Positions 1 to 62,505 of a stretch of DNA of 62,505 nucleotides are shown piece after piece. A program made the translations under genes and the position numbers. Each line of letters opens with the position of its first letter. Position 1 is the first letter of the stretch. The notes below the pieces were generated by a model that worked only from the letters and a program-made list of their open reading frames with translations, was not told the DNA's origin and did no database searches. The stretch comes from a virus, in the IMG/VR virus record IMGVR_UViG_3300032223_002350, positions 1-62,505 of that record, one strand, 5' to 3'.

Positions 1-29
1 TGGATCTGTGTGTTCTGTGTAAATTTCAT
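1..29 (-). CDS. 5' end of a gene running off the window
   Basis: An ATG at 29-27 opens a frame (MKFTQNTQI...) that continues past the window edge. It lies about 25 nt downstream of an early-type promoter (54-78), the same spacing seen for neighbouring small genes. Only nine codons are visible, so no function can be given. Confidence 0.5.
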
Positions 30-53
30 AATCTTGATTTGTTTTTTAGTATG

Positions 54-78
54 TTATAAAAGTAAACAAAAAAGTTGA
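54..78 (-). promoter_or_regulatory. early/middle promoter candidate
   Basis: On the minus strand this reads TCAA, ten bases, then TACTTTTATAA. The same arrangement with exactly ten bases of spacing recurs before many genes here. A T-run (AACTTTTTTCTT) and an AAACAAATACCTGA box lie just upstream. It would drive the gene that leaves the window at 29. Confidence 0.6.
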
Positions 79-117
79 AAGAAAAAAGTTTTTTATCAGG
101 TATTTGTTTTTATAATG

Positions 118-151
118 TAAAGAGTAAAGCCTCCCCATATAGAGAAGGCTT
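118..151 (-). terminator. intrinsic terminator after the tRNA-like RNA
   Basis: The minus strand has a ten-base-pair hairpin (AAGCCTTCTC, five-base loop, GGGGAGGCTT, with G-T wobbles) followed by a T-rich tract (TTTACTCTTT). It would end the transcript carrying the tRNA-like sequence at 363-223, before the next promoter. Confidence 0.65.
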
Positions 152-222
152 GTAATATGTGCCAAATGATCGCAGGCGGGAATTCGACTTTGGACTTCAT
201 TTTGTACGTATACTTATTTTGT

Positions 223-363
223 TGTAGTCAGGCCAGGATTCGAACCTGTGCCAAGGGAGCGCTCCCCTATCAGTTACACAAGGTAATTACTCCTTGCTTT
301 ACCTACCGTGTAATGCTTTGTGGCCACTCTACATTACCAAAGGTCTCCTACGACCACCTGACC
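223..363 (-). ncRNA. tRNA-like structured RNA, about 140 nt, not a canonical tRNA
   Basis: The minus strand carries a textbook T-arm (ACAGG-TTCGAAT-CCTGG). It is followed by CCTGACT and ACA, and CCTGACT pairs with GGTCAGG at 363-357 as a seven-base-pair acceptor stem. Between these ends lie about 115 nt instead of the usual 45. They include a possible short D-arm (GGTC/GACC) just after the acceptor and a hairpin built on TTACAC/GTGTAA with an inner GGTAA/TTACC. The stretch just before the T-arm (GAGCGCTCCCTTGGCA) resembles the 5' half of an Ala(GGC) anticodon arm, but its 3' half is missing. It may be a rearranged or intron-bearing tRNA, a tRNA pseudogene, or a tRNA mimic. Confidence 0.4.
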
Positions 364-405
364 AATTTGAGAGTTCCACATACAAGTCACTCGCAACCTT
401 ATTCT

Positions 406-771
406 TTATGCTATCGTAATCTCCATATGAGCTTTGATATAATTGATGACATCCCCAAAACTCGAACCAGAGCATAATGTCAATCTCATTCCACCTACAT
501 CCTCTCCTGAACGATATGCTATGTATGCCTTAGCACTTGATGAATCCTCTGAGAAGATCAATTGTAGTAATGCGAGCGCTCTTGTCCAACCACTATTTGC
601 GCAATTAGGGTCGATATCAACATACATATTATCTTTTACATCTGTGATCTCTGAAGCGTAGGACTGGTTCATTCCATGTGCGGTTAGAAATGCAATGACC
701 TGTTCTCTAAGGTCATATGCCGTATATTCGTTCTTTGTCTTTGCTGATGTGCCAAATGTTATTGATTTCAT
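406..771 (-). CDS. hypothetical early phage protein, 121 aa
   Basis: A 121-residue soluble protein with no family I recognise. It opens MKSITFGTSAKTKNEY, and no membrane segment, signal peptide or metal-binding cluster is visible. The start lies 16 nt downstream of an early promoter (787-811). It is the first of a series of separately promoted small genes, an arrangement typical of phage early regions encoding host-takeover proteins; that role is inferred from context only. A tRNA-like RNA follows 43 nt after its stop. Confidence 0.75.
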   Translation of the reverse strand: MKSITFGTSAKTKNEYTAYDLREQVIAFLTAHGMNQSYASEITDVKDNMYVDIDPNCANSGWTRALALLQLIFSEDSSSAKAYIAYRSGEDVGGMRLTLCSGSSFGDVINYIKAHMEITIA

Positions 772-786
772 ATTGTTGTGTTGTTT

Positions 787-811
787 TTATAAAAGTAATG
801 AAAAAAATTGA
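787..811 (-). promoter_or_regulatory. early/middle promoter candidate
   Basis: Minus-strand TCAA-N10-TACTTTTATAA, preceded by AAACTTTTTTCTT and the AAACAAATACCTGA box. It lies 16 nt upstream of the ATG at 771. Confidence 0.65.
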
Positions 812-844
812 AAGAAAAAAGTTTATTTTCAGGTATTTGTTTTC

Positions 845-1072
845 TTAATATTCCATCGTGATCCTGATTGCTTCGATGGTCTGGAAATAATAGTCTGGAT
901 TGATAAGAGACCTTTTACCTTCGGCATCCATCACCTTACGTATCTCCTGTTCATTCTCGAGTATGTTCTCTGTCATCGCGAGTATCCTCTCTCGAAGTAT
1001 TCCCAGCTGGATAGGATCTAAGGAGTTGATCATCTTTGTAAGCGCCTGTTTGTTTGTCAGTGTCTTTGTCAT
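845..1072 (-). CDS. hypothetical small early protein, 75 aa
   Basis: A predicted all-helical, charged protein of 75 residues. It has no recognisable domain and no cysteine cluster. It has its own early promoter 25 nt upstream (1097-1118). Its stop overlaps the AT-rich spacer that carries the promoter of the following gene. Function unknown. Confidence 0.7.
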   Translation of the reverse strand: MTKTLTNKQALTKMINSLDPIQLGILRERILAMTENILENEQEIRKVMDAEGKRSLINPDYYFQTIEAIRITMEY

Positions 1073-1096
1073 AACCTTTAGTTGTTTAGTGTGAAG

Positions 1097-1118
1097 TAAA
1101 TATACAACATAAAATTGA
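1097..1118 (-). promoter_or_regulatory. early/middle promoter candidate
   Basis: Minus-strand TCAA, ten bases, TATATTTA. It lies 25 nt upstream of the ATG at 1072. The upstream AAACAAATA part of the conserved box is present, but the CCTGA part is changed. Confidence 0.55.
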
Positions 1119-1151
1119 AAGTGGGTAACTTTTTGTTGTATATTTGTTTTC

Positions 1152-1544
1152 TTACTTTAAAGTTAATATAAAGTCTCCCAGCAAATTACGATAGGTTATT
1201 TTATATATTGAGTTTGTTTTTATTATTTCAGATTTTTCTATATCTGAAATTTTAATAAATTCAAATCTTTTGCCTTTATGCCACTTTGGTTGTGTTATAT
1301 TTTCAAATTCAGACAATGAAATATTATTTATATCTGAAACTTCAATCGACGTATGCCATATTTTTCTATATCGTTCTTTAAATTCTAAAGTAAGAGGAGA
1401 TATAGCATACAATCCTACTTTATTTTTGTTGGTTTTATGGGTATATAATATATAATAATGACATACTGTAGTCAATTTCCCATCAATTTCTCTTTCAAAT
1501 AATATTTTAAAAATGTCGCCGATTTTGAATGTTTCCTGCATCAT
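1152..1544 (-). CDS. hypothetical protein, 130 aa, possible small beta-barrel
   Basis: The N-terminus (FKIGDIFKILFEREIDGK, then alternating beta-type residues) looks like a small SH3-like or KOW-like barrel, as is common in phage and Bacteroidota small proteins. The rest is rich in Lys and Ile. No catalytic motif is seen. A promoter lies 21 nt upstream (1565-1586). Function unknown. Confidence 0.65.
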   Translation of the reverse strand: MMQETFKIGDIFKILFEREIDGKLTTVCHYYILYTHKTNKNKVGLYAISPLTLEFKERYRKIWHTSIEVSDINNISLSEFENITQPKWHKGKRFEFIKISDIEKSEIIKTNSIYKITYRNLLGDFILTLK

Positions 1545-1564
1545 GCTGTTGTTGTTTGTTTAGA

Positions 1565-1586
1565 TAAATGTACTAAAAATTTTTGA
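1565..1586 (-). promoter_or_regulatory. early/middle promoter candidate
   Basis: Minus-strand TCAA-N10-TACATTTA, 21 nt upstream of the ATG at 1544. The upstream box reads AAACAAATACTTGA here. Confidence 0.6.
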
Positions 1587-1628
1587 CACTTGAAAGTTAT
1601 TTCTCAAGTATTTGTTTCCATGATGTCA

Positions 1629-1812
1629 GAAAACAAATATACGTTCAAAGTCTTTCTCGTGTCGAGTATTTCGTGTACTTTTATAATGCTGAAGCCGCAA
1701 GCTCATCGGGTCAGAAGTCACAAGCTTCTAATAGGGTATACTCCAACCTACGGGTAACCCTCGGACACCTCGATCCATAAGGAATCCCACACACGGAAGT
1801 ATGCAGGATTTC
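1629..1812 (-). ncRNA. structured RNA element, copy A
   Basis: This gene-free stretch is clearly related to 2165-2355. Both copies start 24 nt after the stop of the gene upstream. Reading the minus strand, the shared order is GAAATCCT.CATA, GTGTGTGGGATT, TATGGA.CG, CCGAGGG, AGGT.GGAGTATACC, a variable GC-richer middle, GTACA..AAAATA..CGACAC, and TATATTTGTTTT at the end. AATCC/GGATT can pair, and CCGA pairs with TTGG here and with TCGG in copy B, a compatible change. No coding frame is shared. The strand is inferred from the genes around it. The two may be small RNAs or 3'-UTR elements. Confidence 0.5.
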
Positions 1813-1835
1813 ACATATATGAAACGTCTTATATA

Positions 1836-2075
1836 TTACTTTTCTTCCATATACATTGCCATATCGTCCTCATCGGCATAGAATATCTCGGCCAACATAT
1901 AACGGAGATCTTCATCTGTGCCTGTAAATTGAACCACCGGATTTCCCCCACCTGGTCCGTGCCAATTTAAAACGTTTAGTAATATGTTTCTCTTTTCCAA
2001 AAGACCCCAGAACCTCTGATCTTCTTTTTCGCTGTCTGTGAATGGAATGCAATCCATCTTGATCGTTTTTTTCAT
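1836..2075 (-). CDS. hypothetical small early protein, 79 aa
   Basis: An acidic 79-residue protein ending in EDDMAMYMEEK. It has no recognised domain; a Gly-rich turn (WHGPGGGNP) sits mid-protein. Its promoter is at 2097-2121, 22 nt upstream, and structured RNA copy A follows 24 nt after the stop. Function unknown. Confidence 0.7.
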   Translation of the reverse strand: MKKTIKMDCIPFTDSEKEDQRFWGLLEKRNILLNVLNWHGPGGGNPVVQFTGTDEDLRYMLAEIFYADEDDMAMYMEEK

Positions 2076-2096
2076 TGTGTATTGTTGTTTGGTATG

Positions 2097-2121
2097 TTAT
2101 AAATGTACTGAATTCTTTTGA
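2097..2121 (-). promoter_or_regulatory. early/middle promoter candidate
   Basis: Minus-strand TCAA-N10-TACATTTATAA, 22 nt upstream of the ATG at 2075, with an upstream T-run and an AAACAAATACCTGA box. Confidence 0.65.
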
Positions 2122-2164
2122 CTTAAAAAAACTTTTTGTCAGGTATTTGTTTTCTTAATGTATA

Positions 2165-2355
2165 AAAACAAATATATATCCAATTGCTTTCGAGTGTCGT
2201 TTATTTTATGTACATTTACTAAGTATCAAGCATCGCACGCCAGCGGCCACTGAAGGGACGGTCTGAGGAACGGGAGGTATACTCCGACCTGCGAGATGCC
2301 CTCGGTGATCACGGTCCATAAAAAATCCCACACACTGAATGATATGTAGGATTTC
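2165..2355 (-). ncRNA. structured RNA element, copy B
   Basis: Partner of 1629-1812. Its conserved blocks include GGAGTATACC, CCGAGGG, TATGGACCG and GTGTGTGGGATT. The middle is more GC-rich and diverged (GGCCGCTGGCG region). It begins 24 nt after the stop of 2379-2612 and ends just before the promoter spacer of 1836-2075. The repeated placement argues for a functional element and not leftover spacer. Confidence 0.5.
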
Positions 2356-2378
2356 TCTTATATGAATTTCCTTATATA

Positions 2379-2612
2379 TTAAATCAACTCCATATCAGTT
2401 TCGCATGCGGATAATTTTCCATATAGATAATCTAGATCCGTCAACCAGCAATGTATGCCATCCTCATTCTGGCTAGAATATCCAGTTATCGTAGTTGTTT
2501 TTCCAACGTATTCATTGAAATAATCATACGTATACCCGTCATCTTCGATTAAATCTTTATGTGTGTTTTTTGTGATGATGACCTTGTCGCCAATTTTGAA
2601 TTTCATTTCCAT
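2379..2612 (-). CDS. small barrel-like early protein, 77 aa
   Basis: The N-terminus (MKFKIGDKVIITKNTH) has the pattern of an SH3/KOW-type barrel of unknown role. The -7 box of the only nearby promoter ends 2 nt before this ATG. The second Met (2606) may therefore be the true start, or the transcript may be leaderless. Structured RNA copy B follows the stop. Confidence 0.65.
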   Translation of the reverse strand: MEMKFKIGDKVIITKNTHKDLIEDDGYTYDYFNEYVGKTTTITGYSSQNEDGIHCWLTDLDYLYGKLSACETDMELI

Positions 2613-2613
2613 G

Positions 2614-2638
2614 TTATAAATTTACACGATTCTTGTGA
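2614..2638 (-). promoter_or_regulatory. early/middle promoter candidate abutting a start codon
   Basis: Minus-strand TCAC, ten bases, TAAATTTATAA, then the ATG at 2612 after one further base. The spacing matches the other promoters. The lack of room for a leader suggests leaderless expression or use of the Met at 2606. Confidence 0.5.
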
Positions 2639-2687
2639 TATAAAAAAGCTTTTCTTCAGGTATTTGTTTTCTTAATCTGTAATCATA

Positions 2688-2825
2688 TCATATTCGCATA
2701 TCATCAAATATAGTATCTCCTAATGTATATATGATATCCATTGCTGAATCGAATCCGTAATTTAATTCTCTTCTTACTTCTAAACAACCCTGGGCTTGTA
2801 GTTCACTATTAAGTAATATACTCAT
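2688..2825 (-). CDS. hypothetical small protein, about 45 aa
   Basis: The frame MSILLNSELQAQGCLEVRR... is plausible coding sequence. The same frame is open back to an ATG at 2924, but that extension would translate the ATACCTTTTTTGTTTT repeats at 2843-2895 as KQKRYP/ETKKVL/KLKKVF, so I prefer the inner start. No family recognised; the gene itself is uncertain. Confidence 0.35.
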   Translation of the reverse strand: MSILLNSELQAQGCLEVRRELNYGFDSAMDIIYTLGDTIFDDMRI

Positions 2826-2842
2826 AATAGGATGATGTAAAA

Positions 2843-2895
2843 ATACCTTTTTCAATTTTAATACCTTTTTTGTTTCTGGATACCTTTTTTGTTTT
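2843..2895 (-). repeat. short repeats ATACCTTTTTTGTTTT
   Basis: Three near-identical 16-base copies start at 2843, 2861 and 2880 (steps of 18 and 19 bases). Two further copies lie at 3050-3065 and 3338-3353. On the gene strand they read AAAACAAAAAAGGTAT. They may be protein-binding sites or decayed promoter-upstream sequence. Confidence 0.5.
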
Positions 2896-2925
2896 AAAAG
2901 CCAGATATTTATAGATGATACCACT

Positions 2926-3099
2926 GTTCAACCAGTATTGTTAGTATTTCCAATTGGCGCAGCGTAGTCCTTAGTAAACCGAGCTAGTCTCATTCTGAAA
3001 CGGATCAATAAGAAAGAAGCAAGACAGTTACACGTATCACTTGAATAAAATACCTTTTTTGATTTGCAGGGGTCTAGTCAGTGCCTGTTAAATTTTTTT
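2926..3099. other. gene-free interval
   Basis: I see no coding frame with a credible start. The stretch is less AT-rich than its flanks and contains one repeat copy (3050-3065). Like the two structured RNA copies, it lies directly after a small early gene (3100-3306), but it has no clear sequence match to them. Confidence 0.3.
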
Positions 3100-3306
3100 T
3101 TATTGTGATGTCAGTAATGTTAAAAGCATCCACCATAACCAAATAGAAATGCAAATGAATACTGGAACTGCAATGCGTGTTGGTTTTAAATCGTTAGGAT
3201 CACCATACCCGTTCTTTAGCTCGATGTACATTTTTATTACTACTGGTGTTAATACTGTTACTGCGATAGCTACGGCAGCCGTGATTATTATTAATAGTAC
3301 TTTCAT
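3100..3306 (-). CDS. small two-helix membrane protein, 68 aa
   Basis: There are two hydrophobic segments, at residues 3-25 (LLIIITAAVAIAVTVLTPVV) and about 46-66 (IAVPVFICISIWLWWMLLTL). A short polar loop (ELKNGYGDPNDLKPTR) separates them. It would sit in the inner membrane. The role is unknown; small phage membrane proteins of this kind include lysis and superinfection-exclusion factors. The -7 box of its promoter ends one base before the ATG. Confidence 0.65.
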   Translation of the reverse strand: MKVLLIIITAAVAIAVTVLTPVVIKMYIELKNGYGDPNDLKPTRIAVPVFICISIWLWWMLLTLLTSQ

Positions 3307-3307
3307 A

Positions 3308-3332
3308 TTATAAATGTAATGAAAATAGTTGA
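3308..3332 (-). promoter_or_regulatory. early/middle promoter candidate abutting a start codon
   Basis: Minus-strand TCAA-N10-TACATTTATAA, then the ATG of the 68-aa membrane protein one base later. Confidence 0.55.
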
Positions 3333-3353
3333 GAAAATACCTTTTTTGTTTTG

Positions 3354-3970
3354 TGTGATGGTATATGTCTGGTACTTCGGAGTTAGATTTTTCCCTGGAA
3401 GTATCTCTCTCTTACCGCGTTCAACTTCATAACTTACTAGGCTCTCTTACTTTTCCACTCTTATACCTGATTATCTGGCCCGTGTATATTGACCATCTCC
3501 AATACCACAAGTTTCTTTTCTTTACTGCCCTTTTATTGTGTCTACTATTCTCTTCATATATAATTAGCGCTATGCAATGATTCTAGATCGAGCAGTCTAA
3601 TGCGCGGGTCGCGAAGCATCCAGTATTCTGATTTTATATAATATATATTTAGGTGTGTTAACGTTAATCCTAGTCTATTATTCAGTGCCCATATACTAAT
3701 AGAGCGCGCAGCTTGAGTATCCTGTTGTAATATCTATTTGTTTCATGCTGGGTTTATTCTATAGTGCGCGGCTAGAGCGATTGTTGTTTGTCTCGGCTTA
3801 ATGTTATTAGTGGTATTATTTTTGAACTCATTGTTGTCATTAGGTATTTCTCTATCTCTTTATTACTATCAAGATATCTCATTGTTAATAGTGTGGGTGT
3901 TACTTGTGCTATTATCGATATTATTTCTATTGGTTTCATTGAGCTAAAAGTATGCCTTTTTATTGATCTA
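3354..3970. other. gene-free interval of about 620 bp
   Basis: Frames exist on both strands (for example 3365-3580 plus), but none has gene-like composition, a promoter in the right place, or a family resemblance. Three short GC-rich islands stand out in AT-rich DNA, near 3588-3615 (GATCGAGCAG...GCGCGGG), 3700-3720 (AGAGCGCGCAGC) and 3762-3782 (GTGCGCGGCTAGAGCG). I cannot fold them into a known RNA by eye. Confidence 0.3.
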
Positions 3971-4008
3971 TAAAAGAAAAAGTGCAAAGTCTTAATGAAA
4001 TTGCACTT
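3971..4008 (-). terminator. intrinsic terminator
   Basis: On the minus strand AAGTGCAA, a 13-base loop, and TTGCACTT are followed by TTTCTTTTA. It closes the operon that ends with the 45-aa membrane protein, whose stop codon overlaps the first stem arm. Confidence 0.75.
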
Positions 4009-4144
4009 AATATTTGGTGTACTGTACGTTAGTTTCTGGAGCTATATCTTCATATTCTATTGATGATTCTCTTCGTTTTAAGCGATATCGATAGAATAGA
4101 AATAATACAAAAATAAATAGAATAATTAATCCAATCATTAGCAT
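4007..4144 (-). CDS. small single-span membrane protein, 45 aa
   Basis: Translates as MLMIGLIILFIFVLFLFYRYR followed by a basic, then acidic tail ending QYTKY. One transmembrane helix (residues 2-18) with a positive cytoplasmic flank is clear. It is the last gene before the terminator at 3971-4008 and 6 nt after the stop of 4151-4345. Function unknown. Confidence 0.6.
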   Translation of the reverse strand: MLMIGLIILFIFVLFLFYRYRLKRRESSIEYEDIAPETNVQYTKY

Positions 4145-4150
4145 AAAATA

Positions 4151-4345
4151 TTAATCTTCTGATTCGTATGATTCTTTTATTGATTGTACATAAAATTCCA
4201 TTGCTTGATCTGTACTTGACGATTGTGGTTTCTTACCTATTGTTTGATTAAGGCACTCTGTATATCCAAGAGATCTGCCATATTCTAATGCGTCTTTTAT
4301 TTCTTCTAAGACGTCTTCAAGAGTAACTACTATTAATTCTTCCAT
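4151..4345 (-). CDS. hypothetical acidic protein, 64 aa
   Basis: A short acidic helical protein (N-terminus MEELIVVTLEDVLEEIKDALEY). No motif recognised. It belongs to a tight run of small genes from 4796 down to 4007 that share one promoter (4823-4844) and one terminator. Confidence 0.65.
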   Translation of the reverse strand: MEELIVVTLEDVLEEIKDALEYGRSLGYTECLNQTIGKKPQSSSTDQAMEFYVQSIKESYESED

Positions 4346-4360
4346 GTGTGATGTTTGGTT

Positions 4361-4546
4361 TTATTCTTCATCATGTAATACAAGACCGGATGACATATTA
4401 CCACCTTGCTCAGAAAGATTAGTATGTCCTTTTTCAATTAGCTCTAACATCTTCTTTTTAATCTCTTTTATTGATGTTCCATATTGCTTTAGCTGATCTT
4501 GTTCATCTAGGCTTAATCCCTTCATGCTTTCTTTAACGTATGACAT
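4361..4546 (-). CDS. hypothetical helical protein, 61 aa
   Basis: A charged, probably coiled-coil protein (KGLSLDEQDQLKQYGTSIKE... KKMLELIEKG). It has no recognised domain and lies second in the 4796-4007 operon. Function unknown. Confidence 0.65.
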   Translation of the reverse strand: MSYVKESMKGLSLDEQDQLKQYGTSIKEIKKKMLELIEKGHTNLSEQGGNMSSGLVLHDEE

Positions 4547-4559
4547 TGCAGTATTATTT

Positions 4560-4796
4560 TTAATAAATATCTGATAGAGGAGAAGATTTCAACCTATCTA
4601 TTTCTTGTGCTAATTTAGGATCTCGTATGACTTGTATTGATGATACCTCTTCACTCTCTTTGCCCTCTGTGACTATTAAACCTACAAATTTTTTGGTTTC
4701 TGAGTGGTTAACGCATGTGTCTTTATATCCAAGTTGAACTCTTTTGGGATGAATGACTGTGTTGCAAATTTTACAATAATGATTTAATTCTTCCAT
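4560..4796 (-). CDS. small zinc-ribbon-like protein, 78 aa
   Basis: The N-terminal half has CKIC (residues 8-11) and a later CVNH. With nearby histidines these could bind one zinc ion. The rest is acidic and lacks a known domain. It is the first gene of a four-gene operon behind the promoter at 4823-4844 (27 nt upstream). Confidence 0.65.
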   Translation of the reverse strand: MEELNHYCKICNTVIHPKRVQLGYKDTCVNHSETKKFVGLIVTEGKESEEVSSIQVIRDPKLAQEIDRLKSSPLSDIY

Positions 4797-4822
4797 TGAT
4801 CTATAACTATTTGTTTATATAG

Positions 4823-4844
4823 TAAATGTAAACTTTATTTTTGA
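4823..4844 (-). promoter_or_regulatory. early/middle promoter candidate
   Basis: Minus-strand TCAA-N10-TACATTTA, 27 nt upstream of the ATG at 4796. It lies inside the stretch just after the small gene 4856-4975. Confidence 0.6.
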
Positions 4845-4855
4845 TAAGATAAAAA

Positions 4856-4975
4856 CTATCTCTTGCGTTCCTCTTGCTTAGTCCAATATCTTGCCATTTT
4901 ATTATTCTTTTTCTTTAATGATAAAATTATAAGTGTGGCAAAAAATAGTATGTAAACGTAATAATTCAATAACAT
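4856..4975 (-). CDS. small membrane protein, 39 aa
   Basis: Frame MLLNYYVYILFFATLIILSLKKKNNK...: a single membrane helix (residues 4-19) and a strongly basic cytoplasmic tail (EERKR end). It starts 5 nt after the stop of the holin-like gene 4980-5300, so it is probably co-translated with it. It could be a lysis accessory protein; that is context only. Confidence 0.5.
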   Translation of the reverse strand: MLLNYYVYILFFATLIILSLKKKNNKMARYWTKQEERKR

Positions 4976-4979
4976 AATT

Positions 4980-5300
4980 TTATTTTCTTTCAGCAATCAT
5001 GAAATTTAATATAGTCTTTTGTAACTCATTTAAGGCTTGAGTATTATCCTGTATTAATTTCGACATTCTATCTCTTTCTTCTATAAGTAAATCGTTCATT
5101 TCTTGTTGAACTCGATCTATTCTTTCTTCCAGCATCTCATTTCTTTCTACCAATTTCTGATATTGCTGAAATGCTACATAAGCCAATACAACCGTAATTA
5201 CACCTAGAATTCCATATTGAAGGACATAATTTTGTATTCCTTCTGTATTAGTTGGTACTAGAGAATTAGAAGGAAGAGAGTCTAATAAAAATCTAAGCAT
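4980..5300 (-). CDS. holin-like protein (BhlA/UviB type), 106 aa
   Basis: An N-terminal polar stretch is followed by one membrane helix (about residues 30-45, YGILGVITVVLAYVAFQQY). A long charged coiled coil with heptad pattern follows (LVERNEMLEERIDRVQQEM and onward). This one-helix-plus-coil layout matches the BhlA/UviB group of holin-like and bacteriocin-release proteins. Small membrane genes on both sides (4856-4975, 5334-5483) fit a lysis cluster. Many membrane-anchored coiled coils look alike, so the holin role is an inference. A late-type ATATTTATT box lies upstream. Confidence 0.5.
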   Translation of the reverse strand: MLRFLLDSLPSNSLVPTNTEGIQNYVLQYGILGVITVVLAYVAFQQYQKLVERNEMLEERIDRVQQEMNDLLIEERDRMSKLIQDNTQALNELQKTILNFMIAERK

Positions 5301-5320
5301 TTGGTGAAATATTTACTATC

Positions 5321-5329
5321 AATAAATAT
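5321..5329 (-). promoter_or_regulatory. late promoter motif
   Basis: Minus-strand ATATTTATT, 21 nt upstream of the holin-like ATG. The same ATATTTATWA box lies before most virion genes in this window. Confidence 0.5.
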
Positions 5330-5333
5330 CGGA

Positions 5334-5483
5334 CTATTTACTTGATTTATAATATTCTATTAATCCTTTAGTATAAATTTTTAAATTTCCTATCTTTAAA
5401 TCTATTCCATTAAAAGTTAGATAGAATGTAAATAAGATAAATGATATTATCCTAATGACGTTTAACTTATTGATCTTTTTCAT
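5334..5483 (-). CDS. small membrane protein, 49 aa
   Basis: Frame MKKINKLNVIRIISFILFTF... has a basic N-terminus and one hydrophobic helix (residues 9-24), which could be a signal anchor. Its ATG overlaps the stop of the repeat protein 5480-5677 (ATGA), a sign of coupled translation that supports both genes. Confidence 0.55.
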   Translation of the reverse strand: MKKINKLNVIRIISFILFTFYLTFNGIDLKIGNLKIYTKGLIEYYKSSK

Positions 5484-5677
5484 AATTTTGTATTTTGGAG
5501 CTGTGAACTGAGCTGTGAATAGAGCTGCCTGTTGAGCTGTGAATTGAGCTGTGAATAGAGCTGTGAATCGAGCTGTGAATAGAGCTGCCTGTTGAGCTGT
5601 GAATTGAGCTGCCAGTAGAGCTGTGAATAGAGCTGTGAATCGAGCTGCCTGTTGAGCTGTGAACTTATTTGTTTCAT
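5480..5677 (-). CDS. QLxx tetrapeptide-repeat microprotein, 65 aa
   Basis: After a short MKQIS lead, almost the whole protein is a four-residue repeat: QL followed by NR, DS, YS, NS or similar, about 14 copies. The DNA is a 12-bp repeat (GAGCTGTGAATM on the plus strand). A second member is at 5897-6100. An ATGA overlap with 5334-5483 supports translation. Repeats of the form xxQV/xxQL are, from memory, found inside many bacterial DUF6745 proteins, and a DUF6745-type gene lies just upstream (6152-7174), so this may be a split-off repeat module. Structure and function unknown. Confidence 0.6.
   Translation of the reverse strand: MKQISSQLNRQLDSQLYSQLYWQLNSQLNRQLYSQLDSQLYSQLNSQLNRQLYSQLSSQLQNTKL
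5498..5664 (-). repeat. 12-bp coding tandem repeat
   Basis: Units of the form GAGCTGTGAAYN or GAGCTGCCTGTT are repeated about 14 times in phase with the reading frame of 5480-5677. The regular 12-base period makes slippage-driven length change likely. Confidence 0.8.
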
Positions 5678-5679
5678 AT

Positions 5680-5880
5680 TTACTTACGGTCTTTATACCA
5701 TGGATTTACTTTACTATTCTTCTGTATTCTTGATCCTACTTTGTATAAAAAAGACCAACTATTAAATTCAATCTGTGATTCTGGATAACACGTTTTAAAA
5801 CTTGGGTGCTTATCGATGATATTATCTCCTTTTGTGGAGATTCCAAATATAATATGTTTTATAATACTCATAACTTTCAT
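5680..5880 (-). CDS. hypothetical protein between the two repeat genes, 66 aa
   Basis: A basic 66-residue protein (opens MKVMSIIKHIIFGISTKGD, closes NPWYKDRK) without the QLxx repeat. The MKVM start and upstream AACTTTCAT...sequence match those of 5897-6100, suggesting that leader regions were duplicated. It stops 2 nt before the ATG of 5480-5677. Function unknown. Confidence 0.6.
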   Translation of the reverse strand: MKVMSIIKHIIFGISTKGDNIIDKHPSFKTCYPESQIEFNSWSFLYKVGSRIQKNSKVNPWYKDRK

Positions 5881-5896
5881 TTTTTTAATTAATAAA

Positions 5897-6100
5897 TCAA
5901 ACTATGATAGAGAGCTGTGAACCGAGCTGTGAATCGAGCTGTGAACTGAGCTGTAAATCGAGCTCTATATAGAGCTGTGACCAGAGCTGTGACCTGAGCT
6001 GTGAATCGAGCTGTGACCTGAGCTGTGACCAGAGCTGTGAACCGAGCTGTGAATCGAGCTGTGACCAGAGCTGTGAATTTATTTGCTTCATAACTTTCAT
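5897..6100 (-). CDS. QLxx tetrapeptide-repeat microprotein, 67 aa
   Basis: Starts MKVMKQINSQL and then repeats SQL plus one variable residue (W, D, G, R or Y) about 14 times, ending QLSIIV. It is a paralogue of 5480-5677. The aromatic and charged residues in the variable place (W, D, R, G) match the xxQV repeats I recall from bacterial DUF6745 proteins. It lies 51 nt downstream of the DUF6745-type gene. Confidence 0.6.
   Translation of the reverse strand: MKVMKQINSQLWSQLDSQLGSQLWSQLRSQLDSQLRSQLWSQLYIELDLQLSSQLDSQLGSQLSIIV
5912..6077 (-). repeat. 12-bp coding tandem repeat
   Basis: GAGCTGTGAMYN units repeat about 14 times inside 5897-6100, the same unit as at 5498-5664. Confidence 0.8.
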
Positions 6101-6151
6101 TTTAAAATAATACTACTAATAAGATCGCATCCTACGTTGCCTTAATTATTC

Positions 6152-7174
6152 CTAAGATCTCATATCAAATTTATACTCTTCAGCTGTCAATCTACTAAGA
6201 GAAGCAATTGCAGCAATAGCATCTGTATGATGGGGTTGTACTCCTTGAAGATATTGAGTACCTGTTGAAGGACATATCATCTTGACCCACGCAAAAGGTT
6301 GATTATCTATTTCTTCAAATGTCTCATCTGTCTTTAGTAGTGTGACTTCTTCAAGATCTCCATTCGAATGAACTATCGTCTGCTTATCAATCTCTTTTGC
6401 ACCAAGAAGATCCATAACCCCCTTTTGTCCAAGAATCTCATACCATGCTCCTTTATAGTCTGAGTTACGCTCTTTTACAAATTCTTCACGTGTAAGTGAT
6501 TTTGCTTTATTAAAAATATCTGCTGGAATATGACGACCATTGATATAGTAACAATCATCCCAAGCTGTACAAGGGTATGTGCTATTCCAAGTTACTGCTT
6601 GATATGCTGGGTTATGCAAAAGATTAGCTGCATTACGCACAATCTTTGTTGGATATTTACTTACAATGCAAACTTCTTCACAGAATATCGCAGAGTAGAT
6701 ATTTGCTTTCCAGTTAAGAGCCTCGAGCTCATTCAATTCTTTTGCTGCACCAGTAGTCTCAATCTTAAATTCATCTTGGATAAATTTGTACCAAGTATAA
6801 TAGTATCTTGCGTATATACCAATTGCAAATAAAGAAGATTCTACGAATTTCATCTGGCCTTTATTGGCTTTGATAAATTTAGCTAAGTCTTTTTCTGGGA
6901 TATTAGAGATACTTTCAGCAACTGTTTCTATCATATTCTCATTCTCAACAAGATAATGATATAAAATCTTTGCTTCGAGAGGATTCTCTACTACGATAAG
7001 ATGTTTTGGACGAGGCTTCTCTGCCATATCATATAGCTTATTAACTATACCAAGAGCAGCCTCTTTGTCAAATGTGTTATAATTCTTACCATCAAATACA
7101 CCGTCGAGAGCGTGATCGATATAATTCGGTATACGAGCCTTAATTTCATCAGTAAATTGGTCGAGAGTGATCAT
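6152..7174 (-). CDS. DUF6745-type protein, 340 aa
   Basis: The C-terminal two thirds follow the order I know for DUF6745: an aromatic helix (residues ~118-130, YARYYYTWYKF), a Trp/Cys block (NWKANIYSAIFCEEVCIVSKYP), WDDCYYINGRHIP, then SLTREEFVKERNSDYKGAWYEILG and a closing block where a charged loop precedes FAWVKMICPSTGTQYLQGVQP. Bacterial members often carry long xxQV repeats in the N-terminal part; here that part is repeat-free, while separate repeat microproteins follow downstream. The usual neighbour gene is present at 7278-7649. Biochemical function unknown. Family assignment is from memory of motif order. Confidence 0.6.
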   Translation of the reverse strand: MITLDQFTDEIKARIPNYIDHALDGVFDGKNYNTFDKEAALGIVNKLYDMAEKPRPKHLIVVENPLEAKILYHYLVENENMIETVAESISNIPEKDLAKFIKANKGQMKFVESSLFAIGIYARYYYTWYKFIQDEFKIETTGAAKELNELEALNWKANIYSAIFCEEVCIVSKYPTKIVRNAANLLHNPAYQAVTWNSTYPCTAWDDCYYINGRHIPADIFNKAKSLTREEFVKERNSDYKGAWYEILGQKGVMDLLGAKEIDKQTIVHSNGDLEEVTLLKTDETFEEIDNQPFAWVKMICPSTGTQYLQGVQPHHTDAIAAIASLSRLTAEEYKFDMRS

Positions 7175-7228
7175 AAAACCTTGATTGTTTTTTTGGTCAA
7201 GGGGTCAATCTTTATTGATTGTCCTTGA

Positions 7229-7250
7229 TAAAAGTAATAAAAACCTTTGA
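7229..7250 (-). promoter_or_regulatory. early/middle promoter candidate
   Basis: Minus-strand TCAA-N10-TACTTTTA, 55 nt upstream of the DUF6745-type ATG. It would drive the DUF6745 and repeat-protein block. Confidence 0.6.
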
Positions 7251-7277
7251 GATATTGTAGTTTAAGTTTAAAATAAA

Positions 7278-7649
7278 TTAATCTATAACAGCTATCATTA
7301 ATTTTTCATAAGGATTCCAGGAATTTTGAATCCAAAATTCATATGTACCACTTGGAATATGAATTGGATTATGATCTGCTTTCTGTAATTCCTTAGTAGA
7401 TACCCAATCTTTTTCTTGGAAATATGATTCATGGATATGTTGCAATGTTGCTCCATCTCCACCTACTGCTGCAAAGAATGTTCCATCATCTGCCATAAAT
7501 AATTCAACGTCTCCAGTCAAGCAATGCTGATGTCCAGAATGTTCACCATAAGCTAGTGGTTGGTTTTTAACCCTTTTCAGATTCTTTGGAAGTTCTGATA
7601 ATTGGCGAAATTGTACGTCACCTTGATGACCTTTAATTAATTTATTCAT
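7278..7649 (-). CDS. DUF6745-partner protein, 123 aa
   Basis: It shows the pattern of a small conserved protein I recall next to DUF6745 genes: GDVQFRQLSELP, AYGEHSGHQHCL (residues 33-44), a central LQHIH (69-73) and IHIPSGTYEFWIQNSWNPYE near the end. The conserved histidines suggest metal or ligand binding in a beta-rich fold. It has its own promoter (7670-7694) and precedes the DUF6745 gene, so the pair is probably expressed together. Function unknown. Confidence 0.6.
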   Translation of the reverse strand: MNKLIKGHQGDVQFRQLSELPKNLKRVKNQPLAYGEHSGHQHCLTGDVELFMADDGTFFAAVGGDGATLQHIHESYFQEKDWVSTKELQKADHNPIHIPSGTYEFWIQNSWNPYEKLMIAVID

Positions 7650-7669
7650 GATATTTTATTTTTAGTATG

Positions 7670-7694
7670 TTATAAATGTAATGAAATTTCTTGA
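7670..7694 (-). promoter_or_regulatory. early/middle promoter candidate
   Basis: Minus-strand TCAA-N10-TACATTTATAA, 20 nt upstream of the ATG at 7649. It is one of the best matches to the consensus. Confidence 0.7.
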
Positions 7695-7738
7695 GATTTT
7701 GTAATCTATCTTCTAAGTAATAAATATCTATTATTTCT

Positions 7739-7779
7739 AAAAAAAGACCTACCAGATTTTAATGTCTGATAGGTCTTTG
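7739..7779 (-). terminator. intrinsic terminator
   Basis: The minus strand has a 14-base-pair stem (AAAGACCTATCAGA with TCTGGTAGGTCTTT, one G-T pair) around an eight-base loop, followed by a run of Ts. It ends the transcript of 7798-8031. Confidence 0.85.
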
Positions 7780-7797
7780 CATAATTCGATCTTTAAC

Positions 7798-8031
7798 TTA
7801 GATCATTTCAGAGTTGGCTTTACGACCACGAACCATATCAAATGCTTCGTTCATAATACGCTCATTGAACTCTTTACCAGCAATAACATCGCTGCAGTGA
7901 GTTAAAGAATACCCCGTGCGATTTGCTACGCGAGTGATGTCACCTTTACGGATACGACGATTGGCAATTACTGCCTTTTGAATGTACGTACGAGACTGAT
8001 AGCTCGTAGGACGGTTACTTGTGTTTCTCAT
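7798..8031 (-). CDS. small basic HTH-like protein, 77 aa
   Basis: A basic N-terminus (NRPTSYQSRTYIQK) is followed by IRKGDITRVANRTGYSLTHC, which reads as a helix-turn-helix of the kind found in small Bacteroidota and phage DNA-binding proteins. It is monocistronic, between a promoter region (8069-8197) and a strong terminator (7739-7779). It is probably a transcription or nucleoid factor; the target is unknown. Confidence 0.6.
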   Translation of the reverse strand: MRNTSNRPTSYQSRTYIQKAVIANRRIRKGDITRVANRTGYSLTHCSDVIAGKEFNERIMNEAFDMVRGRKANSEMI

Positions 8032-8068
8032 TTTTGAACACTTTATTTGGTTAACAATAGATACAATA

Positions 8069-8197
8069 TAAAAGTAAGCGATTTTTGCATGATTTGAAAG
8101 CTTTTATTTAAAGTGATCAGATATTTTTTATTCTGATGTGTGCTTTATTTAGTTGCTATCATCATCGCTATATTATAAAAGTAATAAAAAGGTTTGA
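8069..8197 (-). promoter_or_regulatory. tandem promoter region upstream of the HTH gene
   Basis: 8173-8197 is a full match (minus strand TCAA-N10-TACTTTTATAA). A second -7-type box, TACTTTTA at 8076-8069, lies 38 nt from the ATG at 8031 but lacks TCAA at the right place. A short inverted repeat (ATCAGA/TCTGAT, 8120-8137) sits between them. No gene fits in the 180-base gap. Confidence 0.5.
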
Positions 8198-8214
8198 CTT
8201 CTGAAAGTTTATAT

Positions 8215-8415
8215 TCAAAGTGATGTATTCATTCTCCACTCAATGGGCAGCATTATCTTAAATTTTATTCTATCTTCAAGTCTATCATGTAATTTCCACT
8301 CGAGTTGATTTTTTACTATAGATCTTATTTTGAAATTATCATCCACCATTTTATGTAATGGACTCCATAATATAGAGATAAACTTATTGGAAAATGTGGA
8401 GTTAATTTCTTTCAT
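8215..8415 (-). CDS. hypothetical protein, 66 aa
   Basis: It opens MKEINSTFSNKFISILWSPL and continues with an every-fourth-residue leucine/isoleucine pattern (QLEWKLHDRLEDRI). This looks like a decayed relative of the QLxx repeat proteins at 5480 and 5897. Its start overlaps the stop of 8412-9731 by 4 nt. Function unknown. Confidence 0.55.
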   Translation of the reverse strand: MKEINSTFSNKFISILWSPLHKMVDDNFKIRSIVKNQLEWKLHDRLEDRIKFKIMLPIEWRMNTSL

Positions 8416-9731
8416 CGGTAATCTATTAGATCTTCAATGTCTGGGTGAGTCATGTCTTTTTGTGTAGACTTTGGAGTATCTTTTAATCTGTCTTCTTCGG
8501 CTTTGACATTTTCAGCCATGTCTTTTATTCCCAAGTGCTTAAGATGTTCTAAGTAAAAATCATCTATCTTATAGAATGATTCTAGCTCTTTTGGGGCATC
8601 AGGAGATTCAGGCGCAATTGCTTGTAAGACTTGTCGTTTGGCCTTTGTAAAGTAGTCAAGAGACAGCAAGAATGAGCAATTATAACATAACCACCGTAGA
8701 TTATCTTCTCTCCAATCTGTCTTATCATTATTTTTAAAATTAAGTAAAAGAGGCATCTTCATGTCGATTGGTCTCTTTTGAGAAAATCCACACTCAGCAC
8801 AACAAAATCCTAGTCTTCCATCTTTCATTAATCTTGAAGCGAGTTCATCTATTCTTACTGGAGTTGAATATTGACCCTGTACAAGTTGATATCCAAGTTC
8901 TAATGCTCTTGGGTTAACTTGATTCTTTCTTGCTGTTCTAACTTTTGGAATTCCTTTACCTCCAGTTGCCATGTGTATATCAAATAAAGATCTACCATTA
9001 ACTGGATCTTTATACATCTTAGCATATTTTCTCCAAGTCTTATATGATACTCTTAACCAAGATGCAGCTTCTTTATTACTTCTTGTATTTTTTATTGCAC
9101 TACGTACTAACTCTTCAGATAATTCAAGCCCCTTATACTTATGTTCATCTAATATAACATGTCCTGGTTTAAATCTAGCTTCTGCAAATGCTTTCTTTCT
9201 AGCTTCAAGTCTTTCAAAATAACCAGATTCTTTTCTTGCTAAGAATCTTTCATGATTAATTTTTCTCCATTTTTCATGTTGAACTTCATATAATGTCATC
9301 CCAGTCTCATCGTCTGTATACATTGAAGCATATTTCTTCCAAGCTTGTCTAGATACGTCCATGACTTCTGCCGCTTCTCTATTAGAATTAGATATAGCCA
9401 TTGCATCTAGTACCTGCTGCTTTGTTATTTCTAGTTTATTTTTGGCTTGATTATTGACCTTAGTACCTTTTGGACCTATGCCAACTTTATTAGCTTTTTC
9501 TATAAGTAATGCTCTGCGTTGAAGTTCTAATAGAGTAAGACCTGTTTCTATATCTAAGTACTTATTCGCCCAAGTTTTAAATCTAATTTCACTAACTTTT
9601 AGAAATCTCGCTGCTCTGCTTATATGGTTGGAATGTTGCAAAGCTTTACGTATATCAGACTCAGAAATTACCATCTGAGCTGCCCATGATTTTAACCCCT
9701 TTCGAGGATCATCAAATAGACCTGAAGACAT
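8412..9731 (-). CDS. triple-HTH protein with HNH-like zinc module, 439 aa
   Basis: Three internal repeats of about 55 residues are visible (near residues 24-75, 103-155 and 205-255). Each follows the pattern S..A...N...AA..L.VS...W.KYA.MY.D...G..L...H and is probably a helix-turn-helix. The C-terminal part (about 315-365) has CCAECGF and LRWLCYNC around N..N, like an HNH nuclease zinc knuckle. The catalytic His expected before the turn is replaced (LLLNFKNND), so DNA binding without cutting is likely. It may be a phage transcription factor, a terminase-small-like protein or a domesticated homing enzyme. It heads a four-gene group from 10815. Confidence 0.6.
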   Translation of the reverse strand: MSSGLFDDPRKGLKSWAAQMVISESDIRKALQHSNHISRAARFLKVSEIRFKTWANKYLDIETGLTLLELQRRALLIEKANKVGIGPKGTKVNNQAKNKLEITKQQVLDAMAISNSNREAAEVMDVSRQAWKKYASMYTDDETGMTLYEVQHEKWRKINHERFLARKESGYFERLEARKKAFAEARFKPGHVILDEHKYKGLELSEELVRSAIKNTRSNKEAASWLRVSYKTWRKYAKMYKDPVNGRSLFDIHMATGGKGIPKVRTARKNQVNPRALELGYQLVQGQYSTPVRIDELASRLMKDGRLGFCCAECGFSQKRPIDMKMPLLLNFKNNDKTDWREDNLRWLCYNCSFLLSLDYFTKAKRQVLQAIAPESPDAPKELESFYKIDDFYLEHLKHLGIKDMAENVKAEEDRLKDTPKSTQKDMTHPDIEDLIDYR

Positions 9732-9736
9732 AACGT

Positions 9737-10141
9737 TTATTTTATTTTTGGATTAATCTTTATCATCATGTCCCAAAGATCATAAGGACTTTGCATATTT
9801 ATTTCATTACCTTGAGTATCAACTAGAGATAGAGCTTGACCATTTTCGTCTATTCTTTCCCATAGATAAAAACTTATAAGATCATAACATTCTGGGCCAT
9901 AACTAATGAGTAGTAGGTAATCAATTACACTGTAGAATCTCTCATCGTACTTAGCCATATCCATTTCAAGATCTGTATACATTATATTAGAACGTACAAT
10001 GGCCTCTTCGATAGTATTAATTATCTTTACAAAAGACTCTCTCTTCTTTTCTACTCCACTTCTCTGTAATTTTCTCTTGACAAATGATTGAACATTTAAA
10101 ACTGAATTTACAGCATCTTGGATATTTTTATATTCTTCCAT
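9737..10141 (-). CDS. hypothetical phage protein, 134 aa
   Basis: A helical, acidic protein with an ISYGPECYDLISFYLWERID segment. It has no recognised motif and is spaced 6 nt from 10148-10486, so it is co-transcribed with it. Function unknown. Confidence 0.7.
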   Translation of the reverse strand: MEEYKNIQDAVNSVLNVQSFVKRKLQRSGVEKKRESFVKIINTIEEAIVRSNIMYTDLEMDMAKYDERFYSVIDYLLLISYGPECYDLISFYLWERIDENGQALSLVDTQGNEINMQSPYDLWDMMIKINPKIK

Positions 10142-10147
10142 GGCAAC

Positions 10148-10486
10148 CTACTTTTTTGATAATCTCTTATGCTTATCTTTTATATCATGTATTAAAGCTG
10201 TAATTTTTCCACATGTATTATAATCTTCATCTTCTACAAACATTGTAATACAAGATTCTAAAGCATTAGTCCAATCATTCTTGTGTAGTTCTATATAACA
10301 TCCAGAATCATTAATCTCGAATAATGTTGCGAATATACTATTAGTTTTATACGCCTCTTCGATAATATGGGGAACTTTTTCTTTTAGTAGTATTTTGAAT
10401 GGTGTAGATTTTACTACATCTTCTGTTGTTAGTTGATGTACTCCATCGAATATAGCTCTAATAGGTACTTCTTTTTTGGCTGCCAT
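10148..10486 (-). CDS. hypothetical phage protein, 112 aa
   Basis: A soluble protein (MAAKKEVPIRAIFDGVHQL... ending KDKHKRLSKK) with a basic C-terminal tail. No domain is recognised. It is the second gene of the 10815-8412 run; its position next to a ClpP-like protease gene gives no firm clue. Confidence 0.7.
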   Translation of the reverse strand: MAAKKEVPIRAIFDGVHQLTTEDVVKSTPFKILLKEKVPHIIEEAYKTNSIFATLFEINDSGCYIELHKNDWTNALESCITMFVEDEDYNTCGKITALIHDIKDKHKRLSKK

Positions 10487-10500
10487 AACATTTATAGGTT

Positions 10501-10815
10501 TTAATGTTGACCTTTAAGGACATTTAATAGAAGTGTTGTAATTGAATTCAACGGCACTAAAAAACCTATTACATTTTTAAATGGTGTTCTATCATCAAAG
10601 TCTACCATTATTCCAGCATCTCCAAATCTTTTCTGTAATGCTGTTGATATCTTTTGAGTAAGCTCTTGCTTTTCTTTGGGATCCATGCCTTCATTGTCAA
10701 GTATGAATTGCATCTTAACTCCTCTCTTAGTCTCATTGGTATTCAAATCAAACTGAAGTCCTAGCTTTTGTCCTGCTACTGTAACTGTAGTCTTTGGTTT
10801 TGGTATATTTGGCAT
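10501..10815 (-). CDS. hypothetical phage protein, 104 aa
   Basis: A proline-rich start (MPNIPKPKTTVTV) is followed by a beta-rich region, a charged helix (MDPKEKQELTQKISTALQKR) and a hydrophobic C-terminus. No family recognised. A late-type box lies upstream (10827-10836), so expression may be late. Confidence 0.7.
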   Translation of the reverse strand: MPNIPKPKTTVTVAGQKLGLQFDLNTNETKRGVKMQFILDNEGMDPKEKQELTQKISTALQKRFGDAGIMVDFDDRTPFKNVIGFLVPLNSITTLLLNVLKGQH

Positions 10816-10826
10816 TGCGTCTTTAT

Positions 10827-10836
10827 AAATAAATAT
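10827..10836 (-). promoter_or_regulatory. late promoter motif
   Basis: Minus-strand ATATTTATTT, about 12 nt upstream of the ATG at 10815. Confidence 0.4.
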
Positions 10837-10845
10837 ACGTGATTA

Positions 10846-11418
10846 TTAGATGATCTCTTCTATAAATCCAAGTTCTAATGCTTCATCTGGACTTATATAC
10901 CACTCTTTATTTTTATCTTTAACACTTTTTAACTTCTTCTTTGTGATCCCAGTGTACTCTAATAATATATCATCATATATAGCTTGAAGTCTAACTCCCT
11001 GTGCTATCTCTTGCTTATGATATGTTAGTTTTTCTTGTGCTGATTCCCAAGCCATTTCATGATACATTAGAGTTGATCTTTTGCTCATTTTTCTTACATG
11101 ACCTACACAGAGTATTGGAAGTGCCATTGACATTGCATGACCTTGAACTGTGATATGAACTGGAGTTTGTGAAGCCTCTATACAATCAACTAGTCCAAAT
11201 CCATAATATACAGATCCTCCTGGAGAATTAAGAAATAGTTGTATAGGTTCACGTGATTCTGGACGGAGTGTTTTAATATTAGAAGAATCTTCTTTATTAA
11301 TCTCATGTATTTGACCAATGACATAATTAACACTATCATCATCAATCTCTCCAAGGACAATTATTCTACTTAGTACTTCTTGTGACTGTTGCTTATTTTT
11401 TGAGTATTTAGCTTCCAT
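10846..11418 (-). CDS. clpP: ClpP-like serine protease, 190 aa
   Basis: ClpP fold markers are in order: RIIVLGEIDDDSV (residues 18-30), LNSPGGSVYYG (63-73, oxyanion-hole region), GHAMSMA with the nucleophile Ser97, and MYHE with His120. The length matches bacterial ClpP. The usual Asp region near the C-terminus is altered (NKEWYISPDEA), so the third triad residue needs checking. Phage ClpP homologues act either with a Clp ATPase or as head-maturation proteases; no head genes are in the window, so I cannot choose. Its own early-type promoter (11431-11454) lies 13 nt upstream. Confidence 0.85.
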   Translation of the reverse strand: MEAKYSKNKQQSQEVLSRIIVLGEIDDDSVNYVIGQIHEINKEDSSNIKTLRPESREPIQLFLNSPGGSVYYGFGLVDCIEASQTPVHITVQGHAMSMALPILCVGHVRKMSKRSTLMYHEMAWESAQEKLTYHKQEIAQGVRLQAIYDDILLEYTGITKKKLKSVKDKNKEWYISPDEALELGFIEEII

Positions 11419-11430
11419 AACTTACATTTT

Positions 11431-11454
11431 AAAGAATATACTAAATTTAGTTGA
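11431..11454 (-). promoter_or_regulatory. promoter candidate, TATATTCTTT variant
   Basis: Minus-strand TCAA-N10-TATATTCTTT, 13 nt upstream of the clpP ATG. The TATATTC form of the -7 box also occurs before SSB (43511) and the gp26-like gene (58391), hinting at a middle-class variant. Confidence 0.6.
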
Positions 11455-11473
11455 GATTTTAAAATTAAATTTC

Positions 11474-12247
11474 TTAGTCTATGTATTTTAGATTACTCTC
11501 TGGATCATGTTTAATATAAGAACCCCATTTATATTTAGCATATTCATGACCTTGAATTTCTTGCTCTTGTCTTTGTGTTCCTGTTGCTACTTGTGCAAAA
11601 TGATAAAAATGACAATTATATAATCTATGTGAGTCTAAACCCATTTTTTGACACTTAAGAAAAAAATCCCAATCAGCAACAACTCCATTTGTAGGATAGT
11701 TTTCATCCCAACCGCCTAATGCAATAAATTTTTCTTTTGACATTAATATTGGTAAAGTCCACCCATTTCTACTCATAGTTGTATCAGATATACCATCTTC
11801 ATATTGCCAAAATTTATCTAAATCAAAATCATTTATATTTTTTCCTAAATCCATAATGTCAAATTGCCTAAACATACTTGGATTTGGTTCTGTTTGATTT
11901 GGACAATAAACTATATTCTCATTTTTACAGTAATTTAATTTTTCATCCCACTTATTAGGAAAAACATTATCATCATTTACTATTAAAATTTTATTATGCT
12001 TAGCATTGTATACTCCAATATTAGTAGCTCTGCAGAGACCTTGATTTTCTTCTAAAACTACAATATCTATCTCATTTTTATATTTATCTAATACTGACTT
12101 ATTTAGATCATAAAACCCATCAATAATAACTATTATCTGATTCTTATTAACCTGTCCAGAAATAGCCGATTTGATGCAAAGATCGAGATATTCTGGTTCT
12201 TTATATGTAGGAATTACTACTGAGATCATATTATTATAATTTATCAT
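11474..12247 (-). CDS. family 2 glycosyltransferase, 257 aa
   Basis: GT-A fold: ISVVIPTYKEPEYLDLCIKS at residues 8-27, a loop with IIVIIDGF, ENQGLCRATNIGV, and a DxD-type metal site in ILIVNDDN (about residues 92-99). The acceptor region has GGWDENYPTNGVVADWDFF. It transfers a sugar from a nucleotide sugar; donor and acceptor are unknown. The gene is markedly AT-rich compared with 12506-19020, pointing to a separate origin. It is the last gene of the 13 kb sugar island and overlaps the gene before it by 14 nt. Confidence 0.8.
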   Translation of the reverse strand: MINYNNMISVVIPTYKEPEYLDLCIKSAISGQVNKNQIIVIIDGFYDLNKSVLDKYKNEIDIVVLEENQGLCRATNIGVYNAKHNKILIVNDDNVFPNKWDEKLNYCKNENIVYCPNQTEPNPSMFRQFDIMDLGKNINDFDLDKFWQYEDGISDTTMSRNGWTLPILMSKEKFIALGGWDENYPTNGVVADWDFFLKCQKMGLDSHRLYNCHFYHFAQVATGTQRQEQEIQGHEYAKYKWGSYIKHDPESNLKYID

Positions 12248-12509
12248 TCCCCCAAAACCTATTCCCTCTACTTATACCATTATGTATTGAAATACTATTT
12301 GGAAAATATCTACTCCATAAATTATCTAATGATTGGGTTAAGTTTTGATTATTATTTTTGTATGTTGTAGATGATATTACACCTTTAAATAATTTTAATA
12401 TATCTAAATTATAAATTATATATTGTTCTAATTTATCTATGTCATTTTGACTTTCTATATATCCTACAGAAGCATAGTAACTATTTATTATCAAATCTTT
12501 AAGCTTCAT
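12234..12509 (-). CDS. short glycan-island protein, 91 aa, possibly truncated
   Basis: I place the start at 12509, where ATGA overlaps the stop of 12506-13183. The sequence (KLFKGVISSTTY...LWSRYFPNSISIHNGISRGNRFW) resembles the N-terminal part of larger capsule or glycan proteins that continue after an NRG.. loop. Here it ends within a few residues, so it may be a truncated gene. No catalytic motif is present. Confidence 0.5.
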   Translation of the reverse strand: MKLKDLIINSYYASVGYIESQNDIDKLEQYIIYNLDILKLFKGVISSTTYKNNNQNLTQSLDNLWSRYFPNSISIHNGISRGNRFWGNDKL

Positions 12510-13183
12510 ATTTTTGACCAATCTATTAAAGGGGTTAACCAAGCAGTCTCCCCGTGTGTAGAATATCCAGGCACAGGGGTAACAAGACTCTTACTCTTGC
12601 TATCCGATAAAGATAAAAACATTTCAAAGTCTTTGGGATAAGTGCCAGACGTATAGTACCTGAGTATCTGCTCATCGTCTCTCAGAGTTTTTATTTTAGA
12701 GGCGAATGTCATCGTGGTCGAATTTGTAATTTTCCAATGACAAGACTTAGTCAGCATCAGTCTGGTTACCTCTCCTCCTGACTCGACATACGGGTTTGCT
12801 CCATTTATGTACTTATCTGGATGGTCGTATAAAGAAACGTAGTCTGCTCCAGTATCAAAGCCCTCTAACAGTATTTCTTGAGATTCTGGTTTATGCAGGT
12901 AATCGTTTTCAAGGAAGTATACTATATCTTTATCATCGTATTTTAAAGCCTCTGTTAGCGCTAGATTGAACGTTCCGGCACCATGACCTACGGATACTTT
13001 AACTATGTTGGACTGGTACTTGGATATCATGTCTAAAGTGGGTTGAGAACAGTTGTCTGCTATCACCAACCAGTCAGCTTTATCAAAGACTTGACTCGCA
13101 TTCTTTAAACAACTTTCGTTGTTGATATAACCTGGTTTTACTTTGCTATAACCAACGTCCGATATTCTATATATTAGTTTCAT
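12506..13183 (-). CDS. glycosyltransferase-like protein, 225 aa
   Basis: A GT-A-like layout: KLIYRISDVGY at the start, WLVIADNCS (residues 38-46), and VYFLENDYLHKPES (about 88-101), where END may act as the DxD metal site. A conserved late block contains STHGETAWLTPLIDW. The base composition is less AT-rich than that of 11474-12247. Its neighbours (GT, HAD phosphatase, nucleotidyltransferase) support a role in building or attaching a glycan. The exact family is not certain. Confidence 0.6.
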   Translation of the reverse strand: MKLIYRISDVGYSKVKPGYINNESCLKNASQVFDKADWLVIADNCSQPTLDMISKYQSNIVKVSVGHGAGTFNLALTEALKYDDKDIVYFLENDYLHKPESQEILLEGFDTGADYVSLYDHPDKYINGANPYVESGGEVTRLMLTKSCHWKITNSTTMTFASKIKTLRDDEQILRYYTSGTYPKDFEMFLSLSDSKSKSLVTPVPGYSTHGETAWLTPLIDWSKI

Positions 13184-13186
13184 GTT

Positions 13187-13858
13187 TTATTGTCTTGATA
13201 CTATCGTTTTTTTAATGTACTCAAACCCGTCATTGTTCATGGTAATTATGTGCTCTAAAAAATTTTTTTGTTCTACACAGTTTTCTATAAAGTCTATGCC
13301 TTCTAAACTAAATAAAATGCCCATCGCCCTTTCAGAAACCATGCACTCTGATTTATTAACGGGTAAAAAGGTTAAGTGCAACTTGTTATGTATAAACTTT
13401 TTCATCAGTTTGTTTTTAATTATACACATGGTTCCAAAGATACCTAACATCGGATATCCTGGATTGTGCTTATAAGCCGGTCCAACAAACCTATCTATAA
13501 CAGGTTGATCTGCAGCTTGGGGCTCTTGTATAAAATACAGAAAAGAATAATTCTCTTCGTTGTGTAAAAATTTATCTATCGATTTTTTTATGATAATGGT
13601 ATCGTGTATTAAAATGTAATGATGTTCATCTGGAAACATTTCATAAGCTTTCCACAAAGCTCCCACTATGTAGTTGGAGTTTTTCTTATCACACACTATA
13701 ACATTGGGAATACTAACTATATCATCAATGTAAGAAGTATCTTCAGAAAACGAATCTACCACAACAATTTTTTCTTCTGGGTGGTGTAGACTTATAGAAG
13801 TAACACACTGTCTGATTTGACTTTTTTCTTTATCGTATTTACAAGGAATAATAAACAT
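13187..13858 (-). CDS. glycosyltransferase-like protein, 223 aa
   Basis: It begins MFIIPCKYDKEKSQIRQCV and then EEKIVVVDSFSED, the typical first strands of a GT-A fold, followed by HYILIHDTIII (about residues 79-89), where a single Asp replaces the DxD. It lies 3 nt from the next gene in a compact operon. Sugar donor unknown; possibly a divergent GT2. Confidence 0.55.
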   Translation of the reverse strand: MFIIPCKYDKEKSQIRQCVTSISLHHPEEKIVVVDSFSEDTSYIDDIVSIPNVIVCDKKNSNYIVGALWKAYEMFPDEHHYILIHDTIIIKKSIDKFLHNEENYSFLYFIQEPQAADQPVIDRFVGPAYKHNPGYPMLGIFGTMCIIKNKLMKKFIHNKLHLTFLPVNKSECMVSERAMGILFSLEGIDFIENCVEQKNFLEHIITMNNDGFEYIKKTIVSRQ

Positions 13859-13861
13859 ACT

Positions 13862-14221
13862 CTATATTTCAATGTCTTTAATGCCAGTATTTCTTTTTAC
13901 GTTAATCGCTGTCGCGTATTCATCTCCGCTATCTTTGCAGTCGTTGATCAATATCCTGTGTCCACCTCCGATACCCATGATAAGTTGATCGTAAAATATT
14001 CCGACTTTAGACAATTGAAGTTCAGTGACCCTTCTTAAGCTCTCTTTTCTACCGGTCGTAAGAATGATGTTATATCCCCTTTTATCCCAGTCTAATAACT
14101 TCTCTAATGTTCCCTTTAACACTTCCATTTCATAACACTCTTGAGAAGATATGTGTGGTGGAGCGTGTTTAACCAGAGTTCCATCTATGTCACAAAATAC
14201 TGTTTTCGGTCTAAGATCCAT
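13862..14221 (-). CDS. HAD-superfamily phosphatase, 119 aa
   Basis: HAD motif I FCDIDGTLV (residues 9-17, nucleophile and acid/base Asp pair), motif II LTTGR (54-58) and a late acidic NDCKDSGDEYA that provides the metal-binding Asp. The small size and capless form match the sugar-phosphate phosphatases found in capsule clusters. Its start overlaps the end of the GatZ-like gene. It is likely to dephosphorylate an intermediate of the NDP-sugar made by the neighbouring nucleotidyltransferase. Confidence 0.8.
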   Translation of the reverse strand: MDLRPKTVFCDIDGTLVKHAPPHISSQECYEMEVLKGTLEKLLDWDKRGYNIILTTGRKESLRRVTELQLSKVGIFYDQLIMGIGGGHRILINDCKDSGDEYATAINVKRNTGIKDIEI

Positions 14222-15188
14222 ACAATTCTGTTAACTTTTTGTCTATGTTATGTTTAATTTGGGTATCGATATCCGGAAAGTTTGATTTAATCTTATTCAC
14301 GAAATCCTCTTTACTCAATATATAGTGTCCGCATATCTTAATTAAATCTTTCTTTTGAGTTAACGGATTAAAATCTTTATTGACCCATTTTTCCCATTTT
14401 TTAGACTCATAACACATTTTCCAAAACTCTTCAAATAGTTTATCGTCTGTGATATTATCAAGATAGGTTTGTGTTTCTATCAGTCCGAATTCTGGAGCTA
14501 TGTTAATCGCATCTAAACCTAGACTAAATTTTTCTTTTATTGTGGATACAGGGATATAATCGCCGTTATGTTCTTTGGATAAAAGGTTGTACTCTTTGGC
14601 CAAATCTACCATTTTAATCAGTCTGTCCTTATCGTATTGGCCAGTTTGTGTGTTGCCTTTTAGAGAAGTACCAGATTGAATAACAAGATACTTTATTTTA
14701 GAAAACAAATCATCGCCCGATCTACGATTAACGTCATAGACAAAATGCTTTAGTTCATCCACTTCAAACTTTCTAATAGCTTCTTCGGTACCGATTTCGT
14801 ATTGTAAATTAGGATTTCTATCGTTACAGTACTTTAACATGTTAACCGTATAACCCAAACCATCTCTGTAGTCAGGGTACTTTTTCCATGGGTCTAAGTG
14901 TATCAGCTGTAGATGTTTACAATCGTGAGATAACGATTCTAGTCCGTCATCTTCGTATTGACCCTGACCTGGTCCGCTGTGATCCCTCTGTAATACAACC
15001 TTGTCTGTTTTGTCTTTGACGTATTGACTAAAATCAGACGTTGTCCAATTATTAACGTATCCGCCGTTCCATTCAACCTGACGTCTGGAAGGTATTAGTC
15101 CTATATTATTTCCTGTTTTATTACAGAATTCGACTATGGTATCAACTACGTTTTTGGACATAGGACCTATAAAATATTTAGGAGTCAT
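14211..15188 (-). CDS. GatZ/KbaZ-like TIM-barrel sugar protein, 325 aa
   Basis: The opening block IGLIPSRRQVEWNGGYVNNW, then VVLQRDHSGPGQG and IHLDPWKKYPDYRDGLGY, looks like the non-catalytic class II tagatose-bisphosphate aldolase (GatZ/KbaZ) relatives found in capsule clusters. His/Asp pairs are placed as in a metal-binding TIM barrel. Its neighbours are a HAD phosphatase, a nucleotidyltransferase-kinase fusion and a methyltransferase, so it probably acts on a phosphosugar precursor. I am moderately sure of the fold and unsure of the reaction. Confidence 0.5.
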   Translation of the reverse strand: MTPKYFIGPMSKNVVDTIVEFCNKTGNNIGLIPSRRQVEWNGGYVNNWTTSDFSQYVKDKTDKVVLQRDHSGPGQGQYEDDGLESLSHDCKHLQLIHLDPWKKYPDYRDGLGYTVNMLKYCNDRNPNLQYEIGTEEAIRKFEVDELKHFVYDVNRRSGDDLFSKIKYLVIQSGTSLKGNTQTGQYDKDRLIKMVDLAKEYNLLSKEHNGDYIPVSTIKEKFSLGLDAINIAPEFGLIETQTYLDNITDDKLFEEFWKMCYESKKWEKWVNKDFNPLTQKKDLIKICGHYILSKEDFVNKIKSNFPDIDTQIKHNIDKKLTELYGS

Positions 15189-15191
15189 ACT

Positions 15192-15902
15192 TTATTTTTT
15201 ATACTTTAACAATTCCTCAGAATACCAGTCCTTTTCTTTTTTGTATATTTTATCCGGAGTTGAGGGACTTCCATAAATTTCATCGATAGGTAAATCAAGA
15301 ACAGGAAAATTTCTTTTAACCAGTAGCGTAATACCCACTCTTCTTGATCCGTAACCAAAAGGAAAGTCTACTATGTCGAAAGTTCCGTCAAACAATTTAG
15401 ATCTCAAATCTATAATGAATTCACGACATCCGTCAATCCTTAAAGTATCATGAAATGCAATTACTCCAAATGACGATAGGTTAGGATAGACAACGTCAAA
15501 ATCATTTTTGATACCCTGATAAGAATGGCAACCGTCGATAAAAGCAAAGTCAATACTCTGACCGTGTTTTTTATCAATAAGATCTTTGAATTCAGGGGTT
15601 TTTGAATTTATCTGAGTCAATTCGTAATTGGTAAATCCAAATTTGTTTAGGTAAGCTTCACACTTATCTTTTGTGGATAAGGTCTGGAATTGGTTTAATA
15701 AACCATGAGTATCCCATAAATCGTACCCATACACAAAGCCCCCTATTTCTTTAACTGCTTCACAAAAATATCTGGTTGTTATAGCCTGTACTACTCCTAT
15801 CTCTACTATAGTCTTTGCTTCGTTAAACCTAATTAAAGATTTAAACATTTCTCCCATCTCATAAGAGTACGGTTCCAACCAAGGTGTTTCTTGATTAATC
15901 AT
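15192..15902 (-). CDS. class I SAM-dependent methyltransferase, 236 aa
   Basis: Rossmann motifs: VEIGVVQAITTRYF (residues 33-46, SAM-binding glycine loop, partly degenerate), YGYDLWD (motif II acidic end), and IDFAFIDGCHSYQGIKNDF (about 115-133) followed by FGVIAFHDT. This is the Methyltransf_24/TylF-like pattern common in surface-sugar clusters. It probably methylates a sugar or a linker. It lies in an operon with 3-7 nt spacing on both sides. Confidence 0.75.
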   Translation of the reverse strand: MINQETPWLEPYSYEMGEMFKSLIRFNEAKTIVEIGVVQAITTRYFCEAVKEIGGFVYGYDLWDTHGLLNQFQTLSTKDKCEAYLNKFGFTNYELTQINSKTPEFKDLIDKKHGQSIDFAFIDGCHSYQGIKNDFDVVYPNLSSFGVIAFHDTLRIDGCREFIIDLRSKLFDGTFDIVDFPFGYGSRRVGITLLVKRNFPVLDLPIDEIYGSPSTPDKIYKKEKDWYSEELLKYKK

Positions 15903-15909
15903 ACGTATT

Positions 15910-17445
15910 TTATTTTAATTGTTTTTGTAAATTGTATTTTCCGTAATTAAATAAAAAATTATTGAATGGATATTCATGTAATGGAGCCATATTAATCCAA
16001 ATTATCGCTGTTAGTACTTTTACTTTTTTCAAGTCTAATCCATTATTAGTGATAAACAAATGTAAAATTTCTTCGCACTCTTTTAGTTTACTATTGATTA
16101 AAACATAACAATTTTCTTTAGATGAATTAAATAAATTTTTGTTTATTATATCGTGGTTGATCGTTAGGTTGTGGTTTAATTTAGCCAAATCGTAATATAA
16201 ATCTCCAACCTTTAAATTCCCAGCAAAATCTTGTCTCCAGTCAATTAATTTAAAGCCGTCCTCTGTCTCAATGATATTATCCAAAATAAAATCACCGTGA
16301 AACTGACTTGGTATCCCGCTACACAACCAGTCACTGTCGATAGAATCAACTAAATCATAAATGCCTTTGATATACTGTCCGTTGATTTGGCTGTTTTCTG
16401 TGTTGTTTTTTAGATACTGGGCTATTCTTTGCTTGGTTTTGTTAATATAAAAATTATAACACTTATCTTTAAAACTTGAGTCTTCGGTTTTTATCCAAAG
16501 GTTATCGTTTGACCAAGTCAAAAATTTAGTAAACTTATCAGCGTTAACAGACTTTGAAAATAGTTTGCCTTCTGCTTTTTCATACTTGTAAAAATTTTCT
16601 CTAGAATCAATAATCTTTGGAACTAAATCCCCCAAATTAAAAGCTCTATCAACCCTGTTTTTATTTACTGTTGAATTAGAAAAGAACTTGATAACGAAAT
16701 CCTCAAAGAAAAATATAGATTCATCTATCTTATCTAGTACTTCGATATTAGAATGAAACGCTTTTCTTGTTTTATTCAATTCTGTGGTATTACCTACATC
16801 GAACCAGTCAAATCCATTAATCCACTTTCCGTAAAAATCAACGCTAGATAACATATCGTTTATCGCGTGTACGTCTGAAGTATCTTCGTGTTTGCTTTCG
16901 ATTAATTTCTCCAGTTTGGAAAAGAATAGTTCGAAATCTTTAATGCCTGTAATTCCTATGTACGAATAATCAAAGTTTAATTCTCCCTTCTCGTTTATCT
17001 TGATTAACTTATTTTCGTTAATGCGGATAGTTCTATACTTAGACGCGTCTTCTTTGTAAGAACCCACTATGTAATTTTCAGAAGGGTATTCTGGAGTATA
17101 CCTCGTGATTACGGTGTCCGATGCGTGGAATATGAACGGTGAGTTTACGTGAGACTTACATTGTAATAGAGAATACCCCAAGCTGCTGCCACGTCCTTTG
17201 TATTTGTTTATTTCTACGAAGGTGAATTTATGCTTTGGATATGCCAATTCAAGAAATTGTTTTACATGAGAACCAAAATGTCCTAGGGTTATTATGAACT
17301 CAACGCTTTCAGGATATGATTCTATAATGTAAGAGATCGCCGGTTTATCGGCTATTCTTATCAAAGATTTGTTGGTATAGTTGGTTAATTCTCCAAGTCT
17401 ACTTCCCAATCCGCTGGTGGTTATGATGACTTTATATTCTTCCAT
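15910..17445 (-). CDS. sugar nucleotidyltransferase fused to aminoglycoside/choline-kinase-like domain, 511 aa
   Basis: Residues 1-230 are a nucleotidyltransferase: GLGSRLGELT then NKSLIRIADKP (residues 12-34), the nucleotide-binding signature, with FHASDT as a metal-site block. Residues about 250-511 are a protein-kinase-like small-molecule kinase: FHGDFILDNII (catalytic-loop HGD...N) and LIDWRQD (DxD metal loop). Phosphorylation and nucleotidyl transfer would yield an activated sugar or a choline-like donor, as in LicA plus LicC. The length is typical for such fusions. It is the central activating enzyme of the island. Confidence 0.75.
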   Translation of the reverse strand: MEEYKVIITTSGLGSRLGELTNYTNKSLIRIADKPAISYIIESYPESVEFIITLGHFGSHVKQFLELAYPKHKFTFVEINKYKGRGSSLGYSLLQCKSHVNSPFIFHASDTVITRYTPEYPSENYIVGSYKEDASKYRTIRINENKLIKINEKGELNFDYSYIGITGIKDFELFFSKLEKLIESKHEDTSDVHAINDMLSSVDFYGKWINGFDWFDVGNTTELNKTRKAFHSNIEVLDKIDESIFFFEDFVIKFFSNSTVNKNRVDRAFNLGDLVPKIIDSRENFYKYEKAEGKLFSKSVNADKFTKFLTWSNDNLWIKTEDSSFKDKCYNFYINKTKQRIAQYLKNNTENSQINGQYIKGIYDLVDSIDSDWLCSGIPSQFHGDFILDNIIETEDGFKLIDWRQDFAGNLKVGDLYYDLAKLNHNLTINHDIINKNLFNSSKENCYVLINSKLKECEEILHLFITNNGLDLKKVKVLTAIIWINMAPLHEYPFNNFLFNYGKYNLQKQLK

Positions 17446-17779
17446 AGTTGTCTTTTATGCGTACTATATCGTCTTCTCCAAAATACTCTCCGTGTTGTAC
17501 TTCGATGAATATCAAGTCCTCTTCACCTGTGTTTTTTACCTGATGTTTCATCAATACAGGAATTATTACAGTATCTCCAACGGAATACTCTTTCTCAACG
17601 TCGTCCAGTATAATCGAAGCTTTACCTTTTACTATAACGTATACTTCGCTTCGTTTGAAATGATACTGGTAACTGGGAGCTTGACCTGGTTTTATGGTTA
17701 TTGTTTTTACCTTACAATAGTCCGTGTCTAATATGTTTTCGAAAGATCCCCACGGTCTTTGTTCTATGTAGTTCATCAT
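17432..17779 (-). CDS. cupin, mannose-6-phosphate isomerase type II-like, 115 aa
   Basis: RPWGSF near the N-terminus, then KPGQAPSYQYHFKRSEVYVI (cupin motif 1, with His and Glu metal ligands) and GDTVIIPVLMKHQVKN (motif 2). This matches the C-terminal isomerase cupin of GDP-mannose enzymes; stand-alone versions exist in capsule clusters. It has an ATGA overlap with the stop of 17776-19020. The usual R.E.H pattern is only partly kept, so an epimerase-like or binding role is possible. Confidence 0.7.
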   Translation of the reverse strand: MMNYIEQRPWGSFENILDTDYCKVKTITIKPGQAPSYQYHFKRSEVYVIVKGKASIILDDVEKEYSVGDTVIIPVLMKHQVKNTGEEDLIFIEVQHGEYFGEDDIVRIKDNYGRI

Positions 17780-19020
17780 GCTACTTCTATTTTAATGTTA
17801 TCTTCTTTTACTCCCATAAGTAAGTGATGCTGATACACCGATTCTTTAGTTTCCGGTGGGTCTTGGATCACTATCATAAAGTTTAGATTTGGGTATTTCT
17901 CCCTTATAGCCTTGTCTAATTCTGTTATGTCTTTATTAAATCTAAACACTATAAACGTTATTTCGCTGCCGTTTTGTCCATCATTCATATACTTTCTGAA
18001 TGCATCAACACGTCTATTGTATCTGTCTTTTAAAAGCTTAAAGTTATTATCTATGTAGTGATTGATTCCTCCTGCCCAGTTTTGAGATATGTACAATCCT
18101 CCGTGTCCTGGTGATTCGTGGTTAAAGTAAAAATTATACTTGGTATTGTATATTAACTTTTCTCCTTTTACTGTTCCTCCTACGTTAAACGGTACTTCTT
18201 TAATCTCTAAGTAATCATCGTCCATGAAATACTTAAAATCGTCTTTGATACACTCAATTACACCGGGTAAATTTGATACCATCTCGTCAAATGGACATGT
18301 TTGGTATCCGTCTATCTTCTTTCCCCTTAACCCGTTAGTTACTCCGTATCCCGCAGGTCCGCAATTCCAACCCAATGAAATACCTATCTTATCCACGCTT
18401 ACGTTAGTCTGAATGTTATCGTAAAAACCGTTTTGTTTCTCTTGCTTTTCTATGGTCTTCGGGTGGTATATGAATAGCTGTTCCGGAAACCTGGATATCG
18501 TTGCGTGTCCCACAAGTCTCTCGTGTACCTTGCCAACCCATTGTATCTTAGAACTGTTCTTGCATATTCGACTCTGTAGGTCTGGCCAGTTGATTCTACC
18601 GTGGTCGTCTACGTGCCAGCCCCACTTCATCGCGTGTTCTTTCGTTATGCCCTCTACTATGTTCCATCTCGGTATGTGATATAGGTCCACTTCAGGGTTC
18701 ATCTCCAGTATCACGGGTAGGTATTGTATAAAGGTTTCATCAACTAATTCGTCTGCGTCTAGGAATATAATGTAATCTTTTGTACAGTAATTTTTTACAT
18801 TATTCTTGAAAGTTGCAAAATCTTTGTTTAACGGAAATTCAACAGTCACCTTTACGTGCTTGGATTGTGATGCAACGTTTTTCACCTCTTCTGTGGCTGT
18901 GGTATCCATCTGTATGACTATCTCGTCTTCGGGTCTCACGTTTTCACCAAGGACAGAAAGAAGTCTCTCAAGCTCTTTGTGTTCGTTGCATGCCGTTATC
19001 GCGTAACTTATCGTTGCCAT
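17776..19020 (-). CDS. GT2 glycosyltransferase fused to DUF1796-like peptidase domain, 414 aa
   Basis: Residues 1-215 are a GT-A transferase: TISYAITACNEHKELERLL, DEIVIQMDT, DYIIFLDADELVDE (DxD about residues 92-94), and WPDLQSRI...VHERL, as in lipopolysaccharide core glycosyltransferases. From about 225 on, GISLGWNCGPAGYGV, CPFDEMVS, FYFNHESP and RYNRRVDAFRKYM match the DUF1796 putative papain-like cysteine peptidases, with Cys and His in place. A paralogue at 20355-20981 lacks this second half. I do not know of a described function for such a fusion; the domain might instead be a sugar or peptide transferase. Confidence 0.7.
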   Translation of the reverse strand: MATISYAITACNEHKELERLLSVLGENVRPEDEIVIQMDTTATEEVKNVASQSKHVKVTVEFPLNKDFATFKNNVKNYCTKDYIIFLDADELVDETFIQYLPVILEMNPEVDLYHIPRWNIVEGITKEHAMKWGWHVDDHGRINWPDLQSRICKNSSKIQWVGKVHERLVGHATISRFPEQLFIYHPKTIEKQEKQNGFYDNIQTNVSVDKIGISLGWNCGPAGYGVTNGLRGKKIDGYQTCPFDEMVSNLPGVIECIKDDFKYFMDDDYLEIKEVPFNVGGTVKGEKLIYNTKYNFYFNHESPGHGGLYISQNWAGGINHYIDNNFKLLKDRYNRRVDAFRKYMNDGQNGSEITFIVFRFNKDITELDKAIREKYPNLNFMIVIQDPPETKESVYQHHLLMGVKEDNIKIEVA

Positions 19021-19406
19021 TATTCCTGTACGTTTTCTAGTTCAAAAAAACCAAGGCTGTCACAAGCATCGTAGAATCCATCTTGACCGTGATTCTGTAA
19101 ACTTTTAGGATCGCTCTTATGTGTCTGTCCTTTAAATCGAGGGTTCTTCATCTCCTTCTTTGTGAGAGGTACTGATTTGATACTCGCCCATTGCCAGTTG
19201 TCTTTTGACTTTCCATTGACGAATACCACGCCTTTCTCTGGTGTATTGATTACATTTGGATACCACACTCTCTTTTGCTCATCAATATACTTCAGGTCTT
19301 TGTAAAGTTCTGGTATATTCGACTCTGTAGGTCTGACCATTGTTATCTTTTCATGTATAAGATCTTTTATTAGATCATCATAAGATGTTATTATTTTTAT
19401 TTCCAT
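19020..19406 (-). CDS. chimeric paralogue of 21499-21960, 128 aa
   Basis: From PELYKDLKYIDEQ onward it is nearly identical to 21499-21960, but the zinc-ribbon start is gone. It is replaced by MEIKIITSYDDLIKDLIHEK and a short joint (VRPTESNI). The DNA of that joint is the same 21 bases found out of frame in the glycosyltransferase gene at 18564-18584. This marks a recombination event between duplicated segments. It ends by overlapping the ATG of 17776-19020. Function unknown; the retained part may be a DNA/RNA- or protein-binding module (GQTHKSDPKSLQNHGQDGF). Confidence 0.65.
   Translation of the reverse strand: MEIKIITSYDDLIKDLIHEKITMVRPTESNIPELYKDLKYIDEQKRVWYPNVINTPEKGVVFVNGKSKDNWQWASIKSVPLTKKEMKNPRFKGQTHKSDPKSLQNHGQDGFYDACDSLGFFELENVQE
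19028..19316 (-). repeat. segmental duplication, copy 1
   Basis: About 290 bases closely match 21508-21794 with scattered, mostly synonymous changes. Each copy sits next to a related glycosyltransferase gene (17776-19020 and 20355-20981), so a larger block was probably duplicated. Confidence 0.8.
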
Positions 19407-19416
19407 TAACTTTTGT

Positions 19417-20358
19417 TTATATTTTATTTTCTATAGCGTATTTTATCCAATTATCTATGTAGTATTGTAGATTATTATCAACTAGTTTTCTTTGAACATG
19501 CCTCTCATTATCTTCTATTATAGATACATATTTTTTATAAATCTCTTTTAATTGTCCATCTCCCCCCGGATTATCTAAATTCCTTAAATTACCAACATCA
19601 TAAAACCAAATAATAATGTTCTCTAAAAGGTATTGTTGAACATCAATTCCATGGTTTTTCGCTATATTACATACATTCATAGCATACCAGTCCCAGGGAA
19701 GATAGCCATTCCACTCATCTAAAACAGGCACTAATTTTTCGTAAAATCCCTTGTTATATAATTCAATCCATCCAGAAAATTTAAAACCATTAATTGGTTT
19801 TAAAATGGGAGATTTTAAATTAGATGATATATGTAATATTTCGTGAATATCTGTATTAAGACAAGATTTATATGGTATTTTCGAAAATTTTTCATTTACT
19901 AAAATATCCCAACTTCCATCCCAACACTTAAATATTTGAGGAGATATTAGAAAATATTTATTAGTTACCTGTTTTGCTGATTCAATTAAATAATATAAAG
20001 TATATTCTGAAAAATAAACGTCTGGACATATAGGTATATAAAAATCTATATGATCCTCTCTTGTATTTTTCATTAAATTCATACCTCCGTATATTTCGTC
20101 TTTTGTGAAAATAGTTGGTTTATGAATAAAATTATCTTTTAAAAGGTTATCTATTATTTTATATTTGTCAATAAATAATTCTTTAGGTAGTTTTGAATTA
20201 TTCCAATCTATTAATTTGGGAGATAAATTTAAAACAGTATCTATGTATATTGTATCACTTTTATCTATATGATAAATAGATTGTTTTAATTTATCTAACA
20301 TTATATAAGCCTGATCAATCTCATATGGCATTATATGTGTTAATATTTTAATATTCAT
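19417..20358 (-). CDS. putative glycosyltransferase, 313 aa
   Basis: A very AT-rich gene (IHKPTIFTKDEIYGG, FYIPICPDVYFSEYTLYYLI, WDGSWDILVNEKF, PWDWYAMNVC). The middle looks like a GT-A core with CPDV as a possible metal-site region, but the canonical DxD is absent. It lies between the two duplicated glycosyltransferase units. It could also be a non-catalytic sugar-binding protein. Confidence 0.5.
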   Translation of the reverse strand: MNIKILTHIMPYEIDQAYIMLDKLKQSIYHIDKSDTIYIDTVLNLSPKLIDWNNSKLPKELFIDKYKIIDNLLKDNFIHKPTIFTKDEIYGGMNLMKNTREDHIDFYIPICPDVYFSEYTLYYLIESAKQVTNKYFLISPQIFKCWDGSWDILVNEKFSKIPYKSCLNTDIHEILHISSNLKSPILKPINGFKFSGWIELYNKGFYEKLVPVLDEWNGYLPWDWYAMNVCNIAKNHGIDVQQYLLENIIIWFYDVGNLRNLDNPGGDGQLKEIYKKYVSIIEDNERHVQRKLVDNNLQYYIDNWIKYAIENKI

Positions 20359-20981
20359 ATTATTTCGTATAATTTATTTTGTTTTTCTTGTTTTTCTATT
20401 GTCTTTGGGTGATATAATCTAAAATCATCTGGAAGCCTTGATACGGATTTAAATCCTTCTAGTCTTTCATGTACTTTTCCTTTCCAATATATCTCAGAAG
20501 TATTTTTCATGATACGTGACTGAAGATCTGGCCAATTAATTCTATTTTGACTATCTACATGCCAACCCCATTTTACTATATGCTCTTGTGTTAATCCCCG
20601 TACTGTATTCCATCTTGGCACATAATACAGATCAACTTCAGGATTCATCTCTAGTATGTAAGGTAAATTAATTAGGAAATTTTCATCAAGATATTCATCA
20701 GCATCTATAAAAATAATATAATCTTTTTTACAGACATTCTTTATATTATTCTTGAAAGTGGCAAAATCTTTTTGTAGTGGAAATTCTATAACTGTTCTAT
20801 TCTGTACTCCCCTTATAAATTCACCTGCAAGCAAGTCTCTAACCTCTTGTGTTGCGCTTGTATCTATCTGAATGATAATCTCATCATCAAGTCCTATATG
20901 TGTCTCTAATTGCGTAATTAAGCGCTTTAGTTCTTCATGTTCATTACATGCTGTGATGGCATACGATATTGTTGGGATCAT
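20355..20981 (-). CDS. GT2 glycosyltransferase paralogue without DUF1796 domain, 208 aa
   Basis: Closely related to the N-terminal half of 17776-19020: TISYAITACNEHEELKRLI, DYIIFIDADEYLDE, WPDLQSRIMKN and KVHERLEG occur in the same order. It stops at EKQNKLYEII, just where the fused protein goes on into DUF1796. It is either the ancestral single-domain form or a truncated copy. Its stop overlaps the start of 19417-20358 (ATGA-type). Confidence 0.8.
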   Translation of the reverse strand: MIPTISYAITACNEHEELKRLITQLETHIGLDDEIIIQIDTSATQEVRDLLAGEFIRGVQNRTVIEFPLQKDFATFKNNIKNVCKKDYIIFIDADEYLDENFLINLPYILEMNPEVDLYYVPRWNTVRGLTQEHIVKWGWHVDSQNRINWPDLQSRIMKNTSEIYWKGKVHERLEGFKSVSRLPDDFRLYHPKTIEKQEKQNKLYEII

Positions 20982-21502
20982 TATTTTTTTCTTTTTATAA
21001 AAAGTAAATTTTTCTTTTCATCCTCTTTCATTTCGTATTCAGATTTATTTAAAATAGAATTTAGTGCTATTCTATATAATCTATATCTAATTTCATCTGT
21101 AGGATCTAATGTTATATAGTCTATTCCAAAATGATCTTCATACGATTTCATTAGTGGAAGTATTTCTGTTATAAAAATCTTAAGATGAGTGTTGAATACT
21201 TTTTCATCTGTATACGGTGGTTTATCATATCTAGGTTTATTATCCTCTTCTACCCAAAAAAACTTTATAGTGATTTGCTTGTCTTTTACTCCTGGATTAT
21301 AGTTTACTTTTGTGTAGTGTTTTATATTATTCTTGTCTATAAATGACCATATCGATGAACCTTCTTTTTTGTAATCATATGTATTATCTATATCTATATT
21401 TTCTCCTATTAGAGTATAAGATTCTAATAGTATCTTTTCTAGTATATTAGATAATGTAAAACTAGATTCTGATTGAAGATTACTTAATTCTTGGGTTTTC
21501 AC
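20981..21502 (-). CDS. hypothetical phage protein, 173 aa
   Basis: A soluble, charged protein (middle: FWVEEDNKPRYDKPPYTDEKVF; end: DPTDEIRYRLYRIALNSI and a Lys-rich tail). I recognise no catalytic motif. It overlaps its neighbours at both ends by 1-4 nt, so it belongs to the sugar-island operon. Function unknown. Confidence 0.65.
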   Translation of the reverse strand: MKTQELSNLQSESSFTLSNILEKILLESYTLIGENIDIDNTYDYKKEGSSIWSFIDKNNIKHYTKVNYNPGVKDKQITIKFFWVEEDNKPRYDKPPYTDEKVFNTHLKIFITEILPLMKSYEDHFGIDYITLDPTDEIRYRLYRIALNSILNKSEYEMKEDEKKNLLFIKRKK

Positions 21503-21960
21503 GCTTGTGTGTTTTCAAGTTCAAATAACCCCAGCTCATCACATGCATCAAAGAATCCATCTTGTCCATGATTCTGTAAGCTCTTTGGATCACTCTTATG
21601 TGTCTGTCCTTTGAAACGTGGATTCTTCATCTCCTTCTTTGTAAGTGGAATTGATTTTATACTTGCCCATTGCCAGTTGTCTTTTGACTTTCCATTGACA
21701 AATACTACACCTTTTCCTGGAGTATTGATCACATTTGGATACCATACTCTCTTTTGCTCATCAATATACTTCAGGTCTTTGTAAAGTTCTGGCATTGTCT
21801 CTTCAAATAATGCAAAATCAAAGTCTCCTTCTATCATCATATCATTTGCAAAGAATCCGCAATTGAAACAGTTATATGCCTTCTTAGTCTCATTTATGTC
21901 TTGTGTATAACATGACTCAGGAGCTTTACATTTTGGGCATGTTGTTAAATTATCTATCAT
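21499..21960 (-). CDS. zinc-ribbon protein, 153 aa
   Basis: N-terminal zinc ribbon CPKC (residues 8-11) and CFNCGFF (31-37), then the conserved PELYKDLKYIDEQKRVWYP block and KGQTHKSDPKSLQNHGQDGF. It is the intact form of the chimeric copy at 19020-19406. Zinc ribbons of this kind bind nucleic acid or proteins; the role here is unknown. Confidence 0.7.
   Translation of the reverse strand: MIDNLTTCPKCKAPESCYTQDINETKKAYNCFNCGFFANDMMIEGDFDFALFEETMPELYKDLKYIDEQKRVWYPNVINTPGKGVVFVNGKSKDNWQWASIKSIPLTKKEMKNPRFKGQTHKSDPKSLQNHGQDGFFDACDELGLFELENTQA
21508..21794 (-). repeat. segmental duplication, copy 2
   Basis: Matches 19028-19316. This copy keeps the full zinc-ribbon gene and is therefore likely closer to the original. 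Confidence 0.8.
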
Positions 21961-21961
21961 T

Positions 21962-23263
21962 TTATTCTGCTTTTTTAAGTTGAGGTAGAGATATTTTCTT
22001 CAATGTTGGAAGCTTAAGAGTTACTGGTTTTGGTACTGCATCAAGATATGTGCCCAGCTTTGTCTTCATAGCATCGAAAGAGAAGTTTGTCTTTACAAAG
22101 TGCGATTGTCTTTTTGCATTATCTACATATTTACTGTAGTTCTCAAACATGTCTTTCATCTTATCGGCTGAGTACTTCATGTTTGCGCTGAACCACTTGG
22201 ATCCCTGTATCAGCATGTTCTGTAATTGGGCGGATGAGTGTATGTCTGTGAGTTCTCCTGGTACAAATACAGCATACTCTGGACTGCAGAAGTCCATGTG
22301 ACCTGACCATGCGGATACCAATGCAGGCTTCTTGCTCATGTAGTACTCTGCCAGTGGTCTTCCAAATCCTTCACCCTTTGTAAGATATAGCATCGCTTTG
22401 ACCTTAAAATGATTATAGAGATTATTCATATCAACATCATCTAAATCTCCATGAAGCAGATAAATATTTGGAAGATCCTTGGCCTTCACAGTCTTGCGTA
22501 TTGCGTCTATCTTTTCAAGAATTTCATCTCTGTCCATTATGCTATTAGTCCCCGCGGCAGTCTTGAGTATCAGCGCTGGTTTCTTACTCTGATCTTTGAA
22601 AGTCTCTAAAAATGTCTTTATTGTAAGTCCTAAATTCTTTCTGTCCTCTCCTATATCACCCCGCAGCCAATGTCCTACGAAAAGAAAACAGAAGCTCTCT
22701 GAAATATCATCTAGTGCTAATACGAGATCAGTCTCTGACATATCTTCATCATTAACATAATAGTATTTGGATAGATCAATTCCTTCAAAGAGCACATCAA
22801 TAGGGCGCTCTAATTTAATGGTCCTTGTTACCTGTCCAGTATTTTTGTCTTGTTCATTGAATACTGATTCTTGAAAGACCTTCTTTGCGTGCTCTGAAGA
22901 TACTAATGTAATATTCATTCTATTACATCCATCTATCCAACTTGGGTCACATACCGTGGTCTCAATGCCAGCTGTGACTCCGATATTGTACTTACCCACT
23001 GGTTGGAACTCATTCGGTACTGTGATTTGACACCAAAAATCAGGTTGTTGAGTAAGTTGCTGGATGATAAGAGGCTTGATCCATGAGTATTTAGGACTAT
23101 CTACTGAATTCCATGGAGTATTTCCCCATCTTTGTGGAATGATTTTAATATCCCATTCATCTTTCTTAAGTTCATATAACGCTTTCACAAAATCATAACT
23201 CCTATGACCATATCCAGAACTTGTCAATATTGGGCAGCTTATTACTGCTAGTGGTTTTATCAT
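21962..23263 (-). CDS. GT-B (family 4-like) glycosyltransferase, 433 aa
   Basis: N-terminal Rossmann half with SGYGHRSYDFVKALYEL. C-terminal half with FLFVGHWLRGDIGEDRKN, IYLLHGDLDD and TKGEGFGRPLAEYYMSKKPA (about residues 300-319), the GEGFG...E donor-phosphate site of GT4 enzymes. The Lys- and Pro-rich tail after residue 400 is extra. It probably adds a sugar from an NDP-sugar; the acceptor is unknown. Confidence 0.85.
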   Translation of the reverse strand: MIKPLAVISCPILTSSGYGHRSYDFVKALYELKKDEWDIKIIPQRWGNTPWNSVDSPKYSWIKPLIIQQLTQQPDFWCQITVPNEFQPVGKYNIGVTAGIETTVCDPSWIDGCNRMNITLVSSEHAKKVFQESVFNEQDKNTGQVTRTIKLERPIDVLFEGIDLSKYYYVNDEDMSETDLVLALDDISESFCFLFVGHWLRGDIGEDRKNLGLTIKTFLETFKDQSKKPALILKTAAGTNSIMDRDEILEKIDAIRKTVKAKDLPNIYLLHGDLDDVDMNNLYNHFKVKAMLYLTKGEGFGRPLAEYYMSKKPALVSAWSGHMDFCSPEYAVFVPGELTDIHSSAQLQNMLIQGSKWFSANMKYSADKMKDMFENYSKYVDNAKRQSHFVKTNFSFDAMKTKLGTYLDAVPKPVTLKLPTLKKISLPQLKKAE

Positions 23264-23272
23264 AATTTTAAA

Positions 23273-24715
23273 TTAATAAACAAGGGGATGTTGAATTTTT
23301 TTACGTGGTAATTCTGTTATCTTGATTAGCTCGAATTTCTTACGTGGTTTAAATGTATCTATAGCGGTTTGAAGTGTGTCTGATACTCCGTCTGACATTG
23401 CTTGAGCTGACATCTTAGATTCTGATGATGTAACCCACTCTCTTCCTGCCATACCAGCCATCATTCTATCTTCTGAGTCCATTTCATAAACTTGCTGTAT
23501 TGCTTTGGCAACGTCTCTGAAATCACATCTATCATCGAATATATAGGGGGTTGGTATTGATCCTACTATGCTTAAATTACTTGGGAATACTGGCACTGCC
23601 CATTTTCCATGATCTTTAAAAGTACCATAGTGATTTGATGGAATTTCCTTGCTTGGAGTAAACCACTTGCCAGTCTTGTCTGTGAATCTCATCTGATCTT
23701 GCATGCCTCCTGTGACATTTGCTATGATCATTTTTCCACACATCATTGACTCTGTTAAGCTTAATCCCCAACCTTCATTAGAAGATATAAGAGCTGTTAC
23801 ATCTGCCAAGTTATAAAGAATATTCATTTGCTGCGGTGTATATCTGTCTTCTGCAAAATAGACTTTCTGGTATGAAGGATCACATAGAAGATCTACGACT
23901 TTCGGAAGATCTGTACCATGCTCATCTATCTTTTGCGTGTGTAAAAGCAGTGCGCATTTCTTTGCTTTTTCTTTGCCTATGCTATCAGTAAAGACATTCC
24001 AAGCTGCAATAAGATCTGATGTTGATTTACGTCTGATATTTCTTGCATTATATAAAACTACAAACTCTGGTTCAAAGCTGCCAAATATGCTCTTCTTCAT
24101 ATCCTTAAGAGCTTGATTTGCATCTGTCATAAACTCTGTTATTGGAAAGAATATTTTATGATCTATACCATGAGGAATGTAATTAATGATCTTGCCTACC
24201 GCCTTTTCTCCTAACACCAATTCAGTGATCAACTTTGTCTGCTTTGATATACACATAAACGCATCGCATGACTCGTAGTATGATCTATTATAAAGTGGAG
24301 CTGGGAAATCATCCCATATAGAGAGGTATGTAATAGGAACTTTCTTTCTGATCTCAGCTTCCATATCAAACAGCCAAACATAATATCTTGGATCTGTGAA
24401 AAGCATAATAGCATCTGGCTTCTCTATCTCAATGAGTTGACGTATAAGATCAGGGTTTCCATATCCATCTGCGGGGTATAGGATCACTGAAGCATCTGGG
24501 ATTTGAAGTAGATTATTTGTGTCTTGTGAAAGGTCTAATCTTCTACCTTTTTCCGGATGGCTTATACCACCTGCTAATTGTACCCAGTTGAATCTATGTG
24601 CTGAGTTTAAGACTATCTCTCTTGACATAGTAGCCACGCCCGAGTGCATTCTAAGATCATCTCCAAGGAATAGTATCTTCTTTCTTTTTGATTGCTCTAT
24701 GTAACCTTCTTTCAT
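23273..24715 (-). CDS. GT-B (family 4-like) glycosyltransferase, 480 aa
   Basis: ILFLGDDLRMHSGVATMSRE at the N-terminus gives the first glycine-rich loop. The C-terminal half has FVVLYNARNIRRKST, a NILYNLADVTALISSNEGWG block and the donor-site SLTESMMCGKMIIAN (about residues 315-330). It is adjacent to a second GT-B gene 10 nt downstream, so the two may act in sequence. It is the first gene of the sugar island. Confidence 0.85.
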   Translation of the reverse strand: MKEGYIEQSKRKKILFLGDDLRMHSGVATMSREIVLNSAHRFNWVQLAGGISHPEKGRRLDLSQDTNNLLQIPDASVILYPADGYGNPDLIRQLIEIEKPDAIMLFTDPRYYVWLFDMEAEIRKKVPITYLSIWDDFPAPLYNRSYYESCDAFMCISKQTKLITELVLGEKAVGKIINYIPHGIDHKIFFPITEFMTDANQALKDMKKSIFGSFEPEFVVLYNARNIRRKSTSDLIAAWNVFTDSIGKEKAKKCALLLHTQKIDEHGTDLPKVVDLLCDPSYQKVYFAEDRYTPQQMNILYNLADVTALISSNEGWGLSLTESMMCGKMIIANVTGGMQDQMRFTDKTGKWFTPSKEIPSNHYGTFKDHGKWAVPVFPSNLSIVGSIPTPYIFDDRCDFRDVAKAIQQVYEMDSEDRMMAGMAGREWVTSSESKMSAQAMSDGVSDTLQTAIDTFKPRKKFELIKITELPRKKIQHPLVY

Positions 24716-24721
24716 GCCTTA

Positions 24722-24949
24722 TTATAATTTTGTAATTTTAATTTGCTCTACGAATGCACTTCCAGTATAGTATGTATTGTATGTGCTGTGAATCTTATGT
24801 CTAAATTCTGAATCTGTGATATAAAGGAATAACGCTCTTTCTGTTAGGTCTTGCAAATACATTTTGTTGATCTTGGTTAACACTCTGAAGTCCTCATAAA
24901 TATCCTTTGGTACTTTGATCGAGGTAAGTATTCTTTCTTGTAATTTCAT
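24722..24949 (-). CDS. ribbon-helix-helix-like protein, 75 aa
   Basis: RILTSIKVPKDIYEDFRVLTK followed by a second helix (LQDLTERALFLYI) reads as a MetJ/Arc-type ribbon-helix-helix: a DNA-contacting beta strand, then two helices. It is likely a small dimeric regulator, perhaps of the sugar island it precedes. A late-type box lies 9 nt upstream. Confidence 0.55.
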   Translation of the reverse strand: MKLQERILTSIKVPKDIYEDFRVLTKINKMYLQDLTERALFLYITDSEFRHKIHSTYNTYYTGSAFVEQIKITKL

Positions 24950-24957
24950 GCTTTTAT

Positions 24958-24967
24958 CTATAAATAT
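24958..24967 (-). promoter_or_regulatory. late promoter motif
   Basis: Minus-strand ATATTTATAG, 9 nt upstream of the ATG at 24949. It may start a transcript running into the sugar island. Confidence 0.45.
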
Positions 24968-24993
24968 ACATAAAATGTTTACAAAATATATTT

Positions 24994-25899
24994 TTAAGAT
25001 ATTTTTTTATCGCAAAGCTCTTTATTATCTTTAAATGGACAGTATTTGCATCCATCGAGATTTTTAGGATATTGTTTGTCTATATGCTTGCCATCTAGAG
25101 TAAATGCATCTTTGACGAATGCTTTAAGATCTTCGACTGCCTGTTTCATTTTGATCTTGCCTTGTGTTGGTTTGAATATCTGAATCCTCTTTATTGGAAA
25201 TTCAGCATCTGCATATACCTTACGTCTAACAATAAAGAACTCAACATCTATCATATCAGGATCTATACCAAGTTTCTTTGAGTAAAAATGCTTATAGAAA
25301 AGTACTTGATTAATTTTAGTCTGATCTTTCTTATCTTTATCTTTCCAACCAGATGTACTAGTCTTAATATCATACACCTTGTACTTACCAGTAGTTTTAT
25401 TCTTCATGATTAAATCTATACTGCCTATGATCAGCACATTTGGAATCTCATCTACTACTGGTTCTGTTATCTGGATCTCAATACCTACTAATTCTTCATG
25501 CTTAAGACTAAAATGCTCAGATCTTTTTTTCTTGATATATTCTAATATTGCAGTACCATCTTCTATAAACTCCTTGAATATCTCAGGCTTTACAAAATGT
25601 TCTCCTTTATTTTGCTCTAGCGCTTCTTTGTAATTCTCAATCATGCGAGTCTTAAAGAAATCAACTAGATCTAATGAGTCAGCTGCTTTGCCTGAGACTG
25701 TATACATAACATTGATATAATGCTGTACTGCCTCATGTAAACTTGTACCAAAAAGTAAATTTATACTTTGTTCGAATTTCTTATGCTTCTTCACATATTG
25801 GAGATACCAAGAATATGCACAAGATTTATATAAGGAATATTGTGAATATGAAACTGCTTTCTGAAACGAGAAGTCTATCGGATAGTCTTGCTTAGGCAT
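24994..25899 (-). CDS. PD-(D/E)XK (RecB/Cas4-type) nuclease, 301 aa
   Basis: SYSQYSLYKSCAYSWYLQYV (residues ~17-36, with the first Cys), GTSLHEAVQHY (motif His), GSIDLIMKN (Asp of the active site), KVYDIKTS (D..IKTS, the PD-EXK core) and a Q motif QVLFYKHFY. The C-terminal CKYCPFKDNKELC supplies three more Cys, so an iron-sulphur cluster as in AddB/Cas4 is likely. It probably processes DNA ends in replication or recombination. Confidence 0.85.
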   Translation of the reverse strand: MPKQDYPIDFSFQKAVSYSQYSLYKSCAYSWYLQYVKKHKKFEQSINLLFGTSLHEAVQHYINVMYTVSGKAADSLDLVDFFKTRMIENYKEALEQNKGEHFVKPEIFKEFIEDGTAILEYIKKKRSEHFSLKHEELVGIEIQITEPVVDEIPNVLIIGSIDLIMKNKTTGKYKVYDIKTSTSGWKDKDKKDQTKINQVLFYKHFYSKKLGIDPDMIDVEFFIVRRKVYADAEFPIKRIQIFKPTQGKIKMKQAVEDLKAFVKDAFTLDGKHIDKQYPKNLDGCKYCPFKDNKELCDKKIS

Positions 25900-26143
25900 C
25901 TTGCTGAGTCTGTAATTCTTTAGGAAGAAAGTCTTGATTTACATGCCCACACTTAGCACAAACAAAGGTTGGAATTGGAATGATTGCATCTTGAGGTGTG
26001 CCTGTTATAAACTTTGATGCTTTTCGAATCATAATGCCCTCTGTGAAGATTTGACCTTGACAGTCATCACATGTAATTGCCGTTGTCTTGTCTAATGTAA
26101 CATTGAGTTGTGGAGCTGCTTGTCCACCTAATGGTTTTTGCAT
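25892..26143 (-). CDS. zinc-ribbon phage protein, 83 aa
   Basis: CDDC (residues 25-28) and CAKCGH (61-66) frame a conserved RKASKFITGTPQDAIIPIP stretch. I recall similar small proteins in cyanophages and other T4-like phages near nucleotide genes. It binds one zinc ion; the role is unknown. It overlaps the nuclease start by 8 nt and has a promoter at 26155-26179. Confidence 0.65.
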   Translation of the reverse strand: MQKPLGGQAAPQLNVTLDKTTAITCDDCQGQIFTEGIMIRKASKFITGTPQDAIIPIPTFVCAKCGHVNQDFLPKELQTQQDA

Positions 26144-26154
26144 ATTATATCTTT

Positions 26155-26179
26155 TAAGAAAAGTAATTAAATTATTTGA
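26155..26179 (-). promoter_or_regulatory. early/middle promoter candidate
   Basis: Minus-strand TCAA-N10-TACTTTTCTTA, 12-15 nt upstream of the ATG at 26143. The second half of the -7 region differs from the usual TTTATAA. Confidence 0.6.
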
Positions 26180-26195
26180 AAGTATAAAGCTTATC

Positions 26196-26453
26196 TTATG
26201 AGTATTGCTTTATTTTATTGATTAGCATTGCTTTTGGCATTGCTCCTATAGTCTTGCCTACTTGCTGACCATCTTTAAGGAATATTAATGTTGGCACTGA
26301 TGTTACTCCATATGAAGATGCCATCATTATATTATCTTGGGCATCTATATAACTAATATTCGCGCCTGTCTCAGAAGCAGCTTGTTGTGCTACTGGTTTG
26401 AATGTTGCACATGGTGCACATGTTTTTGTCGAAAAATAAAGAATGCTTATCAT
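26196..26453 (-). CDS. thioredoxin/glutaredoxin-like protein, 85 aa
   Basis: A short thioredoxin fold with active site CAPC (residues 12-15), the cis-proline region SVPTLIFLKDGQ (52-63) and KTIGAMPK. At 85 residues it is shorter than bacterial thioredoxin, as in phage versions. It probably reduces the C-terminal Cys pair of the ribonucleotide reductase at 36936-38789. It overlaps the start of the next gene by 4 nt. Confidence 0.85.
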   Translation of the reverse strand: MISILYFSTKTCAPCATFKPVAQQAASETGANISYIDAQDNIMMASSYGVTSVPTLIFLKDGQQVGKTIGAMPKAMLINKIKQYS

Positions 26454-28258
26454 TTTGATTCTAATATTGATTTAAATTTGAAATATGATTTATGCTTTTC
26501 TACGCCTGGTATATCCCAGCCATTTTCGAAATCTGCTATAGTATGATGTGGTTTAATATAGTACTGCCATATTGGATTCTTTATATACTTCAACCATACA
26601 CACAAAAGATCTTCTAAGTCCATTGGTTTCATATTATATCTTTCGCACAGCTTCATAAAATCTTTATACTTAAATCCAGGTTTTAAAATCTTCATCGATG
26701 CTGTGGCTGTAGGTCCAAGTTTACAATCTGACCATTCATCTATCTCAAATAAGCCTTTAAGTTTGGTATCAAGATTTACGTAATTTGCAAGATCAGCTGC
26801 CATTAGAAGATAGTGGAAATTAAATGCATGCAGATTTTGTTTCTTATTATATTGATTCATTATGTCTACAATGCTACCTACACTAGTACCAGGTTTAATT
26901 TTATCAATGATATGATCGGCCCATGGTTCAAAGTGATTAATAACCAAATCTTTAAGAGGATATCTTGGGGGTTGATTCACACAGCAACTTACAAAGTTAC
27001 CTTGATCTTCTTTCATAAACTTATAGAAATCTTTATATGAGCCATAGTTTTGGAAGTTCAATAAGATTGTATTATTATATCCGTGATTGTATTGATTTGA
27101 TGTGCCTGATCCAAATATCCTATGTGAATATATCAAAAAGAGATAGTCATAAGTTCCCCATTCTGGATTTGCAATTGGTTTATAGATATCCCATGTTAAT
27201 GAATCTTGTTGCATAAAATAATCCTCAAGCAAGAAAATGAAACCTTCAAATCTTCTATCAATATTGTGGAATAGATTCACGTTATCGATATACCCATCTC
27301 CAGTATTAAACACGCGTTGCTTTGTATCTATAAAAACTTTTTCTGTCTTTCTATTAATATCAATATAATAATCCAAACATTCTAAAGCTTTAGGATTATA
27401 TCCATTATGGTCTAATATAATATTCATGTTTGATTTTTTTTCTTTGTCTTTTATTAGATACACACTTGATGAACCTGGAATAATCTCTTCACTATATGGT
27501 ACTGGTTCTGCCTCATCATGATATTCTTCTGTTTGGCATTGATAGTCTTCTGATGAAATAGGTCCTGATACATGCATTGGAATCTCTGGAATATCTGAGT
27601 ATTTCATATAGCTTGTACTTGGCTTAATCTTATCAAAATGTCTCTGATACACATGTAAATTTGTAATAAACCAATGCATATCTCCCATTGCAGTATTTGT
27701 ATCAAAGCAAATTTTACTCATAAGTTTTGCAAAAGTATACTGATCATTACAAAATCCAAACCAAAGATCTATGCTTCTTGCGAATACTGTGAGATTTAAT
27801 TTACCATCTACTATTGTAAAATTAAGTACAACGTTACACGGAGTATCTGCGGTATATCTCTCTAGCTCATTTATATCGTAATGAACTACCATCGCTCTTC
27901 TTGAATTAGGATTACTCTTGAGCTCCTGAATAGCACGATCTAGCTGCCCATTCTTATTCCAAAAGTAACCATAATTTGAATTGACTTCTGTAGTACCCGG
28001 CACCATCATATTTTTCCAGATCTTTGCACGTTCAGATATTTCAGATGCATCTCGATTTCCAGTTAAATACCAATGCCACTCATATTCAGCATAATCTATA
28101 TTGAATTTTCTTTCTGGTTCTGTAATAATCATCTGCATTGGATTATCCAAAGTAAATGATTTATTGAATAGGGCTTTTGTACCTGAAAAGTCTTTGCCTA
28201 TAGATATAGCTTCTAAGTAAAGCTGCTTAAATGCTTCGTTTGCGTTTTTAAACTTCAT
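26450..28258 (-). CDS. thymidylate-synthase homologue (dCMP-type) fused to a second, HhH-like domain, 602 aa
   Basis: Residues 1-210 align to ThyA without gaps over the core. SRR (119-121) binds phosphate, Cys141 in TPCN is the nucleophile, and FARSIDLWFG, His202 and Tyr204 are conserved. The residue matching E. coli Asn177 is Asp172 (GFCNDQY); Asp there marks dCMP enzymes such as T4 dCMP hydroxymethylase. Residues about 215-602 are a second domain (YDYLFLIYSHRIFGS, HAFNFHYLLMAADLANY, CKLGPTATASMKIL). It resembles the helix-hairpin-helix, glycosylase-like families linked to base hypermodification (aGPT-Pplase/HMUDK_hel), though I hold that loosely. It may therefore make and process a modified pyrimidine. 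Plain thymidylate synthase is the alternative. Confidence 0.7.
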   Translation of the reverse strand: MKFKNANEAFKQLYLEAISIGKDFSGTKALFNKSFTLDNPMQMIITEPERKFNIDYAEYEWHWYLTGNRDASEISERAKIWKNMMVPGTTEVNSNYGYFWNKNGQLDRAIQELKSNPNSRRAMVVHYDINELERYTADTPCNVVLNFTIVDGKLNLTVFARSIDLWFGFCNDQYTFAKLMSKICFDTNTAMGDMHWFITNLHVYQRHFDKIKPSTSYMKYSDIPEIPMHVSGPISSEDYQCQTEEYHDEAEPVPYSEEIIPGSSSVYLIKDKEKKSNMNIILDHNGYNPKALECLDYYIDINRKTEKVFIDTKQRVFNTGDGYIDNVNLFHNIDRRFEGFIFLLEDYFMQQDSLTWDIYKPIANPEWGTYDYLFLIYSHRIFGSGTSNQYNHGYNNTILLNFQNYGSYKDFYKFMKEDQGNFVSCCVNQPPRYPLKDLVINHFEPWADHIIDKIKPGTSVGSIVDIMNQYNKKQNLHAFNFHYLLMAADLANYVNLDTKLKGLFEIDEWSDCKLGPTATASMKILKPGFKYKDFMKLCERYNMKPMDLEDLLCVWLKYIKNPIWQYYIKPHHTIADFENGWDIPGVEKHKSYFKFKSILESK

Positions 28259-28643
28259 CGTATGATTTTAATTTTTTTCTAGTATCATCCACAGAAAGTA
28301 CATTATAGTTGTCTTCGGCTTTACCAAACATTTCTTCATACTTAGTAAAAAACGGTAGAAATATTACAATGCCACCTTTTTCTTTCATCCAATTCATCTC
28401 TTTTGCTATGCCTGCTCCAACGCTATTGTCTCCAAATCCAAATGCAAATAGCATATCACAGCTTTGTACGATTGGTTTAAAATAATCCATACCTTCTTTT
28501 TTAACTCCTATTTGATGGATCTCTTGGTTTGGATTTATTATTTCGTAATTTTCACTATACTTCTCAAGAAAGAATTTCTCTATAATAGTATTGTATGTAT
28601 TAATTGGATGAGCAAAATACATCCGTTTTTTATTTTCTGTCAT
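28248..28643 (-). CDS. nucleoside 2-deoxyribosyltransferase-like protein, 131 aa
   Basis: MYFAHPINTYNT (residues 8-19), EIINPN, MDYFKPIVQSCDMLFAFGFGD (with catalytic-type Asp) and GAGIAKEMNWM match the nucleoside deoxyribosyltransferase/DUF4406 fold. Such proteins cleave or exchange nucleoside bases or bind nucleotides. It lies between the dCMP deaminase and the dCMP-type synthase fusion and overlaps both, so a part in pyrimidine remodelling is plausible. Confidence 0.65.
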   Translation of the reverse strand: MTENKKRMYFAHPINTYNTIIEKFFLEKYSENYEIINPNQEIHQIGVKKEGMDYFKPIVQSCDMLFAFGFGDNSVGAGIAKEMNWMKEKGGIVIFLPFFTKYEEMFGKAEDNYNVLSVDDTRKKLKSYDEV

Positions 28644-29046
28644 ATTGTGAAATATCTATAAATTTTTTAAGAAAGTCTATACCGTCTGTCTTTCTGTACT
28701 CTTGAAAATAAAGTACACGTTTTATTCCAGATTGTAGTATTAATTTTGCACAGTCAACACATGGACTCAGAGTTAAATAAAGTTCTGCTCCTTCGACCGC
28801 ATATCCAGATCTTGCTGCTTTGAGAATTGCATTCATTTCAGCGTGTATAACTTCTGGTAATGTAATATCGTTTCTTTCACAACAATTATCCATACCAGCT
28901 GGAGTACCATTATATCCAAATGCTATGATATTATTATCTTTTACTAAGACTGCGCCAACTTTTGAACGTTGACAGTGAGATAATGTTGAGACGTCTTTTG
29001 CAATATTGATATAAACTTTATCGAGCTTTTTTTGCTTATCTACCAT
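28630..29046 (-). CDS. dCMP deaminase, 138 aa
   Basis: Zinc-dependent cytidine-deaminase fold: His68-Ala-Glu70 (HAE) and PCVDC (residues 95-99) form the metal and catalytic site. Upstream, RSKVGAVLVKDNN and GYNGTPAG are the substrate loops of the ComEB/T4 Cd family. It turns dCMP into dUMP for thymidylate synthesis. An extra Cys/His set (HCQ, CCE) near residues 24 and 55 may bind a second zinc, as in T4 Cd. Confidence 0.9.
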   Translation of the reverse strand: MVDKQKKLDKVYINIAKDVSTLSHCQRSKVGAVLVKDNNIIAFGYNGTPAGMDNCCERNDITLPEVIHAEMNAILKAARSGYAVEGAELYLTLSPCVDCAKLILQSGIKRVLYFQEYRKTDGIDFLKKFIDISQYDRK

Positions 29047-29303
29047 GATCTTACTCTTCTGCCTTTTGCAATAGCTGTCTGATGTTTTATTGTGTCTCCT
29101 ACATTATACTTTTCACAACTGTCGATGAATGAACTTTGTCCACTATTCCAGTAATATGCGCATCCTCCGGGTTCTACTTCGATTTTATCTACTACTGTCC
29201 ATACGCAAAATTTATAACCATTTGTTCTAATCTTGTTGAATTTATGTATTGTACAAGATGATAGCAGAGCAATGCTCAATGCTGTGAATACTATTCTTTT
29301 CAT
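29040..29303 (-). CDS. small predicted lipoprotein, 87 aa
   Basis: I place the start at 29303, where MKRIVFTALSIALLSSC gives a signal peptide ending in a lipobox (LSSC, Cys17). The mature part has three or four Cys and a GGCAYYWNSG loop. It overlaps the dCMP deaminase start by 7 nt. Phage lipoproteins often block superinfection; that is inference. The same frame is open further upstream but would bury the signal peptide. Confidence 0.65.
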   Translation of the reverse strand: MKRIVFTALSIALLSSCTIHKFNKIRTNGYKFCVWTVVDKIEVEPGGCAYYWNSGQSSFIDSCEKYNVGDTIKHQTAIAKGRRVRSW

Positions 29304-29313
29304 AACTTCTATT

Positions 29314-29745
29314 TTAATGAATTCCAGTTGATCCAAATCCTCCAGAGCCACGTTCTGTCTCTATATCATCAAGAGACTCAACTACTTCAATACTATCATA
29401 ATTCATCTTAATAAGAATAAACTGAATTAGCTTTTGACTTGGATTTATTAATGTGGTTGTTTTTCCTGAATTAAATACGTGGATATGAATTTCTCCAGTA
29501 TAATCCTCATCTACTACCTCTGCCCCCTTTGTGAGTTTATTCTTTGTTGCAATGCCAGATTTATTGAATGCTATTAATGCATATCCTGGTGGTACTTGTA
29601 CTTTTATACCTGACGGAATTAATGCATCTTGCCCAGGTCCTAAAAGAATTGGCTCCATATCATCAGGAGTATAAAAATCAATACCCGCACTCTTGCTTGT
29701 GCCTCGAATTGGTGTTTTTACTGGTTTAATTTTTTGGATTTTCAT
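29314..29745 (-). CDS. dut: dUTPase, 143 aa
   Basis: All five trimeric-dUTPase motifs are present: SAGIDFYTPDD (motif 1), FNKSGIATKN (motif 2), VVDEDYTGEI (motif 3, uracil pocket), QKLIQFILI (motif 4) and ERGSGGFGSTG (motif 5, glycine-rich arm). It hydrolyses dUTP to dUMP, keeping uracil out of DNA and feeding pyrimidine synthesis with the dCMP deaminase 270 nt away. Confidence 0.93.
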   Translation of the reverse strand: MKIQKIKPVKTPIRGTSKSAGIDFYTPDDMEPILLGPGQDALIPSGIKVQVPPGYALIAFNKSGIATKNKLTKGAEVVDEDYTGEIHIHVFNSGKTTTLINPSQKLIQFILIKMNYDSIEVVESLDDIETERGSGGFGSTGIH

Positions 29746-30007
29746 TTTTTTCTATTTTGTTTTTTTCTCTTAGTACTGTAAAATAAGTTCCTATAAAACC
29801 ACCTATAAAAGCAGCAAATAGTAAAGTTCTATCTCCAATATAATTTATTGTAGTAAAAGCCCCAAAGATTATTATCATTGAGCTCCATATTGCTGATTTT
29901 AGAGGATCATGTTTTCCTACGTAAATGAAATATTTTGCCCAACATACATCTACAAAAAACATAGAAATAATAACCCCTAAAAATTTTAGTATATAAGTTA
30001 CTTCCAT
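29726..30007 (-). CDS. small multi-span membrane protein, 93 aa
   Basis: Three hydrophobic segments (about residues 5-22, 38-55 and 62-80) end in a basic tail (REKNKIEKNENPKN). The N-terminus includes FVDVCWAKYFIYVGK. It overlaps the dUTPase start by 20 nt. It may be a small phage transporter-like or membrane-exclusion protein; no family is certain. Confidence 0.6.
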   Translation of the reverse strand: MEVTYILKFLGVIISMFFVDVCWAKYFIYVGKHDPLKSAIWSSMIIIFGAFTTINYIGDRTLLFAAFIGGFIGTYFTVLREKNKIEKNENPKN

Positions 30008-30010
30008 TAT

Positions 30011-30289
30011 TTACTTTGTTTTATCGTAATCTTCTTTGTAATGTTCTACCATGGCTGTAAGATATGCAATGGCATCTAAAATGTTATCATATTTTTTTGA
30101 GTATGATTCTCTTGACATCTTTAAAGCAACCATGCAGAGATACATGTCCTTTGCCGTGATATCTTTTCCTGTCATAGTAGAAGCTAATATTGCAGCTTTT
30201 TCCATGCTCTCTTTCATTGGACCGTATTTTCTTCCAGATTCCTCTGCTCTACGATATACAATATCTTGTGCGTGTTCTAAAATGTTCAT
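30011..30289 (-). CDS. DUF6378-type phage protein, 92 aa
   Basis: From MNILEHAQDIVYRR (start at 30289) the sequence follows the DUF6378 pattern I recall: A..I...RGEKYGP, a middle block AAILASTMTGKDITAKDMYLC and a closing DAIAYLTAMVEHY. It is common in phage nucleotide and replication regions; function unknown. The frame is open further upstream to 30433, but that part has non-coding character and overlaps the next gene. Confidence 0.65.
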   Translation of the reverse strand: MNILEHAQDIVYRRAEESGRKYGPMKESMEKAAILASTMTGKDITAKDMYLCMVALKMSRESYSKKYDNILDAIAYLTAMVEHYKEDYDKTK

Positions 30290-30315
30290 AATAGAATATA
30301 ATAATGTTGTGGAAA

Positions 30316-31245
30316 TTAAGAAAGTATATCTTGTAAGTATGGAAAGTATTTTGGCTTTAAATGTACTGATTGCTTTGATTCTAATATTTCTAGCATTGCT
30401 GTACCATCTTCGTCTATCCAATTTTCTGGCCATGATATAAAATTAAGTCCTGATTCTGCTATAATATTATTTGCTATTTGTCTTAATTCCATTCTCTGCT
30501 GACGTGATCCAAAGAATGGTTGCTTTTTATATAGCCCAGTTCCAGGTATTTTACGTGATTCATGTTCTACTGGAAGTAATTGAATCAATGTTGGATTATT
30601 GAGTTCTTTTGCTAGGTTTACGTATTTTGTAAATAATTTTTGTGTTGCTGCTACTGGATCTGATTGACGAGCTAAATGAAATCTCAAATCTATATTCCCA
30701 AAGTAAAGCACAACATTACCTGGTCTTACTTGATTTATTGCCTGAGCATTTGCATGTTTCAACCATCCAAATAAAGTCTTACCGGGATTAAAACTCAACG
30801 CGTATCCAGGTCTCCATACTGATAATGAATGTGAGTCTCCAATGACAATATTTGGGTTTGGTTTTGAGAAATAATCAATGGCTTTATTTGTATGCCATGG
30901 CCAATGAGAAGTTTGAATTTTAATTCTATTATTGAACTTAAGAAAATCAAAAGTCTTATTGACAAATTCTATCTCCCCAGTATATTGAGATATAGCCGTC
31001 ATCTTTTCTGTGTGAATTGGTTGTGGTCCTCCTGGAATATTAAAGCTGCCATCTGTGAAATTTACTCCTTCACATATATACAACTTTTCATATTGACTCC
31101 ACGTATTGGGATCTGGATTTACGTCTATCTCATCTTGTGGATTAAGATCTTTGACCATCTTTGTTGTGATGAGCCCGTAAGCACCACCCTGCGAATTTAG
31201 AGTGGAGCCTACGTTTCCCATTATTGATATTAGTGCTGCTTTCAT
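30316..31245 (-). CDS. SGNH-hydrolase-like protein, 309 aa
   Basis: IVIGDSHSLSVWRPG (about residues 133-147) matches SGNH block I with the nucleophile Ser after GDS. VVLYFGNIDLRFH resembles block III (G.N.D). HLKPKYFPY near the end provides the block V His. It may be an esterase or an acyl-sugar deacylase; the target is unknown. It is placed directly after groEL in the same transcription unit (23 nt apart). Confidence 0.6.
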   Translation of the reverse strand: MKAALISIMGNVGSTLNSQGGAYGLITTKMVKDLNPQDEIDVNPDPNTWSQYEKLYICEGVNFTDGSFNIPGGPQPIHTEKMTAISQYTGEIEFVNKTFDFLKFNNRIKIQTSHWPWHTNKAIDYFSKPNPNIVIGDSHSLSVWRPGYALSFNPGKTLFGWLKHANAQAINQVRPGNVVLYFGNIDLRFHLARQSDPVAATQKLFTKYVNLAKELNNPTLIQLLPVEHESRKIPGTGLYKKQPFFGSRQQRMELRQIANNIIAESGLNFISWPENWIDEDGTAMLEILESKQSVHLKPKYFPYLQDILS

Positions 31246-31268
31246 AACCTTATCTTTTTATTAATCTA

Positions 31269-32921
31269 CTACATTCCTGGCATTCCTGAAAATCCATCTG
31301 CTGAGTTTTCTTCTTTTTCAGACTTCTTTTCTAAAACCACAGATTCTACTGTGAGGATTGTGCCTGCTACTCCACTTGCATTTTTGATAGAAGATGTTAC
31401 TACCTTTGTTGGATCTAAAAGTCCTGCTTCTATACCATTGACAATACACTTATTTTTTGCATCATAGGTAGTAAATTGATCATCTTTTAAATTTATACTA
31501 TGGAGAATCTCATACCAAGTATCAACACCCGCATTTGAAAGTATCTTTTTAAATGGTTCATGACAAGCTTCTTTGACAATATTAAAACCAATCTTCTCAT
31601 TTTCTTTCCAATCCAATGTTTTATTCTTCATGGCCGTGATTGCTTTAATAAGAGCTATACCGCCACCTGGAAGTATACCATCTACTAATGCTGCCTTTGT
31701 AGCAAGCAGTGCATCTTCTACTCGATCTTTCTTCTCTTTCATCTCAATTTCAGAGTTGCCTCCTACATTAATGATTGCTACTCCACCAATAAGTTTACCA
31801 AGACGTTCTTGTAGTTTCTCCTTTTCAAAGAAAGACTGTGCTTTATCTATCTGGTCTTTGATTTCCAGTGATCTTGCTTGTATTACTTCTGCATCTCCTT
31901 TGCCATCTACGATTGTTGTGTCTTCCTTGCTTACTGTTGCCAATCTTGATTTTCCTAGGAATTTATCCATGTCTTGAGGTGTTATCTTGTCAAGCTTATG
32001 ACCTTTGCTTTTTGATAGCACAGTACCACCTGTTAGTATTGCCATGTCCTCAAGAAGCAATGTACGACGATCACCAAAGTCTGGAGCTTTTACTGCACAT
32101 ACTTTTACAACACCTCTCATCTTATTAACGATCATTAGTGCTAGTGCTTCATCTCCATAATCTTCTGCTATGATAAGGATTGATTTGTTCTCTGAGTTTG
32201 CTTTTTGTAGGAATGGTATGATCTCAGTTGCTGCATTGATTCTGCCATCGAATAAAAGAATATAGCAATCTTCAAGGATAGAGGTCATCGTAGTATTATT
32301 TGTCACGAAATATGGGCTCTTATATCCTCGGTCAAACTGCATACCCTCTACAACTTCGAGCGTAGTCTCTCCTGTTTTTGACTCTTCAATTGTGATCAGA
32401 CCCTCACGGCCTACTTTGTCTATTGCTGCAGAGATTAATTCTCCCACCTCAGAGTCATTATTGCCTGATATTGTTGCTACTTGCTTGATCTGCTCTTCTG
32501 TGCTTACATCAACTGAAAACTTCTTCAGCTCTTCTATAACCATTGCAACCGCCTTGTCTATACCAGCTTTTACTTCAACTGCATTAGTGCCTTGGCGTAT
32601 TTCTTTCATGCCCTCTTGGATCATCTTTGTAGCAAGCAGTGTTGATGTTGTTGTGCCATCTCCAGCTTCATTTGCCGACTTTATCGATACCTGCTTCACC
32701 ATCTGTGCTCCAAGATCTTCGAAGTCATTCTCTAACTTTAAAAATGATTTTGCAACTGTGACACCATCTTTTGTGGCTTTTACTTCTCCATTTGGTTCAC
32801 GTATCAAGACTGTGCGGCCTCCTGGTCCAAGCGTTGATGATACTGTCTTATTTAATTTTTCAATGCCGGCAAGGAGTTGTTCCTTTAGCTCTGTTCCGAA
32901 AACACTATTTGTTGTACTCAT
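31269..32921 (-). CDS. groL: GroEL-type chaperonin, 550 aa
   Basis: Full length with the usual landmarks: LGPGGRTVLI, KDGVTVAKSF, AGDGTTTSTLLA (ATP site, residues ~86-97), ISGNNDSEVG, an intact apical domain, LPGGGIALIKA near the C-terminus and a Met-rich end (GFSGMPGM) like the bacterial GGM tail. It folds proteins in a double-ring cage with GroES. Carrying both GroEL and GroES is rare for a phage; the likely client is a virion or replication protein. Confidence 0.95.
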   Translation of the reverse strand: MSTTNSVFGTELKEQLLAGIEKLNKTVSSTLGPGGRTVLIREPNGEVKATKDGVTVAKSFLKLENDFEDLGAQMVKQVSIKSANEAGDGTTTSTLLATKMIQEGMKEIRQGTNAVEVKAGIDKAVAMVIEELKKFSVDVSTEEQIKQVATISGNNDSEVGELISAAIDKVGREGLITIEESKTGETTLEVVEGMQFDRGYKSPYFVTNNTTMTSILEDCYILLFDGRINAATEIIPFLQKANSENKSILIIAEDYGDEALALMIVNKMRGVVKVCAVKAPDFGDRRTLLLEDMAILTGGTVLSKSKGHKLDKITPQDMDKFLGKSRLATVSKEDTTIVDGKGDAEVIQARSLEIKDQIDKAQSFFEKEKLQERLGKLIGGVAIINVGGNSEIEMKEKKDRVEDALLATKAALVDGILPGGGIALIKAITAMKNKTLDWKENEKIGFNIVKEACHEPFKKILSNAGVDTWYEILHSINLKDDQFTTYDAKNKCIVNGIEAGLLDPTKVVTSSIKNASGVAGTILTVESVVLEKKSEKEENSADGFSGMPGM

Positions 32922-32924
32922 ATT

Positions 32925-33215
32925 CTAATTTAAAATTGCTAAGACTTCTGTCTCTTTTGTGATGAAATAATCCTCTCCGGCGAGGCTGATCTTTGTAGTG
33001 CCCATCTTTGGTATGAGAACTATGTCTCCTATATTAAGATTTGATGGGATAGTTGTATCAGAATTATAGTTATACGTACCTGAAGTCGCTATAACTTCTC
33101 CTGATTCTGGACGTTCTTTGCCCATGTCTGGAAGAATGATATTGCCTACCATCTCTTCTGATGTCTCTACTGGCTTGAGTACAATGTACCCATTTTTCGG
33201 TGTGATTTTGCTCAT
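32925..33215 (-). CDS. groS: GroES-type co-chaperonin, 96 aa
   Basis: The length equals bacterial GroES. NGYIVLKPVETSEEMVG, IILPDMGKERPESGEVIA (mobile loop) and IGDIVLIPKMGTTKISLAG (beta barrel), then DYFITKETEVLAIL, follow the GroES order. It lies 3 nt upstream of groEL in one operon; the promoter candidate is at 33240-33261. Confidence 0.93.
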   Translation of the reverse strand: MSKITPKNGYIVLKPVETSEEMVGNIILPDMGKERPESGEVIATSGTYNYNSDTTIPSNLNIGDIVLIPKMGTTKISLAGEDYFITKETEVLAILN

Positions 33216-33239
33216 AAAATAATATAAACTTTATTTTTG

Positions 33240-33261
33240 TAAATGTAAAACTTTTCTTTTC
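33240..33261 (-). promoter_or_regulatory. weak early-type promoter for groES-groEL
   Basis: Minus-strand TACATTTA is present, but the TCAA box is replaced by GAAA at the ten-base spacing. It lies 25 nt upstream of the groES ATG. Confidence 0.4.
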
Positions 33262-33272
33262 AGTTGGTTAAA

Positions 33273-33286
33273 GAAACACCCATAAC
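33273..33286 (+). repeat. left arm of a 14-bp inverted repeat
   Basis: GAAACACCCATAAC is exactly complementary to 34175-34188. The two arms flank the zinc-ribbon protein gene 33297-34085. Confidence 0.7.
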
Positions 33287-33296
33287 CTATAAGATT

Positions 33297-34085
33297 TTAT
33301 AATTTTTCTCCGCAATTTGGACAGAACTTCCAATTTGATTTCTTAATTCTTATTCCACACTCTCCACAGTAATTCCTGATCTCACTTGCCTGTATAGCTT
33401 TGAGAGACTCTGGAAGTAGATGGTATTCGTACGTGTAATATGGAGTCTTGTAGAAATCTCCTGTTGTATTTGTAAATTTCTGATTTGATTTCTCTCCTTG
33501 TGCTACTCTACCCGTCTCTACTGAATCTGGCTTTGCCTCATTAAGTAGCCCAGTAGTTCTAATATTTGGACCAGCAAATGTGTTGCTTGAGTTTGAGAAA
33601 GATGTAGATGAGTAAAAGCTTGTAGTGCTCTGTCCTATAATGTTTCCAGTTGGAGATTTATATGTGATTGAATCATAGTATACTGGAGGTGTAACGGTTG
33701 TAATTACGCCAGTGGTAAACGTTATAATTTCTGGATAAAACTCAACCTTTATTAATCCATTCTTTTCTCTTGCTGATGATGTTTCTTCTACGTCATCTAC
33801 TTCGAATGTCTTAAAAATGAATTTTGCATTCTCATCGATAAATCTCTCTAAGAATATTCTATCACCAGCTGGAATTACAATGCCTGATTTTGAAACCAAC
33901 TTGCCGTTGATCCAGATCTTTGCCATATATTTTACTGATGTAGGATTGTGTAATTCTATCTCGAAGTTTGTTTCGTCCTTGAGGTGGATGTTTGTGATGT
34001 TGTAGACTTTTAGCCTAGACTTCTTTGATGTGATGTGCGCTTCGGGCCTAGCAAATGTGCCATACCCCGTGTTTGTGATGTACAT
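33297..34085 (-). CDS. virion-associated-like protein with C-terminal zinc ribbon, 262 aa
   Basis: The preferred start is the Met at 34085 (MYITNTGYGTF). The first 120 residues look beta-rich (DETNFEIELHNPTSVKYMAK...). A Ser/Thr-rich linker follows (about 150-215). The end is a clean zinc ribbon, CGECG and CPNCG, 16 residues apart. It might be a structural or host-binding protein; no family is recognised. It lies alone between groES and DNA polymerase, flanked by a 14-bp inverted repeat. Confidence 0.6.
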   Translation of the reverse strand: MYITNTGYGTFARPEAHITSKKSRLKVYNITNIHLKDETNFEIELHNPTSVKYMAKIWINGKLVSKSGIVIPAGDRIFLERFIDENAKFIFKTFEVDDVEETSSAREKNGLIKVEFYPEIITFTTGVITTVTPPVYYDSITYKSPTGNIIGQSTTSFYSSTSFSNSSNTFAGPNIRTTGLLNEAKPDSVETGRVAQGEKSNQKFTNTTGDFYKTPYYTYEYHLLPESLKAIQASEIRNYCGECGIRIKKSNWKFCPNCGEKL

Positions 34086-34174
34086 GATTTTCCTTTTTTT
34101 ATGTGTTAACAATGTTGCCGGTCTTATCGTGGCCTGTGACCATTCAAGGGATATTGCTTCCCAAGATCGACAAA

Positions 34175-34188
34175 GTTATGGGTGTTTC
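34175..34188 (-). repeat. right arm of a 14-bp inverted repeat
   Basis: The reverse complement of 33273-33286. A late-type ATATTTATAG box (34200-34191) lies just next to it. Confidence 0.7.
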
Positions 34189-34214
34189 ATCTATAAATAT
34201 ATGTGTTTTATATT

Positions 34215-36521
34215 CTAATGTGCATCTTTCCAATTTTTTCCTATTGCTGCTGGTGCTTTAAGCTTTATGCTGATCTTTGTTGTATTCTCCATGCACTCTT
34301 GTACTATTGCAGCGCACTCCTCTGCATGTTGTTCTGGTGCCTCTGTCACAATCTGGTCATGAATCTGAGCACAAACCCAACCTTTTATATTATGTTTTTT
34401 AAGCTCTCTGTTGATTGCTATAGCTGCTCTATTTACAATTGATGCTGATAAACCTTGAATTTGTACATTGCGAGAATTATTAACACCATTAACATAATCC
34501 CTATAAATCTTAGTGACTTTCTCCTTACCATATTGTTTAGATAGCATATTTCTAATCTGCCAGTCTAATATTCCATCTCCAAGTGAATCATATATTTTTT
34601 TGACTTTACTTAAGTGTCTAATACGTCCTACTTGAGTCTTAACATATCCTAAAGTCTGTGCTTGGAGTTTTGAGTCTGCCATCCACTGCTTCAATGCCGG
34701 AAAGCCGTTGAGGTATCCATCTACTAAAACTTGAGCCTTCTTCTGTGGTATGTCGAGGTTCATTCCTAGCGCGTAAGCTCCCATGCCGTAAGGGATCCCA
34801 AGCGCGTATGCTTTGGCTTTGTTCCTGAGCTGTGGCGCGTGCTTTCTGAGGAAGTTCTCTGCTTTTTTATCAGGAGAGTACTGATCAAGCTTCTCTGTCT
34901 TTATCGCGATCGTGGAGTAGAAGTCCCAGTTGTTCCTGAAGATGTCCTTGAGTCCTTCATCACCTGAAACATGGGCGAATACGTGAGGTTCCAAAGATTC
35001 ATAGTCACAATCAATAAAGCTATTTCCAGTATCAGATATAAAGAATGCTCTTACTAAATTTGTATATTCTACGACTATTGGATCATCTTCACCTTCTTCT
35101 TTTGGTCTTGGAAGTTGCTGCGCATCTGAGCCATATCTACCTGATACTGTGCCATGTTGTTTGTAATAAAAATAATATCTACCATCTTCTTGTGCATCTA
35201 GAAAACGATCCATGTATGTAGACTTAATCTTTAGTAACTTACCATATATCCTTAGTTTAGATGCCCAAGAATGTTGATCAGCAATACTTTGGATAAGATC
35301 ATCATCAAATTGAGGTTTACCTTTCTTTGTATTTGATAGAGGTTTTATTCCAAGTGCAGTGAATGCTATGTCGCCCATTTGATCTTTAGACTGTATATTA
35401 AAGAAAGTACCATCATTGTCTCTTTTCCATAATCTCATACTTATTTTTTGTAGATCTGCTTCGTCAATTACAAATTCATGTCCACCCATAAGAAAAGTCT
35501 TTGCTGGAGAATCTGGAAGTTTGGATAGTGTTGTTTGGGTAATACTGTACCTGCTTGAAATACCTGACTTTGGTAGAGGAAGATCGAAGTACGCAACTGT
35601 CTCCTGTGCATATGATCCTTTATTACTTGGTGGAAATGATTCAACTGCTTTATGTATTATCCAATCTTTGACCTCTTGTCTACCCATAAGATCCTCAACT
35701 ACAAGATCATAGTATCTTTTCATATCAAGATCTATTCTATCCCTGGAAGATTTAATGGTATCAATATCGAGCTTTACGCCTTTATCTTCCATTGGAATTG
35801 TTACCTCTTTATAAAGTGGCATAACTTCATCAACAAAGAAGAAGTCTTCAAGTCCTTCATCTTTTATCTTTTGTAAATAGTAATTGTATACTCGTAATGT
35901 AAGATCGGTATCAGCACATGCATACTTAGACAGAATATCTATATCTGCTTTCCAAATCTCGTAGTTCTCCTTTGTAGTTGAACCACCATTTGCATTGATT
36001 GACGCTTTTAGTTCAAGCTGCTCCTGATTTGCCTCAGTCTCAATGTCAATACCAATCGAGGTCTGTATGCTCTTGGCTATTTCCTTGAGAGCAAAAGTTC
36101 CTTGACCATACTCTGAATTTGCACCCTCTTCTTGGACTGTATGCACCATGAGAATTGTATCTGCATGTATAGAGTCTATAAGATCTACTCCATAGAAATT
36201 CTTAACAAATCTAGTATCAAATGAGAGGTTGTGACCGATGATCTTCTTGCCTATAAGCATCGTAATAATTCTCTTTGCTATATCATGACATAATACATCA
36301 TCAATCTTAGCGTCCTGGAGCTCACCATTGACAAATAACATTGTTGGCATATAGTAACCTAGGCCTACTTCACCTGAGACAGAAAAGCCTATTATCTTGC
36401 CTCGTCTAGGATTTAGGGAGTTTGTTTCCGTATCAAAGGAAATGAGATCATGTTTTTGGATGTGAGCTATCATTTGCCTCACTACATCCAAAGTAGCTAC
36501 TTTCAAATATGTCCTTGTCAT
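34215..36521 (-). CDS. polA: family A DNA polymerase with 3'-5' exonuclease, 768 aa
   Basis: The start is taken at 36521 (MTRTYLKVATL). Exonuclease domain: DLISFDTETNSL (Exo I), then GHNLSFDTRF (Exo II) and KYACADTDLTLRVYNYY (Exo III). Polymerase domain: FIDCDYESLEPHVFAHV (motif A, catalytic Asp), RNKAKAYALGIPYGMGAYAL (motif B), and CAQIHDQIVTEAP (motif C). The usual HDE of motif C is HDQ here, an oddity to verify. It has no 5'-3' exonuclease domain; that is a separate gene (40509-41522). It is the phage replicative polymerase. Its 5' end overlaps 36448-36702 by 74 nt. Confidence 0.93.
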   Translation of the reverse strand: MTRTYLKVATLDVVRQMIAHIQKHDLISFDTETNSLNPRRGKIIGFSVSGEVGLGYYMPTMLFVNGELQDAKIDDVLCHDIAKRIITMLIGKKIIGHNLSFDTRFVKNFYGVDLIDSIHADTILMVHTVQEEGANSEYGQGTFALKEIAKSIQTSIGIDIETEANQEQLELKASINANGGSTTKENYEIWKADIDILSKYACADTDLTLRVYNYYLQKIKDEGLEDFFFVDEVMPLYKEVTIPMEDKGVKLDIDTIKSSRDRIDLDMKRYYDLVVEDLMGRQEVKDWIIHKAVESFPPSNKGSYAQETVAYFDLPLPKSGISSRYSITQTTLSKLPDSPAKTFLMGGHEFVIDEADLQKISMRLWKRDNDGTFFNIQSKDQMGDIAFTALGIKPLSNTKKGKPQFDDDLIQSIADQHSWASKLRIYGKLLKIKSTYMDRFLDAQEDGRYYFYYKQHGTVSGRYGSDAQQLPRPKEEGEDDPIVVEYTNLVRAFFISDTGNSFIDCDYESLEPHVFAHVSGDEGLKDIFRNNWDFYSTIAIKTEKLDQYSPDKKAENFLRKHAPQLRNKAKAYALGIPYGMGAYALGMNLDIPQKKAQVLVDGYLNGFPALKQWMADSKLQAQTLGYVKTQVGRIRHLSKVKKIYDSLGDGILDWQIRNMLSKQYGKEKVTKIYRDYVNGVNNSRNVQIQGLSASIVNRAAIAINRELKKHNIKGWVCAQIHDQIVTEAPEQHAEECAAIVQECMENTTKISIKLKAPAAIGKNWKDAH

Positions 36522-36702
36522 AAACTTTATTTTTCTTGTATGGGAATAACTTATTGAGTCTACTCTGACGCCTTTCACATCCACAGTCTTCTAAACCTAA
36601 AACTTTTTTAGCAAACCACATAGACAAACGATCCAGTCCAAATAAATGGGTGAATCGTGCTATTGTATCTCCAAGACCTCTACTCTTTGTCTTTCTTTGC
36701 AT
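36448..36702 (-). CDS. small conserved phage protein, 84 aa
   Basis: GLGDTIARFTHLFGLDRLSMW then LGLEDCGCERRQSRLNKLFPY: I recall this DCGC..R...LN..FP pattern from small proteins of T4-like and other large phages, where the function is unknown. The Cys pair could bind metal. It overlaps the polymerase start by 74 nt and 36680-36886 by 23 nt, a compact arrangement. Confidence 0.65.
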   Translation of the reverse strand: MQRKTKSRGLGDTIARFTHLFGLDRLSMWFAKKVLGLEDCGCERRQSRLNKLFPYKKNKVYDKDIFESSYFGCSEANDSSHPKT

Positions 36703-36886
36703 TTATCTTTTTTTCTACCTCTGTTAATGCTCCTGCGATATTGAGTATCATATTCTGAACTTGGAGCCAAAGTGTATTATGATCCTGTCTTAGTCTATGT
36801 ATAAGTCTAAATTGGTATACCTGCATTATCATGAGTATGAATATCACAATGAGGTAAAATGTCTGTTGCGTAACGGTAAATGTCAT
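36680..36886 (-). CDS. small membrane-anchored coiled-coil protein, 68 aa
   Basis: One membrane helix (residues ~9-26, FYLIVIFILMIMQVYQF) is followed by a charged coil (LIHRLRQDHNTLWLQVQNM) and a Lys-rich end. Topology suggests an inner-membrane anchor with a cytoplasmic coil. Function unknown. A promoter candidate lies 25 nt upstream (36911-36933). Confidence 0.6.
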   Translation of the reverse strand: MTFTVTQQTFYLIVIFILMIMQVYQFRLIHRLRQDHNTLWLQVQNMILNIAGALTEVEKKINAKKDKE

Positions 36887-36910
36887 ATTTAAATGTATAA
36901 CTTTTTTATG

Positions 36911-36933
36911 AGAATATAAAATTTAAATCTTGA
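36911..36933 (-). promoter_or_regulatory. promoter candidate, TATATTCT variant
   Basis: Minus-strand TCAA, eleven bases (one more than usual), TATATTCT. It lies 25 nt upstream of the ATG at 36886 and would serve the polymerase unit. Confidence 0.45.
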
Positions 36934-36935
36934 GT

Positions 36936-38789
36936 CTATACTAAGCATGCTCCGCCAGCACATGCGACTTGGTCCTTAAGATCTGTATTATCTTCAGCTT
37001 CTATTACCAGACTTAGATCAATATTTGAAAGTGATCTCATCATCTCTTCATACTTCTCTTGAGTGCATTCTTCAAAAGGCGCTTGAATGTAACTTCCTCC
37101 ATCGTAATTTAGCACTGATAATCCATTATAGCAAGTCCTATTCTCCCACATCCACTCACCCACTGTCTCCCATTCATTGTCTTTTATTGAAATTGTGGCT
37201 GAGATATTGTGCGTGTTTTGACCTGTTCTATGTCCTGGTTTGATCCAATTGTTGTAGAAGTATTTTACTCTCTCAAGCAGATCTATTGCTGACTCTGTTC
37301 TGAGTATTGATCCAGCTGGTGCTTTTTGAGGAACTGAGATTATTGCTGTGCTGTGTGGTTTAAAGTACTCGTCTTGTACAAGCTCTGGGTGATATAGGCT
37401 GAGGTATGTGTATATTGCTTCATTCTTGCCTACTCTTACATTTCTGATATAGTATTCGCTATGCCACGCATGTATGCCAGAAGATGTGCCCAGGACTAAA
37501 GAAGATGTGCCTGATGGTTTTATTGTAGTGCAACGGGCTGCAGTATTGATTCCTATTGCTTTTGCTATGCCCGCATTTGTCTCTTTTACTATGAGTGCTG
37601 CTTTTTTAAGATCTAGCTTTTGTGCTACTCCAGATCCAATACCTGTCATTCCAACTCCAATCAAGGCTTCCTTTTCAGTTGTCTTCTGCCATATAGGTCT
37701 TAGATAGTGAAAGTTTGTATATCCTGCTTGTAGAGTTCCGATAATTGTTGCTGCTTTTACTCTGCTATTTAAGTCATCTTGATCTACTACATCTGAAACA
37801 TTTACCTCACATAGATTACAGAACTGATATGGTCTAAGCGCTATTTCGCAACACGGATTAGTTCCCCAATCCTTATCATTATTTAAATATATACCTGGTT
37901 CTCCTGCTCCTGAGTTTTTAATCTTATCCCAAAGCTCCATGAAAAACTCCTTTGTAATTCTATTTCTTAAGAGTACTGCTGAATTATTTGCTCTGCCTCT
38001 TTGTGGATTAAGTTCCCACCATTGACCAGACTTACATGAGATCATATCCTCGTCATCTGCAGAAAAAAGTGATATTAAAGCTGCTCTTCTAATACCACCA
38101 GCAAGTACTGCATCAGCTATATGACACACCATATCATGAACTTCTATAGGACTTAGTTTGTCTCCATCTTCTTTCTGACTGAGTATACCGTCTAACATTA
38201 ATAGACATTCTTTTAGTGGCTGAGGACCTGGAGCTTTACCACCTGAAGTAATCAACATTGCACCTTTTGGACGTATATCAGAAAAGTCAAAATTTATTGT
38301 AGATCCTCCTTTGAAATATGATTTAACCAGAGCTTTGACTGCATCTGCCCAACCTTCTATTGAGTCTCCTATTAAAAATCTTGTGTGCTTTTTTGGATTT
38401 GGTTTTCTTATCTCTGGAAGTTTTTCTACATGATGTTTTTGCACAGAGAAACCAACTCCTGTGCCTCCAAGCAAAAGAAACATTGTCTCAGAAAATGCGT
38501 GAATATCATCTATTGGAAGATATGCACAATTATAAACACGATTTGGAGATATTTCTATTGACTTACCACCAAATTGTAGACTTCTCATAGACGGAAGTAC
38601 TTTCTTATCATACACATATCCATATGCCCAATCTATTTCAATTTCCATATTAGGATACTTCTTGAGATGCATTGCCTTGTTTCTATCTACCAATTCTTCC
38701 CAAGACTCTCGTTTTTGTGATTCTGGTAAATATTTCGAATATTTCATATGTATCGTGATATCCGATAGTATTTCCTGTGCTACGTTCAT
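36936..38789 (-). CDS. nrdJ: adenosylcobalamin-dependent (class II) ribonucleotide reductase, 617 aa
   Basis: A monomeric RTPR-like enzyme: LPSMRSLQFGG, LLLGGTGVGFSVQ, the active-site block NPCCEIALRPYQFCNLCEV (about residues 311-329; N, Cys, Glu), IKPSGTSSLVLGTSSGIH and the redox tail CAGGAC at residues 610-615. It makes deoxyribonucleotides without oxygen but needs coenzyme B12, so the host must supply or take up cobalamin. The thioredoxin at 26196-26453 is the likely reductant. The length is in the usual range for phage class II enzymes. Confidence 0.93.
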   Translation of the reverse strand: MNVAQEILSDITIHMKYSKYLPESQKRESWEELVDRNKAMHLKKYPNMEIEIDWAYGYVYDKKVLPSMRSLQFGGKSIEISPNRVYNCAYLPIDDIHAFSETMFLLLGGTGVGFSVQKHHVEKLPEIRKPNPKKHTRFLIGDSIEGWADAVKALVKSYFKGGSTINFDFSDIRPKGAMLITSGGKAPGPQPLKECLLMLDGILSQKEDGDKLSPIEVHDMVCHIADAVLAGGIRRAALISLFSADDEDMISCKSGQWWELNPQRGRANNSAVLLRNRITKEFFMELWDKIKNSGAGEPGIYLNNDKDWGTNPCCEIALRPYQFCNLCEVNVSDVVDQDDLNSRVKAATIIGTLQAGYTNFHYLRPIWQKTTEKEALIGVGMTGIGSGVAQKLDLKKAALIVKETNAGIAKAIGINTAARCTTIKPSGTSSLVLGTSSGIHAWHSEYYIRNVRVGKNEAIYTYLSLYHPELVQDEYFKPHSTAIISVPQKAPAGSILRTESAIDLLERVKYFYNNWIKPGHRTGQNTHNISATISIKDNEWETVGEWMWENRTCYNGLSVLNYDGGSYIQAPFEECTQEKYEEMMRSLSNIDLSLVIEAEDNTDLKDQVACAGGACLV

Positions 38790-38868
38790 TTTTGCTTAAA
38801 TTTTAAAAATAGTTTATAACTTGGGCTCTGAGATGAGTCCATCAAATTGATTTTAGTAGATTGTTGTG

Positions 38869-39069
38869 TTACTTACCTGGGATAGTAGTATTACCTGATG
38901 TAGCTGGGGTTTTAGACTGCATATTTTTTAACTTTGTAGTATTCATGCTCTTTTGATTTGTTGAATTAAGAGCAGCTATGCTATCATTATATTTGTCAGA
39001 AGTTTCATTAGTTCTGAAACCATCCCCCTTTATTGCCTTATTAAATAGATCTATTATAAAGTTTGCCAT
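38869..39069 (-). CDS. small hypothetical protein, 66 aa
   Basis: An Asn/Ser/Thr-rich, low-complexity 66-residue protein (TSDKYNDSIAALNSTNQKSM) after a hydrophobic start (ANFIIDLFNKAIKG). A late-type ATATTTATTA box lies upstream (39091-39100). It may be a small virion or internal protein. Function unknown. Confidence 0.5.
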   Translation of the reverse strand: MANFIIDLFNKAIKGDGFRTNETSDKYNDSIAALNSTNQKSMNTTKLKNMQSKTPATSGNTTIPGK

Positions 39070-39090
39070 ATTTGTTTATTTTCTTCGTAT

Positions 39091-39100
39091 TAATAAATAT
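39091..39100 (-). promoter_or_regulatory. late promoter motif
   Basis: Minus-strand ATATTTATTA, about 22 nt upstream of the ATG at 39069. Confidence 0.5.
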
Positions 39101-39106
39101 CTGAAA

Positions 39107-40492
39107 TTACTGAGAAAGTTCAAAGAATTTTTTACTGAGTATAGATTTTTCTTCAAAAGTTAAACTAGAATTATTAGCAGTCTTAAATGTGTTGTTTGTA
39201 TTTGCTTGCATCTGCTGTATTTCTTCTTCTGTTAGTTCAGTCTCATCTATCTTTATTGTGCCATTATCTGTGTCTATCATTGCATTATATGTCATACCAT
39301 CTCCGCCATATCTATTTTTCATGATATGCACTCTGCCTGTTTTATTTATCTTATCTGCTCTTTTTCTAGATAGTGACATAATAAAATCAGCAATCATAAT
39401 CTTGTTATAAGATCCAGCAGCCTTGTCACCTTCTACAATATCATCCTTTGCTCCAGCCCTATTTACTTGAGATACTGACCATATTGGAGTATTTAACTCT
39501 CTTGCCATGCCTTTGACTGCCATATACACATCATCAATCTCATCTTTTACTTCTCCACCAACTCGCTTTGACTTTAAAAGATCAATATAGTCAATAATAA
39601 TGAGATCTGGTTTATGTCCCATATCAGTGCATTTTCTTATATGAGATTCTATTTTATTGACAGTTGTTTTGCCCATTGGAAATTCAGCTATCGTTAATTT
39701 GCCTGGTAGATTTGCTACTGTTTCTTCTACCTTGCTGCGATGTAAATGAACTTCCTTAAAACCAATACTAGTAAATACAGAGTCATATCTCTTGCCTGTA
39801 TAAATATCTGATAGTTCAAGTGTATAATGATTGACTGTGAGACCTTGTTTAACTGCCTTTGCTCCTAAATTTACAAGAAACCAAGACTTACCTGAACCTG
39901 GACCACCGAATATAATACCGAGATCTCCTCTGCCAAGTCCTCCCATTAAATGTTGGTTTATATTTGTCCATGGAGTAGGCACAGCTTTTCTATCATCTTC
40001 TCTATATCTTTGCTCTATGTCTTGAAGATATTCATGTCCTATATTTTTATCTGATCCTGCTTTGAGTGCTGAATCAATAATAACTCTGATATCTTCAAAC
40101 TGCCCCTTTGAAAGAAGATCAACTGAATTTAAAAGTGCCTTCTTTAATTGCTGATTTTTACAGAAGCTTGAAAATTCCTGCTCGATATAAACTTTGTCTT
40201 CATTTGACGTTTTTAGTGCCTCTTTAAGCTGCTCTGCTACTGACACTTTTAAGACTTCATTATCTATCTTCTTGACCTCGATCTGAAGAAATTCGAGTGA
40301 CGGTGTTGTGTGATATTTGTAATAATATTTTAAGATATCTTTGACTATCCACTGTGATGCTGGAGAATCAAACATTTCTGGTTCTACTACGTCATGAATT
40401 GTCTGTAGAAATTCTTTGTGTTTTAAAAGACTTGATAAGACTTTTACTTGAAAACCAGATCCATACGCATTAAGCGTGTTTAATTGTGCCAT
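39107..40492 (-). CDS. DnaB-like replicative helicase, 461 aa
   Basis: N-terminal helical region, then the RecA-type motor: GIIFGGPGSGKSWFLVN (Walker A, about residues 188-204), HYTLELSD (motif 1a-type), LIIIDYIDLLKS (Walker B, about 295-306), and WSVSQVNRAGA plus the arginine-finger region SLSRKRAD. It matches T4 gp41/DnaB-family hexameric 5'-3' helicases. It unwinds DNA at the fork, with the polymerase and SSB encoded nearby. Confidence 0.9.
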   Translation of the reverse strand: MAQLNTLNAYGSGFQVKVLSSLLKHKEFLQTIHDVVEPEMFDSPASQWIVKDILKYYYKYHTTPSLEFLQIEVKKIDNEVLKVSVAEQLKEALKTSNEDKVYIEQEFSSFCKNQQLKKALLNSVDLLSKGQFEDIRVIIDSALKAGSDKNIGHEYLQDIEQRYREDDRKAVPTPWTNINQHLMGGLGRGDLGIIFGGPGSGKSWFLVNLGAKAVKQGLTVNHYTLELSDIYTGKRYDSVFTSIGFKEVHLHRSKVEETVANLPGKLTIAEFPMGKTTVNKIESHIRKCTDMGHKPDLIIIDYIDLLKSKRVGGEVKDEIDDVYMAVKGMARELNTPIWSVSQVNRAGAKDDIVEGDKAAGSYNKIMIADFIMSLSRKRADKINKTGRVHIMKNRYGGDGMTYNAMIDTDNGTIKIDETELTEEEIQQMQANTNNTFKTANNSSLTFEEKSILSKKFFELSQ

Positions 40493-40508
40493 AACTTTTT
40501 ATATGTAT

Positions 40509-41522
40509 TTATTTATATTCTGCTAAATATTTGAAATTTGTAAAGAGCCAAGAAGATAAATTTGTTATACTTTGTCCCAGTTGATCCTCATTATATATCT
40601 CAGTAAACTCTGCTGGATAATATTCTTTCTTTGGGTTATCCATCATATTATTGACCTCTTCTATAGACTCCTCTGGTATATTTGGTTCATCTAAGTCCAT
40701 TAGCTTTTTATTGATCTCAAGCTGACTTCTAAACTCATATATCTTTTTAAGCATTGGAATTTTATTACCTTTGCATTTCTCTATGATATGCTCTAGATCA
40801 ATAGTACTACTTTCTCCTAATTCTGGAAAATGTTTTAGCAAAGTCTTGATGCCTAATCCTTTTACTCCAGGAACATTATCCCCTTTGTCCCCTAATAGTA
40901 CTTTCTGTGTTAGGAAATTATGTGATGTTACTTCATATTCACTAAGCACATCTTTTGGAGAATAGAACTTCTTTTTTGTAGGAGAGTATATGCTGATTCT
41001 ATCTGATGCAAGCTGAAGATAATCACGATCAGAAGACATTATAGTGACCTCTTTTCCTATGCGTTTTGCGATATATCCTATGACATCATCTGCCTCTATT
41101 TTGTCTATTGATAGTAGATCTATAGGAAGACATTTAAGATAGTCCACAAGCCTTATAAGCTGGTTCTTGATAGCATCAGACTCTTCTTCTTGGGAATCAA
41201 ACATATCCCAGTTAGTAATTCTCTTCATACCCCTATTAGCTTTGTATTCAGGGTAGAGGTAACGTTTATTTGTTGAGCTACCTCTACCATCAAATACTAC
41301 TATGACTCGTGTTGGCCTTACCAGTCTCATTCCATACGCCATTGACTTAAGAAATCCAGTTAGCGCTCCTATATGTTGTCCTGCTGGGTTTACATGCTGG
41401 ATCATTGCAAAGGACCTTAAAAAGTTGTTGAGTCCGTCTATTATGAAGACCTTTGAATTTATGCTCAAGTCCTCCTTCTCGTTCGTCAATGAATCGAGGA
41501 TATCTTGGTAATTTGTGGCCAT
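40509..41522 (-). CDS. 5'-3' exonuclease/flap nuclease (T4 RNase H-like), 337 aa
   Basis: KVFIIDGLNNFLRSF (first Asp), VIVVFDGRGSSTNKRYLYPEYKANR-type block (arch region), IEADDVIGYIAKR (metal ligands), TIMSSDRDYLQL, and the helix-three-turn block LGDKGDNVPGVKGLGIKT (about residues 215-232). This is the PIN/FEN fold of T4 RNase H and the Pol I 5' nuclease. It removes Okazaki primers, complementing the polymerase, which lacks this domain. Confidence 0.9.
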   Translation of the reverse strand: MATNYQDILDSLTNEKEDLSINSKVFIIDGLNNFLRSFAMIQHVNPAGQHIGALTGFLKSMAYGMRLVRPTRVIVVFDGRGSSTNKRYLYPEYKANRGMKRITNWDMFDSQEEESDAIKNQLIRLVDYLKCLPIDLLSIDKIEADDVIGYIAKRIGKEVTIMSSDRDYLQLASDRISIYSPTKKKFYSPKDVLSEYEVTSHNFLTQKVLLGDKGDNVPGVKGLGIKTLLKHFPELGESSTIDLEHIIEKCKGNKIPMLKKIYEFRSQLEINKKLMDLDEPNIPEESIEEVNNMMDNPKKEYYPAEFTEIYNEDQLGQSITNLSSWLFTNFKYLAEYK

Positions 41523-41533
41523 GTTTTTAAGTT

Positions 41534-42622
41534 TTATTCTTCTGAATTATCTATCATGCTTGCATTACTATCTTCTTCCTCTACTACATCAAAATCTATA
41601 GATCCAAGTACTGCTAACCACTCATGAGAATGTTCTTTCTTGTACTTTTCAATATCTTTCTTGTCAGTTTTATCATCATTTATGAATCCATGTACTGTCA
41701 TGATCGCCCTTCCAGCCGCTGTAACTCCAGTGATATGATTTTTGTCACAGCTTAACCTTGTTCTTTTTGCAAACTCAACTGTCTTTCCATTCTTGCTGGC
41801 ACTGATCTTATTCGTTCCTGCCTTTGCAATATTACCGAATGTAATTACTAATGAAGCATCAAACCACATTGTATTACCGCCTTTATTCTGGAGAGTTGGT
41901 TGTCCCATTCTCACTTCAGGTTTTGCTACCCAGACCTTATTAATTGCCACGAGTGTATTGGTATATGGTTGACTTTCTTTTCTGGACATGATAATTCTCT
42001 GATTGATAAAATTACCAAACTGCTGACTCATAGCACCCGCATTCCACTCATTATTATTGGAATTTGATTCTATGCTTAAACGACATGGTATAGATCCTAC
42101 AGAGTCCCAGAAGAAGCATATATCATAAGGAAGATTACCTTTCTTCTGCTCATCTAAAATATCCGCCATAAATCCTGCTACGTCTTCTACACATTGCATC
42201 TTTTCTCTGTCAATATATAAAAAGAAACCATTATAATCAACCACTTCTCCAGTTGAACTATCAGCTACTTCATCAAATTGCAACCCCATTGATCTTGCAT
42301 GTTCCCAAGACCATTTCATCTCGGTAATTATAAAGACTGGAAGTATGCCCATTTTCTGAGCCTGTACTGCTGCTTCTAATAATGCTGTGGTTTTTCCAGT
42401 ATCTGAGTGTCCTCGTAAAAGTGTTATATGTCCTATTGGTATGCCTGGGATCTGAAGTGTATCGCTAAAGGCTTTTGATAAAGGTATCCATCTAGTCTCT
42501 TTGAATTTTACAGATGTGCTTGATAGATTTTTGGACTTTTTAAATTTGTCCAGATTAAACTCGCCTTTGATGGCTGTAGAGAGAGCCCCATTGAGGCCCT
42601 CTTTTTTTGTAGCTTTTGCCAT
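41534..42622 (-). CDS. uvsX: UvsX/RecA-like recombinase, 362 aa
   Basis: HITLLRGHSDTGKTTALLEA (Walker A, about residues 63-82), PVFIITEMKWSW (Walker B-like), DICFFWDSVGSIPCR (Walker B/switch) and WNAGAMSQQFGNFI followed by a loop 2-like GQPTLQNKGGNTMWF. It resembles UvsX-type recombinases of T4-like phages more than bacterial RecA. It forms filaments on ssDNA for repair and recombination-dependent replication, loaded with the gp32-like SSB encoded 16 nt upstream. Confidence 0.85.
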   Translation of the reverse strand: MAKATKKEGLNGALSTAIKGEFNLDKFKKSKNLSSTSVKFKETRWIPLSKAFSDTLQIPGIPIGHITLLRGHSDTGKTTALLEAAVQAQKMGILPVFIITEMKWSWEHARSMGLQFDEVADSSTGEVVDYNGFFLYIDREKMQCVEDVAGFMADILDEQKKGNLPYDICFFWDSVGSIPCRLSIESNSNNNEWNAGAMSQQFGNFINQRIIMSRKESQPYTNTLVAINKVWVAKPEVRMGQPTLQNKGGNTMWFDASLVITFGNIAKAGTNKISASKNGKTVEFAKRTRLSCDKNHITGVTAAGRAIMTVHGFINDDKTDKKDIEKYKKEHSHEWLAVLGSIDFDVVEEEDSNASMIDNSEE

Positions 42623-42638
42623 ATAACTTTTATATTAA

Positions 42639-43487
42639 TTAGATATTGAAGAGATCATCGATAGCCTTGTCAGCATCTGTCTTCTTAGTACTCAATGAAA
42701 AAGATTTAGTCTCTTTTTTCTTTGGCTTTTCTTCTTCTTTTTCCCAAGGAAGATCTCCACCTGGTATTTCTGGAGCATTATCTACTACTGCTGGTACTTC
42801 CTGTTTTTCTGATTCTTCTTCAGGATTTAGATGAGCTTGCAATGCTGCTTTCATATCATCATAAGAGTAGTGCTTATATGTCTCTAGAGGATTAGGTTGC
42901 TCTGTAAGCCATTTTTTAACTAGTTTCTCATCATCTGATAGTGGAGTTACTTTGCCACGAACTCGAACTTTAGATTGGTTATAATTTGTACCATTCTGCT
43001 CTGGTGATGTTGTTTCAATAGTAATATCACGACCAGAAATAGGATCTGTGTAATCACCAACATCTTCATCTTCCATGATTGCAAGAAGCTCCATGAAAAC
43101 TTGCTTACCGAATTCCCAAAGCATAACGCCTTTATCTTCCTCTCCACGTACAATGACCGGTACCATGACCCTCATCTTCGGCTCCATCTTTCTTGCCGCT
43201 TGCCAATCTTCTTTTACTGAAGTCTTACGCAGCTTCTGAGTGAACTCTGCTATAGGATCTTTTTCACCAAAGCATGAAGGAGCCATCATTGTCTTGTTAT
43301 TAATTCCATAGTAGATAAAAATCTCCTTAAATGGATTTGTCTTATCAAAAACAGACGGGAGTATTCTCACCGAGTGCTTTCCTACTGCTGCTCTCCAAAG
43401 CGTCTTAGGTTGATCTCCACCTTTTGCGCCTTTTGGGTTCTGTAATGCAGCTAATCGTGCCTTGAGGGCGTTTACATCAATTGCCAT
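42639..43487 (-). CDS. gp32-like single-stranded DNA-binding protein, 282 aa
   Basis: The basic, Ala-rich N-terminus (DVNALKARLAALQNPKGAK) and HSVRILPSVFDKTNPFKEIFI start the OB-fold region typical of T4 gp32-type SSBs. APSCFGEKDP would hold the metal-binding knuckle in relatives. The tail is acidic and ends KAIDDLFNI, like SSB tails that bind partner proteins. A TATATTCTT-type promoter lies 24 nt upstream. Confidence 0.8.
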   Translation of the reverse strand: MAIDVNALKARLAALQNPKGAKGGDQPKTLWRAAVGKHSVRILPSVFDKTNPFKEIFIYYGINNKTMMAPSCFGEKDPIAEFTQKLRKTSVKEDWQAARKMEPKMRVMVPVIVRGEEDKGVMLWEFGKQVFMELLAIMEDEDVGDYTDPISGRDITIETTSPEQNGTNYNQSKVRVRGKVTPLSDDEKLVKKWLTEQPNPLETYKHYSYDDMKAALQAHLNPEEESEKQEVPAVVDNAPEIPGGDLPWEKEEEKPKKKETKSFSLSTKKTDADKAIDDLFNI

Positions 43488-43510
43488 ATTTTAAACTATT
43501 TGTTTATAAA

Positions 43511-43533
43511 AAGAATATAATCATTAAGATTGA
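43511..43533 (-). promoter_or_regulatory. promoter candidate, TATATTCTT variant
   Basis: Minus-strand TCAA-N10-TATATTCTT, 24 nt upstream of the SSB ATG. It is likely a middle-class promoter for the replication genes. Confidence 0.6.
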
Positions 43534-43548
43534 TCTAGAAAAATAGAT

Positions 43549-43971
43549 CTACGAAGTCGCCACTATTTTGTGCACGATTGTATTAAGACGTCTGAACTCA
43601 GAGCCTTGTGTAAGCAGCATAGAATTTCTATATTCTGCCCAATTAATTGGAAACTTATTATCCATCATGCCATTATTAAGGCTTATGATTAGAGTATTAA
43701 GGGCATTTATTGTATAGAGGGTATTTGTTTCTTTCTTTCTGTGAAGTAGGATCGTATTATTAAGCATTCTAGTCTCAGGACCTTCTACTTCAATATTATA
43801 CGTGCACATGTACTCATCCGACTCTGGAGATGCGAGTACGAATATTTTGTTATATAGAATCTTATATTGACTGTTTATTTCAACCAATCTCTCTTCGAGT
43901 CTATCTTTAGAAGTAAAGCTGCAAAAGAGCCTATTCATTAGTGAGTCTTGCGTTAACGTGATCATTATCAT
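43549..43971 (-). CDS. conserved phage protein, 140 aa
   Basis: NTILLHRKKETNTLYTINALN (residues ~72-92; quoted in part) and FPINWAEYRNSMLLT recall a protein found next to replication genes in cyanophages; I cannot name its function. It is soluble, with no metal site. A late-type box lies upstream (43985-43994). The start may be the second or third Met. Confidence 0.6.
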   Translation of the reverse strand: MIMITLTQDSLMNRLFCSFTSKDRLEERLVEINSQYKILYNKIFVLASPESDEYMCTYNIEVEGPETRMLNNTILLHRKKETNTLYTINALNTLIISLNNGMMDNKFPINWAEYRNSMLLTQGSEFRRLNTIVHKIVATS

Positions 43972-43984
43972 AACCTGCTTGTTT

Positions 43985-43994
43985 TTATAAATAT
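43985..43994 (-). promoter_or_regulatory. late promoter motif
   Basis: Minus-strand ATATTTATAA, about 14 nt upstream of the ATG at 43971. Confidence 0.5.
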
Positions 43995-44015
43995 ATACTA
44001 TTTGTTGATAATTTT

Positions 44016-44561
44016 TTATATATAAATTTGTAATTTAATATTTCCTCCTCTATCTTCAATCATCTTTTTTATTTCTTTTTTTGAGTATTTTTTAGATATT
44101 GGAGTGTCACTTAAGTATAAACTTCCACCGACTTCTAGGTTATTAGGCAGAGAGGTTATTTTAGTATTCATTAAATTTAAACTTCCACCGACTTCTAGGT
44201 TATCAGGCAGAGAGGTTATTTTAGTATCTCTTAAGTATAAACTTCCACCGACTTCTAGGTTATCAGGCAGAGAGGTTATTGGAGTGCCGCTTAAATCTAA
44301 ATATCTACCAACTTTAAGGTTATCAGGCAGAGAGGTTATTTTAGTATTCATTAAATTTAAACTTCCACCGACTTCTAGGTTATTAGGCAGAGAGGTTATT
44401 GGAGTGCCGCTTAAGTTTAAATCTCCCACTCCACCATCTTTGATATACTGTTGAATTTTCTTTTGGAGAGCTATAGCATAGTTCTTTTGGCGTTCTTCAG
44501 GAGAACGTCTTGGGACTAATATCTTGTTATCCTCTTTTAAAAAAGAAATTAATTTTATCAT
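44016..44561 (-). CDS. leucine-rich-repeat protein, 181 aa
   Basis: After a charged start (MIKLISFLKEDNK, then RRSPEERQKNYAIALQKKI) come about six repeats of 20 residues, LxL..T.ITSLPDNLEVGGS, the short LRR form widespread in phages. It forms a solenoid for protein binding. Its DNA is a 60-bp tandem repeat, prone to copy-number change. Its first 13 codons are duplicated as a leader upstream of 44558-45304. Confidence 0.75.
   Translation of the reverse strand: MIKLISFLKEDNKILVPRRSPEERQKNYAIALQKKIQQYIKDGGVGDLNLSGTPITSLPNNLEVGGSLNLMNTKITSLPDNLKVGRYLDLSGTPITSLPDNLEVGGSLYLRDTKITSLPDNLEVGGSLNLMNTKITSLPNNLEVGGSLYLSDTPISKKYSKKEIKKMIEDRGGNIKLQIYI
44104..44415 (-). repeat. 60-bp tandem repeat coding for the LRR units
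   Basis: Five near-identical 60-base units; the block CTTCCACCGACTTCTAGGTT recurs with AGGCAGAGAGGTTATT. High identity suggests recent expansion. Confidence 0.85.
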
Positions 44562-44567
44562 GATATT
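44524..44567 (-). repeat. 44-bp direct repeat, copy 1 (LRR gene start)
   Basis: It covers the ribosome-binding region and first codons of 44016-44561. It matches 45311-45354 with one difference. Confidence 0.85.
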
Positions 44568-45304
44568 CCTATTATATTTGTAAATTTATTTATATCACCG
44601 CTGCTTATTTGTTTATCTAAACCATCATATCCGTCTATTCGTCCGTCTTTTAGTACAACTAAAGCTACCACCTCAAGTTTTTTAAATCTCTTAGGGAATG
44701 CTTGTTCTAATCTCACTTTCATGTCTAAAGACTTCACTCTGATATAATAGAATGTAACTTCATTTTTATAATAATAGTCATTGAAATGGTCTGGTGCTTT
44801 ATACGTTGTACACCACGCTGAATCTTTTCCTCCTTTGCAATCTCTGAAAGCAAATTTGGATATTCCTAATTTACGTGAAGCTTCGTGTGTATGAGGAGAC
44901 ATTATTAATAGATCATTATTGTCTACTATTGTTTCATAGTCTGATTCCATGTCTTTAACTGATATGGATTCTCCAGATTTATTTATTTTATCTACTTCTG
45001 ATTTTAAGTCTGCAAAGGATTTAAACTGATTTATATCTTTAGTTTTTGCTTTACCTTTGTTAAGAAACGTATTGTACTCTTCTATACTATTTCTTAGATC
45101 ATCTATATCTGGTTTGTCTTGAATCCATATTTTAGACATCCAGCCTACAAATTTCTTTTGTGGGGTTGGGTCTGCTTTTGTTAATGTTTCAAAATCTGAC
45201 TGAGATAATTTACCAGTATTAACATATTGTTTGGCTTGTTTTATGTTTTCTAGAACAAGATTTTTGTACTTTAATTTTACTGTATTTTCTCTTAATAATC
45301 TCAT
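44558..45304 (-). CDS. WCTT-motif phage protein, 248 aa
   Basis: The core reads DYETIVDNNDLLIMSPHTHEA then KDSAWCTTYKAPDHFNDYY: this P.THEAS...WCTT...F..Y pattern is one I know from phage proteins often encoded beside LRR genes; the biochemical role is unknown. Residues 170-250 form a beta-type tail. Translation is probably coupled to a 15-codon leader whose TGA overlaps this ATG. Confidence 0.6.
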   Translation of the reverse strand: MRLLRENTVKLKYKNLVLENIKQAKQYVNTGKLSQSDFETLTKADPTPQKKFVGWMSKIWIQDKPDIDDLRNSIEEYNTFLNKGKAKTKDINQFKSFADLKSEVDKINKSGESISVKDMESDYETIVDNNDLLIMSPHTHEASRKLGISKFAFRDCKGGKDSAWCTTYKAPDHFNDYYYKNEVTFYYIRVKSLDMKVRLEQAFPKRFKKLEVVALVVLKDGRIDGYDGLDKQISSGDINKFTNIIGIS

Positions 45305-45348
45305 TTTATTTTGTTGTCCTCTTTTAAAAAAGAAATTAATTTTATCAT
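45301..45348 (-). CDS. leader peptide, 15 aa, copied from the LRR gene start
   Basis: MIKLISFLKEDNK plus two residues, then TGA overlapping the ATG of 44558-45304. Its first 13 residues equal the N-terminus of the LRR protein. It lies right after a late-type box. It may set translation of the downstream gene, or simply be what remained after a partial gene duplication. Confidence 0.5.
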   Translation of the reverse strand: MIKLISFLKEDNKIK

Positions 45349-45354
45349 GATATT
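45311..45354 (-). repeat. 44-bp direct repeat, copy 2 (leader peptide)
   Basis: 43 of 44 bases match 44524-44567. Together the two copies bracket the gene 44558-45304, so recombination between them would delete it. Confidence 0.85.
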
Positions 45355-45363
45355 AATAAATAT
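45354..45363 (-). promoter_or_regulatory. late promoter motif
   Basis: Minus-strand ATATTTATTA, 6 nt upstream of the leader-peptide ATG. Confidence 0.5.
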
Positions 45364-45368
45364 TGGGT

Positions 45369-46673
45369 TTAGTCGAAAAAATAATTTTTTGAGTGCTTGT
45401 GTTTTACCCTGAATCCGTCTTCTTCGAGTATCTGCTTGATTCTGATGAGGAACTCCTTGCCGTCCTGTATCGAGTAGTCAAACAGGAAGGCGTCGTAGGT
45501 TATCAGCACCAGCTGGCTTGTCTTTCCTGACATGTACTCCCTAAGCCTCTCTATCTTCTGTACATTGTTTTTGGTCTCTAGATTCTGCACCCAGTAATTA
45601 AAAAGCTTAAGCTTATTCATCTCTGGATTCTTTCTGAGCATTGTGCCTGTTGGAAGTATCAATGAGCCGTCCCTCTTGTATCTCTTCCAGATCTCTTCTA
45701 TGAAATCTCCAAGCTTTGAAAAGAATGGGAATTCCCTATATTGATCTTCTATCCCACCGTACATCTGCTTGAATGTGATCTCTTTTGACTTACTATACTC
45801 CTCGTCTGTCAATTCTTCTTTGCTAAAATATATCTTGCCTAGCTGGGTGTGTATTGATTGATTTTGGTCGTGGAACTCATATCCTATCTGCTGTGCTATA
45901 AGTCTTAAGTGGTATGCATCAAAGTCAAATTCAATTAGGTAATCATATCGTGGAATAAAACATTGTCTAAACTTTTCTGTCTTTGGTATTGCTACGAAAT
46001 TTATGCCATTAAAAGAATTTGTAGGCCTGCCAGTTGTATTATACATATTATAGTATGAATATATCAATCCATCTTTTATAAAGCTGCTTTTTGACTCAAC
46101 AGCATATGCATCGTCTAAATAATCTTCATCTACTGCAATGCCCTGCTTTTCTACCCAACCATATACTTGTGAAGCTCTGTCTAATATGCTATGATCATTT
46201 TCAAGATCAAACAGAGATTGAATTTTATTATAGAGACATTGACATCTTTCATAGTGCTTTGTTATTGGTATAAGTTCATTCACATTTGGCATTGATCCCA
46301 GTCTCATATAAAAATCTCTGTGAACTAGAGTATCACACTCAAGCTTTGACTCATCTATTCCCTGATCCATTCTCGTAAAATTTAAATCCACAGCATTATC
46401 TATCTCGAGGAAATATGAATGGTATTTTCTATCGAGTAGGTAGACCTTTTTATGTGAATTTATAAAGGATTGAATCTGGGCTATTTCTAAGCTGAATCCT
46501 TCGCAATGGTTGACGGAGAATATGTAACCTTTGGTTCCATCATTATAGTAGACCAGTGAGCATCTGGATAGCGCTGGATGCTGTCTATCGGAAGATGATA
46601 CTACTTGAATAAAACAATAATCACTTGGAGTGAGCTTTGAAAGCTGCTCTGGAGTTTCAATGATAAAATACAT
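45369..46673 (-). CDS. short divergent family-A-polymerase-like protein, 434 aa
   Basis: Motif A IEFDFDAYHLRLIAQQIGY (Asp kept), motif B KEITFKQMYGG (Lys, Phe, Tyr-Gly kept), motif C LITYDAFLFDYS (the usual H-D-E is Y-D-A). The region before motif A is about 240 residues with no visible exonuclease motifs. Both metal-binding Asp are present but the Glu is lost, so activity is doubtful or specialised (translesion or primer-related). It lies apart from the main polymerase, next to virion genes. Confidence 0.7.
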   Translation of the reverse strand: MYFIIETPEQLSKLTPSDYCFIQVVSSSDRQHPALSRCSLVYYNDGTKGYIFSVNHCEGFSLEIAQIQSFINSHKKVYLLDRKYHSYFLEIDNAVDLNFTRMDQGIDESKLECDTLVHRDFYMRLGSMPNVNELIPITKHYERCQCLYNKIQSLFDLENDHSILDRASQVYGWVEKQGIAVDEDYLDDAYAVESKSSFIKDGLIYSYYNMYNTTGRPTNSFNGINFVAIPKTEKFRQCFIPRYDYLIEFDFDAYHLRLIAQQIGYEFHDQNQSIHTQLGKIYFSKEELTDEEYSKSKEITFKQMYGGIEDQYREFPFFSKLGDFIEEIWKRYKRDGSLILPTGTMLRKNPEMNKLKLFNYWVQNLETKNNVQKIERLREYMSGKTSQLVLITYDAFLFDYSIQDGKEFLIRIKQILEEDGFRVKHKHSKNYFFD

Positions 46674-46700
46674 TTGTCAAAACCTAATTAATAGGAATGT

Positions 46701-46739
46701 ACGTTATCTTTTGGAACTTTTGCAGTGTAAGTTCTAAGT
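46701..46739 (-). repeat. 39-bp direct repeat, copy 1
   Basis: Imperfect match to 47375-47413 (shared core TTTTGGAACTTTTG and GTTCTAAGT). The two copies flank the ADP-ribosyltransferase-like gene and its terminator. Confidence 0.7.
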
Positions 46740-46743
46740 AAAT

Positions 46744-46770
46744 AAAAAAGGAACCCGAAAGAGTTCCTTT
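46744..46770 (-). terminator. intrinsic terminator
   Basis: On the minus strand AAAGGAAC, an eight-base loop, and GTTCCTTT run into TTTTATT. It ends the transcript of the ADP-ribosyltransferase-like gene. Confidence 0.85.
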
Positions 46771-46792
46771 ATATCTTTTTATGCACAGCTAT

Positions 46793-47347
46793 TTAAACTT
46801 GAGTACATGATATAATTGTGTAATTTTCTTCAGGTTTGATACTCAATACTTTAAATTTTGATTCTTGGGATATTAACCACTCTTTTTCTTTTCTAGCCAT
46901 TTTAATTAAGTATTTAGCCGATTCTTCATCCTCTTCCCCCGATTCAATCCCCTCTTGCATCCAGTTTTCATACCACTTCCAGTAACAAAAACCTATAGGG
47001 TTAATTAATTCCATTATAATCTTTGTACTTTTTCCAAAAGTTTTAGCTATTTTAATGTTTTCAGATAAGCTTATAACATCTCCAATCTTAAATATTTGGC
47101 CTATTTCGGGATTTTTTGATATGTCTCCAAGGTTATAATTTTTTCCAAAGCCTCTATATAAAGATCCATTAAATTTTTCAAGATTAGATTTTATAATTTT
47201 ATTAAGTTCGTTGTTATAATCTGATACATGCTCTTTATCATGAATTAACATATTTAATATTTGAGCATCGTCTTCTGATACATTGTAATTTTCTAATAAT
47301 CCAGCTGTCTTTTGGAATTTTCTTACTTCTTGTAAATTACTTCTCAT
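46793..47347 (-). CDS. ADP-ribosyltransferase-like protein, 184 aa
   Basis: The order R-S-E of arginine-type toxins is visible: LYRGFG with Arg65, ISLSEN...AKTFG with Ser93/Ser95 (the STS-like strand), and Glu154-x-Glu156 in KEKEWLISQESKFKV, the ExE catalytic pair. It thus resembles the ART fold of T4 Alt/ModA/ModB, which ADP-ribosylate host RNA polymerase and other proteins. The position among tail genes would fit an injected virion enzyme. It is framed by direct repeats and has its own terminator, like a cassette. Confidence 0.6.
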   Translation of the reverse strand: MRSNLQEVRKFQKTAGLLENYNVSEDDAQILNMLIHDKEHVSDYNNELNKIIKSNLEKFNGSLYRGFGKNYNLGDISKNPEIGQIFKIGDVISLSENIKIAKTFGKSTKIIMELINPIGFCYWKWYENWMQEGIESGEEDEESAKYLIKMARKEKEWLISQESKFKVLSIKPEENYTIISCTQV

Positions 47348-47374
47348 TATTTTAAGTTTTTTTATTATAATTAT

Positions 47375-47413
47375 ACGTCTTTTTTTGGAACTTTTGTAGT
47401 CTATGTTCTAAGT
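47375..47413 (-). repeat. 39-bp direct repeat, copy 2
   Basis: It overlaps the stop codon of 47408-48106 and matches 46701-46739. This suggests that the material between arose by insertion with duplication. Confidence 0.7.
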
Positions 47414-48106
47414 CGTAGGTCTTGTCCACTTGGTATAATCTCCTCCGATGAAATCTGTGATCCCAAGAAAAGTTTTATTTAGAGTTTCAGTCAATCTTTT
47501 ATTAGTATCTATGATCCCAGCTCTAGTATCATATTGAGATATCCTTACAGAATTTAAAGGTCCTGTGAGCTTCCAAAATATTTGTCCAATCATATACATA
47601 GAGACATCATATTGAACATCTCCATTTTGAATATTTGCATACTCATCTGATGATATTTCTACTACATACCCAATATCATTCACTCTTTTTGCAAAATTTC
47701 TTATAATATATCCTCTGTCATAATCACTTTGTAGTGGATTTGGATAATACGGTATAGGTCCTCCAATTGGATTTGTCATTGTCGAGCTTGGAATCTTTGT
47801 AGTTGGCTTCATTATTTTCTGAGAAGTAGCCACTGTGAGATTTGTAAGTCCCGAAGTAACTTTTGCCATGGCGCTTATTACAGCAGCTGGCAGAGTTTTA
47901 TTAGTAAGAGCTGGAGCATTTTGGTATTGATTTATTGGCGTTAAAAGTTGATTTGGACCCGTTAAAGGATCTGCGCCTGAATATGCTTTACCGTCATATG
48001 TAATATAGAATTTTCCTTTATAAGGTTGACCATCGGCAGTATAATCTCCACCTGAAGTATTTTGATTAGTCTGTATTCTAAATGATGGATAATATCTTAG
48101 TGACAT
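47408..48106 (-). CDS. virion/baseplate-associated protein, 232 aa
   Basis: A Tyr- and Pro-rich N-terminal half (DGQPYKGKFYITYDGKAYSG), a middle PIGGPIPYYPNPLQSDYDRGY and a C-terminal alpha/beta part (ISSDEYANIQNGDVQYDV). It lies 3 nt from the 1447-residue baseplate gene, so it is probably structural. The exact family is unknown. Confidence 0.6.
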   Translation of the reverse strand: MSLRYYPSFRIQTNQNTSGGDYTADGQPYKGKFYITYDGKAYSGADPLTGPNQLLTPINQYQNAPALTNKTLPAAVISAMAKVTSGLTNLTVATSQKIMKPTTKIPSSTMTNPIGGPIPYYPNPLQSDYDRGYIIRNFAKRVNDIGYVVEISSDEYANIQNGDVQYDVSMYMIGQIFWKLTGPLNSVRISQYDTRAGIIDTNKRLTETLNKTFLGITDFIGGDYTKWTRPTT

Positions 48107-48108
48107 AA

Positions 48109-51100
48109 TTAAACTATTAAGGGAGGATCATTAAAAATTCTATTAGCAGCCGCTATTCTATTTTGAAATTCTGGTTTACCAGGTTTTTCATAATCTTCCA
48201 TTATAATACGAGTGGCTTCTTCTACACTAATGGCTGCTTTTATTTTATTTCGAAGAGGTAAATCTTTTAATAACTCAGACATTACAAATTGTAACTGAAT
48301 CATTAGATCATTAATAGATTTATTTTTTTGTTCTGCGAATTTTCTTAAATTATCTTGTCTATCTGACGCTGTCCATTGTGCAATTCCATAACCAACATCA
48401 TGAGTTAATGGAGGCGTATTTTCTATTTGTGATGCATTAGGATCCCATTTACTTTCTTGATAAAAATTTCCTACAAATCCAGAAGCTTGTGCTGGAGTGA
48501 ATTTTTGAGCTATGAAAAATTTGTATATTGTTTTAGCATTTTCTGATAGTACTACATTGTCTGATGTTGTTATTGCTGGAGGAATAAAAGGATGTTCTTT
48601 ATATTTTATATTTTGCAATGTATCATCATAATCTTTTTGATCTCTCATTAATGTCATGAAACCTTCTATAGACGTAGTCCATTCATTATTTGAGATTGTG
48701 TGCGTCATTCTTGCTATTGAGAAAGCGGGTCTTTTATCTACTAAATTTGCTCTGCTATATCTATATGGCATTACATTTTCACTTACTGTAAAAAGCTGAA
48801 ATGGATAAAGACCTGACATTCCATCTATTGTAATATTGGTTTTCATTGGAATAATCATCGCAGTTGCTGCTCCAGCAGATTCATTCTTTCTTTTTGCAAT
48901 TGCATTTGTATAGTAACTTAAAGCTCTTTCAACAGAATTAGCATTCATATACTCAGTCTTTGCATCTTTTTGAAATGCCTCTTGTTTTGATATAGCAGTA
49001 TATATAGTCTTTACAATTGTATTAAAGTTTACTTGTGCTTCAAATTCAGCAAAATTATCCTTGCTTTCTTTATCTGATGCTACACTATCAACGGCGCCTT
49101 TTATAAATCTGTCATAAGTTCCTTTATTATATATACCAAAATCAGATGTATTTTTTGCAGTAGCCACTTGATTACCTGGTATTGGATTTGCGGATATAGC
49201 CAAAAGACTTGCTATTCTTCCACTCATATCAGTTCTCATTTCAAATGCTCTTGCTATAGATTTATTTCCATATACTGGGATTTCAAATGATGTAGAGCCG
49301 TCTATTCCGTCTTGCATTACTGATTTTGCTATTGCATCAGGAGCTCCTTGTAATTGATCATCTGTTATTATATAGCAATTTGAATTATCATTGTAAGAAA
49401 GTCTAAATGCATTATATCCACCTAAAGCTTTATTAAGTTCAAGTAATATCTTTTCTATAGTTGTTTGAAAAAATACTTGACCTGTTTCACTATTATTTCT
49501 CTGTTCTTTTATAATTCTAAGAAGATAGTTTATATCAGTCATTACATACATTAATTTTCCAACATATCCATTTGGTGTATCTTTTCCTAGTGGATTTTTG
49601 AAAGTTGTATTAAGTGCTGGACTAAGTACATCTTGTTTAAAACTAAATAGAGGTTCTGGAGATATATTTGATCCTGATGCTTTAGTAAAAAGAGTTCTAT
49701 TTTTATCTATGTTTTTAAATAACTTATCGTATCCAGTATCTCCTCCCATAAATGGCACTAAAAACTTAAAAGGATCTAATGACATTTGACTTTGATTACT
49801 TAAAAAGAAATTAGTATTTGGATTAAAATCTATATAAGTCATTGGAACTATAGTATCTCCTTTTTTCAAAGCTTCTGTATTCTCTGTATTATAGAGCATT
49901 GCAGTATGATTGAGGAATAAAAAGAATAGTCCTAGTGGTATGTATACTGAAATTTGCTTATCAGCTGCTGCAGATACTCCTATATCAGCCGTTTCTCCAA
50001 TATCATTAATAAAGAAATTAAATAGTGTTTTAAAATCTACTTGAGGTATATTTTGTAAGAGACTGTCTTTAAGAACTCCATTCTCATCATATACATTCTC
50101 TGAAGACATTAAATAGTAATTATTTCCATAAGATAGATTAATACCAAGTCTTTCTTTGCTATTTATACTAGCTTCTACATATTTTTTTAAAGTATCAGTT
50201 GGATAATCTTTGATTTTTGGTATACCATTTGAGAAAAAACTAGAATAGCAACCTTCTGAAAATAAATCACTTATAAATTTATCATCGCTAGTTTGTTGTA
50301 TTGTATCTTTATGAAAAACAGAATTTATTTCTCTAAGAAATATAGATCTTAACATAAGTTCTAAAGTCGACTGTGATTCTGTTGTTAATTTAACTTGTTC
50401 TGCACTATAATCATTTTCTATTTTATTTTTAGTATCCATATTTCGAGCTGATGCATCTCTATTTGCTGCAGCGACAGCAGCATTATATTTTTGCAAATCT
50501 TTATTTTCTGATAGATCTTGATTTCCTTCTATAGAACCTATAAATGATAAGTCAGCGATTCTAATTTTACCAAAATCATCAGTTTGCGATCCACCCAGTC
50601 TTATTTTGTACTCAGACTGTTCATTACCATTACTATCAACTACTTGTAATAAGATATTTGTATTTAATTTGCTATTTGGATGAAGTATTGGGACTTTATT
50701 ACTTATTTCTAATATTTTATATTTTGTATTAGGATCTGTAAAATACTCTTGTGCTTTTGCATTTTCCCCTTTTGGAAAATTTAAAGTAATGCTAAATGCT
50801 GTATCTGATGGATTAATAGCCCCAAAGTAAGTATAGTCTATAAAATAGTCGCTTGCTCCGGTTTTATTTTCATTAACCAATACATCAAAATAATTAGAGT
50901 ACGTTTTTTTCCAACTTGATTGTGTATTTACTCCACCTTCTATTTTTAATGTACTATCTTGTTTATTTGTAATAATAGAATTTATTTGACTTATATTTAA
51001 TTTAACGTATGTTGGAGTATCTTGGCCTTGTATATTAGATGATGCAATGTATTTATCAACTATATTATTCCCAAAATCAAAAGACTTAACGAAATATATT

Positions 51101-52452
51101 ATCCCAGGATCCATATTATTTTCTAAATAATAAGCTTTTAGATTTGTAGAAGTTGAAGACAGACTTATATCATGAGTATCTTTATATGTATTTGTTGATA
51201 CTATAATTTTTTCTAAACTATATTGAACGCTGCCTGGTAATATTGGTTGAATTTGTGATTGACCCCGTAAAGTAGTTGCCGTACTACTAATTACTGGTGA
51301 TGGTGGCGTAACTGTTACTCCATTTACAGTAATGGGTTGTGAAGTTGGTGTAGGCCTCGGATTTTTTATATTAACAATTCCACCAGTTAAATTACCAGTA
51401 TTATATAATAAGATAGTATAAGGATCTGTTATTTTTAACTTAGCAAATCCTTCAGAATCAGAATTTTTTAATTGTTCATTTGCAGCTTCTATTTCTTCAT
51501 TCTTTTTTTTATTATTTTCATCAGCTGCTTTTTTTTCAGCTTCTGTTTTTTCTATATTTAAGTATGCTCTTAGTTGATTTTGGTATGCTTTTGAAAATAT
51601 ATCTATGTGATTTATAGGAAAATTACCCATGACAGCACCCAATGACATCGCTTTTACTGTGCAATCATATCCACCATCAGCATTCATACCGAAATCAAAA
51701 TGAGTAATTAAACCCAGCATTCCACCATAATTTCCATATGACTGTCTAATATTTGTTGATATTTTTATGTTTATATCTTCTTTTGTTAAACTAGTATCAA
51801 ATGGATTATCTATCATGAATTTTTCTGATGATTGTAGTATTCCACTATTATCGTAGTATTTTGCATGACCATATTCTATCAATACTGTAAAACCAGGTCT
51901 AAAATATAGCGCATCCATAATATCAAGTTGGAGTTTATCCCATACTTTAAAATTTATAGTAGCTTGTCTAAGAGATCCTAAACGACCAGTTGATTCTATC
52001 GTAACTGAAGTAATACCTGGCATTGGTCTATATCCAAAATTATTTATTTCACTTTGAGTTCCTGTGATATTATATGCACCACCTAGATCTATGCCTGATC
52101 TTAATTGCATTTGTTTATCTTTCCAAATAGATGTGCCACCATATAATATAAAATTCTTTGATAAATCTTCTTCTTTTCCAATCTGATTACCTGTAAGATC
52201 TTGGTAATATTTAAAAAGAGATGTAGGTGTTGTTATTTTTTCATATGTGCTTAAAGATGTATCATGCACATTTGCTATATTAACGGAAGATATTGCTCTT
52301 ATCCAAGCACCTTTATTTGCAAGATACAGAATATTATCATCATCTCTAGTTTTTTGAGATCCTAATTCACTTCTTGTTTTTAATTGATCTGCTGCCCACT
52401 TATACATTGGGTACCCAGCTATATTACATATTCTATCTAATTCTTGATTCAT
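48109..52452 (-). CDS. giant baseplate/tail protein with C-terminal lysin domain, 1447 aa
   Basis: Most of the protein is beta-rich with Asn/Ser/Thr-rich loops. A coiled coil lies near residues 300-325 and a Pro/Thr linker near 360-385. The last 140 residues (KTIYKFFIAQKFTPAQASG, FVGNFYQESKWDPNA with the catalytic-type Glu, GYGIAQWTASDRQ) match the Phage_lysozyme2 tail-lysin family, which cuts peptidoglycan during DNA injection. It is probably the hub or puncturing component. Its length is unusual for a baseplate lysin protein, and the N-terminal identity is not clear. Confidence 0.7.
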   Translation of the reverse strand: MNQELDRICNIAGYPMYKWAADQLKTRSELGSQKTRDDDNILYLANKGAWIRAISSVNIANVHDTSLSTYEKITTPTSLFKYYQDLTGNQIGKEEDLSKNFILYGGTSIWKDKQMQLRSGIDLGGAYNITGTQSEINNFGYRPMPGITSVTIESTGRLGSLRQATINFKVWDKLQLDIMDALYFRPGFTVLIEYGHAKYYDNSGILQSSEKFMIDNPFDTSLTKEDINIKISTNIRQSYGNYGGMLGLITHFDFGMNADGGYDCTVKAMSLGAVMGNFPINHIDIFSKAYQNQLRAYLNIEKTEAEKKAADENNKKKNEEIEAANEQLKNSDSEGFAKLKITDPYTILLYNTGNLTGGIVNIKNPRPTPTSQPITVNGVTVTPPSPVISSTATTLRGQSQIQPILPGSVQYSLEKIIVSTNTYKDTHDISLSSTSTNLKAYYLENNMDPGIIYFVKSFDFGNNIVDKYIASSNIQGQDTPTYVKLNISQINSIITNKQDSTLKIEGGVNTQSSWKKTYSNYFDVLVNENKTGASDYFIDYTYFGAINPSDTAFSITLNFPKGENAKAQEYFTDPNTKYKILEISNKVPILHPNSKLNTNILLQVVDSNGNEQSEYKIRLGGSQTDDFGKIRIADLSFIGSIEGNQDLSENKDLQKYNAAVAAANRDASARNMDTKNKIENDYSAEQVKLTTESQSTLELMLRSIFLREINSVFHKDTIQQTSDDKFISDLFSEGCYSSFFSNGIPKIKDYPTDTLKKYVEASINSKERLGINLSYGNNYYLMSSENVYDENGVLKDSLLQNIPQVDFKTLFNFFINDIGETADIGVSAAADKQISVYIPLGLFFLFLNHTAMLYNTENTEALKKGDTIVPMTYIDFNPNTNFFLSNQSQMSLDPFKFLVPFMGGDTGYDKLFKNIDKNRTLFTKASGSNISPEPLFSFKQDVLSPALNTTFKNPLGKDTPNGYVGKLMYVMTDINYLLRIIKEQRNNSETGQVFFQTTIEKILLELNKALGGYNAFRLSYNDNSNCYIITDDQLQGAPDAIAKSVMQDGIDGSTSFEIPVYGNKSIARAFEMRTDMSGRIASLLAISANPIPGNQVATAKNTSDFGIYNKGTYDRFIKGAVDSVASDKESKDNFAEFEAQVNFNTIVKTIYTAISKQEAFQKDAKTEYMNANSVERALSYYTNAIAKRKNESAGAATAMIIPMKTNITIDGMSGLYPFQLFTVSENVMPYRYSRANLVDKRPAFSIARMTHTISNNEWTTSIEGFMTLMRDQKDYDDTLQNIKYKEHPFIPPAITTSDNVVLSENAKTIYKFFIAQKFTPAQASGFVGNFYQESKWDPNASQIENTPPLTHDVGYGIAQWTASDRQDNLRKFAEQKNKSINDLMIQLQFVMSELLKDLPLRNKIKAAISVEEATRIIMEDYEKPGKPEFQNRIAAANRIFNDPPLIV

Positions 52453-52460
52453 TTATATAA

Positions 52461-52769
52461 CTATCTAATTCTATTTACTTGATTATATTTACTCACTATT
52501 GATTGTAGATCTATTGGCAATCTCAACTGCATGCCTACTGGAGGAAATAAACTATCTCCTGGAAGTGCATTTGCTGAAGCGATTACCCACCAATATCCAG
52601 TATCACCATAGAAATCTAATGCCATAAGATCTAATCTATCTCCTAAAGTTGTAATTACGTAGCTATCATCATTAGATAGTGGAATATCTGGGTATACTGC
52701 ATTAACATAGAAAGGCACACCTCTTAGACTATTTTTTGTAGTGGATATATTTTGATATCTATTTATCAT
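52461..52769 (-). CDS. LysM-like baseplate protein (gp53-like), 102 aa
   Basis: YVITTLGDRLDLMALDFYGD then YWWVIASANAL and a closing MQLRLPID: the LysM-type turn found in T4 gp53 and tail protein X. It probably joins tail tube and baseplate or touches peptidoglycan. The 4-nt overlap with 52766-54670 supports co-expression. Confidence 0.7.
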   Translation of the reverse strand: MINRYQNISTTKNSLRGVPFYVNAVYPDIPLSNDDSYVITTLGDRLDLMALDFYGDTGYWWVIASANALPGDSLFPPVGMQLRLPIDLQSIVSKYNQVNRIR

Positions 52770-54670
52770 GCTACTATGGTATTATTTGATACAGAATTTG
52801 TTTCATAATAATCTGGTCCATTATATTGAGTACTTCCTGGTCCTGTTCCAAAATTATTTGGTTGAATTGGAGGTGCTGTTGGAGTTGGTGTTGAAAAAAT
52901 AGATTGTGGATTTAAATTATTACCAGTACTTACTTTTCCATTAGATTTTATTACTGTATTATTTATATCAATGAATGAGTTATTTGGATTTCCTATTATA
53001 GGTTTTGCTGTAAATTCATCTGTAAATCTTTGAGGTAAATTACTGAATATTGGTTTAAATGATATTGCTACTTCTAATACATGAGGTAATTCTTGAACGT
53101 CAGTAGAACTTTCTAAATTTATTTCCCAAGGAGTATTATTATCCACTGTTACATTTACACTTTCCAAAAATCCAGGAACGCGATAGAGATAGTCACCCAG
53201 AGTTATTTTTACTACGGGAGCTCTCATTATATTTGTATTTGGAGAATAGTCTGGATATACTTGAGATATTAGATAATTAAGCTTATTATATAGAGGTTTT
53301 AATTCTGATCTTGAAAATGCGGCAATCTTAAAAGAGAATGATATTGCTCTTGTAAATCCTTGATATGTATGAAATTCTTCACCACGACCCATATATCTAA
53401 ATGAATTTAATACTGCACTATTATTGTCAGTAAATCCATTTGATAATAAAGCTCTAAATATAAGCGCAGTTGAATATTTACTATCATCATTGCTTAAACA
53501 CTCAAATCCAAGTTTTATAGAATCTGTATATCCTAAAGCTTGCCAAGGATCTATATCATTTTTAAATACAGTAGGCATGCCAGAATTGATTTTATCTGAT
53601 GAAACTGATATTATATAGCTTGTTGGTTTTCCTTGTGGAAGAGTAGGATCTATTATACCAGGATTACTTATGCCTATTCTATTTTCCATGTTTATATTTG
53701 GATACCAAGTTAATTGAGCATACTTATACCCCTGTGTCCCTTGTCTAAAATCTTTTATACTATTTGTAATAACTGGTGCACCTTGAATTGCATTCTTTTT
53801 TGCAATCTGAGCATAATTCATTACATTTGGAAGCGTATTAAGTGTAGTATCAACAGCTCTTCTGACTATTGTATCTCCAACTCCATATGAAGAATTAGGA
53901 CCTCCTGGATAATTAAAAAGTAATGTTGAATTTGCTGATATACCTAAACTTTTTGCTAATAGTATATTTTCTGCAGATGATAGAAATTGATCAAATGAAG
54001 AAAACATATTTGAAGATATATTCGATATTTTTAGGTTTCTTAATATCGCAAGTCTATTTGTTACTGCAGAGTTTGTTATATTTTGTATTCCGACAGTAGT
54101 TGCATAGAAATCATCTTGTATCCCAAAATTATCTGATCCAACTCTTGCTATATGAGCACCAGTACCTTCAACTTTAATTTGGTTAAGAAGATTATCAATA
54201 GAATAAACTCTCGTATTACTTATCAATCCTGGAAGAGTTTTAGTATTATCAGATGATCTCATACTTACTCCGGTCTCAGTCTTTGGATTCATAAACTGCA
54301 ATGTCTGCTGCTTATCATTAAAGATGGTACCTTTAGCGCTATTTAAAAATGCCTTAATTCTTTGAAAATCAATATTATTTGATGGATATGTACCACCTCT
54401 TTTCGGAAAATCAGAAAGAGTTGAATTTGCCACAGAAATAGTGCCATCAGGAGTATTTGCATTTCCGTTAGTATCAAATTTAATATAAGGAAGTCCTGAA
54501 TCACCCCCACCTTTCTGGTCATTACCAAACTTCAGTGATGTATATTGGGTTTTGAGGTTTACTAATGCAATATCAAACGTGGCATATGGAAGTCCTGAGC
54601 TACCTCCGCCTTTCTGGTCATTACCAAACTTCAGCGATGTATATTGTGTTGTTAGGTTTACAAGTGCCAT
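52766..54670 (-). CDS. tail/baseplate structural protein with N-terminal duplication, 634 aa
   Basis: The first 67 residues are two 33-residue copies (ALVNLTTQYTSLKFGNDQKG..., then the same with T to K and S to D). The C-terminal part has ITLGDYLYRVPGFLESVNVTV, a phage tail structural pattern. It lies between the tape-measure-like and LysM-like genes. It could be a baseplate wedge or tail connector protein. The duplicated Gly-rich start may be an exposed tail-tip segment. Confidence 0.65.
   Translation of the reverse strand: MALVNLTTQYTSLKFGNDQKGGGSSGLPYATFDIALVNLKTQYTSLKFGNDQKGGGDSGLPYIKFDTNGNANTPDGTISVANSTLSDFPKRGGTYPSNNIDFQRIKAFLNSAKGTIFNDKQQTLQFMNPKTETGVSMRSSDNTKTLPGLISNTRVYSIDNLLNQIKVEGTGAHIARVGSDNFGIQDDFYATTVGIQNITNSAVTNRLAILRNLKISNISSNMFSSFDQFLSSAENILLAKSLGISANSTLLFNYPGGPNSSYGVGDTIVRRAVDTTLNTLPNVMNYAQIAKKNAIQGAPVITNSIKDFRQGTQGYKYAQLTWYPNINMENRIGISNPGIIDPTLPQGKPTSYIISVSSDKINSGMPTVFKNDIDPWQALGYTDSIKLGFECLSNDDSKYSTALIFRALLSNGFTDNNSAVLNSFRYMGRGEEFHTYQGFTRAISFSFKIAAFSRSELKPLYNKLNYLISQVYPDYSPNTNIMRAPVVKITLGDYLYRVPGFLESVNVTVDNNTPWEINLESSTDVQELPHVLEVAISFKPIFSNLPQRFTDEFTAKPIIGNPNNSFIDINNTVIKSNGKVSTGNNLNPQSIFSTPTPTAPPIQPNNFGTGPGSTQYNGPDYYETNSVSNNTIVA
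54470..54667 (-). repeat. two 99-bp coding tandem repeats
   Basis: Residues 2-34 and 35-67 of the 634-residue tail protein are encoded by near-identical 99-base units, such as the shared block TTTCTGGTCATTACCAAACT. Confidence 0.8.
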
Positions 54671-54672
54671 AA

Positions 54673-57048
54673 TTAATGTGGGTATATAGAGTTATTCCGG
54701 GGTAACATATAATGATTGCTTGTATTATCAGCAGGTGCGGCTGATTGGGCAAATTTTATTGATTGTCTACCAAGTACTTCTCCATCTGATACATTAGTTA
54801 TATGAGCAGTTAAAAGTATTGATTGAGTATTTTGGTTTGTTGCTGGAGTTGTTGATATTGGTGTTGGATTTGTAGAACTTGCAGCTTCATTTTGTGCTGC
54901 TGCTTTTGATACTGAAATCATTTCTCCTAATGCATTAGATCCTTCATTTGCAGCATAAGCAGCAACTCCTAATTTTGCTGCACCTGCCATTAAAGCCCAA
55001 CCTCTTGGGTCTACTCCGTAACTCTTAACAAGAAGTAATAAACCTACAGCTCCTTCTAAAGCAGCTATAATTCCGGCTATTTTTGCAAAACCAGATAACA
55101 TCAACCTAAGATTTTCTGGTAGATTTGTAAAAAATGTTCCTACGCCTTTTAATACGCCTTCAATTTTTTTCAACCACCCATGCAATACTTCTGAATTAGA
55201 AGCCATACTAAGAAATCCATTTATAGTTTTCCCAAGTTCTCCTTCAAGCATTTGACCCAATGTCATCTTAATATTATCTATGAAAGTTCCTATTTTTTCA
55301 GACATAGCCGCAGTAAGATACTGTTGTGCACCAGCCTCTTTCATTTTTTGGACTATTTGGTCTTCGGTAAGATTTCTATCTTTTAAAGCTTGGTACATCT
55401 GAGAAGCGCTCAAAGACGCATCTACTCCTAATTTATTTGCTATCTGCTGTTTTTGTATGATCTCTGAGACTTTGTCAGCTGTGAGTCCCATTGCGTTTGC
55501 ATAAGTCTCTTGAGCTAAAGTATTCATATTATTCCACTTGTCCATTGTAGGAATCCTCTTTCCAATCTCCTCCATCATGCCTTTTGTGTCATGTGCAAGA
55601 GCGAGTCTTCTTAGCTGTTGTAGATTAAGATCTTCTCCTGTGAATAACTGCGCTTCAAATTCTTTAGATATACTGCCTTCAAAATCAAGGAACTGGTCTG
55701 TTGTTCCCTGTATTTCATTCAAAGAAAGTCCTAGCTTTTTAGCTCTGACAACTGCTTCTGCAAGAGCTGGCACATTGCCTCTGAAGTTCATGAGTACTGT
55801 AGCAGAGACTTTTGATATCTCACCCATCATCTGCTTCTGGGACATCATCACTTTATTTCTGCCACCTTCTACCATCCTTATGGCATTGATAGTATCAAAA
55901 GTGTCTTTAAATGACTTTCCGCTAAGAGCTGAGTTTGCGTTTATGGCTTCAAGATCTGTTGCAGTTAACCCAAATTGTCTTTGAAGAAGAGTAGCTGTTT
56001 GGAGCATCTCATCGTTCATTGGAGCTATGAATCCAAGACTCTCTGACATGCTATTAAATGCTGCTGCAATTTTACTAGTCCTTAAAAACAGAGGACCTGA
56101 ATTAAGAGCCATGTCTTGAAAATGATTCATCATACCCCTAGCATCATCCTCTCCTACTCCAAGATTCTTTCCAAATTCAAATATGCTGTCATTCCAGCCA
56201 GTTATAAGTCCAAATACTTTTTGAGCAATATCTTTTATAAAACTGAAAGCCGTGCCTATGCCTGAGAATATGGCATTATTTGCCTTTGCTATCATTCCTG
56301 CACCAATAAGAGGATCATTTAGGCCCTCTTTTATTGCTTTTTTAAATCCTATAAACATTACTCTTGTACTAGAGTATCCTTTTCTAGCGGCTTCTACCAT
56401 TGCTTCATAAGCCTCAGTTCCTACTTGAATATTTGTACCAAGCATCTTAGCAGCTGCTCCAGCAAAACCTATAGTTTTTTGTACCTTTTTCTCAATACTT
56501 AATTGAATTTCTAATTGTTTAGCTATATCTTCATCTATTTTTTCTGTAGCTAATTTTTGTGCATATACAGATTCTAATAACCCCAATTGGCTATTTAGAT
56601 TATCTACATTTTGTTGATGTAATATTATAGCGTCTTCTAATTCTTTATCACTTGTAGTTCTATTTATATTAAACCTATCTTTTTCTGCTGTAGCTAAATT
56701 TTCTACAGCTTTTATATAAGTAGAAACTTTCTTTTTATTAACACTAGCAGTATTTTTTTCTAACTCAGATAGATCTAACTGATTCTTATATCTCTCTTTG
56801 GTAATTTTAGAAAGTTTAATTTGAATTTCTTTTGTGTTGATTTGAGATTGGTCTAAAGTTCCCAAAACTGACTCTATGTCTTTGTACGTCTTTAGCGTAT
56901 TCTTTAATTCGCGTACAGATTCCTTCAACATGTCACGAAAATCACCCTCTATTCTAAGCTGTTCTTTAGCATAATCATACAGTATTTTTGCTGTATCTAT
57001 TTTACTCTTTTGATCTTGATCGCCAGCTTTTTTATTCTCGTCTGCCAT
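54673..57048 (-). CDS. tape-measure-like tail protein, 791 aa
   Basis: A charged N-terminal coil (about residues 1-190: KILYDYAKEQLRIEGDF, ESVRELKNTLKTYK) precedes a central Gly/Ala-rich region, weakly hydrophobic helices (near 655-690, FAKIAGIIAALEGAVGLLLL) and a polar tail. This layout and its place between the gp26-like and baseplate genes fit a tail-length ruler. It might also be a baseplate hub; T4 gp29 has a similar position and length. Confidence 0.65.
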   Translation of the reverse strand: MADENKKAGDQDQKSKIDTAKILYDYAKEQLRIEGDFRDMLKESVRELKNTLKTYKDIESVLGTLDQSQINTKEIQIKLSKITKERYKNQLDLSELEKNTASVNKKKVSTYIKAVENLATAEKDRFNINRTTSDKELEDAIILHQQNVDNLNSQLGLLESVYAQKLATEKIDEDIAKQLEIQLSIEKKVQKTIGFAGAAAKMLGTNIQVGTEAYEAMVEAARKGYSSTRVMFIGFKKAIKEGLNDPLIGAGMIAKANNAIFSGIGTAFSFIKDIAQKVFGLITGWNDSIFEFGKNLGVGEDDARGMMNHFQDMALNSGPLFLRTSKIAAAFNSMSESLGFIAPMNDEMLQTATLLQRQFGLTATDLEAINANSALSGKSFKDTFDTINAIRMVEGGRNKVMMSQKQMMGEISKVSATVLMNFRGNVPALAEAVVRAKKLGLSLNEIQGTTDQFLDFEGSISKEFEAQLFTGEDLNLQQLRRLALAHDTKGMMEEIGKRIPTMDKWNNMNTLAQETYANAMGLTADKVSEIIQKQQIANKLGVDASLSASQMYQALKDRNLTEDQIVQKMKEAGAQQYLTAAMSEKIGTFIDNIKMTLGQMLEGELGKTINGFLSMASNSEVLHGWLKKIEGVLKGVGTFFTNLPENLRLMLSGFAKIAGIIAALEGAVGLLLLVKSYGVDPRGWALMAGAAKLGVAAYAANEGSNALGEMISVSKAAAQNEAASSTNPTPISTTPATNQNTQSILLTAHITNVSDGEVLGRQSIKFAQSAAPADNTSNHYMLPRNNSIYPH

Positions 57049-57065
57049 CTGCTAATGTGTATAGG

Positions 57066-57074
57066 TATAAATAT
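57066..57074 (-). promoter_or_regulatory. late promoter motif
   Basis: Minus-strand ATATTTATA, about 18 nt upstream of the tape-measure-like ATG. Confidence 0.5.
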
Positions 57075-57083
57075 CTGACATGA

Positions 57084-57413
57084 CTACTTTTTAGCCTTAG
57101 ATTTAGAAACAAAATCTGGCGGTTTAACCATCGCATTCTTTGTATCATCGGACATCTTGAACTTCTGCATATCAGTCTTCTCTGTTATAGTCTGGGACTG
57201 CTGGTTGCGCTGTTCTTGAACTTTTCCTAGGAATTCATTGATCTTCTTAAGGCTGAATTTTCTATGAGGAATTGGCATACTCCAGACGTCTTGCCAGCTA
57301 AATCCTCCATTTCCATGATAAACTAACTCAAAAACTTCCTGGAGAAATACTGGTCTATACTCTAAGCTTGGAAAAAATGGACAATGAATATATTCAAAAC
57401 CTTCTTTGGGCAT
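57084..57413 (-). CDS. small tail assembly-type protein, 109 aa
   Basis: FEYIHCPFFPSLEYRPVFLQEVFELVYHGNGGFSW (quoted in part: FPSLEYRPVFLQ) is followed by a charged C-terminal half (KINEFLGKVQEQRNQQ) and a Lys-rich end. It is placed between the gp26-like and tape-measure-like genes, where tail-assembly chaperones are often found, but no motif confirms this. Confidence 0.6.
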   Translation of the reverse strand: MPKEGFEYIHCPFFPSLEYRPVFLQEVFELVYHGNGGFSWQDVWSMPIPHRKFSLKKINEFLGKVQEQRNQQSQTITEKTDMQKFKMSDDTKNAMVKPPDFVSKSKAKK

Positions 57414-57418
57414 AATTT

Positions 57419-57574
57419 TTATTTTCTCTTACAGTTATCAAAATGATATCGAGTCATTAGTGGAGCTCCACCTTCTTTATTACAATGAGGACATTTTACT
57501 TTTCTATGAGGTACTCCAATATAAAAAACCTCACTCTTGTCCAGTCTTACATGTCGATATACATACGCTATATA
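57419..57574 (-). pseudogene. remnant of a GIY-YIG homing endonuclease
   Basis: Right after the TAG of the gp26-like gene, in the same frame and with no ATG, the sequence reads AYVYRHVRLDKSEVFYIGV. This is the opening strand of a GIY-YIG nuclease. It is followed directly by KCPHCNKEGGAPLMTRYHFD plus NCK, the zinc finger typical of phage homing endonucleases. The middle of the enzyme (its catalytic Arg and Glu region) is missing, so it is a deletion relic. Readthrough of the TAG would attach 51 residues to the baseplate protein. Confidence 0.6.
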
Positions 57575-58339
57575 CTATACTTCTGTTCCTGGGAAAAAAA
57601 ACGAAGCAAACATTGGCAAATCTATTTCTGATTCTGTTCCGTCTTTAAAGGTAATATTAATTTTTGTTGATATATCAGGAGTCACTGAGTTTATGTATTT
57701 TCTTAGCTCTACTGAATCTCTTGACATCAGGGCTTGATCTACAAACTCACGAATAGTCTTTATTGTATAATCTCCATTTACTGATGTAATCTGATGTTTC
57801 ATTCGTAAACTAATCGCTCCAGGATCAGTTCCTAGCGCTTTCTTTAGACCTTTTGCTTCATCATCGATTCGCTTATCGTCTCCTACAGTAAGCAGCTTAA
57901 ATGTGATCTTATTCTTTGAAAATGGTAATGTAAATTCAAATTCATTCTTTCCAGTAAATAGACTCTCATCTATCTTCTTATATTCCATTGTTTGAAGATC
58001 TGCATTAATAACCTCTTCTTCTCCGGTTTCTGGATGTTGGTATTTGAATTGGTAGTCCTTGCCATAGGCTAAAATCCTTGCAGCAATTAAAAGTCCATTT
58101 CTATCTCCTAATATTAGATCATCATAATTAATGTCTGTGGAGATTAAGGCTTTAAGTGTCTTCTCAATTGCTGTGCCATTTTTGAGATTATTCACGTTTG
58201 TAAGTATATCCTCATGTCGAGCTGTCATATACTGCATCTCAATTTCACCTTTGGATAATGGACTTTCTTTTGTATAGATTAATCCCTTGCTTGGGAGTTC
58301 TATCATCTCTGTTGGAACTGTAAATTTTTGTTCTGCCAT
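57575..58339 (-). CDS. gp26-like T4 baseplate protein, 254 aa
   Basis: LPSKGLIYTKESPLSKGEIEM, MTARHEDILTNVNNLKNGTA, LILGDRNGLLIAARILAYG and a C-terminal MFASFFFPGTEV follow the T4 base-plate protein family (gp26 group, PF12322). It has an eight-T run near its end (57591-57600), a possible slip site, but no long frame opens in the -1 or +1 direction. It has its own promoter at 58391-58413. Confidence 0.75.
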   Translation of the reverse strand: MAEQKFTVPTEMIELPSKGLIYTKESPLSKGEIEMQYMTARHEDILTNVNNLKNGTAIEKTLKALISTDINYDDLILGDRNGLLIAARILAYGKDYQFKYQHPETGEEEVINADLQTMEYKKIDESLFTGKNEFEFTLPFSKNKITFKLLTVGDDKRIDDEAKGLKKALGTDPGAISLRMKHQITSVNGDYTIKTIREFVDQALMSRDSVELRKYINSVTPDISTKINITFKDGTESEIDLPMFASFFFPGTEV

Positions 58340-58390
58340 GTGTAACTTTGTTTATTATATATATTGAGGTTTTAAGTTTTCCTCTATCAA

Positions 58391-58413
58391 AAGAATATAA
58401 TGAAACTTTTTGA
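58391..58413 (-). promoter_or_regulatory. promoter candidate, TATATTCTT variant
   Basis: Minus-strand TCAA-N10-TATATTCTT, 52 nt upstream of the ATG at 58339. It lies between the HNH insertion and the gp26-like gene, perhaps restoring expression past the insertion. Confidence 0.6.
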
Positions 58414-58424
58414 GATTAAAAAGA

Positions 58425-59129
58425 TTATGTATTAAGTTTGTAATATATCTCATGATCTTGGAGAAATTGATAATATTTACTGGATTTAGTTTTGGGTTTA
58501 GAAGGATTTGCGTGAGTATCTTTATTTAATACATCATGAAGTACTGAGTAATGTATATTTCCTAAAATCTTTGATAATTGCAATGCAGATCCAGCTTCTA
58601 TTTTCTCTCCAGTAATTTTATTTTTGCAAATCACTGAACCCTTACTAGCTCTAGAATCTTCTCCTATTTTACCTAATTTTGATAGTGTAGCAGATTTTGA
58701 TATATTTAATCTTTGCTCATCTGTAGGAATCCAATCTTTTTTACCCCCTATTCCATTTTTATTCCCCTTTAGCTTTATTGCTATATTTTCTCTATGAGAT
58801 TTAGATTTTTTTCTTTTCCATAGTTTCATAAGGGCTTCTCTGGCTACTGCATATTCTTCTTCACTAAGTTCTAAATCTCCGCTATACGTCATTCTATGAA
58901 ATGCCCAAAGAAATTTATATCTATATAGCGGATGTTCTTTATAGCATTCTGCAAGTATCTTATGCACTCTATAATGTTCTCTAGCAGTTAGTAGTACTGT
59001 AGAGCTTTTTTTACCATACTCAGCTAAACATTCTGGGACTATATGATGTGCTTCATAGTATGTATCACCACCTTTTTGTCTATTTTCTAATAAAGCCTGT
59101 CTTATTATTTTAAAGTAACTTGTAAGCAT
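58425..59129 (-). CDS. HNH homing endonuclease, 234 aa
   Basis: EAHHIVPECLAEYG (residues ~27-40, HH and Glu of the ββα-metal nuclease) then LTAREHYRVHKILAE with the third His. A basic middle (KRKKSKSHRENIAIKLKGNK) and a NUMOD-type DNA-binding tail follow (LGNIHYSVLHDVLN). This is the typical mobile HNH layout. Unlike most genes here it has a perfect AAGGAGG ribosome-binding site, and that site is locked in a hairpin (59133-59165). It is inserted between tail tube and gp26-like genes. It is likely mobile and foreign. Confidence 0.85.
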   Translation of the reverse strand: MLTSYFKIIRQALLENRQKGGDTYYEAHHIVPECLAEYGKKSSTVLLTAREHYRVHKILAECYKEHPLYRYKFLWAFHRMTYSGDLELSEEEYAVAREALMKLWKRKKSKSHRENIAIKLKGNKNGIGGKKDWIPTDEQRLNISKSATLSKLGKIGEDSRASKGSVICKNKITGEKIEAGSALQLSKILGNIHYSVLHDVLNKDTHANPSKPKTKSSKYYQFLQDHEIYYKLNT

Positions 59130-59132
59130 GAA

Positions 59133-59165
59133 AAATCCTCCTTTATTATAAATATCGGAGGATTT
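59133..59165 (-). promoter_or_regulatory. RBS-sequestering hairpin with a late promoter in its loop
   Basis: The minus strand reads AAATCCTCC, a 15-base loop containing ATATTTATAATAAA, then GGAGGATTT and ATG 3 nt later: a nine-base-pair perfect stem. In long transcripts the RBS (GGAGG) is paired and hidden. If the loop's ATATTTATAA box is a late promoter, transcripts starting there would lack the left arm and leave the RBS free. Confidence 0.65.
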
Positions 59166-59209
59166 AGTTCGTTAGTAATTTAGAATAAAAATATTCTAGT
59201 AATTGAGGA

Positions 59210-59698
59210 TTAATAATTTAAAATACAAAAATCACAACCGAGTGTCAATGTTAACTCTGTAGGATCTGATGTAGACCAGTCATAATTACCAGCTGAGAAT
59301 GTTTTTATAAATGCACCTTTTACGATCCACTCACTTACTATATCTCCTACTGGTCCTACTATATCCAATGTTACATCTTTCTTATAGAAGTCAGAATAGC
59401 CATCGCGACCAGTAACTGATTCATGGTGTAATCTGACCCACTCCATACAAGCCTGTTGACCTGAAGGTGATATTGGATTATAAAGAGAAAGCTCAATGTC
59501 TTTCCACTCTGCTTTACCTTTTATCTTGAAGTAAGTGTTGATGTGATCTAATTTGATCTCTCCCATTTCAACGCTTGGTGCTGATGCCTTTTTAATCATG
59601 TATGAAGGAATACCGTCAATGTACATGATAAACCTATTACTTACTGTAGGTTCAAATGCTGTATAAAATATTTCTGATGGATCCAAAAGACCTGCCAT
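59210..59698 (-). CDS. tail tube protein (gp19-like), 162 aa
   Basis: RFIMYIDGIPSYMIKKASAP, EIKLDHINTYFKIKGKAEWK and ISLYNPISPSGQQACMEWVR-type blocks, with a final TELTLTLGCDFCILNY. The length and order fit the T4 gp19/phage tail tube fold. It forms the inner tube inside the sheath encoded at 60310-62064. A late motif precedes it (59728-59737). Confidence 0.85.
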   Translation of the reverse strand: MAGLLDPSEIFYTAFEPTVSNRFIMYIDGIPSYMIKKASAPSVEMGEIKLDHINTYFKIKGKAEWKDIELSLYNPISPSGQQACMEWVRLHHESVTGRDGYSDFYKKDVTLDIVGPVGDIVSEWIVKGAFIKTFSAGNYDWSTSDPTELTLTLGCDFCILNY

Positions 59699-59727
59699 TT
59701 TATTATAGTTTTATTATTGTTGTTCGT

Positions 59728-59737
59728 TTATAAATAT
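59728..59737 (-). promoter_or_regulatory. late promoter motif
   Basis: Minus-strand ATATTTATAA, 30 nt upstream of the tail-tube ATG. Confidence 0.55.
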
Positions 59738-59753
59738 CTTATTTTGTGTTTTA

Positions 59754-60284
59754 TTATTTTCCAAAGTAAAATCTAGACTGTATATCTTTTTTTACTTTAG
59801 ATAATATGCTGTCTGAATCTGATTCTATTGTTGAAATCTTTCTATAACTATAATCAAAAACTGAGATGGTTGCTACTTGTTTTGTGGGGTCGAAATTTGC
59901 GCAACAATAAATATAACTCATAGGTCCATTACTCACTTTCCAGCCGCACTGATCACCAGGAGAAAATTTAAGATGTTTAAATTCTTTAGCTAAACCACCT
60001 ATAGCATTAATAACAGCTTGTGCACTCTGATATTGCTTATCAAGAGATAATCCTTTTTTAATTGAAGAAAATGCGCCTTCAGTTACTTTCTTTTTTACTG
60101 CTGAGAATCCTTTGCCTTTTTTACCGATGTCTTTTCCAGCTTTTGCCTTTTTAACTACTGCAGATTTCTCCTTTTTGGTAAGACCTGCAGATGGTTTCTT
60201 TTTAGCTTCATTCAATACTTTTCCTTTAATGGACTCGTATAATGCCATTGGTATTTTTACTCGTACGATTGTGTCTTTATTCAT
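59754..60284 (-). CDS. basic hypothetical protein between tube and sheath genes, 176 aa
   Basis: Residues 23-75 are very Lys/Ala-rich (EAKKKPSAGLTKKEKSAVVK and GKDIGKKGKGFSAVKKK), like a DNA-binding or histone-type tail. The C-terminal half is folded, with GDQCGWKVSN and YIYCCANFD. It lies in the middle of tail genes, so it may be virion-associated. Function unknown. Confidence 0.6.
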   Translation of the reverse strand: MNKDTIVRVKIPMALYESIKGKVLNEAKKKPSAGLTKKEKSAVVKKAKAGKDIGKKGKGFSAVKKKVTEGAFSSIKKGLSLDKQYQSAQAVINAIGGLAKEFKHLKFSPGDQCGWKVSNGPMSYIYCCANFDPTKQVATISVFDYSYRKISTIESDSDSILSKVKKDIQSRFYFGK

Positions 60285-60309
60285 ATTATATGTCTATATA
60301 AGTAAGCGA

Positions 60310-62064
60310 TTAACCAAAGGAAACTCCTGTTGGTAGAATATTAAATGTCAAGTAAATAAATTCACTTGTTCTAGTTGGTTGTAAGTATATTGATCCTATA
60401 AGCTCGTTTCTGTCTATTGTGGCAGGTGTGTTATTTGTATCATCCATTACAACTGAGAAGCTGTAAAGACCTTGTCTCTGCTGTACGCTTGCAAGATATG
60501 GATTCACTGCATTCAGGAATTTATTTCTTGTTACCTGAGTGTTTGGTTCGAATACTAGGTTATCTGCAATCTGACCAATATAAGACTTAAGTGATATTAG
60601 CAATCTTCTAACATTAACTCTATCAAGTGCTGATGCTTTTTGCTGTAGTGTTTTTTGGCCGTATATTACTGTACCAACTCCTGGGAATATTGATATTGGG
60701 TTTACTTTAGATGAATATAGAGTATTTCTATCGTCAATTGAAAGTTTTCTTTCTGGCTGTAGAACTGTACTCATTCCACCTCTTGTAAAACCTGCTGGAG
60801 CAAACCACTCTGCGCTGATCTTATCATTATATTCATATACTGCTGGTACCATTGTAGAAGCTGGAACAAAATTAGTTTTTCCTGTTTCTATTGATCTTAC
60901 TTGTACCCATGGCCAATATGTAGCACCGTATGAGTTATCGTATGATTTAGCCAGTGTAGTTATCGTTCCTATATTCTGAGCATATCCACCCATATCTACT
61001 ACTGCGATGTTGTCTCCTCTATTCTGTGCAAGAGTTAAAAGAGCATTGATCTCAGTAGATGCATTCTGTGCTGTTATACCTGGAGCGTATACTGAGTTGA
61101 ATTTATATGAGTCTTTATTTCCAAGAAGGTTTATTGCCAGATCATAGTCTGCTGCATGTAGACCCTGTATATTTGAATTTGGAGTTGATGTTGTAGATGC
61201 TACTGTTGGAATTGCTTCAAACATATTTAATGCCTCTATTCCGAAAGATCCATATAGACCACCAGTTGCTCCATTAAATGCTCCGTTTATAGATCCTGAT
61301 CCTACTAAAGGAAGAGAACTTGTATATTGGCTTTGAGGAGTACCTGCTGCATTAAAGTAGTTTGGAGTATTCAGGTTTACTGATTTTACTCTAACATACT
61401 TACTCTTATTCATATACGATCCTGTAGTTTGCAAGTAGTAATTACCTGTGCTAGGATCTTGAATTGCATTTTGGGTTTGATCTCCAATTACATAAGATAT
61501 ATAAGTGTTTTGGTTTGGATCAAGAGAAAGATTGTTCCATGTTTCTAATACTGTTGTATTATTTACATAGTCATCTCCTCTGCGAATTACCAAACTAAAT
61601 AGACCTGAACCTGAATCAGAGCTTACTATTTCCCATCTTACATTTACAGATGAACCAGAAACAAGAGCACCGTTTGTTGCGCTACCTGAGTTATTCATTA
61701 CTGTACCTGCAGACAGTGTTTCTAAAGTAAATGCTGTTATACTACCAGATGCTATAACACTAGCTGTAGCTGGAGTATAAGATCCAGAAACTACTCTGGT
61801 AACTAGCAACGAAGAACCCCCTTGTTGGAAGTATCCATTTGCTGCCATGCTTGTAAGATATTCATATGAAGTACCTCCTGAAACAAAAGCTGCTCCGAAT
61901 ATTGCCTTGTATTGCGAATATGAAGTTACTATTGTTGGGATATTAACCGGTCCTAAAATTGTTGGTCCTATTAATGCAGCGCCTGCTTGGATTGGTCCCT
62001 GTGTTATCTGAGTCTGGTCGTTCTCAATCGAGAATACTCCAGGGCTTATGAGTGTTTCAGCCAT
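60310..62064 (-). CDS. tail sheath protein (gp18-like), 584 aa
   Basis: SPGVFSIENDQTQITQGPIQ, GAALIGPTILGPVNIPTIVT and FGAAFVSGG open the protein, as in T4-like sheaths. A large variable Ser/Thr-rich insert (about residues 95-260) precedes the conserved C-terminal half (WPWVQVRSIETGKTNFVP, PAGFTRGGMSTVL, KVNPISIFPGVGTVIYGQKTL, and VRRLLISLKSYIGQIAD). It is the contractile sheath, proof of a myovirus-type tail. A late motif lies 22 nt upstream. Confidence 0.95.
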   Translation of the reverse strand: MAETLISPGVFSIENDQTQITQGPIQAGAALIGPTILGPVNIPTIVTSYSQYKAIFGAAFVSGGTSYEYLTSMAANGYFQQGGSSLLVTRVVSGSYTPATASVIASGSITAFTLETLSAGTVMNNSGSATNGALVSGSSVNVRWEIVSSDSGSGLFSLVIRRGDDYVNNTTVLETWNNLSLDPNQNTYISYVIGDQTQNAIQDPSTGNYYLQTTGSYMNKSKYVRVKSVNLNTPNYFNAAGTPQSQYTSSLPLVGSGSINGAFNGATGGLYGSFGIEALNMFEAIPTVASTTSTPNSNIQGLHAADYDLAINLLGNKDSYKFNSVYAPGITAQNASTEINALLTLAQNRGDNIAVVDMGGYAQNIGTITTLAKSYDNSYGATYWPWVQVRSIETGKTNFVPASTMVPAVYEYNDKISAEWFAPAGFTRGGMSTVLQPERKLSIDDRNTLYSSKVNPISIFPGVGTVIYGQKTLQQKASALDRVNVRRLLISLKSYIGQIADNLVFEPNTQVTRNKFLNAVNPYLASVQQRQGLYSFSVVMDDTNNTPATIDRNELIGSIYLQPTRTSEFIYLTFNILPTGVSFG

Positions 62065-62085
62065 TTATATTGTTGTTTTTTCTAC

Positions 62086-62096
62086 TAATAAATATT
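62086..62096 (-). promoter_or_regulatory. late promoter motif
   Basis: Minus-strand AATATTTATTA, 22 nt upstream of the sheath ATG. Sheath is a classic late gene, so this anchors the motif as late. Confidence 0.6.
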
Positions 62097-62105
62097 GATA
62101 ATTTC

Positions 62106-62342
62106 TTACGAAATATCTCCTGTTTCTATATTTATCGTAACATTTCCATACTTTGACTTTATTTCTTCAAAAATAGATTCTTCTCTGTGTTTTAAAGATA
62201 TAATTTCCTTTTTCTGCTCATCAATCTTAAGTTCTATTGAGATCTTTTGAAATTCTAATTCTCCCAATGCTGATGCTATATCTAGAGCATCTTTTCTAAT
62301 CAGATTAATTTTGCTAAGTTCGTCTTCTGTAAGTTTTGCCAT
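62106..62342 (-). CDS. small coiled-coil protein, 78 aa
   Basis: A charged coiled coil (SKINLIRKDALDIASALGEL, LKIDEQKKEIISLKHREE) with a short beta tail (NVTINIETGD). Its length and place just upstream of the sheath gene recall small T4-like virion or assembly proteins. A late motif lies 16 nt upstream. Function unknown. Confidence 0.6.
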   Translation of the reverse strand: MAKLTEDELSKINLIRKDALDIASALGELEFQKISIELKIDEQKKEIISLKHREESIFEEIKSKYGNVTINIETGDIS

Positions 62343-62357
62343 AACGTGTATTTTTGT

Positions 62358-62367
62358 TTATAAATAT
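62358..62367 (-). promoter_or_regulatory. late promoter motif
   Basis: Minus-strand ATATTTATAA, 16 nt upstream of the ATG at 62342, between the two small genes. Confidence 0.5.
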
Positions 62368-62370
62368 CAA

Positions 62371-62484
62371 TTATTCTTCGTCGTCTTCGTAATCTTTAAT
62401 AATGTCACCAGATTCTTTCCACTTAAATGCTACTATTATTGCTATTGCTAACACAATCGATATAGATAGCACTAATAAGCACAT
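62371..62484 (-). CDS. small membrane protein, 37 aa
   Basis: Translates as MCLLVLSISIVLAIAIIVAF, then KWKESGDIIKDYEDDEE: one membrane helix and an acidic tail. An AT-rich leader precedes it. The size and acidic tail resemble small phage membrane proteins; function unknown. Confidence 0.5.
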   Translation of the reverse strand: MCLLVLSISIVLAIAIIVAFKWKESGDIIKDYEDDEE

Positions 62485-62505
62485 TGTATTTACACTTTAT
62501 TATAA

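Follow-up and report, generated by a model that had tools for sequence, protein, structure and literature searches.

What does a virus gain from a gene that joins a thymidylate synthase (TS)-family enzyme to a domain resembling DNA glycosylases, and which reactions might such a protein couple? This question is raised by an open reading frame (ORF) of 602 residues in the window, which is the entire 62,505-base IMG/VR virus record analysed here. A first-pass annotation, made from the letters alone, had read it as a fused hydroxymethyl- or methyl-dCMP synthase and base-processing enzyme involved in DNA hypermodification.

A putative dCMP-type enzyme fused to a second domain

The ORF comprises a TS-fold domain, a linker and a second domain, termed DOM2 (Table 1). 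The two-domain form is kept in about a dozen other viral contigs: full-length homologues with 78–99% identity are present in the independent contigs L001–L009, L011 and L018, and more distant full-length fusions in L044 and L056. Because full-length homologues recur in independent contigs, the fusion is genuine and maintained, and not an assembly artefact. Column conservation is high in the TS domain and in DOM2, and low in the linker between them. The TS domain also exists as a stand-alone 213-aa gene in relatives, and in three contigs (L010, L012 and L047) a GIY-YIG-type homing-endonuclease gene (with a NUMOD3 Pfam match above its cutoff and a GIY-YIG match below its own) separates a 213-aa TS gene from a 445-aa DOM2 gene. 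In the tree, the split DOM2 clusters with that of L021, which is fused, with 99/96 support and a distance close to zero; the split is therefore secondary and recent. No published TS–DOM2 fusion was found in a literature search to which the literature defining the superfamily was external.

The Pfam Thymidylat_synt profile (PF00303) matches residues 26–239 (98.8 bits against a cutoff of 24.3), and the ThyA-aligned residues listed in the first-pass annotation (Cys141, Arg161-Ser162, His202 and Tyr204) are indeed invariant in an alignment of 19 sequences. The best solved relative is the dCMP hydroxymethylase gp42 of phage T4 (PDB 1b49, E = 3 × 10−17), with ThyA chains ranking behind, which agrees with the dCMP-enzyme kinship proposed earlier; the domain also falls short of the NCBIfam ThyA equivalog cut-offs. 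In ThyA, Asn177 selects dUMP, and an Asn-to-Asp change at this site shifts the enzyme towards dCMP. The window protein has Asp172 there: as the annotation had maintained, this residue pairs with the Asp of gp42 (‘FGFCND’ / ‘FGFRND’) in the printed alignment, and with the ThyA Asn (‘LGVPFN’) in the alignments to 6auj and 4fog. The position is Asp in all 66 relatives scored, and Asn in the dUMP-type gp058 of phage M6.

Judged by alignment, the domain thus resembles a gp42-type dCMP hydroxymethylase in its TS fold, catalytic Cys, Arg-Ser, His and Tyr residues and the Asp at the Asn177 position, whereas gp42 is a single-domain protein and the window enzyme is fused to DOM2. Hydroxymethylation of dCMP is accordingly a putative activity that is well supported by homology; a hydroxymethyl product is favoured over a methyl product because of the kinship to gp42, a choice that sequence alone does not settle. 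A canonical ThyA (E = 1.5 × 10−93) that has Asn at the specificity position (‘LGLPFN’) is encoded as a second gene in the closest large relative (158 kb), and the fused enzyme would therefore be dispensable for dTMP.

Table 1 Positions of the fused ORF, its domains, its operon neighbours and related loci (window coordinates unless a locus is named)
Feature	Position	Strand	Basis or remark
Fused ORF, 602 aa: dCMP-hydroxymethylase-like domain, linker and DOM2	26450..28258	(−)	ATG start, no internal stops
TS-fold domain, residues 1–212, catalytic Cys141	27623..28258	(−)	PF00303; top PDB match 1b49
Codon of Asp172 (ThyA Asn177 position)	27743..27745	(−)	Alignments; relatives
Variable linker, residues 213–279	27422..27622	(−)	Column conservation; split/insertion site in L010/L012/L047
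DOM2, residues 280–602, predicted all-helical, HhH-glycosylase-like, ADDT/HMUDK_hel type	26453..27421	(−)	AlphaFold; BFVD and PDB matches
SGNH/GDSL-fold protein (GDSHS), constant module partner	30316..31245	(−)	AlphaFold; Foldseek, VIA-align
DUF6378 protein, likely start Met49 of a longer ORF	30011..30289	(−)	In 84/88 SGNH loci
dUTPase	29314..29745	(−)	Family profile searches
dCMP deaminase	28630..29046	(−)	Family profile searches
GroEL-like chaperonin, conserved module flank	31269..32921	(−)	Sequence; conserved neighbour
Small ORF, earlier called NDT-like, judged outside the module	28248..28643	(−)	Only in window and L001
Split TS / endonuclease / DOM2 loci	L010:1730-4387; L012:3363-6020; L047		Two genes around GIY-YIG/NUMOD3 gene
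ORF233c, 807-aa hypothetical protein, SGNH and HMUDK_hel-like domains	L032:4465-6888 (Aeromonas phage 44RR2.8t)		
Second, canonical ThyA, Asn at specificity site, extra inserted segments	L214:1495-2667 (158-kb relative G001)		

A glycosylase-like fold predicted for DOM2

DOM2 has no match in Pfam, PHROGs, NCBIfam or PDB sequences. Its AlphaFold model, built from a 28-sequence alignment, is all-helical (pLDDT 87, pTM 0.85). Among predicted viral structures (BFVD, searched with Foldseek), the top match to this model is an ‘Amino acid:DNA transferase domain-containing protein’ (A0A6J5L8T5; TM 0.70, E = 1.2 × 10−7), followed, at probabilities of 0.99–1.00, by an aGPT-Pplase1 protein (1.00) and another ADDT protein. 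The fold is shared over the whole domain, which would place the modelled DOM2 in the ADDT/aGPT-PPlase structural group. In the PDB (VIA-align), AGOG-type HhH 8-oxoguanine glycosylases fill the first six rows, with 1xg7 among them bearing only the title ‘conserved hypothetical protein’. Their Z scores of 7.2–8.9 lie well above that of the next unrelated row (4.2), but such middling values are common for helical models. By this measure, the DOM2 model resembles the AGOG enzymes in overall helical fold (Z 7–9, about 200 residues). However, their identity is 6–10%, and DOM2 has no HhH-GPD (PF00730) sequence match.

At the level of sequence profiles, DOM2 belongs to neither HMUDK_hel (PF18723) nor ADDT (PF18724): no PF18723 match exceeds the gathering cutoff in the window or in 14 other records, and DOM2 lies below the PF18724 profile cutoff. 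Comparison of DOM2 with HMUDK_hel (relatives of M6 gp055) by hhalign gives a probability of only 6–15% (single-comparison p 0.002–0.007), above the 2% obtained by the same method for ADDT against HMUDK_hel. In this weak alignment the G(P/T)xA and DxExxxC motifs are in register, such that the GPTA and DLEDLLCVWLKY blocks of DOM2 line up with G-P-G-x and D-x-E-x-x-x-C-x-x-x-K-Y of HMUDK_hel. A plain hmmsearch with DOM2 against the proteins of M6 and phiW-14 ranks the HMUDK_hel protein first, at E = 0.47. ADDT was also considered as the nearest sequence family and rejected (hhalign 0.4%), though the structural match bears its name. The second-domain blocks quoted in the first-pass annotation were located at R380-I-F, H477-AFNFHYLLMAADL and L514-GPTATA, and its suggestion of an HhH-glycosylase fold akin to the ADDT/aGPT-PPlase/HMUDK_hel proteins is supported by predicted structure and, weakly, by sequence. 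We conclude that DOM2, as modelled, is a new family inside this structural group, with a probable kinship to HMUDK_hel indicated by the fold and by weak profile scores.

Most relatives encode DOM2 as a gene of its own. Near free-standing homologues have 321–325 aa and 73–77% identity, and a divergent set has 347–390 aa and 20–27% identity. Kept in the divergent forms (window-protein numbering) are D321, R335, R380-xx-GS, G393, N396, F422, P431, F481, D489, G515, P545, E549-D550 and C553, which include the conserved motif strings R380-xx-G383-S384 and P545-xDxE549-D550-xxC553. A pattern scan found no DOM2 in bacterial or archaeal genomes, and the divergent forms gave nothing significant against cultured phages; direct sequence homologues sought in cultured phages amounted to weak PacA matches (E = 0.02), which were left unused. 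At one locus (L213:3-3393), a divergent DOM2 gene adjoins a genuine HhH-GPD glycosylase (PF00730), together with a 293-aa protein that has no Pfam match and is, by eye, related to the ADDT/aGPT group.

A conserved operon with an SGNH-fold partner

The surroundings of the fused ORF were surveyed around the GDSHS protein (252 relatives recovered, 80 loci kept). Gene order is strongly conserved as GroES–GroEL–GDSHS–(DOM2 and/or PLP)–DUF6378–dUTPase/MazG–dCMP deaminase–TS, and TS is also visible in 70 of 88 GDSHS-gene loci, which are not all independent, at least one contig being counted twice. Within flanks of limited reach, each of these 70 loci has the PLP gene, DOM2 or both: 35 carry the PLP gene without DOM2, 21 carry DOM2 without the PLP gene, and 14 carry the two together. 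The PLP-only class can hide a distant DOM2, as in a 174-kb ‘PLP-only’ record with DOM2 far away on the same contig. The PLP gene is found in most relatives of the window operon and is missing from the window clade; its products match PHROG 7093, of which M6 gp052 is a member (E = 1 × 10−24 to 1 × 10−52). A new fold had been considered for this gene (X5), which has no PDB profile match, yet PHROG 7093 groups it with the M6 PLP enzyme. No hmC glucosyltransferase was found among the genes examined around the fused ORF. The first-pass annotation had named an NDT-like gene as a possible partner. The ORF exists, but it occurs nowhere except in the window and in L001, a sister contig of 99% identity, and it has no nucleoside deoxyribosyltransferase match in Pfam, PHROGs or PDB sequences, so that this part of the earlier proposal is not supported. 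That annotation had not picked up the SGNH partner, the PLP enzyme or the existence of DOM2 as a free-standing family, nor the connection to the T4-like Aeromonas phages described below.

Several further features accompany the module. A phage-encoded GroEL/GroES pair (window 31269-33215) adjoins it in nearly all relatives. A protein of 155–203 aa, with no family named, is encoded directly downstream of DOM2 in L009 (6050-6517) and relatives, and is missing in the window. A conserved 229-aa lipoprotein-like ORF lies between the SGNH and PLP genes in L105 (854-1543) and 28 relatives. Erythrobacter phage ZS04_7 (L205:2326-4761) encodes an N6/N4 DNA methylase joined to a PLP-enzyme domain related to the PLP gene of the module, possibly another base-hypermodification fusion.

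The AlphaFold model of the GDSHS protein (pLDDT 92) matches GDSL/SGNH esterases (Foldseek E = 1 × 10−4; VIA-align Z up to 12), with OatA and PatB among its structural matches. Across 32 sequences, Ser138, Asn184 and His295 do not vary, and the protein thus has the predicted fold, the Ser in a GDS block, the Asn block and the His block of an SGNH enzyme. The Asp three residues before the catalytic His is not present; position 292 is Q, S or A, and Glu289 is invariant instead. SGNH folds cover both hydrolases and O-acetyltransferases, and acyl transfer by the GDSHS protein is therefore one possibility and acyl removal another. We know of no precedent for an SGNH hydrolase in base modification.

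SGNH homologues in T4-like Aeromonas phages

Among cultured phages, GDSHS homologues were found only in T4-like Aeromonas and Stenotrophomonas phages and in Tenacibaculum phages PTm1 and PTm5. In 44RR2.8t and relatives, the SGNH domain is fused to a C-terminal domain that matches HMUDK_hel weakly (E = 0.0037). The N-terminal domain of 44RR2.8t ORF233c is homologous to the window SGNH protein; the Aeromonas protein joins SGNH to an HMUDK_hel-like domain, whereas the window ORF joins TS to DOM2, and gp42 of 44RR2.8t is a separate gene elsewhere, whereas the hydroxymethylase-like domain of the window sits in the fusion. In another T4-like phage (L156), the homologue of this C-terminal domain is a separate protein and matches HMUDK_hel above the cutoff (E = 9.5 × 10−7); no gp42 match was found in the 81-kb fragment of this phage.

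The 40 Aeromonas/Stenotrophomonas records that carry SGNH are exactly the listed records above 20 kb with a 44RR-type gp42 (≥~80% identity), in a comparison where nine gp42 fragments of 5–7 kb are not judgeable and one more Aeromonas gp42 record is counted and not listed. Because few, closely related genera are involved, this co-occurrence represents one or two evolutionary events. Phages 44RR, 31 and 25 carry gp42 and gp56 and no glucosyltransferase, and whether gene-42 phages of this type modify hmC otherwise was left open by Petrov et al. (PMC2993671).

The neighbours of these genes vary. ORF233c adjoins a sodium:solute symporter gene (PF00474). In Aeromonas phage 25 (L033:1123-4406), the SGNH homologue is a stand-alone gene. 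Its neighbours, a UDP-galactopyranose mutase (PF03275) and a possible glycosyltransferase of 358 aa, hint that hmC might be modified with a sugar. In L156 (1508-6242), a myo-inositol-1-phosphate synthase (PF01658) and a methyltransferase lie between the SGNH gene and the HMUDK_hel-type gene.

A candidate route to hypermodified cytosine

We consider it probable, with considerable room for doubt, that the fused ORF is a dCMP 5-hydroxymethylase joined to DOM2, coupling hmC synthesis to post-replicative hypermodification of hmC. The route set out next is inferred throughout, from the reactions and their sequence to hmC-DNA as the substrate. The TS domain would generate 5-hm-dCMP, with the dCMP deaminase, the dUTPase and perhaps the DUF6378 protein shaping the nucleotide pool; the phage DNA polymerase would incorporate hm-dCTP; on DNA, DOM2 would capture and flip hmC, whose hydroxymethyl group it would derivatize jointly with the SGNH enzyme that the operon encodes; and in most relatives the PLP enzyme homologous to that of M6 might process the adduct further. 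The hypermodification step is supported by the fold, by operon content and by the Rosetta-stone fusions (TS–DOM2, and SGNH–HMUDK_hel in 44RR2.8t), where the structural assignments of DOM2 and the SGNH protein come from predicted models. Speculatively, joining DOM2 to TS may keep the modifier attached to the machinery that makes nucleotides close to the fork.

The closest known system is that of phage M6, in which hypermodified thymidine is documented (PMC6449724) and whose set comprises gp051 (ADDT), gp052 (PLP enzyme), gp054 (5-hmdU kinase) and gp055 (HMUDK_hel). M6 shares a homologous PLP enzyme (PHROG 7093) with most relatives of the window operon, and both M6 and the window group have an HhH-like helical domain (predicted for DOM2) and a TS-family enzyme. 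By contrast, M6 acts on hmdU, with Asn in gp058, whereas the window group has a dCMP-type TS; the window group has no HMUDK_hel or ADDT Pfam match, and the SGNH protein holds a conserved operon position. A tentative extension, which we regard as possible and rather doubtful, is that a cytosine counterpart of thymidine hypermodification spans window-type and T4-like Aeromonas phages, in which an SGNH-fold enzyme would replace the P-loop 5-hmdU kinase and activate or acylate hmC in DNA, its partner in handling the base would be DOM2 or an HMUDK_hel-type domain, and the product would be an undescribed base.

Other readings of the locus were weighed. DOM2 could instead be an active DNA glycosylase or lyase that attacks unmodified host cytosine DNA or repairs phage DNA, as a counterpart of T4 endonucleases II and IV, with the TS domain still making hm-dCMP. 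The standout PDB fold matches, all true glycosylases, and the HhH-GPD neighbour of the L213 DOM2 gene are consistent with this, but ADDT/aGPT-PPlase proteins match DOM2 better and over its full length, the HhH-GPD Pfam match is lacking, and in most relatives the operon includes a PLP enzyme of a type used in an established hypermodification pathway; we therefore regard such an activity as unlikely. Less likely again is that DOM2 acts on a mononucleotide (hm-dCMP or its di- or triphosphate) received from the fused TS, giving a hypermodified dNTP before replication: known members of the structural group belong to pathways that act on DNA, such as the 5-hmdU DNA kinase pathway (PMC6449724), and DOM2 is mostly encoded apart from TS, even if the fusion sets it beside a free-nucleotide enzyme in an operon rich in nucleotide-pool enzymes. 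Least probable is ordinary nucleotide metabolism, with a TS that methylates dCMP or still uses dUMP and with DOM2 and SGNH linked by chance. In favour of this reading, residue 172 alone cannot separate hydroxymethylation from methylation, and phage TS-family function is hard to tell from sequence (PMC5977210); against it, the nearest solved relative is gp42 and not ThyA, a relative has its own canonical ThyA, SGNH, TS and DOM2/PLP stay linked in many contigs, and the gp42 and SGNH record sets (40 listed records above 20 kb) are identical.

Implications

With hmC synthesis coupled to hypermodification as the preferred reading, the conserved gene cluster looks like an undescribed cytosine-hypermodification pathway, and the findings point to a way of decorating hydroxymethyl-cytosine that is widespread in phages and needs no glucosyltransferase. 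To our knowledge, no phage of the window group has been cultured. The culturable phages 44RR2.8t, 31 and 25 make the question of hmC decoration, open since 2010, addressable (PMC2993671). A new base, if one were found, would bear on restriction evasion, CRISPR resistance and the enzymology of DNA modification, and would provide functions for families that are now unnamed (PHROG 13881/17781 and DOM2).
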